From: Capsaspora owczarzaki ATCC 30864 | Lineage: Eukaryota; Opisthokonta; Filasterea | Reading direction: 5' to 3' | Length of the DNA stretch: 64,000 nucleotides | NCBI RefSeq assembly: GCF_000151315.2 | Contig: NW_011887293.1 | Coordinates: 2,577,926-2,641,925, forward strand | Part shown: in pieces, positions 1 through 64,000 of the stretch | Numbering within the stretch: the stretch's first letter is position 1 | How the letters are laid out: every line of letters starts with the position of its first letter | Program-made: the position numbers and the translations under genes | The notes under the pieces: model-generated | What the model saw: only the letters and a program-made list of their open reading frames with translations | The model's database searches: none | What the model was told of the DNA's origin: nothing

Positions 1-1135
1 CCATTGTCGTTGTGTTTTGGCTCTTGTCTCACCCGTTTCATTCGTTCTGCCATTTTGACAGTTCGCGCCGTCCTTCCCGCTGCTGCTGCTGCCTGCGTTC
101 CCGCGCGTTTCATGGTAGGACCAAACAAAGCAAATGCAAATGCAAAAGAATAGGACGACGAGCTTTGTTGGATGGTTGATGCCCCCATACTCACATCCTT
201 CTCACCCTGCTCCGATTGGCTTTGATCGTGTGAACAAACAGGCCTCTGGCGCTGCTCCGGCTGCAGTTGCCGCTTCCCAAGTGGCTGTGCAGCAACTTGC
301 GCCTCACTTCTCGGGCAAGGCTGTGGTCGATGGCCAGTTTGTCAACATCAAGCTGTCCGATTACCAGGGCAAGTGGCTCGTGCTCTTCTTCTACCCGCTC
401 GACTTTACGTTTGTCTGCCCGACCGAGATTATCGCATTCAGCGATCGCGTGCAAGAGTTCCGCAACCTCGGCGCCGAGGTCGTCGGTGTCTCGGTCGACT
501 CGCACTTTTCCCACCTCGCCTGGATCAACACTCCTCGCAAGGAGGGCGGTCTTGGCAAGATGAACATTCCCCTGCTTGCTGACATTACCAAGAGCATTTC
601 TGCATCCTACGGTGTTCTCCTCCCCACCGAGGGCATTGCTCTCCGGTAGGCCGCCATTGATTGAATTTTTGTTTGTTTCGTTGGTTTGAAACTCGCAAAC
701 TCACTTCCCCCCCCTCCTTGCAACTTGTCTGAATTCCACAGCGGTCTGTTCATCATCGACCCCAAGAGCAAGGTCCGCCAGATCACCGTCAACGATTTGC
801 CTGTTGGCCGCTCTGTCGACGAGACCCTGCGACTTCTCCAGGCTTTCCAGTTCACCGACAAGCACGGCGAAGGTATGACAGGCTGATTTTGTCTGTGTGG
901 TGGTGCAGATTAGATTCAACTTTTGGCTGAAAACCCTCCATGTTACTCTACAGTTTGCCCCGCTGGCTGGACCCCTGGCAGCAACACGGTACGATTGTCG
1001 AATCGTCGCACCCCCCTCTGCCCACCGACTGTCTCTTTTTTTTTTTTGGTTGTTGCTCACTCGTGTTCATTGTTCTATGCTCAGATCAAGCCCGACGTCA
1101 AGGCCTCCAAGGAGTTCTTCAACAAGGCTGCTTAA
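1..1135 (+). CDS. PRDX3: 2-Cys peroxiredoxin, PRDX3-like, 5' end beyond the window
   Basis: Thiol peroxidase that reduces H2O2 and organic peroxides. Exons read as (<1)-114, 242-645, 742-872, 954-988 and 1085-1135, all GT-AG and in phase. The peroxidatic Cys lies in FVCPTE and the resolving Cys in VCPAGW, so it is a typical 2-Cys enzyme. The GGLG motif is present; the usual C-terminal YF is FF here. A Met at 112 joins directly to exon 2 and would give 207 residues. The frame also stays open upstream to base 1 with an Arg/Ala-rich, acid-poor stretch, so a mitochondrial presequence starting outside the window is likely. The core ([28 protein letters not shown]) is closest to animal PRDX3. The family is certain; mitochondrial location is an inference. 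Confidence 0.93.
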
Positions 1136-1321
1136 AAACAAACAAAAAAATGTCGCCTCTTCTGCGATGGGAACTGGTTGTTGTCGTGGCACTATTGCGC
1201 TCTGCAGTTCACATCAAGTCGACACAAATACAAAACTGATGCACAGACCACACATGACATTGCAAACAAAACAATCCACACACTTCATGGACGTGTAATC
1301 AAAAGTTCTACTCATGCTTGT

Positions 1322-2941
1322 TCAGACTTTGAAAACACAGGGCGAAGAGCTGGCACTGCAGCTCGTAAAGTCGTCTGCCAACACGGGAATTGTCGATTGA
1401 GGAAGCGCGTACGGGAGGTCTTCGCCCTTGAGCGGCAGAGTAAAAGCTTGGCTCCACAGGACCTCCACTTGGAAGGTCCAATCACTGAGCTTGCCCCGTG
1501 CCCCGAGATACCACTCGGTAATGTCGGAAATGCCACCAAGGGCCGCAACCACAGTGGTAATCTTTGAATCCCACGTCACCAACGGCGAAACGTACGATCC
1601 GTTCAACAGCATGGACTCGGTTGTGCCAAAGCAGTTCTGACCGCGCTGCGCGGAAATCATGTTGTGGAGCCATGCAAATCCCTCCGGCTGGCTCGCGAGA
1701 ATGACTGGGAAGGCGCCGTATGGGGTGACGAGCATGTCGTGGGTCACATTGTTGAAGGCAATCTGCTGAATGCCGCAGTCGGAAAAGTAGCCAGTGTCTT
1801 GGTCGTTGGTCGCAGCCCAGCCGCTCACCGACGCAAAGAGTCCGCTGATGGCGGGGTTCGAATTGGCAGAAAAGTGGGTGCGTGCACGCTCGCCATTGAG
1901 GAAGACTCGGTAGTTCGTGGGCGAGAGGACGTAAGGCAGCATCATGTACTTCCAGGTTTCGTGGGACGAAAACCACCAGCCTCGCTGGACGGTGAACGTG
2001 GCATTCGACTGCGGGATTTGCAAGTCCACGGGCTGAATCATGGGGGCCTTGTTTGCCCAGAGCAACGTGCCGTCAATATTGGTCAGACCGCCAAACACGT
2101 ACATCATGATCACAAACAGCTCGCCTTCATAGGGGTCTGTCAGAAAGCAGTTGACACACGGGCCGGGCGGGAGGGAGTACGTGTTCATGGACGGCGGGAG
2201 GCTCTGGTTGGTCAGGACGGTGACTGCACGGACAAGACCGTTGCCGTTGTAAAAGACCCTGGCCGAGTTGTTTGCCATGGTTTGCCAAAAGTTTTCCCAG
2301 CGCGCCTGCAGCGGCTGTTGCGCGGGATAGCGATCGCGAAGCACTTCAGCGACGGCAAATGCGCCCCAGAACATTTCGCCATTGTCCAGCGCGGGGACTT
2401 TGTTGACGAAATCGTCGGTCGGGGTCAGCTCGCCATCGACGACGTACACCCACGGGAGAAACCCGGCAAAGCCCGGGTACTTTGCAGCGAATTTCTCGAG
2501 CGAGGTCATCTTGGTGTCGAGCACTTGGAGTGCCTCGTCGACCGAGTAAAAGACGCTGGCTCGCCCGTCACCCCAGAGCACGCGCGCCAGGATGGCCAGA
2601 TGGAGGCTCTCCTTGCTCGCGGCTGTGAACTGGTGCGGGAGTCCGAGCGGGAGGCCTGTCTTGACGTCGAGTCGCTGGCCGTCGAGGGTGAGCCCAGTGA
2701 GCGGGTCGACTCCGGCGTGGCGCACAAAGTTGGCCTCCTGGCTGAGCCACTGCGAGACAAACTGCGCGCGGAGAGACGCGTCCGAGTAGATCTGGCTGGT
2801 GGTGTACTGCCCAGCAAAGCGGCACGCCGAGTCTGCAGCGACCTCCGACGGCGCGCCGAGCAGTAGCAGCAGCAGTGTCGCGACGCTCACCAAACCGAGC
2901 AGCGGCATCCCTGGCTTGACTTGCACCATCGTCAGAGGCAA
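1322..2941 (-). CDS. Secreted glycoside-hydrolase-like protein, possibly GH162/GH144-type
   Basis: Single-exon frame of 539 codons. A hydrophobic Leu-rich signal peptide covers roughly residues 10-36, with likely cleavage near VAADS. The mature part is rich in Trp and Tyr and has five N-glycosylation sequons (NNS, NQS, NAT, NVT, NGS), so it should enter the secretory pathway. LDNGEMFWGAFAVAEVL and GWWFSSHETWKYMMLPY are reminiscent of (alpha/alpha)6-barrel glucanases such as fungal endo-beta-1,2-glucanases. I recognise this by style only and cannot name catalytic residues. The first Met is at 2941; a second in-frame Met at 2929 is an equally good start. No membrane anchor is seen after the signal peptide. 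That this is a real secreted protein is well supported; the enzymatic role is a guess. Confidence 0.7.
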   Translation of the reverse strand: MPLTMVQVKPGMPLLGLVSVATLLLLLLGAPSEVAADSACRFAGQYTTSQIYSDASLRAQFVSQWLSQEANFVRHAGVDPLTGLTLDGQRLDVKTGLPLGLPHQFTAASKESLHLAILARVLWGDGRASVFYSVDEALQVLDTKMTSLEKFAAKYPGFAGFLPWVYVVDGELTPTDDFVNKVPALDNGEMFWGAFAVAEVLRDRYPAQQPLQARWENFWQTMANNSARVFYNGNGLVRAVTVLTNQSLPPSMNTYSLPPGPCVNCFLTDPYEGELFVIMMYVFGGLTNIDGTLLWANKAPMIQPVDLQIPQSNATFTVQRGWWFSSHETWKYMMLPYVLSPTNYRVFLNGERARTHFSANSNPAISGLFASVSGWAATNDQDTGYFSDCGIQQIAFNNVTHDMLVTPYGAFPVILASQPEGFAWLHNMISAQRGQNCFGTTESMLLNGSYVSPLVTWDSKITTVVAALGGISDITEWYLGARGKLSDWTFQVEVLWSQAFTLPLKGEDLPYALPQSTIPVLADDFTSCSASSSPCVFKV

Positions 2942-3452
2942 GAGGTTTCTGATACAAAAATAGTAGTGAGTGAATAAGAGTGAGTGACCGAGTGCATGTG
3001 TGTGTGTGACGGGAGACGACCCCTTGAATGTTGGGCGTTTGTTGTTTGAGTTGTTGGTTGGTGGGGAAACAAAATCGCGCTACGTCACAATGCAAAGCCA
3101 CAAGTCGATCCAAGTTCGGCTCGCCTCACCGACAACGCAACAATAACCTCTGAAAACAATAATCCAGAGCTCATTTTGTTGAGATAAAAGTGCTGCGTCG
3201 AAAAGAAGAGGAGAATGAAACGAAAGAACATTGAAAACGAAACGAATGGAAAACCAACAAAAACAAACCAACAACAAAAGCCTACAAAAATAAGACTGGG
3301 AAAAAAAGCGATGGGGAAAAATGAATCGATGAAGAGTTTGTGGGGGAAAAAGAAATAATAACAAGAAGTACAGTGAATAGCTCAAGAATCACAGGAATCA
3401 CAAGAATCAGATAGGATGCTGCTCGAGTCGAACCGCATCTGCTCAGAACAGC
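2942..3452. other. Gap between the secreted-protein gene and RRP36
   Basis: AT-richer, low-complexity DNA with many A runs on the plus strand, serving as 5' flank of the secreted-protein gene and 3' flank of RRP36. A pyrimidine tract and CAG occur just upstream of the secreted-protein start on its strand, so a short 5'UTR intron is possible. No further gene is seen. Confidence 0.5.
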
Positions 3453-5511
3453 TCACTCGTCCCCACCGCGGCGCGCATACGGCACGGAAGTGTGGTCCTT
3501 GGCAGCATTGCGACGGCGCTTCTTTTCGAGGAACTTGTTGAGCTGGCCAGACGACTTGAGCTGGTTGAACCGCTGCACAGCCTCCAACTTGCGCTCGTCG
3601 CCTGAATGGTCGCCAAAAAATGAGCATCAGCAAATCGTGAGTAGTTCAAGAACAACAATTGAAATCAACAAAAGCACACACACACCCCCCCCCAACTCGA
3701 GACGACAGAAAACCCTCAAACCCCGAAATCCACGAAACAAAAACTTACTCTTCTTGAGGAAGAACGGCGTCTTGCCCTGCTTGACCAAGTCTCGTTCCTG
3801 TCGGTTGCGCTCGGCCTTGAAATGACGGCGCTGCCGTTCTTGCTCTTCCTTGGCACGGTCTTGTTTCTATCGTGCAAGGAACCGACCGACGCAAACAACA
3901 AAAAGTTGGAATGCCGTCTTCTCCCCATCTTTTCGACTCTCTTCAGCAACACTCGCACAAGCAAGCTTCCAAAAAACATACCATGCGTGCAAGCGTAGAC
4001 TTGATCTCCTCGAGCCGCTCGGGATTGCGTTCCTTCTTGGCGGCTGCGCTGACCTCCTTCATTTCTCGTGTCTTCATTTCGTTCACAAATCCGTAGCTCT
4101 TTTCAAACAGGTTGGCGTTAAAGTTGCCGCTCAAGCTGTCAAAGCGAGGATCGCGTCGCAAGCGGCGTGCTTTCGCCTCGGCTGTTAGTGGAACTACGTT
4201 GCGCAGGGTATCGACACGCTTTTTGGACGAGACTTCCTCGGGTCTAATGGCGAGGGAAAATGAAGGACAGGTAAGTGACCGACACAGACGAACAGCAATG
4301 GCGCGCAATCTCGTTGACATACTGATTCTTTTTGCGAGACCCGTTGTGGTCGCCATAAGCCGGTTCTTCAGCACGTCGCTTCAAGCTCTTGCCGAACGGG
4401 GCAGATTCCGCACGCGCTGGTTGCCTTTTTGCTGGTTTACGCTGCTCTTCATCATCGCTGTCGTCAGCAAGTGCGCCCGACATGCTGAACATTTTGTCAA
4501 ACTTTTTCGCGCCAACTTTTTCGCGAATACGCTGAAGCTCGTCGAACGGGACAGACGCGAGTTCTATGACCAGGGAAGTGCAGTCAAGAGTGGTGAGTAT
4601 ACGCATCGACGTCAAAAACAAGGCAGAGGAAGTGTGTCTGCAGAAACCAACATACCTTCTCGGATCTTGGCCTGAACAAGGCAAGAACAAGTCCCAATGG
4701 TTTGCAAAATGCAGAGAAATGAGCAGCAGGTCTCTGGCGCTTCTACTGATCCTCCGCACACGATTTGTCCTCTTACCAATTTGGCCTGATCTGCATCTTC
4801 TTCGTTCTCATCGTCTGATTCTTGGTCGTCTTCGTCTTCGTCTTCGTCCTCGTCGTCCTCGTCGCTCGCATCCATCGCAGCCTTCCCTGGCTTTGACTTT
4901 GCGCCACTTTGTACCTTCTTGGTGTTGTTCTTGTCATTGGTGCCATTGTCATCGCTATAATAGTCATCGTCGGACATGTCGTCGTTCTCGCTGTAGTAAT
5001 CGTCCTCGTCTTCATCCTCGTCCTCATCGTCCAGCTCGTCGTCTTCGTCATCGTCGTCATCTTGGTCATCATCTTGAGCACTGTCGTCTCGTTGACGCCT
5101 TGAGCTTGCCTTGGTCGCGCTCATCATTCTGGCTCGCGCGCGCATTCGCAGCTCATCTTCGTCCTCGTCCTCGTCCTCCTCGCTCAGATCGCTCTCGCCA
5201 TCGTGATCGTCATCGTCATCGTCGTTATCTTGATCATCGAATGCTTGCATCCTTCGCATGACGCGCTGCGTGTCTTCGTCCTCGTCGTCGCCGTCGTCCT
5301 CGTGTCGCATCCGCCTCGGTCCAGCCGCTCGTCCCGCTCCAGCTGCAGCTGCAGCACCGCGTCCGCCTCGGCCAGCGGTTGGCGCCTGCTTGTGCTGCTG
5401 GTGCTTGGACCCCGCAGACGCCGTGGTGTTGCGGTGGTTGGCGCTCGGTCGGCCTGCCGATGCCACCATGCGGCTGCTGTTGTAGTTGCTCTGCTGATCC
5501 CGTCGAGACAT
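3453..5511 (-). CDS. RRP36: rRNA biogenesis protein RRP36 with a long acidic N-terminus
   Basis: Nucleolar factor for early 18S pre-rRNA cleavages in the 90S pre-ribosome. Six exons: 5511-4777, 4671-4656, 4563-4323, 4243-3982, 3866-3749, 3601-3453; 506 residues in phase throughout. The conserved core reads LASVPFDELQ, PEEVSSKKRV, DPRFDSLSGNFN and FEKSYGFVNEMK. The C-terminus has the family ending GKTPFFLKKS, LNKFLEKKRRRNAAKD. The first exon adds about 245 residues of Asp/Glu-rich low complexity, making the protein about twice the human length. Exon 2 is a 16-nt microexon (AKIRE plus one base), supported by phase and by alignment. Family identity is strong; the acidic extension is typical of nucleolar proteins but lineage-specific. 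Confidence 0.93.
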
Positions 5512-5911
5512 GTATTGTTCTGTTGTGCAGAATCGAGAGTGAGTGACAAACTCCAGTAAATAAGAATAACAGGTTAATCAAAGAATAGAGAAGAGAACGA
5601 GAGAGAGAGAGAGTGAAGAAAGAGAGAGAGAGACGGACGACTGAGAGTCTCAGAGCTTTGATCTCACTGAGACGATCAGCTTCGTAAATCCAGTGCTTTT
5701 GCAGATCTACAAGTAAAATGTACGCTCATTGAACAAGTGCAAGTGTTTTTGTGTGTTTTTGCTGCTCCTTGTCTGAGAATTCTCGGTTTGTTTGACACTC
5801 CTTATTTTGGCTTTGCGTTTTCTAAGCCATCAAACGTTCGAGACCCAAATCAACCCCTCTGAGAGCCTCTCCTGATTTCTGTATTCATAACACAAGGAAT
5901 AGAGACGAGAT
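5512..5911. other. Divergent promoter region between RRP36 and ZCCHC9
   Basis: 400 bp between two start codons pointing away from each other. It contains GA-rich microsatellite DNA near 5597-5632 and otherwise no coding signal. Both neighbours act in RNA processing, so a shared bidirectional promoter is plausible, though that is only an inference from position. Confidence 0.5.
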
Positions 5912-7476
5912 ATGACGCGGTTTGCACGGCCTGGCAGGAAGACACATGTGGAGGCGACCTCGTGGACGGACCTGGTCAACTGTAAGGCACAAGGAACGAG
6001 CGACTCAGCCGATGAGGATGGATGATCCACAGCAAACTGTCATACTCACTTGTTTTTGGTGGTGGGGGTTGGGGTTGGGCAGCGGCAGAGCTCCCAAAGG
6101 CCGGTCGCGAGCACTACGGCGAGGATCCGAACGCACCGCGCCCAAAGCCAAAGCCAAGGCACCTCAACCACCCGACGACGACAAGCTCTGGCACCGATGC
6201 ATCAGGAAGCGGTGGGATGCCGCCCAAGGCCACTGCGGACGCCGCAGACGCGCGCATCGTCAAGCACAAGAACAAGAACAAGAGCAAGAGCAACCTTGCC
6301 AATGCCAGTGCCAATGCCAGTGCCAGTGCCAAGCCGTCACGACTCGCCCTGTTGACCCCAGCAAACGACGCAGAGCCACTGCTCGCTTTCAACAAGCCGC
6401 CGACCGCTGCAGACATTTTGCAGACAATGGACGCCACCGGCGCAGACGCGGAAACCGCTGCTGCTACTGCCGCAGCGCCAGGCACGCAGGCAACCGATCT
6501 GGCATTCCCAGCAGAGGCGGCTCGCGAGCGCAGTGAGCCAGCGCAGGACAGTGCACAGCCAAAGCGACTGACGAGGCACGAGAAGGATGTCAATGCCAGG
6601 CGTTTGCGACGCGGTCTGAGCAAGCAGGTAAGCGCAAAACTACCCCGACGAAACCTGTCGTGTATTGGATGATGATGATGATCACGGTGGACTCATTCGC
6701 TTCACTTCATTTGTCGCTTGCAATCAGATTTGCTTTAACTGCCGAAAGAAGGGCCATTCGGTGAGCGAGTGCAAGGCCGGCAAGACGGTTTCGGACGCCA
6801 CTGGCCTGTGCTATGCTTGTGGCTCGACCGAGCACACCACCAAGTCATGCCGAGTTCCGAATCCATCTGGTATGAGCGCGCGGTTGTTGATTGGTCGTCT
6901 CGGCTCTGAAAGGAGAAAGAATTGCGAGCTCACCGACTTTTTTTGTATGTAATGGGTTCGTGACTTGTTTTGGTTTGTTTGCTTGTCTCGTGACACGCTA
7001 TAGGAGCGATGCCTTTCGCAATGTGCTTTGTTTGCAGAAAGACTGGCCATTTGTCAAAGTTTTGCCCGGACAATCCACGCGGCATGTATCCCGATGGTAA
7101 CGTTTTTCACGAGCGTCCTGACATACGCGCCGCTCTCGTTGCTCTTCTAATCCACTCTCTGATTCTAGGCGGCTCGTGTACCCACTGCACATCTGTTCGT
7201 CATCTTGCGAAGGATTGCCCTGATCATCCCCGGCTGAAAGGTTTGCCACATTGCTGCTTTTTGACCAATTTCGTTCCGTGCAGCTCCTGCTCATCGGCGC
7301 GTGTCCTGTTTCGCTTTTTTGCAGGACAACAACCGCGCACATACACCATCCAAGCAGCAACAGCGCAGTCCAACCCTGAGGATGACGGTCTCCAGCTGTC
7401 CGCTGAAAAGGATGCAGACTTGTTTGTACGCGCTCCAGCCAAGGCAAAGGCCAAAACCAAGGTCGTCAAATTTTAA
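5912..7476 (+). CDS. ZCCHC9: ZCCHC9-like zinc-knuckle RNA-binding protein
   Basis: Six exons: 5912-5981, 6083-6627, 6728-6869, 7004-7096, 7169-7240, 7325-7476, all GT-AG, giving 357 residues. The start MTRFARPGRK...ATSWTDL matches the human ZCCHC9 start (MTRWAR...ATSWEDM). Four CCHC knuckles follow: CFNCRKKGHSVSEC, CYACGSTEHTTKSC, CFVCRKTGHLSKFC, CTHCTSVRHLAKDC, with PFAMCFVC and DNPRGMYPDGG as in animals. The tail KTKVVKF is also conserved. The family binds RNA and is linked to nucleolar/exosome processing. Exon 2 holds a low-complexity insert with repeated Asn-Ala-Ser. Knuckles 2-4 are split by introns. Confidence 0.92.
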
Positions 7477-7828
7477 TGCACTTTTTGGAGTGTCTTCACA
7501 TGATACATTGTGGTGTGCATTCTTTGGCATGCAATACATACGGCGTTGTGTTGCGTACCAGCTAGATTTTGTCAGACAACTCGCGTTTTCGCTCAGTCGT
7601 GCTCGAATCCGACAGCAAGAAAAGACCTCGGCAAACAAACAAACAGAGACGGAAATGCATAGGACTTTTGTGCAAAGCAGAAACGTTCGTCCTCCGTGTA
7701 CAGTTTTCATCCAGAGAGCTTCAATTACAAGAACAAGAAGCGAGAATCCAAAACAAACAAAAAAAGGGGGGGAATTGCACAATTTCATCCAAACAAAAGA
7801 AACTACGATCGAAAACCTCTTGGCAAGG
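7477..7828. other. Convergent 3' flanks of ZCCHC9 and TCERG1
   Basis: 352 bp between two converging stop codons. It should hold both 3'UTRs and poly(A) signals. I see no further coding sequence or structured RNA. Confidence 0.5.
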
Positions 7829-10800
7829 TTATCGTCCAGTATCCATTGCTTTGGGAGCAGTGGGGGCAGCAGGTGGTCCAATTTCATGCAGCCGTCGAAT
7901 ATAATCACGGACCCATTGAGTGCGACGATCCTCCATACTTGCAAGCATGTGGAATCGCAGATCATTCTGACCAAAAATCATCCCATCATGCACGTTAGCA
8001 AACTCGAGCAACACCAAAAACGACACGAACAACGTCAAAACCACACGCTCCCTCCGCCCTCCTCATCCTCCGCATCTCAGAGCAACCGACTTACGGAAAG
8101 TGTTGCTAACAGACGCTCAAACTCGTATGGTCGAGCTTCGCAGGATTCCTGCGTTTTGTAACTAATGCTCTTGGTCTCTGTGAGAAGCTGCTGAAACTCC
8201 TCTCGACACTCATTCGAAACGAATCGAATCGCCTCGGCATACTGCGCTTCGAGCCTGGCAAGGCCGCTTTGCATTGCCGCCAATTCTTCGTCACTGGGCT
8301 CATCCACCACCAGGGGTAACTTGACCAGTCGCTTGAAATCGGTGTGTTGCTCAAGCAATGGCATTGCATCCGCGAGGGATGTGGACAAGGTCATTTCAGG
8401 ATCGCGTTGCTCTGCAACGGCCGACTTGATGGCACCTTGCAACGTCTCGCGGACCATGGCATGGAACGCCTGCGACGACTGCAACACGAGGGCATCAACG
8501 CGCGCCTCAAATCGTTCTCGAAGGTCTATGCTGCTCAGGTTGCGGAAGAGATCCGCGCGGGAGTCTTGTTCCAGCAATGATTGAAAGTGTTCCCAAGTGA
8601 TCTGTAGTTGCAAGCACGACAAAGTTGTTGAGCAACCATCACGAGGGAAGAAAATACCAGGATGGAAGCAAATCCACACAAAAAAGTCCTCAACACACAC
8701 ACTTACATCTGGTCGCCGCACTGTTTCCGCAAGCAAGGCATCGTACTGCTCGACAACTGCGTCAATTCGCGCAGACTGGTTGCGATCGTTGCGGCGCTGG
8801 GTCTGCAACCGCTCGGTGCGCAACTTGGCCTCTCGCTCTCGGATGGCGCGCTCTTCGCGCTGGCGTCGCTCTTCCTCGGGCGAAATCGTTTCCTTCTTTC
8901 GCAGCTGGACATACTCTTCAAAGTAATCCTCTCGCTTGGTCGCCGACCCAACTTGGTCGTACCGCGGATCACGACTCACGCGATGCTTGACATCCCACCA
9001 GCGCGTCCGCGAGTCGACATCAGGCAGCCCTTCACGAAGTAACGCCATGAACTGCTGCTTGATTCCTGCCGCGTCGAGCACACTAGCAGAGCCCTTGCTC
9101 GAGCCTGCTGATGAGGTACTGCTGGCAGCAGAAGAAGGCGCCTTTCTGCTGGACGACGAGGTCGAAGCTGCTGAAGATGCTGACGATGCTGCTGAAGCAG
9201 TCGCAAACGGATTGTCGACAATGACGCCGTTTGGCCCGGCCTTGCCCTTTCGCAAAAAGTCGACAAAAATGTCCTCGCGATCCTTGTGCTTGTCAATCGC
9301 CTTAAATCGAGGATCGCGCGCAAACTTGAGCGCAAAATCCGTCCAACGAGAGCGGTGAGTCAGTTTGGCCGCCAGCAGCAAATCGACAAACTTGGTTCGA
9401 AGCTGGGTTTTCTCGAGGGAGCGCTGTTGCTTTTGTTCGTCAACACGCGAAGCTAGCCAAGCCTCAAACACGTTGCGCTGGTCTTTTGCGGCAACGAGTG
9501 CGAATCGCGGATCCTTGGCGAGCGCTGCACTTTCCGTCTCCCATGTGGAGAAGATGGACACTTTGCGCTCTGCCAGCATCGCTTGGAACAAGCGCACGCG
9601 CTCTTCCTCGGTCATGGAGGCAGCGTCAAACACGGGAGAGTCCGTGTTGTCACCATCATCCAACTTTGGGCGCTTGGAGCTCCGGTTGCTGGCACCGTCG
9701 TTGTTGCTGTGGTCGTTGTCGACGTCGTCGTCGTCGTCGTCGTCGTCGTCGTGTTCATGCTCTCGCTTTTCCCGGCCTTCCCCGTCCACGCCAGCGATCG
9801 CAGACTGTCCATTCGCCTGCCGCTCTGCCTCGTCAAGTCGCGCCTCTTCGGCCATCATCATGTTCATGAGCGCCTCGGTGACCTCGTCCGGCTCGTCCCG
9901 CTCGGACTCTCGCGTGGCCTGGTTAAAGTAAAAGACGCCGTCTTTCACAGTGTGCACAACAATCCAATCGGTGCCTTCCACGGGCTGCGTGGATTTGATG
10001 CGGGCCTTGCGCTGCGCAATCTTGGCCGCTGCGCGATCGATCGCGTCCTCGCCACGGCGCTTGACTTTGCCGGCCTGTTCCTGCGCCTGGCGTTCGCGGA
10101 GCTGCAGCCACGCCATCTTGCGTTCCAGCATGGCGAGCTCGTCCGCTTCAACCTCCGGCGGGCACGTCCAGGTCGCGACGCCGGTATCCGTATTCACATA
10201 GTAGAACAAGCCATTCTTGCCCTGGCTGTCGACAATCTGGAAAGTGAGCCACGCCGTGTCGCTCTTCTTCTTGTTGTTGGTCTCAGCATGAGTCGTCTGA
10301 GTGTCTGAGACCGGCCCCTTTCTGGCAGCAGTCCGCTCTTGCTCTGCTTGCTCTGCTTCTCGTGCAGCCCGCGGGCGCAGCCAGGACGTCTCGCCCGTGA
10401 TGGCGTTGGCATGGTACGCGTTTGTCAGCTTGGGTCGCACAGTCACTGCGCCACGGTCGTATCCGTCTGCGAACGGCGCCTCGAGCAGTCCTTTCGTGGC
10501 TGGCGTGACGCGAATCCATGCGAGGTCGATCGCAGCCTCGCGCGGGTCTCTTGTTCGGATGCTGCCAGCATCGGCATCGTGATGAGCACGGTTGACAGTG
10601 TCATCGTGATGATCACCATGATGATGATGGTGGTGGTCTGCTGCAGTGGACTCGTCCAGCATTGGCTCGGCAACATGATTGTCCTCGTCGTCGTCGTCGT
10701 CGTCCTGGTCGTTGGATGGATGATCATCACCATCACTGTCATCATCTTGGTCATCTTGATCGTCGTCGTTGGCTTGCTGATCGTCAGATTCATCATCATC

Positions 10801-10974
10801 GTCGTCGTCGTCGTCGTTGTTGGCCGGTGGCGGGGGCGGTGGTGGCGCGGCTCCGTCGATCGCACGGCTGCTGTCAAGCTCAAGGTGATCCTGATCGTCG
10901 TCAAAGTCGTCCTCGTCAGCCTCGCCGGGCGGAGGGGGCGGCGGTGGCATCGGCGGCGGCGGTGGCGGCGGCAT
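7829..10974 (-). CDS. TCERG1: TCERG1/CA150-like WW-FF transcription elongation and splicing factor
   Basis: Three exons: 10974-8707, 8601-8095, 7966-7829; 970 residues. The N-terminus is two poly-Pro blocks followed by long Asp/His-rich tracts. Three WW-type segments follow: one with an insertion (residues about 150-200), a good one (NGLFYYVNTDTGVATWTCP) and one lacking the second Trp (DGVFYFNQATRESERDEP). At least five FF domains follow, e.g. ERVRLFQAMLAERKVSIFSTWE, RSRWTDFALKFARDPRFKAI and RTRWWDVKHRVSRDPRYDQV. The end NDLRFHML...RRLHEIGPPAAPTA matches the TCERG1 C-terminus. The family links RNA polymerase II CTD to the spliceosome. The frame is open 51 bp further upstream (Met at 11025), but the poly-Pro start is preferred. 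The 105-nt intron 8602-8706 has no in-frame stop. Confidence 0.92.
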
Positions 10975-11164
10975 TGTGACAACAAAGACTGAACTTCTCA
11001 GAAAGTGAACGAAAATCAATTTCAAAAAAGGTAAGCAACAACTTTATTACAATGTTCAATAAGAAAACGACAAGACGAATCGCATCGCATCGCAGACGCT
11101 CGGCAGAAGCTTAACAAATCGCAAAAAAACAACAACAAAAGAAAACGCTCCGAACAAAGTGCGC

Positions 11165-16072
<4,908 letters not shown>

Positions 16073-16758
16073 GGAGTGAGTGAGAAGCCGAGACAAGCAC
16101 GAGACGACAGAGACAGAATCAAAAGAATCGATTGGTGATATTTTGGCGGGAAAACTTGGCGTTTTTGGGTTGCAGCGTGTTGCAAGCGACGCCGCAGCGC
16201 AGCAGTCGAGTCAGCGGTCGACGCGCCGTCGTGGAGTGTGTGGGTCAGAGTGTGTCGAGTGCGCTGGTGCAGCACCGCAGCGTCGCTGGACCCGAGCGAG
16301 CGAGAGAGCACGGGGAGAAGGAAGAGAAGACGAAGAAAAAAGACAAAAAAAAAAGCGGGAAACTCAAATGCTGCATTGGTCCCAACGCTGCTATTGGAGT
16401 CGGCGTGTCGGCGTCCAACGCGAGATGATGATGATGATGATGATGCCTTCGTAGTGCTAAAAAACCAATGGAGGGGGGAGGGTGAAGTGCGATTGGAGCA
16501 GCGAAGGGGGAGACGGCATTCTGTACTTGTTTGATGAACATGGCTGAATGGATTTTGCAAGACTGAGCATAACTGCTACCACTGTCCTGCTCTGTGCGTC
16601 GCGTGCTCATGGCAAGGTACAACGAACAATACACACTCCTCTAGCTCAAAATCAAACATTTAATCATACTGAACAGAACTGGAAATAGCCGATGCCATGC
16701 AAAAGGCTACACACTGAAATCAAAAACACATCAACACAACATTATTAAAAGCGCAGGC
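16073..16758. other. Gap upstream of SMC3
   Basis: 686 bp between the ammonium transporter stop and the SMC3 start on the same strand. It holds the SMC3 promoter and a short ATG trinucleotide repeat at about 16426-16444. Open frames here are short and low complexity; no gene is called. Confidence 0.45.
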
Positions 16759-19031
16759 TTATGCATTCAAATCGCGAGCCTCGGCAAGCGGGAAGAGCGT
16801 CGGACGCATTGCAAGCTCGTCGGGATCGCGTCGCATCCCCATAAATTCTGGATAGGATGGCTCGCGGTGTGTATAAACGTCCAAGCCTGGAGTGAGGAGG
16901 GGCGACAATAGCAACAAGTCAGGGCAGAAGATTAGCACAAGTCACGCTTGCTCTCTGCAGAGTATGCTGCAGTTGCTGACCTTCAAGTTCAGCTTTCTCG
17001 GACACTCGTAGCATTCCTGCTCGTCGCAAGGCAAAGAACACGAGAAAGCTCCAGGCACCTGACATTGCAAGCATCCGCTGAGCGATCAACCATTCACCAT
17101 CAGACAAAACGACCAACCAACAAACTCACAAGTCCAGCTGCACACACAAAGAATGCCAAGCAATTGAATGCCAAGCTGCGAGAAGTCTCCCTGTTGTCGA
17201 ATAAACACGAGAGAGGGAGCGAATGAGCGTAACCGACGACAAAAACCGTGTTGGTCAAAACACCATACCGTGAACACCAAGCCCTCCTCGCGCGCAAACA
17301 AGCCAGAGCCGATGGTGCCGACGATGCCGCCACCGAGATGAACGGCGATTGCATCCAGAGGATCATCAATTTTAAACCGAACCATCAGATGGCTCGTTAA
17401 CAAGAGCTGAAGGCCGGCAAAGGCGCCGATGATGACGGCCGCCCAGTGTGGCACAGTTGCACACCCGGAACAAATGGCGACCAACCCAGCCAACACGGCA
17501 TTCAATGCAATCAGCAAAGACCATCTTCGCTGCATTGCCTTGACAGCAAGAAGCACAGCCAGCGCGGCGAACGCTCCAGAGAGTGTCGTGGTGATTGCAA
17601 TGTGTCCAAGAATGGTGGCTGCCAAGACGACGCAAATGTTGCAGGTTGAAAGTCAGAAAAATCAAACAGTCATGGCGTCACCGGTCCACAACAGCATTTC
17701 TCAAAGCAGCTCGGAGTTCCAACCTTGAGTAAAATCATTGCCCGAGCAAATGTTGAAGGCGAAAAAGCCAACCCACAAGAGCAAGGCTCCTTGGGCGACA
17801 AGTACCGTAGAATGCCCAGGCAAGGACATGGGCTGGCCAGAGCTGCCAAAGCGCCCAATTCGCGGGCCAACCATCAGCGCGCCCAGTAGTGCTGCACACC
17901 CACCAGTCGCGTGCACGACCGAGCTGCCAGCGTGATCAATGTATCCCATCTGGCTGAGCCAGCCCCAATCAGACCAGCACCCTGTGTGATTGTAAGCCAA
18001 CAAGCCAACAAAGTAACGAGATTCGAAGAAAACCGATCGGTGCACATCACGGAAGAATGAATTTCGCGCGTGGCTTACAATGGACCACGACGGGATAGAC
18101 AAATAGAATCAGCATAATGACTGCAAAGCAGTATGATACAAGGTTTGTTCGCTCGGCCATAGAGCCCGACATGATTGTCGAGGATGTGAGAGCAAACATG
18201 AGCTGTGAGGAGCAGGTGAGGCAACGAGGTGAGCGCCACCACGACGACGCCTCACAACCAACGCCACCATACCCGCAAAAACCTAACCTGGCAAAATGCA
18301 AATGCCTCTGTGAACCCGAGCGACTCCAGGTCGAGGAGGAAGAACGCCGAGGAGCCGATAAACTTGTTGCCGCCGCCGTACGACAATCCAAAGCCACTGA
18401 CCCAGTAGCACACCATTCCGAGCGCTGCATTGAGCGTGTTCTGCGATTTCCAAGGTTTTGTTAGCAAGTCCATAGTCAACTTTCCGAAGCTTTCTGGTTT
18501 GCCGAGGGTACGCATAGTACCTTGAGTGTAATGTTTGTTGCATTGGCAGCCCGCACGGCACCCGCCTCGAGGAGTGCAAATCCGAGCTGCATGACTTTTA
18601 AGTCAGTGATAATTTTTTTACGCAATCAAGTATCGTACTAAAGTGAGAGAGGGACATTGACTTTGAAAACGGTGAAACGTGAGAGTGACGAGCGAGAGTG
18701 CAAAACAACGTCCTTACGAAAGATGAGCATCCCAGAGAAGAGGTAACCGACCGTATTGAACATTCTGACCAAAACAATAGCAAAAAAGCGTGAACATTGA
18801 GAAACGCATTCGAGATGACCGAACGAAGAGCGAGGCTTTTGCATGGGTGACCGGGGGTTGTGTGTATTGGAGGCGGGGTTGGGTCCAAGCGCGCGAGTTT
18901 GGCTGGGCGCTCCATGGCGGACACCGGGGGAGGATCGAGTGTGTGTCTGGAAAGAGAAGGGCTTACAGTGCATTGATGTACACTGGAGCAGCGGGCTCCG
19001 GCGGCAGCGTCGGCGAAGCGCTGGAACTCAT
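16759..19031 (-). CDS. AMT1: Ammonium transporter, AMT/Mep family
   Basis: Membrane channel for ammonium/ammonia. Ten exons: 19031-18967, 18764-18718, 18594-18521, 18440-18288, 18202-18079, 17981-17724, 17618-17269, 17190-17130, 17058-16981, 16886-16759; 445 residues, all phases closing. GFALLEAGAVRAAN..NITLKN and MFALTSSTIMSGSMAERT are family hallmarks. The pore His pair is present as SVVHATGG and DAIAVHLGGGIVGT. The cytosolic end LRVSEKAELEGLDVYTHREPSYPEF carries the region that gates the trimer. The third exon acceptor (AAAAG at about 18595) was chosen because it alone restores IFLMQLGFALLEAG. I use AMT1 as a family symbol only. Confidence 0.94.
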
Positions 19032-19268
19032 GTCGGGTCGCCAAATTCAATGCAAAGTTGTATCAAGCCAATGCGAAACGGGTAAAAGCTTGATAAACTG
19101 AGACTGAGTTGGCAACGAGGTTTATAAATGAAGCTGGGAAATCAATATTCGGCGATTAGAGTTGAATTGATACAGTACAGAAGCGGAGCGCAATAAATAC
19201 AAAAACGAAAATCTGACATGCGAAGGGAAAAAAAAAACAGACGTTCAGTTGACGCACCAAGTCAATGG

Positions 19269-22200
19269 CTACGCTGAAGCGTTAACAATTGCAGGAATAA
19301 CCTCAGGGAACAGGGCGCTCACAAAGCAGAGCATGGTGGTGCGACGTGTGCCAAGGCTCAGTCCGATTGCCGCTGACAGACTCTCCTCATCGTCTCCTGC
19401 TGCTTCACTTGAAAACAAGCCTATCTGGACAGAGGCAGCAGTGGCCAGAATGCTGGCCCGTGACTCTTCGGGTTGTTCCTGAAAGTGGTGGTACAAGTTG
19501 CGCACGGCTCGAAGGACATCGACGAGCCCGTTCGACTTGTAATTGCGGTGCCGTTTCAAGTTGGCCAACACGGCAGGAGGGAATCGACTCATCCAATCGA
19601 TCGTGGTCGATGCTGGTGGAGTGCTGCTGGGATTGGACGTGGACAGTTGACGGCAGATGGCTTCATTTGCACGAACGAGCTGCTCGTGCATTTGTGGGGA
19701 AGGCTCGCTGCACTCTTCCAGAAATTGCATGCGCTGCTCTTCCTTCCAGAAGAACGGGTGTTGCAGGGCTTGCAAAATTGTTGGTCTGCGGTCGGGGGTG
19801 GTTTGAGCATCTTGGTGAGCATGCAGCATGAAAACAAAAAGCCGTTCTCCAGTTTTGTTTGTTTGCTGGCAAACCTCACCTGTTCGACTGTGCTTGAGCG
19901 GTCATTGCGTCAATCAAATGACGAACTTCGTGCAGGTTGGTAGTGCCCAGGCATTTCTCAATGCGAGTCGGCCAGCTGTTTTCAAACCAAATATACAATC
20001 AAACAAAATTGAACGCCAAGTTAAGTTTCAAAGATTGCGTTATACGCGCAACAATTACCTGGAGGTGGCATGAAAGCATCGACCACGAGAAAGCAAAAAG
20101 AACACCAAAGCACCCATAGAGTACATGTCCGAAGCAGGGGACGGAAGGGCATCGCTTGGACTTTGCAGTCTACAAAGCGCCATTCGTCGAGTAAGTCGTT
20201 TCAATTCTTTTCGTAGTTCAAATGAGATCCCTTGAATACGTACTCTGGGGCTATAAATGAATGTAGTCCAGCATTTTCGGTCGTGCGACTGGTCGGAGTT
20301 GCATGGAACGCCGAGACTTTGACGCTGCCAAAACGAGAAGAGAATCAGCAAAAAATTTCGCGAGCAAAAAACAAAACTCTCCTCCAGCGTACCTGTTCGA
20401 TCCGGTCAGAACGATAGAGTCGGGAGACAAGCTTCCGTGGATAATGTTCATTCCATGGAGGAATGAGACGGCCGAAGCGATTTGGCGCACAAACCTGAGA
20501 AGGAAGCAGGTCGCATCGGGTCTTGCTAGCAGCTGCCTTGACACGGTCATAACAGCCTCCGACTGCAGTAAAGGATCTTGCGCGTGGTAGCTTTCGTACG
20601 AAGGTACGGAAAGGAACAAGAGCCTCAGCGGAATGGCAAACAGCTCCATTGCGATGAACACATCACCGGTTTTCGCGTCGATTTCCTAAAGTCAAAACCC
20701 AAATAAGACGATAAGTCAAAGACGTCACTGAAGATTGTCTCAACCAGCACGTACTTGACCAAAGTAGGTGAGAATGTTGGCGTGAATGGTAGTTTCCGAA
20801 ACTCGCAAAAACAAATCCACTTCGGATTGTGCAAATTGGGCCAAATCCGCCTCAAAACGCCGAATGGCGACGCGTCGCTGCTCGTACCGTCCAACGAATG
20901 TTTTGGACTTTGGCTGGCTGCACCAATCTGGAAGAGCATCAATCGTTAGTGTGAGCGGCAAACCCTTTTGTACCTTCGCAACGACGTAAATTTGCAGTCA
21001 GCCTTACCCATGAGTTTTGTTTCGTCAAAAGAAACTTTGCCAAACACATGCTCTGCACCCGCTACTGAACTTTCAAGAACGGGGTTGTCGGTCATTTCCA
21101 TCTTGTCGTCGTCCTCATCTTCAGAAGCTCCAGCAGCGTCGTGCTCCTTCTGCTCCTCCACAGAATCAGCAGTAGTCGTCAACGACGTGACCACCACTGC
21201 AGCAGGCTCTAACGCGAGCCGCGCCAGCGAGTCAGCGGCCGAATTCACGAGCAATCTTTTCGATTTGCGCGACTGCACGCGAATGGCATACTGGCGCCGA
21301 GCTTGTGGCTCCATCTCGACGAGTGCCACGATGCACTCGAAATGGCCCTGGCGCTCGGCTCGATCACGCGGTGTCGCACCAGTACGATCCTTGGCATCCA
21401 GTAGCGCTCCGCGACTCAGCAACGCTTGTACGCAAAAAGCATGTCCCATCTCTGCTGCGATATGGAGCGGGGTGGAGCGAAGTTCATCTCGACCGCGTAC
21501 ATCCAGCAGCTTGTACACTTTCGTAACGGCCTGCAAGCAATCTGCATAACCACTGTAGCAACAGACATGCAGAGGCAAGAAGCCTGCCGCATTGAACGTG
21601 GCCAGGGGACACGGCAGACTTGGATCATTGGCATGTTGCTCTCGCGTCTTGGTGTCGTTGAGAAGAGTATTTACGGCGGTGTGGTGCCCATACATGCAGG
21701 CCAAATGAAGAGGCGTGTTCCCACTCGCGTCAACGAGCGAGCTGTTGCAGTCGTATTCCAACAGCGCTTGCACAGCGGCCACGCGCCCAAGTCTGGCGGC
21801 AATGTGCAATGGTGTCTGACCAGAGCACGTAGTGGCGTTCACATCAGCCTCACGACGAAGCAGCGCGGGAATGCATGCCGATGCCGCAACGGGCGAAGCG
21901 GACGCAGCGGCATAATGCAAGGCGGTCTGCATGTGCGGAAAACCAGTGAGGATTGTACCACAGCAAATAATCACAAACAAAAATAGCAGACGTGTACCTG
22001 CTCAATTGTGCCATCTTTCTGATTCACATCGACACCATGCTCGATGAGCAGTTCCAAGACATCAATGCTGCCGAGCGCTATGGAAACAGAGCAGAAAAAA
22101 ATAGCGCGTCAGCATCTTTGGGGGAAGTTGTTGGCTGTTGGGCACAACACTGAACTGAACGAATCAGCAAAAAAAACGAAGAAAACTTGCCAGCAGCGAC

Positions 22201-23260
22201 ATGGAGCGGAGAGGTCCCGTCCCGCGAAAGCAGCTCCTGGGACGAAAGCGCCGGATGCACCAAAAGTAACCGTGCAATGGCATGACTGTTAAACCGAGCG
22301 GCAAAGTGCAACGCCGTGTAATCCCGACTATTCCGCAGATTTGGGTTGCAATGTGGGTGCTGCAATAGTAGTCGAGCCACTTCGACGTGACCTTCCTGAA
22401 CTGCGAGGAGCAAGGGCGAAAACCGCCGCTGTGTGTCACCCCGCGACGTGGATGCACCAGCAGCAAGCAGCAACAGGACGCTTTCTACACGACCTTGTCC
22501 AGCCGCCAGCGCGAGAGGACACAGTGCCGGCGAACTCGGACGGAGCGAGGCGTCTTCCGCCTGGCGCAGCGCCGCGACGACCGCGCGTTTGGTCCTGGAC
22601 GCAGAGCCCGAATCGGACATTGAGTCATGACGCGTGTTACTACCACTAGACTTGACCCCTTCTGACGGCACATGGTTGAGAATTGCGCTCAGAATTGGCG
22701 GGAATGGAACGGCCGAGTGAATGGCCGTCAACGTCGAAGCGGCCAGATTTCCATCCGCCAAAGAGCTCGATATTGGACTTGCAGATGTTGATTTCAGTAT
22801 TGCTTGTGCGTCGCAGTATGGGACTGCTCCGTTTGCTCCTGAAGGTGCGTACCAATTTTGAGCAACACAGAGTGAGTGATTCTACTGTGCAGCCCATCCC
22901 TTTCCACCACCGCCGCCGCCGCCGCCACGAGCAAGAATGAAGCTAGCAGCATGCTTGTTGGGTTTTGTTACCGAGGCCGAGGAGCAGCCGAGTCGCGTCG
23001 AGCTGGTTTGCGCTCGCCGCAGCAATCAGCAGCGTGTCGAGCACTGCCTGCGTGATGGCTGCCTCGCGCGATGTCTGCGGCTGCGGCTGCGACTGTGACT
23101 GTGACTGTGACTGCGATGACTGTGCAGTCGTGCCATCGCCACTGCGGTGCTGAGCAATCACGCGCGGGAGTGTCGTGCTCAGATGCGCTGAGAGTGCTGC
23201 CAAGTCACCCCGCTGCACGAGCGTCGCGAGCAGACCAACGAGCGTCTCGAGCGGGAGCAT
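19269..23260 (-). CDS. Ankyrin-pseudokinase-KEN endoribonuclease (RNase L-like)
   Basis: Ten exons: 23260-22972, 22838-22191, 22077-21998, 21926-21008, 20927-20755, 20685-20393, 20324-20244, 20169-20059, 19975-19880, 19785-19269; 1068 residues, every phase closing. About 11 ankyrin repeats span residues 75-550 (e.g. TPLHIAARLGRVAAVQALLE). A kinase-like domain (about 640-900) is closest to IRE1/RNase L: GKVSF-like start, HANILTYFGQ, FIAMELFAIPLRLL, HSFIAPE, SDMYSMGALVFFLL, RPTILQALQHPFFW. Its catalytic residues are lost: VAIK is VAIR, HRD is HGS, DFG is SAF. A KEN ribonuclease domain closes the protein with LKRHRNYK...DVLRAVRNLYHHFQEQP, keeping the Arg, Asn and His of the nuclease site. No transmembrane segment is present, unlike IRE1. 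Met 23260 is chosen because the frame further upstream runs into the transposon end. Intron 2 is GC-AG. Confidence 0.9.
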
Positions 23261-23522
23261 CCCCCAGCAACGGTACAACACAAGAAGCACAGAGCGACCA
23301 GACTGAACTGGCTGAATGGAGTGATGATAAAGAATGAAAACAGGGAACTGAGGACTGAGTAGAATGACAGAGAGGTCTGAGACAACTGAGCGTCGGGAAC
23401 AAGGATGAGCAATGGCAGCAATTGCAGCACTGTGTTTCATTGAGCATGAACTAGTTGTTGTAGCATGGCAATGGACGGTCGCAAGACACAGTTCAATGGT
23501 GAATGAGCTATCTGAAGGATTA
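23261..23522. promoter_or_regulatory. Left half of a divergent promoter cut by a transposon
   Basis: 262 bp between the RNase L-like start codon and the left transposon end; together with 26663-26756 it would form one roughly 356-bp intergenic region between two divergent genes. No motif is claimed; the call rests on position. Confidence 0.4.
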
Positions 23523-23551
23523 GAGAGGGCCTCCCTAAAAAGACTCAGTCC
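23523..23551 (+). repeat. Left terminal inverted repeat
   Basis: 29 bp, identical to the reverse complement of 26634-26662; preceded by TA. Confidence 0.95.
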
Positions 23552-23559
23552 AAAAACCA

Positions 23560-25218
23560 TTGCGCCCCCACCCTAAAAAGACTCAAACCCGATTATCTCG
23601 GCTTGTATTCCTCCCACCCCGCCGCCGTCTTCGAATATCAATGAACACTCATTCCAGCTACAAGGAAGACATGGTCAGACGGGCGCAGGAGCAACTTGAG
23701 GTCGGCCTCGCCCAGATTGCGACCGCGTCTCCCTTCCGCCAGAGGCTCCTGACGAAGGCCACCGCCCTCAAACTATACTATTTTGACCCGTTCCTATCCA
23801 CTACGGATGTCGGCGGAGCTCCGGGAGCCTCCGCCGAGCGAATCTGGACGACCCGCCAAATCGCCCATGCGCTGGGTCGATCGCAGTCCATGATCGCCCG
23901 CTGCATCAAGGCCCACGCCAACCTCGCTCCTGACATTCCTGGAATGACCTTAGATGAGTTGGCTGACGTTCTGCGCGAGGATCCCATCCAGGGACAAGGC
24001 TACGTGTTCACCGTCCCCGAGGAGCAAGAGCTCGTCGAGTTTGTCAAGCGGTGCTGCTTAGGAGCTGTCTCTCTGAGCAAAACGGAATTCACTCGATATG
24101 TGCTTGCAGCCTCGAAGGTGCCGAGGCCGGACGGCGTGGAAAGACGTCAATTTGAGCACGACAAAGTTTCCGACAAGTGGGTCAATGATTTTGTCGCCCG
24201 TCACAGCTCACAGATTGGCTGGCGCAGTAGCAGCGTGTTGGAAACACTTCGAGTGGCTGCTTTGAGTGAAAAGAAGCTCGGCAGTTTGTTCGCGCTACTG
24301 GCGGAGTACAGCAATCTTTACCCGACTCTTTTCGCTACGCCGGCCAATATTTTCAACATGGACGAGTCGGATTGCTCTGTGGGTCGTAAAAAGAAGCGTG
24401 CCCTGGCTGCTGTTGGTGTCAAGCGTGTCAGTCGGCGATCTGGCCGAACCATTACGATGGGACCGCATGTTACTGGTCTGTTTACTGTTTGTGCTGATGG
24501 CACCGCTCCTGTTGCGCCCCACTTCATTGTCGCGCATCCACGGCCCACTCTACCTCACAGGTGCACCGAGGGCCTGGACGAGGAGTTGATTCACCAGTCC
24601 GAGTCCGGCTTCATCAACGAGGAAATCTTCGACAAGTGGTTTCGAGATTTCGTCGAGGTCGTCAAGGAGCGAGCTACCACCACCCCCGTTCTATTGGTGA
24701 TGGATGGCAGCTCGTGTCACAAGTTCACTGTCGGGTTGATTGACCTCGCGGTGAGCAACAACATCCTGGTTGCGATCCTTCCATCGCACACGTCGACTCA
24801 CTTGCAGCCGCTCGACGTCACCGTCTTTGCCTGGTACAAGAACTTGCTCGAGACTCACGTGCAGTCGATTTTGGATGAAGACTCGCCACTCATCGACGTG
24901 AACATCAAGCTTCACGGGGCCATTCGGGCGTGGAACGAAATTGACGACCGATCCAACTTGATCCGATCTGGGTTTCGCCAAACTGGTATCTATCCGCTGG
25001 ACACGGAAAAGCACAAGACCCTAGCGTTGCCTTCCGTCGCTGACGTTGCCGTGTCTACGACCCCCCTCGCTGCACATTCCCGAGCCACCCCCGACCCCGG
25101 ATGCTCGGTATTCGGCGTTGTACCGTGTCCGTCAGATTGCCGATGCCGCCCTGGTAACCATTGGTTGCACTCCGAGAGCTCTACAGCAAAAGAGGGTGCA
25201 CGATGCAGCGGTAGCTGA
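23560..25218 (+). CDS. pogo-type transposase (DDE_1)
   Basis: The frame gives 552 residues; the likely start is the Met at 23641 (MNTHSSYKEDM). An N-terminal HTH (WTTRQIAHALGRSQSMIARC) and a CENP-B-like second helix region (VPEEQELVEFVKR) precede the catalytic core. The acidic triad reads FNMDES, VLLVMDGSSCHKF and LQPLDVTVFAWYKNLL, i.e. DDD, followed by the family motif GFRQTGIYPLD. The frame then drifts into low-complexity sequence where it overlaps the next open frame, which continues one base out of register. The DDE part is complete, so the copy may still be active or recently inactivated. Confidence 0.88.
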   Translation: MRPHPKKTQTRLSRLVFLPPRRRLRISMNTHSSYKEDMVRRAQEQLEVGLAQIATASPFRQRLLTKATALKLYYFDPFLSTTDVGGAPGASAERIWTTRQIAHALGRSQSMIARCIKAHANLAPDIPGMTLDELADVLREDPIQGQGYVFTVPEEQELVEFVKRCCLGAVSLSKTEFTRYVLAASKVPRPDGVERRQFEHDKVSDKWVNDFVARHSSQIGWRSSSVLETLRVAALSEKKLGSLFALLAEYSNLYPTLFATPANIFNMDESDCSVGRKKKRALAAVGVKRVSRRSGRTITMGPHVTGLFTVCADGTAPVAPHFIVAHPRPTLPHRCTEGLDEELIHQSESGFINEEIFDKWFRDFVEVVKERATTTPVLLVMDGSSCHKFTVGLIDLAVSNNILVAILPSHTSTHLQPLDVTVFAWYKNLLETHVQSILDEDSPLIDVNIKLHGAIRAWNEIDDRSNLIRSGFRQTGIYPLDTEKHKTLALPSVADVAVSTTPLAAHSRATPDPGCSVFGVVPCPSDCRCRPGNHWLHSESSTAKEGARCSGS

Positions 25219-26206
25219 TTTGCGTCGAAATCTCGAGGTCGAACTTTCGGTGCAAGAAGTCCTTCGGGCCCCACCCAGGCCCCTGCGGTCCAGGAGCATT
25301 GGCAACAGCTCCATGCGCGTTTCTATGAACTCGACCGCTCGATCCCCGCTTACGCCGGAGAATAGGGATGCCCAGCTTAAGCGGCAGGAGTTGCAAGAGA
25401 AGAGGAAGCAGCTCGAACCTCTGAAAGAAGAGTACAATCGGCAACGGCCCATCTTCCTCCGCACGCTAAAAGACCTTGACTCACGCATCTTGACACTTGC
25501 GGAGACAATTCTTGCTCTGGAGACTCAGCTGGCTGCTCTGGGAGAAGAGGTCGAGCAGGACATCGAATCGGCAACTGCCGCGGAGACCCGAAACAAGCTA
25601 GCTGCTGCTCGCCTGCAGCATACCAAGCTCGTACGTGACCGCGCGACATTTTTCAAGAACCGTCTCAAGCGACCCACTCTTCTAAGTCTTGAGCCAGCGG
25701 CGACCGCTTCCACACCTCTCGTTCCTCGGCGCGTCAGCAGGCCTAGGCCCATTCTCGCTTCGCAATCGATGGCGAACGACACTGTCGACTTGGATCAATC
25801 AGCCAGCGAGGAGGAAAGCGAGTCTGACGACGATGACGACGAGAATCAAGCGTCGTCCGAAATGGCTTCCGCTGCCATCGGCCACAACGACAACCAGGAG
25901 GACCCCAGCGATGTCCAGCGTCAACCTCAAGCCGCCCGCAAGCGTCGCCAGGAAGATGACGATGAAAACGTCGCGCCCGTCTTCACCACGGTCACATCAG
26001 ACTCGAGCGATGTTGTTCAAGTCGATTATCAGCTGAGCTCCACCGAACTCCAAGAAATCCGACGCTATCGCATGCCAACGCGTAGTACTACGAAGCAAGA
26101 TGGACATAATGTCAAATTGGCGCGTGTAGACCTCCAACCTGCGTCGTCAAGGCCGGCGCTCAGCGACCTGACAAACCTTTCTCGAAGCAACACGCTACCA
26201 CTGTAA
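25046..26206 (+). CDS. Transposon ORF2: coiled-coil, acidic protein, probable +1 continuation of the transposase
   Basis: 386-codon frame overlapping the transposase 3' end by about 170 bp. It has a predicted coiled coil (residues about 110-200, RQELQEKRKQLEPLKEEY), then an acidic Ser/Asp/Glu-rich tail. A run of six C at about 25058-25063 lies in the overlap; a one-base slip there would join it to the transposase. Either this is a C-terminal extension separated by a frameshift (mutation, sequencing error or programmed) or a separate second protein, as some pogo-like elements have. No domain is recognised. Confidence 0.55.
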   Translation: MPCLRPPSLHIPEPPPTPDARYSALYRVRQIADAALVTIGCTPRALQQKRVHDAAVADLRRNLEVELSVQEVLRAPPRPLRSRSIGNSSMRVSMNSTARSPLTPENRDAQLKRQELQEKRKQLEPLKEEYNRQRPIFLRTLKDLDSRILTLAETILALETQLAALGEEVEQDIESATAAETRNKLAAARLQHTKLVRDRATFFKNRLKRPTLLSLEPAATASTPLVPRRVSRPRPILASQSMANDTVDLDQSASEEESESDDDDDENQASSEMASAAIGHNDNQEDPSDVQRQPQAARKRRQEDDDENVAPVFTTVTSDSSDVVQVDYQLSSTELQEIRRYRMPTRSTTKQDGHNVKLARVDLQPASSRPALSDLTNLSRSNTLPL

Positions 26207-26633
26207 TTTTCCGTGTTTTGTGTTCAATTCTATGTGCATCCCATGTCATTCAATGTAGTTATGTGTTTTTTCCGGTCAAAAAGGGTGAAATCATGTCTAG
26301 GCAGGGGAAGATTGGACCATGCCCGTCCGGCGCGGGCGGTCTGGCACCTGCCGGGTTCTGTGGTCACATACAGTAACCGTCGCACCAACTGCAATACATA
26401 GATACCAGTTGGTATTACATGTCCCAGTTGAAGATGGGCCGACAGATCCTCGACACGGGCGACACGGGACTGGCAAAGTCAGTTTCTCCCTAAAAAGACT
26501 CAGCCCTAATGCACGCCCAGCCAAATCGAAGCGAAAATTTTCCCCTCCGATTCGCACCAAAATTACCAAATCAACTATATAATTTATGCTCTTTCCAATG
26601 ATATAGGTGGCAGGGCGAGGAAATGAACAGGGG
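26207..26633. other. Non-coding right arm of the transposon
   Basis: About 430 bp with one internal copy of the subterminal motif at 26488-26502 and several short inverted segments rich in GGCA/CGGG. No gene is seen. Confidence 0.6.
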
Positions 26634-26662
26634 GGACTGAGTCTTTTTAGGGAGGCCCTCTC
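26634..26662 (-). repeat. Right terminal inverted repeat
   Basis: 29 bp, perfect reverse complement of 23523-23551; followed by TA. Confidence 0.95.
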
Positions 26663-26756
26663 TATTCAGCAGTCCAATGCAAATGCTCTGGGGCTCAGTC
26701 ACCAAATTCTCAAACCCGTTTTACCAGACCTTTTTTTCCATATTGTCGTATTCATC

Positions 26757-27380
26757 ATGAGCACGGATCCAAGTCGTGGAAGCACTGACGCGGAGGAGCG
26801 CGAAATCATGCCAGGCGTCTTCATGACGGACTTTCGACGCCCGACCGCCAACAGTAGCAACAATAGCAATAATAGCAGCAATGCAGCGTCTTCTGATGCT
26901 GGGCTGCATGGTGATGAGACGGAGACGGAGGAGCTCGATCGCATTGTGGCTGCGATGGCTGACGCGGGCGAGCTCGCGACCGAGGTCGAGCTGGACCGCC
27001 TGCGCAACTCAATCACGCATCTGGTGCGGTCGAACAAGGAGCTGCACGAGTTTGATCCGGACGGACGGGACGCAGAGCTCGTCGAGGCGATCGTCGAGAA
27101 CGTTGCCGTCATTGCAAAGCAGCAGCGACTGATCGCAGCGCTCGAAGACATGCTGCTGCAGCGGTTTGGACGCAAACCCAGGTCACGGCGGCACCAGGAG
27201 AGCCACTACAGGGACGCGGCGCTGGCAGAGGCACTGCAGGCTGATGGAGGAGCGCGCGAAGCTGCTGAGAATGCCGCGACCTTGACACCGTCATCGTCAG
27301 CTTCGGCTTCAGCGACGACGACAGCCACAGGGACCGAGCAGGCTCAACAGGTAGCGCAGGATCAAGGTGCCTGGTTGTAG
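26757..27380 (+). CDS. Small coiled-coil protein, possibly Tma17/Adc17-like
   Basis: Single exon of 207 residues from Met 26757 (MSTDPSRGSTD). The frame is open a further 150 bp upstream into the transposon end, which is coincidental. The central part (ELDRLRNSITHLVRSNKELHEF ... ELVEAIVENVAVIAKQQRLIAALEDML) is a two-helix pattern resembling yeast Tma17, a proteasome assembly chaperone (IENSINHLQRSN, SVRENEIVL). Flanks are Asn/Ser- and Ala/Thr-rich. The resemblance is from memory of one pattern and could be chance. Divergent to the RNase L-like gene. Confidence 0.6.
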   Translation: MSTDPSRGSTDAEEREIMPGVFMTDFRRPTANSSNNSNNSSNAASSDAGLHGDETETEELDRIVAAMADAGELATEVELDRLRNSITHLVRSNKELHEFDPDGRDAELVEAIVENVAVIAKQQRLIAALEDMLLQRFGRKPRSRRHQESHYRDAALAEALQADGGAREAAENAATLTPSSSASASATTTATGTEQAQQVAQDQGAWL

Positions 27381-27780
27381 CGGATGCGGCAGTCCGCGAT
27401 CCGAGTCCGTTGTCCGTTGCTCAGAGAACTCTGTTCTGCTCAGAAGCTCGCCTTCCTTATTTGTACTTGTAAACCACACCATTGAACAAAATTCGCTATT
27501 CACCACGTAGAGCCGCGCAATGCAGTACTGTACATTGTGGATCATGGAGTCAAACCGACCGCTGAGCAGTGTGTAGTCAAATGTTGACGTACAGAGAGTG
27601 ACAAACAACAAACAGCAAAGTGATGATACACGGAACGGAACGAAGGAGCAACACACAAAACAACAGGAGTAATACAGAAAACGGGCGTCTGAGCGCGGGG
27701 GTAAGATGGAAGCAGAACATGACAGAAAATACAGCATCACAATCGTCAAATTGGACAATTGGACAAAGGAAAAATCACAA
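27381..27780. other. Convergent 3' flanks
   Basis: 400 bp between the converging stops of the Tma17-like and CUB membrane genes. No coding signal or structured RNA seen. Confidence 0.45.
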
Positions 27781-29919
27781 TCACGCGTTCGAGGCGCGGG
27801 TGATGGGAGTGTCGTAAACACCCCCAAACTCGATTGCGGCGTAATTCACATCGGGCTTGCCGCTTGCCTTGGAGTCGCGCGGACCGCGTGATGTGGCGGT
27901 CGCATACGTCGTCTCATTGCTTGAAGGGCGACTCGATTTGACGGTCGTCACGTCCGAGTATTGAGTCGAGTCTGAGATGGTCAACAGGGAAGAATCAAGA
28001 GAAAACACAATGAGTCACAAACGACAACGGCGCAAAGTGCATCAAAACACACACGCAGTTCCAAAACGCACCGTCATTATCCGTGCGCAGCAAATCGTGC
28101 CGCGATGAACCGACAGCCGCATAAACGCCGTCGCTGTTGCCCAATGCATTCATCGTCATGTCGGTGCTGTTGCCGTGACGAGTTTCGCGACCGCCCCGCT
28201 TGAACAGCCACGACATGCGCGTGGTTGGCTCAATCTCGGGAGCAGTGGACACCCTTGGTTTGTACCGGGGGCTGGACTGTCCTCGACGCCGACACACCAA
28301 GACAATCACCAGCAGGAGGACAAGCCCGCCGGCCACACCGCCAGCCACAGCGGCAACCGGGAAGCTGGAGCCGCCGCTACCGCCCAGAGGAGCTCCCGCC
28401 GACTGGTGCGACGGGGTAGACGACGATACGACTGGAGCGGAGGAGGGCGGAGGCGAATGGGTGGATGCCGCCGGTGTACGGCTCGAGGGAATGGATGAGT
28501 GGACAGAAGATGTCTGGACAGTTGAGCTCAATGCTGCAGACGACGAGAGGTCGGCGGATGAAGAGATTTCGGATGGCACCAACGTGCTGGAAATGGCAGG
28601 TTCGTTCGTGGTAGACGCAAGCGGAGCAACCGGCGTCGACGAATCAGCAGCGGTAGACGCCTCTCCGGTCGAGGACGGTGTTGCACTTGACGGCGTTGAT
28701 GTAGGAGTCATGCTTGATCTTGTCGATGAAGGAGTCGCGCTTGACCTTGTTGATGAAGGAGTCGCGCTTGACGGAGTCGCGCTTGACGATGTGCTGACTG
28801 AAAGATGACGATACAAAAACGAGAGTCGAGGTCAGAAAGCAAAAAACGAAGTGCACTCGTGGGTTGGACGAGCAATACTCACAAAAGTTGGCAGTGTACA
28901 TGATGAGAAAGCCATAGTCGACGTTGGTGTCGTCTGAAGTGAACTCGGCGCTAAACTTGTTGCCAACGATCGTGAAATCGAACGGAACAGGCAGCGATCC
29001 GTTGAAAGACCCAACAAGTTGATTGGCCGAGTTGAAGAACTTGAGAACATCGTAGCGGGGTTCGGTCGCGAAGCTGTAGAAGGTGAGCGTGTATGAAACA
29101 GCGGATGCAACTTGCACATTAAAATTGCAATCCGCATTAATGTCATAGATAGAATTGCCATCGCGAATGAATCCTTGAGTCGCAGTCAACGTGGAAGAAG
29201 AGCTGCAATCGGCCAGACGGGAAGCCGTGTTTGTCGGAAGGACCATGACGGAGAAGGCATACCAATAGTTGGTGAATTGAGTAGAATTGAAATAGTAGAA
29301 GGTGTTCTGGTTCGTAAGGGTTGCCAAATTGATCGTCTTGTATGTTCCGAAGCGAATATCCGAGCCAAACACGTTAAGCCACATGGAAATATCAACGCTG
29401 ATATCCTGACAAATTACACAGCGTGACCAAAGGCCAGTGAGCTTGAGGAATCCCCTAACTGTGGGACGACGAATGCGCTACTTACATTCGGCAATGTTAC
29501 AAGGTAGTCGTCTGACCATTGAGGTGTCAAGGTGCCGAAAACTGTGCGTGCTTGGTAGGATCCGCCGTCTGATCGTTCCAAATACATGTAGCTGTCGGTC
29601 GTCGTTGAGGAAACTCGATCAGGATCGAACGTTCCGCGGTCAAAGAAGAAGAGGTACTTTAGATTCACGCCTGCACAAAAGTCAAAGCGAATCAGCGAGG
29701 TTAGTGATTCCAGCGAGCTCATGGAGGCATTTCGCAAAAGTGAGAAATCACAAAGTGACATTTGCGTCAAATGTTCAAAAGTGGGAATGAATTGGCGGGT
29801 TTTCTGAGATTTTCAGCCACTTTGTCATTCATTCCGGCGAACAGCACTGGATGTTCTCAGTTTAGGGGTTATGGTTGAGTTTATGGATGGAGGGTCGTAA
29901 TGGAGAGACAATGTTGTCG

Positions 29920-29951
<32 letters not shown>

Positions 29952-30243
29952 TTGAGCGGGGCATGGGGCGCGACAATCAGTGAAGCGGAGGGACGGACGA
30001 AGCGGCCATGCAAGCAGCGCGAGAAGGAGGAGCGGATTGGTGCTGTTGTGGTTTTGAGGGTGGGTTTGAGGCTGAAGGAGAGAGGGAGCGAGAGCGAGAG
30101 AGAGACAGCGAGTCATGGCGAGCCACTCAGCATTGAGACCCACCGTGAACTGGAGCGGAGAGTGACACAAGTGTAAGGACGGCCAGCAGCAGCATCAGCA
30201 GAGGAGCCGGCGTGGCGACAGTCCACCCACGCTGAGGCAGCAT
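27781..30243 (-). CDS. CUB-domain single-pass membrane protein with cytosolic tyrosine motifs
   Basis: Five exons: 30243-30144, 29670-29486, 29405-28883, 28797-28072, 27971-27781; 574 residues in phase. Exon 1 encodes a signal peptide (MLPQRGWTVATPAPLLMLLL...). The ectodomain has a CUB-like module (GNSIYDINADCNFNVQV, YTLTFYSFATEPRYDVLKFF, FSAEFTSDDTNVDYGFLIMY), then a Ser/Thr/Pro-rich stalk of about 140 residues likely to be O-glycosylated, including repeats of ATPSSTRSS. A transmembrane helix follows (about 415-438, AVAGGVAGGLVLLLVIVLVC) with a CRRR stop-transfer. The tail holds GVYAAV, TTYATA, VNYAAI and GVYDTPI; VNYAAI fits the ITIM consensus. Intron 1 (473 nt) contains a GA microsatellite near 29927-29951. 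A receptor or adhesion role is an inference. Confidence 0.8.
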
Positions 30244-30545
30244 TCGTGTGATTATGATGGATGCAAGGAAAAAAAACCCAGCAAAACCAGCGAACGTCAA
30301 AAGCAAGCAACAGTGAAAGAACGAAGGAGAGGAAAAAAAAGAAAAAGAAAAAAAAAAAAGGAATGAAAATAATGAAAAGCCACTCAAAAATCAAAAAAAA
30401 AAAAATAATAATAATAATAATAAAAAAAAATAAAAATAAAAAAAAAAAAGAGAGAGAGTGGCATGTGGCACTTTGTCGGGGGTTTCCATCTTTAGCAACG
30501 TGCGACAAAATGCTGAGATGGAGGAGCGAGGAGCACAATGCAATG

Positions 30546-30577
<32 letters not shown>

Positions 30578-30806
30578 ACATTGCATTCAATCAACAGAGC
30601 AGATAGACATCGGGATCGAAGGCGAATGCGAGGAACGCGAAGAAAAACACAACCCGCTCACCTCGCTCATAACACGTATGCGCGTGCCAGGTGTCAACTC
30701 GAGTGTCTTCTTTATTGCAGCCAGATGCAATCAAACTTGGAGCGTACAACGAACAAGCCCATACATGTTCTGACTTTCTATCTCAACCACACACTCTTGT
30801 TACTTT
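30244..30806. repeat. Gap with microsatellites upstream of the CUB gene
   Basis: 563 bp between the ligase-fusion stop and the CUB-protein start. It contains A-rich tracts, an (AAT)n run at about 30404-30422 and a (GA)n run at about 30551-30578. No gene seen. Confidence 0.6.
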
Positions 30807-33800
30807 CTACCGCCGAAAGCGTCGAAACATGTCAGCAAGCTCACTTGGAGTCGTGGCGTCTTCGGTCGACTTGTCCGTCCGCACCCTCAAAAACCGTGGA
30901 AAGCGGAGCGAAATACCGCGATCAGGCTGCTCCTCAATCAGGCCGGCAGCGGCAGTGTACACTGGACTCAGTGTCAGATCGGCGCCTCGGATTTCCCAGA
31001 CCTGACACGGCTCAAACCACACATCCGGCTGTAGCTGCGGGCTCACGACATAGTACGGCTTGGCTTTTGGGATGATTCGCGGACCGAGAGCGGTGGATGG
31101 CCCCGCCGTGCTTTCCTTCCCCTCGGCTGCGTCGCCTTCCTCTGGTTTGTGGGATGGGGTTTGGGTGTAGAATGCCAGTTGCTGCTTGTAAAACTCGTCC
31201 GAAAAGCCCGACATGCACTTGCACACGCTAATGTACTGCTCCGTCTCCGGGTCGTATGCTGCCAGAAGGAACGGGGAAAACCAGCCAGCCTTGCGTCCGT
31301 TTCCCCAGAAGGCGCCGATTGGGACGAGATCGAGCGACTCGACCATTCCTTCGACGTAATCGCGCTTGACCTTCAGCCAATTCGAACACCGCTTCGAAGG
31401 CTCGTACGTTGACTGACGCAAAGCCTCGAGTCTGTGCTGCTGTGACGCTGCGCGAGCAGGATTGCGTTCCCGCAGGCGATGATTCGGGACGCTAGTCTGG
31501 TCCGAGACAGGCTCTTCGGCATCGCCCGTGCGACCCTTCCTGCCCGCATTCTCTGATTCTTCTTCATGGTCGTCGTCGTCGTCGTCGTCGTCGTCACTTT
31601 GCGCAGCGGCATCACCCGCGTCGGACGTGGTCACACCAATGTGGGCAACCGTGTCGGCATCGTCAGCCGTAAATGTTCCGCGAGCACCGAGCGGCTTGAT
31701 CATCAGACCCTCGCAGGTCGCGTTGATCGCGTCATGGAGAAAGGCCATCAGCTGGTCCCGGGTATCCTCGCTAAAGCTCATTCCAGCCGCCTCGTCAGGC
31801 AGAGACCGTGTCACCGTTGCTGGGGTTGCAAGGGCTGGCTGCAGGTTGGGGCCAAACAGCATTTGAGGGACAAACTGGAAAAAGCCGGGTCGCTCTGCAA
31901 ATGTGGTGCGGAGCAGCATGTTTCGGTGACGAAACGGCGCTCGGAGCAGCGACTGGCCGTTCAGAAACATCAAGTCAAACGCAAAGATGCACACTTCAAC
32001 CTCCAGTTCGTTTGTGGTGACGTCTCGACGAGCTCGGGTCGACAGGGTCTGGAACGGGAGTACCTTGCCGGTGCTACGCTGAAAGGCAACAATCTCAGCG
32101 TCCAGAATAAACGACTCAATCCGGCTCGAGTCGCCGGGCAATCCCTCCGCGACCGATGCAGAAAGCATGCCGATCAATAGTTCGACAACATCCGGAAACC
32201 TCCCAGTCATGTCCTCGAGATGTCGGCTAAACAGTCTGACTCGCGGGGGGCCGTTGGAGGGCTGACGAGGATGCCACACATGGGCCTGCACGCGCTGGCC
32301 ATCATACTTGAAATCTGCAGCAAAGTCGCGCCCATCCAGCTCCGCAATGACATTGGCCAAGTCTTTGCAAATCTTGCCAAGCATGGGCTTGAGCGGGATG
32401 CCTGGTTGCAAGCGACACGTTTGTGCCACAAGAGCCACTCCACCCTTGAGCAGGGCTCGGAGAATAATCTCCCAGTTGGGCGCCTGGTTGTAGCATTGCT
32501 TGAGGACGGCTGCTGCGGCGGCAAGCCGGTCTTTGTCGGAGCGATCTGCCGTCGGTTGCAAGCTCGAGACGAGTCCATGGAGGCCTTCAAGCCGCAATCC
32601 CGGAGCGGATGTGCGTGCCAGCGACTCCAGCACAGTCTGGATGGGAACCTCGAGTGGCGAGGTGCGTGTTTCACTGGCATGTGCGAGCGCAACCAGAACC
32701 GTGTTGTTCACTGCGCCAATGCGCAGGTGCTGCAGAAAGATCCGCACCAAGTAACGCATTTCTTCCTCGCGCGTGCACACCAGAAGGCGCTTGATCAGGT
32801 TTTTCTTTTGCAGCAGCGACCCGTGTCCTAACAGAATCGCAAGAATGTCAAACACCAACGATCAATTTCGGAATCCACCAAGCAAAACTCCAACGTTGCC
32901 AAACGCATCCCAAGACTTGCCTTTGATCTCTGCGATTTGCCGCATGGTGCGAAACACGGTCGACACGGTCAGGGGCTTTGGCGCAACCAGAACTCGCATC
33001 GAGGCCCGGGCCTTCTGAGCGATATCTCCCAGATCCCCGAGTGTCTCGTATTCATGCTTGATTTGCTTGAGTGACCTGAGGGAAATCCAACAATCCATTG
33101 GTTTGAGTGTTGGCACAGAGGTTGCTTGGAGGGAGGCTCGGCTCATCTTGCATACGACACAACAACAACAAAGGTATTGTGACAACAAATGCAGGAGGGG
33201 AAAAACTTACATTCCAGTCACCTCAGACACTGCACTGACCATCGTGTGGCCGCCAATCGACATTTCATCGCCCGGTTCGTAGGAAGGGGATGTGCGATTG
33301 GTCGTCAAATACACGGCAGGCAACAGGTCTTGCGGCGCAGCATCAATGATTGAACGAAACATGTCAGTGAGGAGCGCGGTAATCGTGAGGCGCCCTGTGT
33401 TGGCCTCGACAGACGAGTACGTTCGAGCCAGCGTCAGGAATGGGGTTTGGGCACCGACTTCCAATGAAGCGCGTTGTGATACAGGGACAGCGGCCGTTGC
33501 CGAGATGAGCGTCTGGCTGCTCGATGACTCGTTGGGGCGAGCAGGCAGTTTTTCGTCGTCGAGCATGTCCAAGCGCACTGGCCTGGTGTCGAGCGAACGA
33601 GATGGAGAGGAGGCAGATGAGGACGAATGCGCATGTGCAGAGCGTGTCAAGGTTGATTGAGCAAGGAAAGCTGCGGCAATTCCGACCTGGCGCGCTTTCA
33701 TCGGCGACGACTTGTCAGTCTCGGGGGACGCAGATGCAGATGCAGCAGACGACGACGACAAAGCGATACCCGAGCGACTAGATTCGTCGAAATACTGATT

Positions 33801-36203
33801 GACTGCTCGTTGAACATTGCCACTCGTAAGAATCAGCAGTCGCTGAAGGCGCGCGCGCGATGTGCCTGGAGGTAACATGGCCGCGAGCTGCGATAAGGAT
33901 GCCTCTCTCGCATCATCTGCTGAATCATGGTTGTTCAAAGCAGCGGCTGTTCGAGGGATGTGGAGGTTTACAGAACTGCCGCTTGCAGTATTTCCACTTG
34001 CAGTTATCGCACTTGTTGTAGGGCGGAATTGGGCCGAGTCGGACGGTGGTCGAGATGTACTGTTCAAGCACGAATCCAAGTGCTCATTGATCTCGGAGCT
34101 GGCCATTGTGGTTGAGCAGATTGGACAAGAAACCTTCGACTTGTCATCTGGCTGAATCGCAATACCGGGTTCATCAGATGAGTTCTCGTCCGAATCATCA
34201 TCAATGGACAAAACAGTGGTCGCATCGTCATGCTGGACGCTCCTTTTCCTAGCACCGACGGAATCAGCTGCGGCGACGCTTCCATTGCCAAACAGGGCGA
34301 GAAAGTCCGCACGACGGCTTTTGACGTCCACCAAATCAGCAAAGTAGCCATTCAGTTTTTCCGCCTTCGAAGCTGGCGCATCACGGCCCACGACTGTTGG
34401 CACAATCCGCTTGGGATGGAGAAAGGACACAAATTGTCGCAGTTCCGTAAAACTGCTGTGCTCGCTGTAAGGAATGGAATACACCTGGATGTTGTCACGC
34501 TGCTCGAGCGAGTACTTGACACCTTTTGCCGACGTCGTGGCGTACTTGAATGTGTATGTCCAACCCGTAGGTAGGAAGGCGACCACTAGCGACCGAGGTG
34601 AGAACGAAAAAAAAAAAGTCACTGAGAACCGCAAAACAAACCAACCAACCGGCCAACACCAAACTTAAATAAGGCCGCTTACGTCGATCGAATCGCGGCG
34701 CATAGTGAGCAAGCATCTTTGTGAGCAAGCTGTGATTGGCATTGAATCGCCAGCCTCCAGGTGCCATCTCGCCGAGGAAACCCCAAGGAACCTTGGTCAA
34801 ACAAGCTGTCAGAATCGAGCAGCAAACCGACAGACTGCAAAAACCCGAAAAGCAAAATATTGCTTACAACATGAACGGGCGAGTCGCGCCAATCAAGCGA
34901 AAACATGCTCATGTCAATGCCTTCTTGCAGCGCGAGAACGGCGTGTTTGCGCTCGTCGACGACGATTTTACAACCACAGCGTCGCGAAACTTCCACATAG
35001 AGCCGCTCTTTACCAATGACGTAGGATGCGATGAGAAACAGCGTTTTCACCCGGGAAAAGTCGCCATCGGATGCGAGGCGTTGGCTTTCATGCGCTGCAG
35101 CGTCGTCATCATCAACGCTCAGCTTGACTCGTTTCGGCGCAGGCGGGAGAGCGGCATTGTCTCCTGCCGGTTGCAGCTCAGACCTCATCATGTTGAAAAC
35201 AGTCTCTGCAACAAAGTCGATCGGCGCGTCTTGCGCCGGCAGTGTGTATTTTGGGTTGCAGTAGGTTGTGTCGAGGAAGAGTGTCTCAATCTGTCCAATG
35301 GGAGCACCAAAAAGTCAAGAACGAGCAGGCTGCTGCTTGGATCCAAAACGGGATGCGTGACCAACCTGATTCTGGGCCTGGATAAGCGCGGGATAGTCAT
35401 TCATGCGGGGATGGTAGCGAAAATCACCAGTATGCAGATACACCAGTCCGTTGGAAACCTTGAAGAGCATCATGGCGGCTCCGGGGCAATGGTTGGCATC
35501 CATCAGCGTCACTTGCACATTGTCAATCGTGACAGGTGTGTTGAACTCGAGCGGTCGGATCATTCTGAGATAGCCGGAAAAAAAAACATTGTGGCTCAGA
35601 TTTGGCTCAGATTTGGCGAGTCGCACCACCACATCAACAAAAGGCACATGAACCACGAACATCTCACCTTTCGTCAACCTCCAGCACCTTGATGACAAGT
35701 CGGGCTGTAGTCGGTGAGCAGAAAACGGGACCTGAAATTTTGTGGCAGAACGCCGAAATTCTCAGAATTGGTTCTTATTGTTGTTGACCCCCAATAAATC
35801 ACCATCATCATTTGTCTTTACCTGCACGCCACGTCTTGGTGAGTCCCGCGTAGTGATCGGCGTGAAAGTGCGACAGGAAGAAGAGCGGTCCGCTGTGAGA
35901 GTGCGGCTCCATTGCAGCAATTCCGTCGTCTAGCTCGATGCCGTCCACTTCGATACCAGTCATGCTACTGCTAGTGCTGCTACTCGGTGATTCTGACGCC
36001 GTGGCGAGCGCAGCCGGTGGCATTGACTGAGCGTTGTCACTCTTCGTGCTCGCCGTCCGCGTCATCGCGACTCGCGGTGCTGTTGCTGCCGCTGTTCCTG
36101 CGCTGCTCCCGCTCGCAGAGGATGCACTGATCGACTTGTTGTACTCTCGGAACGCATCGACGAGAAACCGCGTGCCTGGGATGCAATGGTGGGGCGGCAC
36201 CAT
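30807..36203 (-). CDS. SNM1-type nuclease / UBZ / DNA ligase fusion (LIG6-like)
   Basis: Eight exons: 36203-35822, 35731-35668, 35564-35366, 35290-34868, 34791-34683, 34585-33211, 33075-32921, 32827-30807; 1575 residues, every phase closing. Residues 1-475 are an SNM1/Pso2 metallo-beta-lactamase plus beta-CASP nuclease: IPGTRFLVDAF, LSHFHADHYAG, GPVFCSPTTARL, DANHCPGAA, HTGDFRYHP, LPTGWTYTFKY, YSIPYSEHSSF. A UBZ-type finger (CPICSTTM..NEHLDSC) is near 545-567 and a UBA/CUE-like helix set near 625-665. Residues about 770-1575 are an ATP-dependent ligase I: motif I FKYDGQR near 1090, FILDAEIVAF, CEGLMIKPL, NWLKVKRDY, LRFPRFLRVR. The exon-5 acceptor (CCAAG at 34792) was chosen because it restores SPVHVVPWGFL. 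Intron 7 is GC-AG. The architecture matches plant DNA ligase 6 plus ubiquitin-binding modules; a role in strand-break or crosslink repair is expected. Confidence 0.93.
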
Positions 36204-36342
36204 GTCGCGTGGAATCGAACGTAAAGTTGCGCGCAACTTGGTCCCCAAAAAACTCAGACTGAGGTACATATTTCAAAAAATCCAATGTTCAATTCAATCA
36301 ATATTTGGAAAAACAAAATCAACAAACAGGCCTCCCCGCGTT

Positions 36343-39300
36343 TCACGAAAGCGACGCCGGCAAAAGTGCGTTCAGCATTGGATCGACAAAGCAGAGCGTC
36401 TTCCACTGGCTGGTGCGAACACGAGCCACCACGGACTTGCACAGGGGATCGACGGCACTCTCGTTGCCAATCTCGAATCGGAGCAAGAGATGGAATCGAG
36501 GCGGGAGGAAGATCATGAAGCAAAGGTCTGCAACAACAATGAAAACAAACAAACAAACAACCGAGGTCAGTGCGATTGCTCAAAGCTGTGTCTGTGTGTA
36601 GTGAGCAGGTGGAAACACTAACCGCTGGGATGGTCGGCCAAGGTGGGGACGGCAAAGCGGCCAAGTTGCCTATCGAGTGCCTGCCGCAAGTGCTCTTCAG
36701 AAACGTCGAGCACCTTGACGGTTTCAAAGCCCTCTTCGGAGACGGTCCTATGCGAAAAGAGACGGAAAGTGAGCGCTCAAAAGGCAACCAAAAGAAGCAT
36801 TCACAACAATGACGCGTAATTTTCGAGCCTTACTTGAGCAGAATCTGGTCCCACAACACGTGGAAGAGCGTCTGTAGAGCTGTTTCGCACACGGACAACG
36901 GCGCCTGAAAACACAAGCCAGAGCGAAAATTAGAACAAAGAACAACGAGAGAGCAAACAAAGACAAGACCACAACCCAAAATGCAACATCTCCTCACATT
37001 CTGAACGACGGGTGGAAGCCGCACGGGACAGAGCAAATCTGAAAAGGTAATTTCGAGGTCATTCAAGGGCCCGGTGAATGTCTGTCCTGCCTCGGTGCTG
37101 AACGTGGCCTGCACGGAAATGGACGCGGGCAACGGATGGACAATGTCGAAATACGCCAAAGTTGTCGCCACGTAAGGGAAGCGTTCGGATGCTGGCGCTG
37201 GATTTTCGGGAAAACACAAATAAATATGAGTTTGAAAAAAAGGGGGAAACTACAAGTCAAGCAACGCCCAAGCCCAAATCTCTCTCTCTTCTCAACTTAC
37301 GGCGAACACGCGTCGGGCGCCGACTCAGATAAGGGACGTGACACTCTTGAGTGGCAATAATGTGCCGAGGGGTCATGAACGCAAGAGACACACCGAAAAG
37401 ATCGTCGGGAATGGTGACGGCGCGCGGTAACGAGCGATCTTCGACGACAGAGAGCGAGAGCGGGATGGCCACGCGAGCATCAAAGTCAGGCGAGTCTTGA
37501 TAGGCACAGTATGCCTGCCACAGTTGCTCGGGGCTTTTGGCGACATCCCAGTTCTCGGGATGCGGGGCATTGTTGGCGTCCGCGTTCTCGTGCGCTGTTG
37601 CTGCTGAAAATTGGTCAACGCTGGACGGCTTGAGCAGCTTGTGCTCATGGGGCATTTTGTGCATTGTAATCAGCTGGACATCCAGGCGCTCGGTGGCCTT
37701 GGCGCGCGGGAAGGACGAGGGCGCCGCAATGCGAGCGGCAACCATGGCCGACAGCGAGAGCTCCCCGCCGCCACCGGCAATTTGCTCAAAGGCAGAAGAT
37801 GCCTTGGACTGCTGGCCCGCAGAGGCAACCGCCGCTGCCCCTGCCTCGCCTGTGCTGAGAATGCGGGCAAGTCGTTCGCCGTTGACGCGATCGAGAAGCA
37901 ACCGATAAAAGCGAGCGCGGTCGCGAATGTCAGCATCCACATGGCCATGTGCGAGCAAATCTAGCACCAAGCCGAGCGAGCGACGAACGTGCGGCGAATC
38001 AGAATGGTGCTGGAGAATGGGCCGGCATGCCAGCAGAATCGTGTTGCCAATCGCCCAGTAAAAGTTCTCTGGTTCGCCAATCAACGCCGACGAGGACATG
38101 ATTTGGGACGATGCCGAGATAATGCTGGAAGCTGCAGACAATGCAAAAGTACCTTCAGTAGGGGCAGAGCCAAAGATGTTGACGCCTGGGGAGGTCGTCC
38201 AGATGGCGTTGGTCGTTCGAATGCCCAGAGGACTAACGCCGCCAAGCGCAGCCTCTTCTGGCGAGAGAGACACGTCATAAATGTCTGGTGGAATGCCCAG
38301 TGCGCCGTGCTGGCTGACGGGAATATGTGGTGCGATACCGGCCTTGAGCAATGCTGCAATGCGGTCGAGTAGCGGGGCTGGTGGCAAGGTCGGCTCTCGT
38401 GCAATCTTGCCGACCAGGTAAAGATGCCGATCAAAGTGCCGCATCCACGACTTTGTGTCCATGGCTGCGAGGCGCGCGTGCAACGAGTCGAGGACGAGCG
38501 GGGGAAGTGGGTCGCGAGGCAATCGTCGCTGCACGCGGCGGACGAGATCCATCACGTGCCAAGCGAGATGTGGCGCCCGGCGGATGAGTTCCACAAGCGA
38601 CGAGTGCAGAGCGCTCGAGAAGGACTTTGGGAAGCGCATGTACATGCGGAAGAGCACCCGGAAGAGGTCGGTGACTTTGCGCGAGTGAACCTGCTCGCGC
38701 TCGATGGCGTGAAAGCAGGAAACAATGTCGGTGAGAGCGTCGTTGGTCGGACGGAGATGGCCGCGACGAATCCACGCACCCGGATCCACCATGCCAATCG
38801 GGAGGGCGCCCTCGATGATGGCAATCAAACGCGCAGTGGTCAACCGCGCAGACTCGTCAAAGACGGTCGGGTGGAGCAAGGCGTATCGCTTGTACAGGGC
38901 GCGCGCAGACGTCAACACGGACGAGTTGGTGTAGGCCTGTTGTTGTTGGTCTGGTGGGCCGCCGTCCTCCTGGCCAGCGTCGATCGATGCGACCGAGCCG
39001 AGATCGAGAATGGGGAAGGCCGTCATCCAGCGCGCCGCAAGAAGTCTTACCTCGAGCGGAATGCACGGATCGTTGACCAGCAGGCAGAGACGCTCGAGCA
39101 TAATCTCGTCGTCCGACTCTTCAAACATGTCCGAGCCAAACCGCAGGCGCAAGAGCATGACGGAATGGATGAGGACTGGACTGTGCGTGGCGACGAGCCG
39201 GAAGAAGTGCGGCTTGAAAACGCGCGGCGTCAATCCCGCATAGGCAATGCACTCGGACAAATCCAGCACCAAGGCGGCGAGGCACCAGGGCGTGAGCACG

Positions 39301-41037
39301 TACGAGTTGTCCACCACAAACGCCAGCGCGCGCTTCAAATCGAGGCGAAGTGTGTCTGGGATGTCTTCTTGGTCGAAAGCAGGCATGGCTTGGGGGAGGG
39401 TGAGTATGGCCGGGTTGAAGGAAGGGATGCGTTGTGGGAGGGCCGAAGCCGCGTTCAAAGGGGACGACAGCGCGTCCGACGACGACGCAGCGCCAAGTCC
39501 TTGTTGTGAAAAGCGCGTGGTTGATGCCATCGTGGACTGCGGTTGGCGGAGCGCCTGCAGCTGTTGTTGGGATTGGAACGAAAGGTTGGTAAAGAGGACT
39601 GGAACGGGCACGCGACTGCACCGCGTGGGCCGATCAAAGGTGGCAAAATCGTCCACGATACTCAGCAACGATGGGTAGGATGGGAGTGCTGTGCCTGGTC
39701 GCTGCTGCCTCAGAGGTTGGCCAAACGCAGAGACGCCGCTGCTGAGAGCCGCAGCACTGCCTCCTGCGCCACCAGCATTGGCTGCGCTGTTGGAGCCAGA
39801 GCTCGCTACAACAACTGCACGCGCGGCGTGTCGTAGGGTGGTTGCAAAGAGCGTCAGGGCGTGCTGACAGACGTGCGTCACCTCGTCCTGGCAAATGGCG
39901 AGCAGATGGCCCAACCGGGACCAGAGGCAGCCGGGGAAGGCCAGCTCGATTTCTTTCAGGCACTCGAACGTGGCAGCGCGCAGAACGCGGTCCACCGAGC
40001 TGTTGACGCACGCTGCGACGCGAAGCAACAGGGAGACGAAGGCTGTGAAGACGGTTGGCTGCGTCTCGTACATGTTGAACTCGAGCAGCATGACTGTGAG
40101 TGTGACGATGATCTGGGAGAGGGAGACGGGGAGGGGGAGAAAGAGAGAGGGGGGAGGGAGGGAATGAAGTCAGTTTCGAGCAAAAAAGCAAACCAGGTCA
40201 AGCAAAACCAACCCAAATCCAACCCAACCAAATCCAACCAAACACCAAACCAACCCAAACCAAAACCAAACACATCAACCAAAACCAAGCATGAGACGCA
40301 CCTGGCCTCGAACAAAGAAGGACAGATCGGAGGTCTGCAGAAACATGGACTGCAGGGAAGCGAATGCGTGCTCGAGCCTTGCAAACTCGCCAAAGAGCAG
40401 TTGGCAGTTTTCCTGCATCAGCGCGAGCAGTCGGATCTTGATTGCCTCGTCGCGTTCCGAGTACAAGATCTGCAGTGACAAGTTCAATCGAAGCCAAATT
40501 CAATGCCAAGTGAGATTTTTCAATGCAACGAGTTCAGAATGACCAGGGGGTTGGTTTTTCTTCTTTTTTGTCAGAATTCGAGTGTATGTTTTGTACTCCA
40601 ATTGAGATTGTCATTCCGTATGTATGACGATGGAGTGAGTAGAGTGGAGTGAGGAGAAGAGCGCCTGATCGTAACGTCAGGCCGTCTTCCCCCCTCCCCC
40701 CGCCTCCTGTCGCCCCCCAATGACACAAAGGCTGTTCTGGGCTGACCTGGAGCAGCAGATGGCAGAACTCGTCCGTGTCGATGCCGCGGGTGGCCATGAA
40801 GATGGACGGCGAGTGGTTGAATGCGAGCAGATCGCTCTGCCACTGCGCCTCGTCAAACACCGAGGACGATGCGGATGCGGATGAGGATGACTGCGGCTGC
40901 ACTGATGATGATCCAGAGCCAGAGCCATAGCCAGAGCCAGAGCCTGAGCCAGAGCCTGAGCCTGAGCCTGAGGATGGGTGGCCAGGGGCAGTCCGATACT
41001 GCTGCTGCTGACCAGAAGCACTACTGCGCCCGTCCAT
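36343..41037 (-). CDS. AP5B1: AP-5 complex subunit beta-1
   Basis: Large subunit of the fifth adaptor complex, which acts at late endosomes with SPG11/SPG15. Seven exons: 41037-40747, 40469-40302, 40112-37301, 37197-36998, 36904-36834, 36747-36623, 36527-36343; 1283 residues in phase. Matches to the animal protein include SPSIFMA, VDNSYVLTPWCLAALVLDL, PRVFKPHFFRLVATHSPVLIHSVMLL, RDRARFYRLLLDRV, VPYLSRRPTR and the C-terminus CFMIFLPPRFHLLLRFE. It is longer than the human protein (878) owing to a Ser-Gly repeat at the N-terminus and Ser/Gln/Ala inserts. AP-5 is patchily retained in eukaryotes. Identity rests on pattern alignment over several segments. Confidence 0.85.
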
Positions 41038-41504
41038 TTGGTACGTCTATCTGTAATGGATGGATGTTGAATGGGGGACTGATCTCAAAGAATTAGAGTA
41101 GGAAATGTCGAAATAGAATAATAAATACAAGAGAGCGGTTTTGTTGTTTTTCTGTTTGGCTCAGACTTGAAATCTCAGAAAAAGTCACTCCAGTCATTTT
41201 TTGCATTGGAAGATATGAGCGATCGGGTTCCACTGTTCGGTGAGCCAAAATAACAACGCCTGTTTGTGGGAGTGGGTGATGTACTGTTGCACTTTGAGTG
41301 AGTCTGAGCGAGTGAGTGAGTTTGAGTGGCTGACGATTGCTGGGAAACGCGGCATTGCGGCAACCCCCATCATCATCCTAATCCTCATCCTCATCCAGCG
41401 ACAACAACAACTATGCATTGACACTTTGGACGCCTGTTTTTGTTTTGGGTGGTTTGTGATGGGCTGCTGCAGGGTACCATCGGACCGAGCTGGACCCGCT
41501 GCTC
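41038..41504. other. Divergent promoter region AP5B1 / SLC26
   Basis: 467 bp. A good acceptor (gctgctgcag, ending at about 41473) precedes an in-frame stretch YHRTELDPLL leading into the SLC26 Met at 41505, so the SLC26 gene may have an unrecognised upstream first exon here. Confidence 0.45.
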
Positions 41505-44275
41505 ATGCGCGACTCGCTGGCAATGGAAGACCAAGCCACCAACGCCACCGAGCGCAACACCAACAACAACAACAACAACAACAACGCACTGTCGCAGTCG
41601 CAAATGTACATTGGAACCCAGGGCCTGCTCCACGGCGCTGCTGGAGGTCGAGGTGGACACGGTGGACATGGCGGTGGTGGTGGTGGGCGAGCGCGCGCGT
41701 CATCCCCGCACACTGACCATCCGCGCCCAGCCAGATCCGTGTCTGTGCCCGATGGGACGGACATGATCGCCCCTGCGTCGCCAGGCGGGGTGATCCGGCC
41801 AAGAAGGAGCCTGCTGCCGGGCGTGCGGATGACCGATGAAGAGTATCTCCGTCCGACCTCGCCGACGAGTATGGACACGAACAACCAGAGCGGCGACGGC
41901 GCGACAGGCAGCAGCTATAACAATAACAATAATAATAACAGTGGCAGTGAGGCATCGACGTCGTATTCTGCCGATGTTGCTGCTGCTACTGCTGCTGCTG
42001 CATCCACCTCAATCACATTCAAGCCGACGTTCGCGCAGTCCACGGAAATTGGCGCCAACGCAAGCGAGACCTCGTCAGGCGATCACGACTTTCTGAGTGG
42101 CGCCCCATCACGGAGCTGGAAGTGTAAGTCGAATCAAACCCAAACGAGATGCGGATCGCTTGTTGGGTGAACACTTCGCTGCATTCTGAATGTCTCGCGC
42201 ACTATTTTTGGGATTGTACAGCAACAGTGCGAGCCATGTGGGGAACAGCCAAATCTCGCGCCCCTTACTACATTCCCAGTATTCGATGGCTGCCAAGATA
42301 CACCCTCGACCACTTCCGCAGCGACATTATTGCCGGGCTGACGATTGCCGTCATGATTGTTCCGCAGGGACTGTCGTACTCGGCGCTTGCCGATCTTCCA
42401 ACCACTCACGGGCTGTATTGCGCCTTTGTTCCTGTTCTCGTTTATACCTTTCTTGGGCTGTCCCGGTCAGTTGGTTTTGACGAGGCGCAGTTTGCTCCTT
42501 TTTTTTGTGTGTGTGTGTGTTTGTCATTCGCCTTACTTTTTTTTTGCCACACCCCCCCCCTTTTTTTACCCTCTTCACAGACAAATCTCGGTCGGACCAG
42601 AAGCCGTCATTGCAATCCTCACGGGATCGGCGCTGGAAAACATGGGTGACGACGATACCCGCGTCATGTATGCGGCAGTACTGTGCCTGCTTGTCGGCTT
42701 GTTCACTTTCACGCTGGGACTCTTCCGGCTGGGCTTTTTGGACTCGATGCTGTCGCGGCCTCTGGTTGAGGGCTTTGTCCTGGCTACGGCCGTGGTCATT
42801 ATGGTTGAGCAGCTGCACGGGCTGCTGGGCTTGCACGTGCATCTCGACCAAGAAGCCTCGACCTTTTCAAAACTACAGTCCATTGCTGAGAATATTGACG
42901 AGACCCACGGCCTGACGTGCGCGTTCGGCTTTGTCGCGCTGGCCTTCTTGCTCGCCTTGCACTTTGCCCGCAAGCGCTGGCCCGACCTGCAGTGGCTACG
43001 CTTCTTCCCCGGCATTCTGCTTGTGGTCATCTTTGGCACCATCATTAGCTGGCAAACGAACGCCGAGGAGAATGGCGTCCACATCATGGGCCACGTCAAC
43101 GGCACCTTCTACACACCTCGCGCACCAAAGCTGACGTCCAGCACGCTGACCGACATGGCGGGGCCGGCCGCGCTCATCTCAGTCGTGGGCTTTGTCGAAG
43201 CCTCCGCCATTGCAAAGACGTACTCGGCCAAGTACGGCTACCAGGTGTCGCCAAACCGCGAGCTTGTCGCGTTGGGCGCTGCCAACCTGATTGGAAGCTT
43301 TTTTGGAGCCTTCCCGACGTTTGCGTCGCTGCCTCGATCGGCCATTAACGACATGGCTGGCGCCAAGACGCAAATGACGGGCGTGATTGTGGCGGGCGTG
43401 GTCGTGTTGACGATCGGCACCATGCTTCCGCTGTTTGTGCACCTGCCGCGAGCGTGCATGTCGGCCATTGTCTTTAGCGCCGCCGTGGCGTTGCTCCACT
43501 TTGATCAGGTCAGGTTTATCATCCGCATGCGTGCGTATCGGGACGCGCTCCTGCTCCTCGTCACGTTCGCCGTGACCCTGTCGATTGGTGTCGAAACGGG
43601 CCTTGTTGTTGGCATTGCCGTGTCGATTGTGCTCGTCATTCGGCACACCACCTTGCCGCGTATGACGATTCTTGGCGGCGTCTCTGGCACGGACAAGTTC
43701 AAGCCCGTCGATTCGTTCAGCCACGTCAATAGCGAAAACTTGCTCGTGATCAAGATTGACGAGGCGCTGTATTTTGCCAACACTGGCCAGGTAAGCGTGT
43801 GGCTCGAGTTGGAGGTGTGGTGGTGGGGTTTTGATGTGGGGTCTCATTGTGGTTGTTGTGTTGTGCAGCTGAAGGACGCGTTGCGAAGAATTGAAATGCT
43901 GGGCAATCTGGAAGTCCATCCTTCGCAGGAACCGTCTGTGCCTCCGGTTTTTGCAGTCATTTTTGATTTGAGGGACATGCCGAGTATTGATGCCAGGTAA
44001 TGAGCGTTGAGAGGGATTTTGGAGTGTGTTTGGGGGGAAAAGCGAGAAACTCAACTTTGTAATTGTTCGGATGTTGTTATTCTTTGCGCAGCGGTGTGCA
44101 AATTCTCATGGAAATTGTCGTCGAATACCGCTCGCGAGGCGTCGATGTCGCTTTCGTCAAGGTTCGCGATTCCAGCAAGCAGTACTTTCACCGCTCCGGG
44201 TTTTTGGAACTTGTCGGTGAAGATCACATATTTAACAAGGCGACCGAGGCGCGTCGCTTTTTGCTCCAGCGCTGA
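41505..44275 (+). CDS. SLC26/SulP anion transporter with STAS domain
   Basis: Five exons: 41505-42123, 42222-42465, 42581-43790, 43869-43996, 44092-44275; 794 residues in phase. The first 200 residues are low complexity (Asn, Gly, Ser, Ala) and cytosolic. The membrane domain shows the SulP signature region (DIIAGLTIAVMIVPQGLSYSALADLPTTHGLYCAFVPVLVY), QISVGPEAVIAI, and RSAINDMAGAKTQMTGVI. A STAS domain (VIFDLRDMPSIDASGVQILMEIVVEYRSRGV) ends the protein, the C-terminal regulatory module of the family. Substrate may be sulfate or another anion and cannot be told. The first Met at 41505 may not be the true start. Confidence 0.93.
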
Positions 44276-45973
44276 AGTGAGGAGGTTGGAGAAAGTGTCG
44301 AGAGCCAAAAAAAAACGTGTTGCACAGGTGTAGATGTAGATCTATCAACGGACGAGAATATTTGAACGACGGTTTTTTGTTTAAAAGGTGAAATTGTGTA
44401 CTGTATTCAAAAAGAATGATTCGAAACTCAATGGTCTAAATGCAGCGATGCGAATGGAACGTGTTCCTTCTTGTTCAGTTCGATGAAAATGGGCCCTGCT
44501 GCAACGGGCATCGTGAGCTCCAGGAAAAGTCGAAAGTTTTTTTTTGAGAATTGGGCTCAGCCCCTTGCATGAATTCTTTCGCATACAATGCTTTCACATC
44601 CACTTGAGCATGCTTCAGCAGTGATTCAGGTTCACTCCTGGTCGATCCTTAACGCCCGCTGTTTGTGAAACGCGGTTCAGTTGTTAAAAATCAACCTTTC
44701 CCTCCGTTTCTCGCTGTGTGTCAGCATTCTAGCTTGGCAGCCTGGTTAGTACAATGGTATATTAGCCTTTGTATTTATTTATTGAGGAGAAGGGGCGAAA
44801 AGTCGAGATTGCAGTTTCAAAAGTTGGAATTTTTCGATTTTCAGTTGCTGGTTTTTATTTTTCTGCTCTGGTCGTCAAAAGTTCGCCGACATCGCGCAAT
44901 TCACTGGCAACCCACCTCGATAGCTTTGTATTCATGCCGTCATTCTAAATTTTTGATTGAGGAGAGTTCTTGTGGGCTGGAGCAAGCGTGAGGTGGTTTC
45001 AAGTTGGTGCGAAAGGGAAGGCGCCGAGTCGAGTGAGCGTCGCGTTGTAATCCACCATCCAATGAGTACAGTGCACAAAGAATCATATTTATGAATTTGA
45101 TTGAGGTGTTTCATGGCGCGCGGGTAATTGGTTGTTCACTCTACAGGCCGCTGAAAAGAGGGCATCGAGCAGCCCTTTCAATGTTCTTCCTCCTTCTTTG
45201 CCGCATTCTTTTGGACATGATAATTTCGCATTTCACTCTAGCATGCTTTAGTAAAGGAGCGGGTCAATCCTGGCTCGAACTGGCTCGAGCTGGCTCGAAA
45301 ATCGCTTCAGTAAGAATTCGGATTCGTTCGATTCGGGCTTCCTCGTCGTTCTTCACAAAATCCTCATGATCAGGATACTTTTGCATTTCATTTCTAGCAT
45401 GCTTTAGTACAGGAGCGGGTCAATCTTGGCTCGAACTGACTGGAACTGGCTCGAAATTCGCTTTGGCTCGTTCGATTCGGGCTTCCTCGTCGTTCTTCAC
45501 GAAATTCTCAAGTCCAGGATACTTTTGCATTTCATTTCTAGCATGCTTCCTCAGTAATGGTTCATGTTCATCTTCTTGTCATTCACCTTTTCTTCAGCAA
45601 TTCCAGATTAAGAACATGCTCACTCTTGAATTTGCTTAGCGTTATCGCTTGTCACTTTCGCCCTTTTTCCCCAAAACCAAACCCCACACAGCAACGCTGT
45701 CAGCCTTTACGCTCCCCCGCGCGTCCCGCACCACCCCCACGACCACCACCACCAACCCTTCGGGTGAATCTTCCGGCGGTGTCTCCTCAATCCAACCATT
45801 GTTATTACAATCAATGAGACTGGACCTTTAAGCTTTAGCGATCTTTTTTCTTTTTTTCTTCTTTTTCCTTCTACACGCGGTTTTTTTTTCTTCAGCATTT
45901 CGTCTGTTGTTCGTTTCGCTTCTTCGCCTTCCATTCTTCCCTCCCCCATTTCATCACCTCATTCTCTGCAACC
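44276..45973. other. Long intergenic region SLC26 to antizyme
   Basis: 1.7 kb without a supported protein gene. The SLC26 3' flank is followed by AT-rich DNA, then a degenerate tandem repeat (separate entry), then the C/T-rich antizyme promoter. A tRNA-like segment near 44740-44800 lacks a B box. Confidence 0.55.
45208..45560 (+). repeat. Degenerate tandem repeat, about 145-160 bp unit
   Basis: Two units and a partial third, each with TTTGCATTTCA..CTAGCATGCTT followed by GGAGCGGGTCAAT, repeated GGCTCGAACTGG words and CGATTCGGGCTTCCTCGTCG. The GCATGCTT word falls at 45241, 45397 and 45541. A fourth isolated trace is at 44608. Function unknown. Confidence 0.75.
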
Positions 45974-47598
45974 ATGGCGCCCCCCGCACTCGAGTCGTCC
46001 TGCAACACCCTCGTGTAAGTCATTGTTCAATCGAGATAAAAAAAAAAAAAAAGGGCGATCGCATGATAAAATCGAATGACTTTTTATCAGCTCGTCACTT
46101 GTTTTTTTGCTTTTTCGCTTTCCTACTGCCGTCCACACTCCATTGCGTGCGCATTGGCTGCGTATGTGCACTGCTTTTGCTCTTTTTATGTGCTTCTGGT
46201 TGTTTGCTGCGAGCCGCGTCCGCTGCTTCAGCACTTGCTTGAACAACAAAAAAAAACCTGCTTTTTTTTTTTTTTTTTTTTTTGCTTTCTATGCATTTGC
46301 ATTGCGTCATTGGGGAAAAAAAAAGGAAAAAGAAAAAAGAACCAACTAGAAATCCTTCCAACCACACCGCTTGTTCACTTTGCAGTCACCACCCCATTTT
46401 GTATCTGACACAGCGCCCCGGCTTCGCCCGCCGCTTCGAACACCCGCGCGGCCAAGACCAACCCCGCTGCTGGCTCGACGGCCCTCTTTGGCCAGACCCG
46501 CGTCACGTCGTACCCGGCTGCCAACGCCCCGTCTGACGGCGGCTTTGCCACTCTGCTGAGCGCCGAGCAGCGCGCCGCAGACCAGCTGGCCAAGGTGTTT
46601 GTCGCCGCCCCGCTCGACCTGGTCAACCACCACTCGCCCACCTGGACGGCCATGCTCACCGTGAACAGGCGCTTTGTCATCCAGCCCCCGTCGTCGGCTG
46701 CCGCCGCCCTTGGCGCCAAGCAAACCCTTGTCGTGCTCCTCGACCTGGCTGAGCACCACCTCTGCACTGAGGTTTCGCTCGTCGTTCTCCGCAACGCCGA
46801 GTCTGCTGGTGAGTTTCGATGTTTGATGGGATTTTTCCTTTTTTTTTTTGTGCTTGGTGTTGGTCGATTCGGCTGTGTTTCGGTTGGTGATTGAGATGTT
46901 GGAGAGTTTTCTTCTTTCTGTCGTGATGGATTTTCGAAGATAGGGACACTGATGCTGGCTCGTTACCAGCTGGGTGAATTTGATAAAATCTTCTGGCTCG
47001 TGGAGACATGATGCCGTGTCTGAATATGTTTTGTTTCCTTTTTTCCCCCCAACTGTACTTTTCTGTTTTTTGTTTGCCTGACTGTTTCTCACTTTTTCTT
47101 TGCTTGTTTCTTTGTCTCTTTTTCTTGCCACTTTTTGTAGACGCCAACGCTGAGACTGGTAAGGAACCTTTCGTCTTCCCTCCCTCCCCCATTTTTCTTT
47201 TCTTCCCCTTTTGCCGTATTCTGATGATCAACCGAAGATAGGGACAACCGAAGTCGACCCCTCCGTAGGGGCGACGCAGACTGAGAGACAAAATCTTCAG
47301 GCCGTGGAGACATGAGCCGTTTCTGAATTCGCCTTTTTTTTTTTTTGTTTTTTCCCTTCTAGTTTTATTTTATTGATGGTGGCCTCCTGTGTGCTTTTCT
47401 TTTTCCCCCCGTCGTTATCGCCTTCTCTGATTCTGGTTTGCTTTTTTGCCTTGTTCTCACTCTTTGACATTCGTTTGCTACTCTATTGTAGATGCCCTCG
47501 TCCGTGGCCTCGTCTACCTCGGCTTTGCTCTGGCTGCGCCCGGCTCTGCCAACCAGCTTGGAAACTCCTCCTACCACACTCTGACCTACTCGCTCTGA
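45974..47598 (+). CDS. OAZ: Ornithine decarboxylase antizyme, requires +1 frameshift
   Basis: Polyamine-induced inhibitor that binds ornithine decarboxylase and sends it to the proteasome. Exons 45974-46014, 46386-46808, 47141-47158, 47492-47598; the start lies in a strong ACCATGG context. ORF1 is 63 codons and ends ...CQRPV at GTC TGA (46531-46536). The antizyme domain is in the +1 frame from GAC at 46535, for 132 more residues and about 195 in total. The domain has TLVVLLDLAEHHLCTEVSLVVLRN and ALVRGLVYLGFALAAPGS....YHTLTYSL, matching animal AVLLEFAEEQL..FICFHKN and LLRTFSFLGFEIVRPG....FMAYTFE. The overlap of two frames inside one exon is the hallmark of the family. Exon 3 is only 18 nt. Introns 2 and 3 carry snoRNA-like sequences. 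Confidence 0.85.
46531..46578 (+). promoter_or_regulatory. Programmed +1 ribosomal frameshift site with possible 3' stimulator
   Basis: ORF1 stop TGA at 46534-46536 follows GTC; reading resumes at GAC (46535). Downstream, a CTGCT/AGCAG hairpin (46553-46557 with 46566-46570) can be enclosed by GCGGC/GCCGC (46539-46543 with 46574-46578). The slip site follows from the two frames; the RNA fold is a hypothesis. Confidence 0.75.
46918..47028 (+). ncRNA. C/D-box snoRNA candidate in antizyme intron 2 (snR76-like)
   Basis: C box GTGATGG at 46923, D' box CTGA at 46949-46952, C' box ATGATGC at 47008 and D box CTGA at 47020-47023. Immediately 5' of D' is AGATAGGGACA (46938-46948), 11 nt complementary to the conserved LSU rRNA segment UGUCCCUAUCU. 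The fifth pair upstream of D' points at the C that yeast snR76 methylates (25S Cm2197, from memory). A related sequence occurs in the next intron. Confidence 0.65.
47217..47330 (+). ncRNA. Second, diverged C/D-box snoRNA candidate in antizyme intron 3
   Basis: Paralogue of the intron-2 element. The same 11-nt guide AGATAGGGACA is at 47236-47246, followed by a shared block AAAATCTTC.GG and GTGGAGACATGA. The C-like box CTGATGA is at 47221, a C'-like ATGAGCC at 47312 and D box CTGA at 47323-47326. D' after the guide is degenerate (ACCGA), so this copy may guide poorly or be decaying. Confidence 0.5.
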
Positions 47599-47894
47599 AA
47601 AACAAATGCGAGTCGACTTGCACCTTTCGTGCCACAGTTGAGCGTTCGCTTCCTGTCACGCTGTGCTTGTTTCTTTCTGTCAATCACCCGACCGACCGAC
47701 TGTTGTCGGCTGTCCTTGTGTGTATGTGTGTGTAGCGGACATTGGAACTTGAGGTTTGCATGCTCACAACACTTGTCCAAAACAAAAAAAAAAACCAAAT
47801 AAAAAGTACAAAACTCTTCTTGTATTGAGTTATCATGTGCATTGTTGTGCCAAAGCCTGTTCTGTGTTCAGTTTCTCAGTCTCCATTGTTTGCA

Positions 47895-49460
47895 ATGACA
47901 AGCTTTCATACGCCTCCGAACTGGACGTACTCGATGCGCCGCACAATGCAGGAGGTGCAACCGGGTGAGTGGCGCTCCATCCGCCCTATGCTGCCCAATG
48001 TCCAATGGCAGGCAGTTTGATTGATTGGGTGTGCGAGAGTGAGAGCGAGAGTGAGCGAGAGTGAGGGCGGGGATTGGGGCTGACTGGTCTCATTTTGCTT
48101 CAGTGCTTTTGCAAGATGCTGCTGCTGCTGCTGCTCGTTCGCTCACCCCCTCCGCATCACGCTGCTGCATGGCCGTGTCCTACTCTCCTTGGCTCTTCGT
48201 CGCACCCTTTGCATAGGCATCTACCTGGGTCCCTTCGGCTGCGTCAAGGGCCCTGACAGCGTACGTGTGTTTCTCGGCTGCTTACTTGTTCCTCTCTTTC
48301 GTCTGCTCTTCTCCTTCCGTTGCAGTCGAGTGGCGATCGAATGCAAATGCATGACTTTAGTTCCCATTTCCTCGGTCTGTCATCCTCGGCTGATGGACAT
48401 TGCCAAGCTAGAGCACTTTCGTCACTCAAAATGCTTCAAACTTGAAACGGTTTCACTTTATTTATTTTTATTGTTTGTCTTGGATGCTGAGCGACATTCA
48501 ATTTCTGCGCCCCCTTCTTCGTCTCTCGTCTCTCGTCTCGCGATGCTTGGCGCACTCACTTGCAATTGCTGATTTTCATTGTTGTTGTTGAATCTGCACT
48601 TGTCTTTGGCAGCCCGCCTTGCTCGAGAGTGCCAACATTACACACCTCGTCTCGGTGGGAACGAGCATGGAGACGTACTGGCTTCGAACTCAATTCGCTG
48701 GCCTGAAGCCAATCCTGAATGTCATCGAGTGCAATCCCGTCGGCTCGTCCAGAGAGCAACTCGCAGCACTCGCCTACGCCGCGGCCAACGAAGGCAGACA
48801 GACACGATTTGTGCCCGAGGAAGGCGACCAGGATAAACCAAACTGGCTCGTAACCTGGTTGCCGAGCTTTGTGGTGAGTGTTTGTGTTTTTGGATGTGTG
48901 TTTGCGGACAAGTTCCAGGTTGTTCGGTGGACTGACTCGTGGGGCTGTGCAAACTCGCAGCAATTTGTCAACAGGGCCATCAATAGCGGGGGCAACGTGC
49001 TCGTGTTCTGCTCGACTGGCATTTCCTCCAGCCCTGCTCTGCTCGTCGCCTACCTGATGGCGCGCGACATGATCACGTACCGTGATGCCTTGGAACAACT
49101 AGCCGCCCGGAGATTTTGCATCACGATATCCCCAGAACTCGAGTACAAGCTTCGAGTACGAAAAAAACAAAGAGAAAAACAAAAGCGGTATGGTTCTGTG
49201 GGTGTTGTTCCCTCGACTGACTTGTTGTTTTGTGTGCTTTTCTGCAGCTTCTGGAGTACTTGTTAGACACCCGACAATTGTCGTTCGAGCAGATGGATGG
49301 TCCAGCACAGAATCGAGCACGCCGAACCATTGGGACAGAGGCGGAAGAGGAGATGCAAGACGCTGAACGCTACGCCGCTCGAGCGCGCATCGAGGGTTCC
49401 GATGAGGTGTTCATGGAGCATGGCATGAATGGGATGTATGCTGCTGCTAATTACATGTAA
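47895..49460 (+). CDS. STYX: STYX-like catalytically altered dual-specificity phosphatase
   Basis: Five exons: 47895-47964, 48217-48260, 48613-48873, 48961-49155, 49248-49460; 260 residues in phase. NWTYSMRRTMQEVQPGIYLGPF matches human STYX (EEWTYPMRREMQEILPGLFLGPY). It continues with ITHLVSV, FVNRAINSGGNVLV, MITYRDALEQLAARRFCI and LEYLLDTRQL. The P-loop is VFCSTGISSS: Cys is kept but the His before it and the essential Arg are replaced. Human STYX instead has Gly for Cys and keeps Arg. The product should therefore bind phospho-proteins rather than dephosphorylate them. An Asn/Gln-poor insert of about 35 residues lies between the GIY and P-loop parts. Confidence 0.87.
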
Positions 49461-49741
49461 AATTTATGGGACAACGAACAGCCCTGTCAACCTAGCAAGT
49501 GGAAAACATCTTTGCGAATGGATAATATTGTGCTTCGTGATTAGAAAATGGAACGAGCGAACGGGGTCGAGCACCCACGGCTTGAGATGCAAGCACGTCC
49601 AGGAACGTCCGCAATACCCAACAAAAGCAACGATGAAACAAATGGGAAGGAGACATGGACAATTTACTCATGCGTGACGAAGAATCGAAAAGCTGAACCC
49701 GGATTCAGCGTTGAAACACCAACACAACTGTTTGCCTGCCA

Positions 49742-51908
49742 TCAAAGACGCAATCTGTCAAGAATGTCGCAAAAGGATGGACGTCCATCGGCAGCGTCAT
49801 CCAGACATTCGAGTGCAAGAACGGCAAGCTCGCTGACGCTCTGGTGCTCGACTGCATTTCGATCGAGGGCCGAGTCCAGCAACTCAATGACGGTCTGGTA
49901 TTGGACAGCTTTCCGCGCCGCCGATATCAGCCGAGGGCAGGGTTTCTCTGCAGATACCAGTTCCAGCAGAATAACCCCAAAGGCGTAGACATCTGTCTTG
50001 GTGGTCATGCGACCTTCGGCTACAAACTCGGGACACATGTAAACACGCGTGCCTTGAATATTCTGGGTGCAAAGGTAGTTCTGCTCATCGAAGTGTGGGG
50101 CGTCACGGACGAGGCCAAAATCAGAAACTTTTGCGTTGAAATGCGCGTCCAAAAGCACGTTGTCCGTCTTGAGGTCGCGGTGGAGCAGAACATGCTCAGG
50201 GAAGAAGGCTGTCTGGACGTACTTCATGCCACGCGAGACATCAGCAGCAATGCGATGGCGCTGAGTCCAGGTGAGTGGGGGAGTGTTGTTCTTGCAATCC
50301 AAGCGGTCTCGCACAGAGCCGTTTGGCATCAACTCATACACCAAGCAATATCCATCGTGGCTTTCGGTATAAAACAGAATGGTAATGATGTTGGGGTGAC
50401 GGAATCGAGACAGAGAGTCCAATTCTAATTGAAACGTGGCATAGCTTTCAACCGATTCGGCGGACAGCCTCTTGACGGCGACGCGTTGGCCGGATAGGCT
50501 GGCACGGTACACGCGACCAAAACCGCCTTGGCCGATCAGCAAATCATCCGCAAAATTATTCGTGGCAGTGACAAGCTCTGCGAGAGGAACTTTGGGGATG
50601 GATCCGGCAAAGGATCCAAAGGCTGGTTGGCTGCGCTGAAGCACGTCGATCCAACTATCCCTGACAGCGAGATCGGAGCGCAATTGCTGAATCTCGAAAT
50701 CTAGGTCGAAAGAGGGCTGAGACTGCGCGTTTGTCGGGGCACTAGCTGCAATTTGAACCGAATGGGCAAGCTGGTCGCCAAGGCTTCTACTCAGAAACCA
50801 GATTTCGCTAAAGCAAGAGGATGGGTTGTTGAGCAGACTTGTTTCATACACGAATCCAATAAACCTGCCGAGCCTTACTTAAACTGACAAATGGTACTGC
50901 CCGGTTGCTTGAACGCGGTGATTCCAGTTCGCGTCAAGAAATTATTCGCCAAGCTGTTGATGTCGACTACCATGAGTTCGGCGAACTTCAAAGCATCTTA
51001 AAGCATCAATACTCACAAAAGGATAGTCAGCGTCTTGTTCTCTTTGAGTGCTTCAGCAATCGCACGAGCTCCAGCATCGCTAATCTGATTGTGGTACAGG
51101 CTGTTTTTCCCCCCCCCCATCAGTAAGCCACTGCTAATCGCCCGCTCACATGTATCAGTCAAAGTGAAATGCCTTACACGAGCACAGACACCGTCTTGTT
51201 CTCTTTGAGTGCCGCAGCAATCGCATGGGCCCCTGCATCGCCAATCTGGTTTCGGTGCAGACTGTTCGTTTCATCCATCCGTGAATGCCTCTGCTGGTTC
51301 ACTCCCGCCCGTTTGCTCAGTCAAAGTGAAATGGCTTACACAAGCGCAGTTACTGTCGTGTTGACCTTGAGTGCCTCTGCAATCGCCTGCGCACCAGCAT
51401 CGCCTATCTGGTTCTCACTCAAGCTGTCCGTTCCCCTCGATCAGTGAGCCACTTTGAATGCCCTCCGCTGAAAGCTTCCACTCGCAAGCATCAATCAAAA
51501 GTCGGATGCTTTACTATAGCTCCTTCACCGTCTTGTTCAGCTCGAGTGCTTGAGCAACGGAAAGAGCTCCAGCATCGGACACCTGATTCTTGTACATGCT
51601 GTGTATTCCGCCGTCAGTGAGCACTCTGAGTGCCCTCCACTGGATCACCCATTCACAAACATCAGCTAAAGTTTGACTTACGAGAGCCTAGTCACGGTCG
51701 TGTTCTCTGTGAGCGCCTGAGCAATCGCCTGCGCTTCTGCATCGCCAATGTCCTGCTGGCTCAAACTGTCCGTCCATTTCGTCAACATGCGCTGTTATCA
51801 CTCTGTTCCAATAGATTCGTCTTTCTCTTACTGGACCCATCCACTCGCATTCTTGACTTTCTGATACAGCGTTTTCTGCCTCCAAGTCATTCTCTGATAC
51901 GCCAACAT
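49742..51908 (-). CDS. LRR-TKL protein kinase with one kinase domain
   Basis: About 545 residues. The start MLAYQRMTWRQKTLYQKVKNASGW is encoded at 51908-51832. Five 28-residue ribonuclease-inhibitor-type LRRs follow, one per exon, between about 50940 and 51780 (e.g. LSENQIGDAGAQAIAEALKVNTTVTAL). A cap exon (LANNFLTRTGITAFKQPGST) precedes the kinase exon 50807-49742. The kinase begins with a short helical linker, then VPLAELVTATNNFADDLLIGQGGFGRVY, VAVKRL, LLHRDLKTDNVLL, DFGLVR, and the activation loop ending TRVYMCPEF. All catalytic motifs are intact. It resembles plant RLCK/IRAK-type TKL kinases in the ATNNF segment. No signal peptide or membrane helix is seen, so it is likely a cytosolic sensor kinase. 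Tandem paralogue of the next gene. Confidence 0.88.
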
Positions 51909-52300
51909 TGCGCTGAATCCACACAGCCAACCAAAAACGACTGCCTCTGACCGAACAAGTTTCACTCAATTTCGTCTCTAGATTTTTTAAGCTCCATGTT
52001 CAGTATTTATGCTCATGGCAGGGAGGCGGAATAGGGAGGGGGGGGGGAAATGGACAAGGATTTTTTGTGAAACAATGACAGCAAGAAACTCTGAGAAACG
52101 AACAGACACAAAGTCAACAAGAAGTCAAGTGTGATTTCGACTTGTGTCTGAGCACCACGTAAAAAGAACACGCGACATGAGAGCGGAAAGGACATGTGCA
52201 GAGAGTCAAGTGAAAGAAGGAGAGCACCCCGCTCATCTCAAAGAATCGACATTCGCAACCTGATCCAGAACTGAAACGGCAAAACAACAACTTCTGCTTG
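51909..52300. other. Gap between the two LRR-kinase genes
   Basis: 392 bp containing the promoter of the single-kinase gene and the 3' end of the triple-kinase gene. Pyrimidine-rich, with a G9 run near 52038. No gene seen. Confidence 0.45.
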
Positions 52301-55300
52301 TCATCGAGTAACCAGTGTGGCGATAAGGGCTCTAAAAGATGGGCGATCATCGGCAGCTTCATCCAGACATTCGAGTGCCAGAGCGACAAGCTTGACGGCA
52401 CTCTGGAGCTCGACTTCCGTTGGTTTGAAGGCCGAGTCCAGCAACTCATTGACGGTTTGGTATTTAATAGCGTGCCGCGCTTCCGACTTCAGTCTGGGAC
52501 GGGGCTTGGCGGCAGTCATTAACTCGAGCAGAATCATACCAAAGGCGTAGACATCCGTCTTGGTGGTCATGAGGCCTTCATCAAAGAACTCGGGAGACAT
52601 GTAAGGAACGGTACCTTGGATACTCTGGGTGCGAAGGTCGCTTTTCTCATCGAGGGAGGCAGCACGAACGAGGCCAAAATCAGAGACTTTTGCGTTGAAT
52701 TTCGCATCCAAAAGCACATTGTCAGTTTTCAGGTTGAGATGGAGCAGAACATGACCAGGAGAGAAGGCTGTCTGGATGTAGTGCATCCCACTAGCAACAC
52801 CAACCGCAATGCCATGGCGCTGGGACCAAGTTAACGGAGGAGTACTGTTCTTCAGATTCAAGCGGTCACGCACAGAACCGTTTGGCATAAACTCGAACAC
52901 CAAGCAATATTCATCGTGACTTTCGGCATGGGATAGAAGGGCAATAATGTTGGGGTGACGAAATTGCGACAGGGAATGCAATTCCGATTGAAATACGATA
53001 TAGCCTTGGATTGTTTCGGCGGACAGCCTCTTGATGGCGACGTGTTGGCCGGAAAGACTGGCGCCGTACACACGACCAAATTTTCCTTTGCCGATCAGAG
53101 AATCATCCACAAAATTATTCGTGGCGGTGACAAGAGCTGCGAGAGAAACTTGAGGAATGGGTTTGGCTAGATTTGACCCGGGTTGGTGGCGCTTAAGCAC
53201 GTCGATCCGATCGAAAGCCGACTTCGAGTCATGATTCTTGGGAGCGCGCCTCTGACTTTTGACCGGGAGATCGGAGCCAAGTTGTCGTTGCAGCCCCTGA
53301 TCTGTGGCAGCGCGATTTGAGCGAAAATGTTGCAGTTCCTGGCCTTGGACAGCGTGCTTCAGCTCCTTAACAACGAGACTTGAGCGAAGTTGCTGCAACT
53401 CCTCATTTTTGGCAGCCAGCTCCTGGTCTTTGGCAGCGAGCTCGGAGCGCAATTGCTGAATTTTTGCAGCGAGGTCCGTTTGACTGAAAGCTGTCATCCG
53501 AGCGTCATCGATCGTCCGTTCCTCGTTTAACCCAGTTTCAGCCCCCGACAATCGTTTCAGGATCTCGCCGAACGAGGGTCGATCAACTCCATCGAACTCG
53601 AGGCAAGCAAGCGCAAGATGCGCGAGTGCGGTAGCAAATACACTCTCTGGTACGCCCCACACGACCGACGTATCCAACTCCGAATCGAGCCGACCATGGT
53701 TTTTCAGCGCACGTTTCACTGCGCTTCCGAGCTCGATACCAGGCTGCTTCCCAGTCAGCAGCTCAAGCAGAATCATGCCGTACGAGTACACGTCCGTTTT
53801 GATGGAGACTTTGCCTTCCTGGTGGTACTGTGGGCAGATGTACTTGTATGATCCTGCAATTGTTTTCGTTTTGATGTAGCTGTGAACATCCACTTGAGCT
53901 GGCATGGAGCGTGTCAGACCGAAATCGGCGACCTTGGCGTGAAAGTCAGCGGCCAATAGCACATTGTCCGTCTTGAGATCCAGGTGGAACAGCGGCTGAC
54001 GCGGAATGGCAGTCTGGACAAAGTGCATGGCGTTTGCAATATCGGTGGCAATGGTTCGGCGCTGCTGCCAACTCAATGCGACCATGCCACCCTTGCGATC
54101 GAGACGATCGCGAACAGAACCGTTCGTCATCAGCTCGTAGACCAAGCAGCGCTCGTTGCCTTCCTGAGCATAGCACATGATGGTGACGATGTTCGGGTGA
54201 CGGAAACGCGCGTGGGCTTCCAGCTCTGACTCGAACTGAGCCACGCCTTGCATCGAATCTGCTGCCAACCGTTTGACCGCAACTCGCTGACCGCTCCACA
54301 CACCAGAGTAGACGCTGCCAAATCCACCGCCACCGATGCGCCTGGACTCTGAAAACTGCGCTGTTGCTTGCGACAGAACTTGCAACGACACTCGCGGAAT
54401 GGTGGTGGCGATTGATGGGATCGTTGTGACAATTCTTGAGAGTTGTGTACTTTCTATGGAAAGCTGCGATGCTGTCACCTGTAGTTCTTGCCGGCCGGAT
54501 GAAATCAGTTTTTCTGCGACATGTGATGCAGCTTTTGTCGCTGTGCTTTGCATGTCACTGGACCAAGGATCCAATTGAACAATGATACTGCCAAAAGATG
54601 GGCGATCGGCAGCTTCGTCGTCAAGACACTCGAGCGCAAGCGTGACAATGTTGCTGACGCTCTGGCGCTCGACTGCATTTCGATCGAGGGCCGAGTCCAG
54701 CAACTCAATGGTGGTCTCACCGTCAACAGCTCTCCGCGCGATTGATTTCAGCCGAGTGCCGGGGTTGGCTGCAGTCACCAGCTCAAGCAAAATCATGCCA
54801 AAGGCGTAGACATCTGTCTTGGTGGTCATGCGGCCTGACTCGAGGAGTTGCGGACACATGTAGCTCACGGTGCCTCGAACATTCTGGGTGCGAATATAGT
54901 TCTTGACATCGAGATGCGTGGCAGCACGAACGAGGCCAAAATCAGAAACTTTCGCACTGAAGTGTGCGTCCAGCAGAACATTGTCGGTCTTGAGGTCGAG
55001 GTGGAACAGAACATGGTCAGGAAAGGCGGTTTGGACATAGTGCATGCCGCGGGCGACATCGGCCGCAATTCGATGGCGCTGAGACCAGGTCAGCGGAGGA
55101 GTGTCGTTTTTGCGATTCAAGCGATCGCGCACAGAACCGTTTGGCATGAACTCGTAAACCAAGCAGTATTCACCGTGGGATTCGGCATACGACAGAATAG
55201 TAATGATGTTGGGGTGACGAAATTTCGAAAGAGTGTCCAATTCCGCTTTAAATTCAGTGTAACCTTGGATCGATTTGGCGGACAGCCTCTTGATGGCAAC

Positions 55301-56865
55301 GCGTTGGCCTGAAGGTAGCCTGGCGTCGTACACGGGTCCAAATGCTCCTTCGCCGAGCAGAGTATCACCAGCAAAATTGTTCGTGGCGGAGACGAGAGTG
55401 GCGAGAGGGACTCGTGGGATGGGTGCGTTAGGGATGTTTTGCTCGAGGAAGGCGATCCGACGATCCTTAGAAGCGACCTCGGAGCGCAATTGCTGGATCT
55501 CAGTTGCCGCTGCGATCTGAGTCAATTCGGCAGGCGATCGAACTCGCTGGGAGTTAAGTTTGCTATTACCAAAAAAAAGGTAAATTTCGCGAGAGCAAGT
55601 GAATGATCAATTGTTCGGATTTTGCTTCATGCAAAACTGAAAAACTGGCCGGCAGATTCTTACATCAATTTACAAATGGCATTACCCGTTTGTTTGAGTG
55701 CATTGATTCCAGACGTGGTGAAGAAGTTCTCGCTCAAACTGTTGTCGGTGACGTCGTAAGATTGCAGCATGACTTTGACGATTGTTAACGCATATCAAAG
55801 CAGCAATAATTACTCGAGCTCCGCCAGCGTCTTGTTCACTTTGAGCGCCTCAGCGAACGCTTGTGCACCGGCATCGCCAAGCTGGTTCTTACTCAAACTA
55901 TCCATCCCTCCGTCAGTAACCAACACTCTTGAGATCCTCTGCTGCACCACCCACTCATAAACATCAGTCAAATTGAGAGGCCTTACTGGAGCCTTGTCAG
56001 CGCCTTGTTTACTTTGATTGCTTCAGCAATCGCCCGCGCTCCAGCATCGCCGATCGCATTCGTGTCCAGACTGTCTCCACCAGTGAGCACCCTCAATTCC
56101 CTGTGTTGAAATATCCACTCGCAACCATTAGTCAAATCGAGATGCTTTACCTGAGCCAAGTAAGCGTGGTATTCACTTTGAGTGCCTCAGCAATGGCCTG
56201 CGCGCCAGCGTCGCCAATATGATTCTGCCAGATACTGTTTCTCCCTTTCATCAGTGAGCACTTCATATGATCTTACTCACATGCATCAACAATGCGAGAT
56301 TGCTTACGTGACCCATGTCAAGGTCGTATTCACCTTGAGTGCTTCAGCAATGGCCTGCGCTCCAACATCCCCAATCTGATTGCAGTCCAGACTGCCTCGT
56401 CCCCTCCATCAGTGAGCAGTCTTCATGCACTTGCTGCATCATTCGCTCACAGACATCGGTGAGACTTTACATGAGAGACGTCAGCGTCGTGTTCACTTTG
56501 AGCGCCTCAGCAATCGCCAGTGCTTCCTCATCACCAAGCTCGTTGGTCAAACTGTCCATCCCCACCATCAGTGAGCGCATGTCAACGTCCTCTGCTGAAT
56601 GACCCTCTCTCACATGCATCAATGCATCAGTCAAAGTGCGACGCCTTACCCGATTGAAGCCATCAAGTTCCGGCCGACTTGCCCAGCAAACCACCCACCA
56701 ATGCTGTTTACAACTTGACTCAGGCTGTTCTCCGTTTCGTCAGTACACACGCTGTCATCGTGCTCCATAAACTTGGGTGTTTTCTTACTTGAGCTTCCCA
56801 CTTGCATTCTTGACTCTGTCGTACAGCTCGCGCTGTCTCTCGGTCATACTCTGATACGACAGCAT
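52301..56865 (-). CDS. LRR protein with three tandem TKL kinase domains
   Basis: About 1330 residues. The start MLSYQSMTERQRELYDRVKNASGK (56865) is homologous to the neighbouring gene. A degenerate LRR exon, five 27-28-residue LRR exons and a cap exon (LSENFFTTSGINALKQTG) follow, then one 3262-nt exon (55562-52301). That exon encodes three kinase domains in a row: K1 from VPLATLVSATNNFAGDTLLGEGAFGPVY, K2 from VSLQVLSQATAQFSESRRIGGGGFGSVY, K3 from VSLAALVTATNNFVDDSLIGKGKFGRVY. VAIK/VAVK and DFG are kept in all. The catalytic loop is HLDLKTDN in K1 and K2 and HLNLKTDN in K3, so K3 lacks the catalytic Asp. A coiled coil (QQLRSELAAKDQELAAKNEEL) separates K2 and K3. The exon has no stop or frame break. 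Function unknown; innate sensing or signal relay is possible. Confidence 0.88.
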
Positions 56866-57225
56866 TGGAAGATCTTACACAGCTAAAGAACCAATGACTG
56901 TCCCTTCACCCAAATGCAAATACGCCTCAAATACGACTCGATACAAATACAACCCAGTTTTCGTGTCTACTCTCTTCCAATTTGTATTCGATATTCATGT
57001 TCATCGTCGGTGAGCGAAAGCGACGGGAGAAAATGGACTTGCATTGGAGTTTTGTATGGAAATCGACACTGACTCTTCAGCTGGAAGCATGCGATATCAG
57101 GGTACAGATAGCATGATAAAAATAAATACATGTTCATAACAAAATGCGAATCGAATTGCCGGGGCACGGGAGGGGTGAGATGCGTTCAGGGGAAAGGCAA
57201 AACTCAGCAAAAAACCGTCGCCAAT
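56866..57225. other. Gap upstream of the triple-kinase gene
   Basis: 360 bp between the SLX1 stop and the triple-kinase start on the same strand; AT-rich, no coding signal. Confidence 0.45.
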
Positions 57226-59009
57226 TCAAAACTCGATGCACTCAGCGTCACTGGTGAAATCTCGCACACTGGCAGCTTCTTGGTTATCATCATAATCGTC
57301 AACCAGCCAAGTTTCAACGCCAGCCGAGGCCATGGTCGTACTCGCAATGTATTCGCCGCCACAGAACGATCCGCGCGAAGTTTCGTCGAAAGACTCAAAG
57401 AGACCTTCACGAGACGCATCGCTTGCAGCATCCTCCACGCCGTTAAATGTCACATAATCTTCAGGAAAGTCGAAGGTGGCAGCATTTAAAGCGCTTGATG
57501 TCAGAACATTCTCCGCAGTTTCGCAAAAGTTGGAATTGGCACTGTCCTGTTGAAGAGCAAGCGCAGCTCGCACCAAGCTCACCCAAAGCAGAGAGCTTTG
57601 GCACCGAGGACAGACTCCGGATACTGGTAGAAGGTGACGGACAGCTCCATCACTTGATGTCTCATTCTCTTGTTGAAGAAAAACACGCGCCAAGCAAGTT
57701 GTATGTGCTGGTGCTTGGCAGTGACTGCACCTCAGAACAGCACCCTTGTCATGATGAGTGATGCAGACTCGACATACGCTGCATTCCTGAGGATGCAAGC
57801 TCGATCCAAGTTGCGCACTGCTCGCCGTGTCCGCTGCCAATACTGGCGTCGTTGTGACTGTGCCATCGAGAAAATCAAGATCGACAAGCCTTCCTGCTGG
57901 AGTGGACATTCTAATCACACCAAATCTGAGAGAGAGAGAGAGAGAGAGAGGAAACAGCATTCATAGAATAATTCAGGAACGTGAATTTAAGAAGGAATCA
58001 TTCATGCCTCACTCTGCTCTTTCTCCCACGCTCACCTTGTTGAAACGTTTGATGGGAGGCCACGGGGCATGTTATTAAGCAGCTTCATGGCCTGCATGTT
58101 GACCCAATGCACACAAAGCGGCGTCCTTGCAAAAGCCGGTGCAGCGAGCAGATCGAGCAGTACTCTCAGTCGAGGAGTCAGATACATGCTGGATTTATGA
58201 CCCAGCGTCTTTAAAAACCGGGTGCGTTCCGGATGCTGCCATGCCCATTCGAACTGTGCGTGGAGGATCAGCAAAAGGCAAAAACAGAGAACGTCAACGC
58301 ACAAGTCCTAGCTAAAAACCGCGTCCGATCACGCGAATCATCCGTTTACCCTTAAAGCAGAGTACTTGTCCATAAATCCATAGACACATAGCACAAGTTG
58401 CCTGCGTTCCGAGGATTGCAAGTTAAAAGTTGAGCACTTTCGATTCCAATCAATCCACAACCATTCGATTGAGCTGTACTAGTACCATGGCTTGCGGCGA
58501 TCTGTAAAGACAGCACCGCCCTTTTCCTTGCCCGAGTTGTGCTGCTTGTATCGTCGGCCTGGATTGACTGTGAATCCAATGTATGTAATGTTCTTGTACC
58601 TTTTGTTTCAAATTTCAAACAATCGCGCCAAAATGAGTCAGTCGCCCGCCATGTCCGACTGAGCACCCGCTGCCACTTGCTGTGAACACTCCTGCAATTC
58701 TGGGAGCCCTACTCACTTGGGATTGAGCGAGCGGAGCAAGTAGCAGCCGTAGAAGGGACATGGCGCCGGGTCGCCGTTCGTTGGTTCCATTGCCGCTGCT
58801 GTCGGCGCTTCAGTCGCTTTCGTCGGAGCAGAGCAGCCTCGCGATGAAGACGCCTGAGAGAGTGATCGCACCCGTGTTGGCCTTGTGGCACGCATGGAGG
58901 CAGCAGCAGCAGCAGCAGCAGATGCGCCAGAGTAGTGAGCAGCACCGAGCGATGCTGGCGGCAAATCCCGCTCATCATCATCATCGTCGCTGCTGTAGTC
59001 AAAGTTCAT
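57226..59009 (-). CDS. SLX1: Structure-specific endonuclease subunit SLX1
   Basis: GIY-YIG nuclease that with SLX4 resolves Holliday junctions and flaps. Five exons: 59009-58717, 58599-58486, 58401-58350, 58253-58036, 57925-57226; 458 residues in phase. The nuclease starts [33 protein letters not shown], then [24 protein letters not shown] and [14 protein letters not shown]. The C-terminal RING-like finger reads CSVCRVC...[23 protein letters not shown]...[11 protein letters not shown]...LLWVSLVR, as in animal SLX1. The first 85 residues are an Asp/Ala-rich extension and the last 100 an acidic tail absent from human SLX1. Confidence 0.94.
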
Positions 59010-59585
59010 GCTGAAACCAAAGAAGGGAGACTGAATGAATAAATGCTTGGTTGATGGGCATTGCGATATGTCCGCGCAAGAAAAGCAAGGTGAGCTGTCA
59101 GCGAGCGGGCTGATTCATCTGTTGTGCGCTTTGAGCGTGAATTTCAACCATGAGCAACATCAAAGACGACCTCCAACATCCTCCGCACAACTCTTGAATG
59201 CTGAGCAGTTACACAAAAATGGTGATAAAATGAATTCCGACAATCAAAAAGCAGAACAGACAAAAGCAACAAAAAAACAAAACCAAAAAAAGACAACAAA
59301 ACAGTGTTATTCTTGAGGGTTGTACACACTCTTCGATCTGTTGCGGTTGAGCTGCATCAAACCACAATTGGACGGTCAGTAAGAGTCATCAAAAACGCAC
59401 AACCCGCCCCCCCAAAAAAACTATTCTCACCTTGCTGGAAGGCATGCTACTTCGTCGGTATACATGACCTTTCATCTTGATGGAAGGAATGGTGAAGATG
59501 GATTTGTCTAAGCAAACGCAAAAAAAAACCCCAATCGGGTTGAGCATTCGAGTGAGTGCATATCAGCAAAGACTATCAAACATTT
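59010..59585. other. Gap between SLX1 and the CDK gene
   Basis: 576 bp on the same strand, holding the SLX1 promoter and CDK 3' flank. A-rich plus strand with many CAAA words. No gene seen. Confidence 0.45.
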
Positions 59586-61767
59586 TCAAAAGATCGCAAT
59601 CCACTGACTGTCAACAAGGGTCAGAACTTCTCGTGGCAAATCGGCAAAGTAGCCATGTCGCATCGCCTCTTCGCACGTCACGCGCTTGGACGGGTCAAGC
59701 TGCAGCATCTTTTCCAGCAAATCCAACCCATCTGCGCTCAATCGGGGTGCAAACGACGACAGAGGTTGGACTGGGTATTGCGGGAAGGAAGTCGAGTATC
59801 CAGGCAGCTGCGTTTGTTGAAATCACATCCAAAAGAAAAGGGTGAGCGGTGAGTCAAAACTGAAAAAAAAAAGACTGAGCATTCACAGTCCCAAAAGACA
59901 TACCTTCTCGATGTTGGGGAAGCTCTGAGGATTTGGCGTGCCACGCGTCTTGAATATTAGCAACAGCTCCTCTGTCGGATTGGCGGCAGGGAAGAGTGGC
60001 CGACCGCCGACCATCTCTGCGAAAATGCAACCAGCCGACCACACGTCGATGGACGAAGTGTAGTCGGTCGATCCCATTAACACATCCGGCGGACGGTACC
60101 AGAGCGTCACCACTTCGTTTGTAAACGTCTTGATTGGAACGCCCTTGGCGCGCGCCAAACCAAAATCGCAGAGCTTGAGCTCGCCGTTGTGGTGGATGAG
60201 CAAATTTTGCGGCTTCAGATCGCGATGCAAAATTTTCTTTCGGTGGCAAAAGGCCAACCCGCGCAAGAGCTAAAGGTTGATGAAGCACGGCGGGCGTGAG
60301 AGAGATCAAAACAGGCAGTGTCTGCAAGCTCACGATGGTCAAAGGCAATACGCGGCAAACATACCTGGAACATGTACAGCTTGATGTTGAACAAATCCAA
60401 AAATCCAAGCGACTTGTCCATGCAATTCTTGAGATCCATCGGGACGTACTCGAATACGAGAGTCAGGGATGATTCGGCGGGAATGACGTCGTGCAGCGTG
60501 ACAACGTTGGCGTGCTTTAGTTCCTTGAGAAGCGTGACCTGAGAAATCACGGACAAAATCACAATTGAGCAACAAAAACTTTGGCCAAGTGATGAGATCA
60601 ATGTGGACGTTACCTCTCTCAAAGCAGTGCATGGGTAGCCCTCTTCTTGCTCGAGCTTGATCTCTTTGAGTGCGACATAGTCACCTGTGATACTGTGGGT
60701 GGACAGGTGAGCAATCCTTGTTGCGCTGCCAAAACAGACAAAAAAGGGGACACTGACCAGCTCATGCCCTTGTATACGATGGCATAAGTGCCTTCTCCAA
60801 GCTTTTCCAACTTTTTGTAGCTAAACACCTGACCGAACGCCTGGTCTTGCGTTGGGGAAGCTGCCCGCTCGGAAGCCTCTGCAGCGCCCTCCTTTGTCAA
60901 GGACAAGGGCAGTGACAAGCGACGTTGAGCCTTGACGGCTGTCTCGGTTGCCGGCTGCGAGCATGAGCAAGAGGAACAATGAGCAAAAAGTCGTTCTTTT
61001 ACAACGCGAGAATCGCCTTTTTTTTTTTACCTGTGCTGGCGCTAATGACTCGTTGGAGAGCGCGCTGGGCTGATGCGCGTCCTTGCGCGGGCTCTTCCCT
61101 CTGGAAACAACAGACAAAGTGAACGAAAACAGTCACCCTCGCTCGCTCGAAAATCCCCCCCCCCAAAACAAACAACAATCCACTTACTTGCGAGGCTCTT
61201 CGCCGCCGTTGAGAAAGCGCGAAGTGGTGGACGAGCTGCTCTTTCGCATGGACTTTTTGTTTGGGTCTTTTTCCTTGGAGCTAAAGGACCGCACGAGCTT
61301 GGACGCGACGGAGGTTCGCTTGGGCGAGTCTGGGACGGACTGAGTGGTGGAAGGATCGTAGGACGACGACGCGGACGAGACCGAGGACGACGACGACGAC
61401 GACGCCGCCGATGCAATGTCCTCGTTGCTATTCGAGTCTGCGCTTCCGCCAGCACCGTAGGCAACGGCGAGCGAGTCGGATTCAAAGTCGAATCCAGTGC
61501 GGGCGTGAGTGGGTGAGGACGGCTCCGAGTCGCCATGTCGCTTGAGCGAGAGTCTGCGCACGAGCTTGTTGAGCAGGCTTCCGCTTCGGTCCTGCACGAA
61601 GAGGAGTGATGGGGAGTGATGGGGAGTGAGGGGATGAGTGAGATTCAAAATGGGGTGAGTGAATGCTTGTGATGGCTGCCATGATGAGAGATGACGACGT
61701 TGAATGTCAAAGTGTTTGACTGCATGAATGATGGATGGTGTGTTGAGGCAAAAGAGCGAGCGAGCAG

Positions 61768-61798
<31 letters not shown>

Positions 61799-62391
61799 GG
61801 AATAGAAGAAAAAGAAAACAAACTAAACAAACAAAAAAAAAAAGACAAGAAAAAAGACCATCACACTGGAGACTTTGTCGTATCCAACTCGTGTTTCAAC
61901 TGAAATAAATCAGATACGCGTTCCTCACAAAATGGCCAAAAACAATCGCCGAATCCTTTGTATTTCCTTTTTATTTATTATTATTATTATTATTATTTAT
62001 TTCGCTTTTTTTTTTTTCTCTCCGTGTTTTCTCACTCAATGGACTCTCACTCAACTCAATCTCACTCTATGACTCTCTCTCACTCTCTCACTCTCGCTTA
62101 CTCTCTGTGACTCTCTCATCTCATTGCTGTATCGTAGACTGACACACTCTCCAATAATAGCAGTCACCAACTTACCCGTTCAAAGCTCTTCTTTGGCTTG
62201 TTGCTGCCGAGGCCAGATGATGAAAACGACGCAGCAGAGGACGACGCTGCTTCGTCCAGCGCAATGTGGATGGAGATGCCGGCTGCAGCGGCCGTCGTGG
62301 TCACTGTCGTCGTCGTCGTCGTCGTCGTCGTGGTCACTGGCGGCTGCTGTGTCGGCGGCGGTGCTGCGGTGCTCGTCGCCGTGGTAGCCAT
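59586..62391 (-). CDS. PCTAIRE-type cyclin-dependent kinase (CDK16/17/18-like)
   Basis: Eight exons: 62391-62176, 61591-61188, 61100-61031, 60954-60758, 60692-60614, 60538-60365, 60269-59904, 59807-59586; 575 residues in phase. The first 330 residues are Thr- and Ser-rich with RRLSLKR and RRLSLPLSL, basophilic phosphosites like those in animal PCTAIRE kinases. The kinase has [33 protein letters not shown] (the cyclin-binding helix, one substitution from PCTAIRE), [34 protein letters not shown] and [14 protein letters not shown]. It is expected to be active with a cyclin Y-type partner. Fungal Pho85-type kinases are the alternative, but LKNCM, GVPIKTF and the N-terminus favour PCTAIRE. Confidence 0.92.
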
Positions 62392-62582
62392 CGATTTGCT
62401 TCGCTCTCTCTCTCTCGGTCTCTGTCTCTGTCTGGAGTGCTTGTATGATGATGATGTGCAAATGCTAGACTCTGCCTTGGCTTGAGATTGGCCGAGTGTG
62501 TGCTTGTGAGTGAGTGTGAGTGAGTGTGAGTGAGTGTGTGTGTGTGGAGAATCAAAGAAAGTGGATCTAAAGGGAAATAAAC

Positions 62583-62613
<31 letters not shown>

Positions 62614-62947
62614 TCCGAAAAAAACAACTCAAGAAATAGAAAAATGACTGGAATCGCATTGGAGATGGATTTTGTATTGGAGATGCATTAGAGTTGCATT
62701 AGAGTTGAATTAGAGTTGAATTAGAGTTGAATTAGAGTTGCATTAGACTTGAACTAGAGTTGGATTTGCATGGGGATTTGCATTGGGATTTGCATTGGGA
62801 ATCTCGTTCGTTCGTTCTCCACTCACGCACGTCAAGCAGAGTCAACTCCAATGACCCGTTTTTTTTGGAGCTGGTGCATGCAATGGATGTACTATGGCCA
62901 AAAAAGAAACCTTCACTCAGTCTTCCCCACCTATCAAGCTTCTGAAG
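62392..62947. repeat. Divergent promoter region with microsatellites and a 12-bp minisatellite
   Basis: Between the CDK and PINX1 starts. Contains a GAGTGT-type repeat (about 62507-62546), an A run of about 30 (62581-62610), a TTAGAGTTGAAT-type tandem array (about 62690-62762) and three GGGATTTGCATT units (about 62763-62800). Confidence 0.7.
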
Positions 62948-64000
62948 ATGGAGCAACGCCGACGCGAAAAGTGGTCGCTCGACCCGAACAACCGCGCGTG
63001 GCAGGAGGACAAGGGCAAGTTTGGCTACAAGATGCTCAAGCAGATGGGCTGGACTGACGGCCAGGTGAGTTGTTGGAAGCGATGGAGCAAGCAGGTGGAG
63101 TGGAGTCGAGTGGAGCAGGGCCCGCGTGGTGCAGCGGATCAACGAGTGTGTGTCGCGCAATGTGGCAAACGCAGGTCGCTGGGCTATGCGTGGCCAGCTG
63201 GAGAGTGATGCTGCAGAATGCCGAGCGATGGGGGGGGGCTGGCTGTCCGATGGCAGCGGCGGCAAGTGATGGAGAGCGAAGTGAAAGCGAGAGCGGACCT
63301 CGTGTGCTCCACAGTCCCACCGACACTTGAGCTCGCTCACTCAGCACGGACCACTGGCAATACAAATACGATACATGCATCAACAACACACAAACGCTGG
63401 ATGAGACAAAGAGCGAAAAAAACAAGAGCGAGAATGTGTGAGCTTCCACCCTTGAACTCACTTGAACTCGCTCAGTCAGTCAGCATGGGCCAACAACATG
63501 CAACCATTCGACATTGCACCACTTTTGCACAACCAATCTCATCCCCCCCCCAACACAATCACGCAGCTGATTTTTGACCATCTGCGGCGTGGCGCATTGT
63601 TCATGTTGTTGTTGGTTACAACTCGGACTGACCAACGTTTCAACCCTCTGCTCTGCTGACAGGGCCTCGGTAAGGACGAGCAGGGATCGTCCTCGCATGT
63701 CAAAATCCACCAAAAGAAGGACAATTCGGGCGTCGGTGCCAAGAAAAACCACGACGACGACTGGATGGAGACGCAGAACGCATTCAGCAGTCTGCTCGCC
63801 ACCCTCAACAAGAACGTTGCGCTCGGCGTCGACGCAAAGTCAGAGGAGGCAAAGCGCCAAGCAGAGGAGTCTGCACTCACCCCGTCCATGCGTCTCGCGG
63901 CCAAGGCGCGCCAGTCACGCCGCATCTTTTATGGCAAGTACGTCCGTGGCAAGGACGTTGGCGGCTACACTGAGACGGACATGGCGTGCATCCTGGGCAT
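62948..64000 (+). CDS. PINX1: PINX1-like G-patch protein, 3' end beyond the window
   Basis: Telomerase inhibitor and rRNA-processing factor. Exon 1 is 62948-63064 and exon 2 starts at 63663 and runs off the window in frame. MEQRRREKWSLDPNNRAWQEDKGKFGYKMLKQMGWTDGQ joins GLGKDEQGSSSHVKIHQKKDNSGVGA, the G-patch of human PINX1 (RRKQKWAVDPQNTAWSNDDSKFGQRMLEKMGWSKGKGLG). DDDWMETQNAFSSLLATLNKN continues the match. The Met at 62948 was chosen by homology; the frame is open to a Met at 62894. The 598-nt intron splits the G-patch and is long for this genome. Confidence 0.93.

Follow-up and report, generated by a model that had tools for sequence, protein, structure and literature searches.

A Capsaspora owczarzaki gene predicted to encode an ankyrin-pseudokinase-KEN protein with an RNase L-like plan and an IRE1-like sequence

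The gene CAOG_01986 of the unicellular holozoan Capsaspora owczarzaki encodes a protein with the domain order of RNase L, as an earlier note on this DNA had proposed, and by analogy with that enzyme we regard it as on balance probable that the product is a soluble, ankyrin-gated KEN endoribonuclease working by an RNase L-like dimer logic. As read from its residues, the protein is RNase L-like in plan and IRE1-like in sequence, with a kinase deader than that of RNase L. RNase L is usually held to be a vertebrate invention, and in a 2018 survey of 12 lower metazoans OAS was found and RNase L was not (PMC6307210). Ankyrin repeats are listed among the partners of KEN domains in a 2013 survey, which gives no species at that point and may refer to RNase L itself (PMC3710099). 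Searches of the open PMC literature yielded no paper on CAOG_01986, and the texts consulted contained no report of its architecture in a protist.

The window, that is the whole stretch of 64,000 nucleotides analysed here, carries the coding sequence on its minus strand from 23260 to 19269, stop included. In strain ATCC 30864 the gene consists of ten exons whose in-phase splicing gives a protein of 1068 amino acids. All nine short introns keep the phase, the one after 22191 being GC-AG and the other eight GT-AG. The spliced product is identical over all 1068 residues to the deposited CAOG_01986, so that the ten-exon gene read from the sequence at 19269..23260 is the deposited one; its entry, named “hypothetical protein”, is also found in EukProt. 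Exon 4 (21926-21008) is uninterrupted from the ankyrins across the acidic linker to VFGKVSF, which aligns with the strand opening the kinase (VGKI in IRE1, IGKL in RNase L). Since this exon holds ankyrins, linker and kinase start together, the fusion is real independently of splice prediction, and the ankyrin and kinase-KEN parts do belong to one gene, as had been claimed. For exon 10, the acceptor at 19785 was the sole one among four tried that had RPTILQALQHPFFW in frame, and it restores RPTILQ. The acceptors at 19865, 19846 and 19810 were rejected, with loss of the kinase frame.

Location of the exons, domains and motifs of CAOG_01986 (positions in the window)
Feature	Position	Strand	Basis
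Exon 1, start codon at 23260, aa 1-96	22972..23260	-	GT donor; match to CAOG_01986 protein
Exon 2, ankyrins, followed by the GC-AG intron	22191..22838	-	splice reconstruction
Exon 3, ankyrin	21998..22077	-	splice reconstruction
Exon 4, from later ankyrins through the acidic linker to the first kinase strand (VFGKVSF)	21008..21926	-	one open frame
Exon 5, pseudokinase N-lobe with VAIR	20755..20927	-	splice reconstruction
Exon 6, pseudokinase with HGSLSPDS	20393..20685	-	splice reconstruction
Exon 7, pseudokinase with AFH, final codons run to APE	20244..20324	-	splice and alignment
Exon 8, pseudokinase with DMYSMG	20059..20169	-	splice and alignment
Exon 9, pseudokinase C-lobe	19880..19975	-	splice reconstruction
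Exon 10, end of C-lobe (RPT, HPFFW), whole KEN domain and stop	19269..19785	-	acceptor test
Ankyrin array, aa 73-553, about 11 repeats, introns within span	21285..23044	-	Pfam, register scan
IRE1-type pseudokinase, aa 633-910, introns within span	19746..21047	-	Pfam Pkinase, alignment
VAIR replacing VAVK (aa 665-668)	20860..20871	-	alignment
HGS replacing HRD (aa 786-788)	20431..20439	-	alignment
AFH replacing DFG (aa 806-808)	20303..20311	-	alignment
KEN domain, aa 911-1068	19272..19745	-	Pfam Ribonuc_2-5A, alignment, fold match
KEN catalytic set Y979, R992, N993, H997	19485..19541	-	invariant in five-protein alignment

Several other frames were noticed in the window. On the plus strand, a DDE_1 transposase-like frame (23539-25218, stop to stop) starts 279 bases from the CAOG_01986 start codon, on the opposite strand. 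On the minus strand, a frame at 33207-34664 combines a DRMBL domain of the SNM1 type with the beginning of a DNA ligase N-terminus, and the remainder of the ATP-dependent DNA ligase follows in the next frame (30807-32861); 30807-34664 is perhaps a single gene fusing SNM1 to DNA ligase, like LIG6 of plants. An open frame of 1101 amino acids, which matches protein kinase in three stretches (438 bits over its full length), lies at 52301-55606, also on the minus strand.

Pfam assigned ankyrin families to CAOG_01986 (Ank_2, 241 bits). A register scan found 16 ankyrin-like windows, of which the 11 scoring at least 10.5 were retained (residues 73-553), in agreement with the count of about 11 repeats made from the letters; five at 6.9 to 8.0 (starts 17, 99, 131, 161 and 557) were excluded. 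The sequence holds no segment of transmembrane strength and no ER luminal domain, the ankyrins standing in their place. At the other end, the C-terminus lies inside the KEN family, as had been expected. Pfam Ribonuc_2-5A scores 46.4 bits there (cut-off 23.3), and the predicted structure of the domain, a model of moderate quality, matched the chains of IRE1 and RNase L much better than any others; VIA-align listed four RNase L rows, and Foldseek none among the 50 rows listed. The full-length model was discarded (pLDDT 31). The KEN pattern reported earlier, RNY..RN...H, was found with RNY at 977-979, RN at 992-993 and the histidine at 997, so that the R and H of RNxxxH accompany the fold. KEN activity is described as needing the histidine and the arginine, with a contribution from the polar residue after the arginine (PMC3710099). 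An insertion of about 32 residues precedes the last helices of the domain.

The kinase domain is recognized by Pfam (Pkinase, 52.1 bits, cut-off 31.7), and in the alignment the K, HRD and DFG motifs of active kinases are absent from it. It is without the glycine loop, the beta-3 lysine (VAIR) and the D and G of DFG (AFH), and the R, D, K and N of HRDLKPxN are gone (HGSLSPDS), while the alpha-C glutamate, APE, the D and G of DxxxxG and RPT are retained. Two of the three dead motifs named in the earlier note were thus placed correctly (VAIR at 665-668, HGS at 786-788) and the third was one residue off, the aligned residues being AFH (806-808) and not SAF. RNase L is described as kinase-dead yet binding nucleotide in the canonical manner (PMC4718504). 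The residues concerned in its pseudokinase (K392, HQD/N, DFD) are lost in CAOG_01986 and, because the lysine and both aspartates (of HQD and DFD) that ATP-binding RNase L keeps are gone, the kinase scaffold is probably nucleotide-free. The idea of a scaffold “as in RNase L” therefore holds for the catalytically dead fold and fails for the ATP-binding residues. The patterns of loss are opposite: RNase L keeps K, HxD, N and DFx and is without APE, RP and the KEN tyrosine, and CAOG_01986 is the reverse. A common ancestor, however distant, would have had all of these residues, and the simplest reading is that the two kinases died separately, which is the firmest evolutionary conclusion of this work.

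A 2-5A trigger is not supported. In RNase L the 2-5A pocket is placed in ankyrin repeats 2 and 4 (PMC4061530), with contacts by W60, K89, F126, E131 and R155 (PMC5927464). We looked, in sequence register only, for the equivalents of W60 and K89 in one repeat and of F126, E131 and R155 in the repeat two further on. Human RNase L displayed five of the five features, whereas the pattern occurred in none of the nine CAOG_01986 repeat pairs; the best pairs had two features of five, no pair had the glutamate, and the repeat at 234 was the only one with both the aromatic and the basic residue of the first half. The pattern is not absolute, since the E131A and R155A substitutions in mouse RNase L are described as only partly inactivating (PMC5927464). 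Triggering by 2-5A through a vertebrate-type pocket appears unlikely.

A six-frame search of the Capsaspora genome for the KEN family gave two places, CAOG_01986 and C6:602467-602826. The latter, with its upstream sequence, is a textbook IRE1, with luminal part and KEN domain all in one open frame of 969 amino acids, one strongly hydrophobic segment (mean 3.36) and an intact kinase (VAVK, HRD, DFG); the separate transmembrane IRE1 that had been anticipated is therefore present. The OAS1_C, Mab-21 and STING families (PF10421, PF03281, PF15009) had no match in the genome, nor had human OAS1, in both cases without a positive control, so that these blanks do not count as absence, and three NTP_transf_2 matches were of poly(A)-polymerase types. 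At another locus (L004, 271-2945; G000:C17:369499-369624), a frame has a domain of the 2'-5' RNA ligase superfamily (2H phosphoesterase, 109 bits) followed by a nucleotidyltransferase motif, and overlaps another frame with the central domain of a poly(A) polymerase; the whole is possibly one fusion gene. The 2H enzymes include members that degrade 2-5A, and this 2H-nucleotidyltransferase frame is a candidate for a role in 2'-5' RNA metabolism.

The architecture is not limited to RNase L and CAOG_01986. Two ENA proteins, P0004 and P0005 (1778 and 1564 amino acids), show ankyrins, kinase and KEN in this order in Pfam, so that, judged by their domains, ankyrin-kinase-KEN proteins occur beyond these two and can keep an active-looking kinase. 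The ankyrin-like array of P0004 and P0005 is built, by eye, of closely similar units of about 66 residues whose number apparently differs between them, which suggests rapid repeat expansion; they are otherwise very similar to each other by eye. A profile search in which 8000 candidates were scored reported eight, with no RNase L among them: three with ankyrins and KEN (CAOG_01986 included), two of IRE1 type and three with ankyrins and without KEN. Having missed RNase L, this search is no census. Protein searches with the kinase-KEN part (7998 candidates) and with the KEN part (891) matched only CAOG_01986. These were word-based and missed known IRE1s that match CAOG_01986 in PDB, so that their emptiness is no proof that relatives are absent. 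Among viral contigs there were 21 pattern matches, none of them a relative.

In an alignment of nine sequences (four canonical IRE1s, CAOG_01986, P0004, P0005, and human and pig RNase L; 368 columns of kinase and KEN), the kinase-KEN part of CAOG_01986 is 27% identical to Capsaspora IRE1, 28% to human, 27% to fungal and 24% to plant IRE1, 25% to P0004 and P0005, and 20% and 21% to human and pig RNase L. The unrooted LG tree separates the IRE1s from CAOG_01986, P0004, P0005 and RNase L (SH-aLRT 88, UFBoot 80); the kinase alone retains this split at 89/52 and the KEN-only tree is without it. With these nine sequences AU tests rejected none of six alternatives (p 0.134 to 0.746), the placement of CAOG_01986 nearest to Capsaspora IRE1 costing 4.9 in lnL (AU p 0.134). 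c-ELW excludes this placement and bp-RELL excludes CAOG_01986 with P0004/P0005; AU excludes neither. The split was recovered in 5 of 60 data sets simulated with CAOG_01986 as sister to Capsaspora IRE1, in 16 of 60 with CAOG_01986 among opisthokont IRE1s and in all 60 with it as sister of RNase L, so that under this model artefact explains the split only in part. LG+C20 groups CAOG_01986 with RNase L (74/65) in a saturated tree, three of whose branches reached the upper limit of 10; its likelihood (-6234.8) is below that of LG+G4 (-6140.9). Stems measure 1.2 to 1.8 among the nine sequences, and the CAOG_01986 branch 1.8 substitutions per site.

The first account to be weighed concerns origin and not mechanism: a duplicated IRE1 kinase-KEN module would have been joined to ankyrins within the Capsaspora lineage, where its kinase then decayed. 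We give this a little less than an even chance. It agrees with the three protein searches without a close homologue (the best other KEN protein reaching 25-28% in kinase-KEN), with the retention of APE, RPT and the KEN tyrosine, which RNase L is without, and the loss of the K, D, N and DFx that RNase L keeps, and with ankyrin arrays that are mutually unlike, by eye, in RNase L, P0004 and CAOG_01986. However, the tree leans away from Capsaspora IRE1, with the likelihood cost and c-ELW exclusion given above, and the word-based searches that missed IRE1s weaken the first point. A recent duplication of Capsaspora IRE1 is an unlikely source, because that gene is a single 969-aa frame and CAOG_01986 has nine introns. 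The trees and simulations likewise speak against such a copy, and they do not count against a deeper independent origin. More tentatively, at well under an even chance, cytosolic ankyrin-kinase-KEN nucleases might form one ancient, pre-animal family beside IRE1, with a founder whose kinase was intact, as it still looks in P0004 and P0005, and died on separate occasions in the Capsaspora lineage and in vertebrate RNase L; the sensing of 2-5A would then be a specialisation added later to an ankyrin-triggered switch for RNA decay.

It is rather unlikely that CAOG_01986 is a regulator of IRE1 and not a nuclease in its own right, pairing with it through the kinase fold and tuning or inhibiting it, or bringing substrate through the ankyrins. 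Pseudokinases often serve as partners, and an IRE1-like kinase-KEN sequence with a dead kinase would suit such a role, but the KEN catalytic residues, needless in a pure regulator, are kept. A true RNase L orthologue, which would put both the nuclease and its 2-5A triggering before animals and have Capsaspora make 2-5A or a close relative, seems to us very improbable. The common domain order, the LG split from the four IRE1s (88/80), its rarity in simulations under the IRE1 placements (5 and 16 of 60) and the LG+C20 pairing (74/65, though saturated and of lower likelihood) point that way; against it are the absence of the 2-5A-contact pattern from all nine repeat pairs, the lower identity to RNase L (20-21%) than to the IRE1s (24-28%), the loss of the split in the KEN-only tree, a sister pair with RNase L that was recovered in 46 of 60 simulations of it yet is absent from the LG tree, and the lack of an OAS1_C or human OAS1 match in the genome, searched without a positive control. 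Least credible of all is a decaying gene or gene-model artefact, to which the degenerate kinase motifs, the long branch (1.8 substitutions per site) and the KEN insertion might point, but which sits poorly with ten open, in-phase exons matching a deposited protein also in EukProt, strong ankyrin matches and preserved KEN active-site residues.

Dimerisation is described as assembling the nuclease in both RNase L and IRE1 (PMC4536996). For CAOG_01986 as an ankyrin-gated nuclease, we propose by analogy a protein that would be monomeric at rest, its ankyrin array binding a trigger, which may be a partner protein or else some nucleic acid or nucleotide that is not 2-5A in the vertebrate pocket. Binding would pair two copies, the dead kinase fold serving as a back-to-back dimer scaffold with no ATP required, and the paired KEN domains, their catalytic residues kept, would cut cytosolic RNA. 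Such a response might serve stress or defence, apart from the ER-bound IRE1; defence is a guess, and stress-linked cytosolic RNA decay is equally possible.

With CAOG_01986 beside a normal IRE1, Capsaspora is an organism in which the role of such nucleases before interferon and 2-5A can be probed, and the protein itself lets one ask whether KEN cleavage can be gated by a kinase fold that has lost its nucleotide-binding residues. Under a shared origin of the ankyrin-KEN proteins, the history of an antiviral effector would reach back to before animals; if their origins are separate, one switch was built more than once.

Among known systems, IRE1 (ERN1) has the kinase-KEN module and KEN catalytic set of CAOG_01986 and is its best fold and sequence match, and differs from it in its ER luminal domain, its membrane segment and its intact kinase. 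P0004 and P0005 also differ in having intact kinase motifs (VAVK, HRDLKPEN, DFG), a KEN domain reading RRKY and RNTYVH, and an ankyrin-like array of another, repetitive kind. RNase L (RNASEL; PDB 4oau, 4o1o) and CAOG_01986 are alike in their N-terminal ankyrins (9 repeats in the human protein and about 11 in CAOG_01986 by one scan), catalytically dead kinase fold, C-terminal KEN domain with RNxxxH, and freedom from any luminal or membrane part. Unlike RNase L, CAOG_01986 has a long acidic linker, the KEN tyrosine and APE, and its kinase no longer has the lysine, the asparagine and the aspartates of HxD and DFx, all of them present in RNase L.
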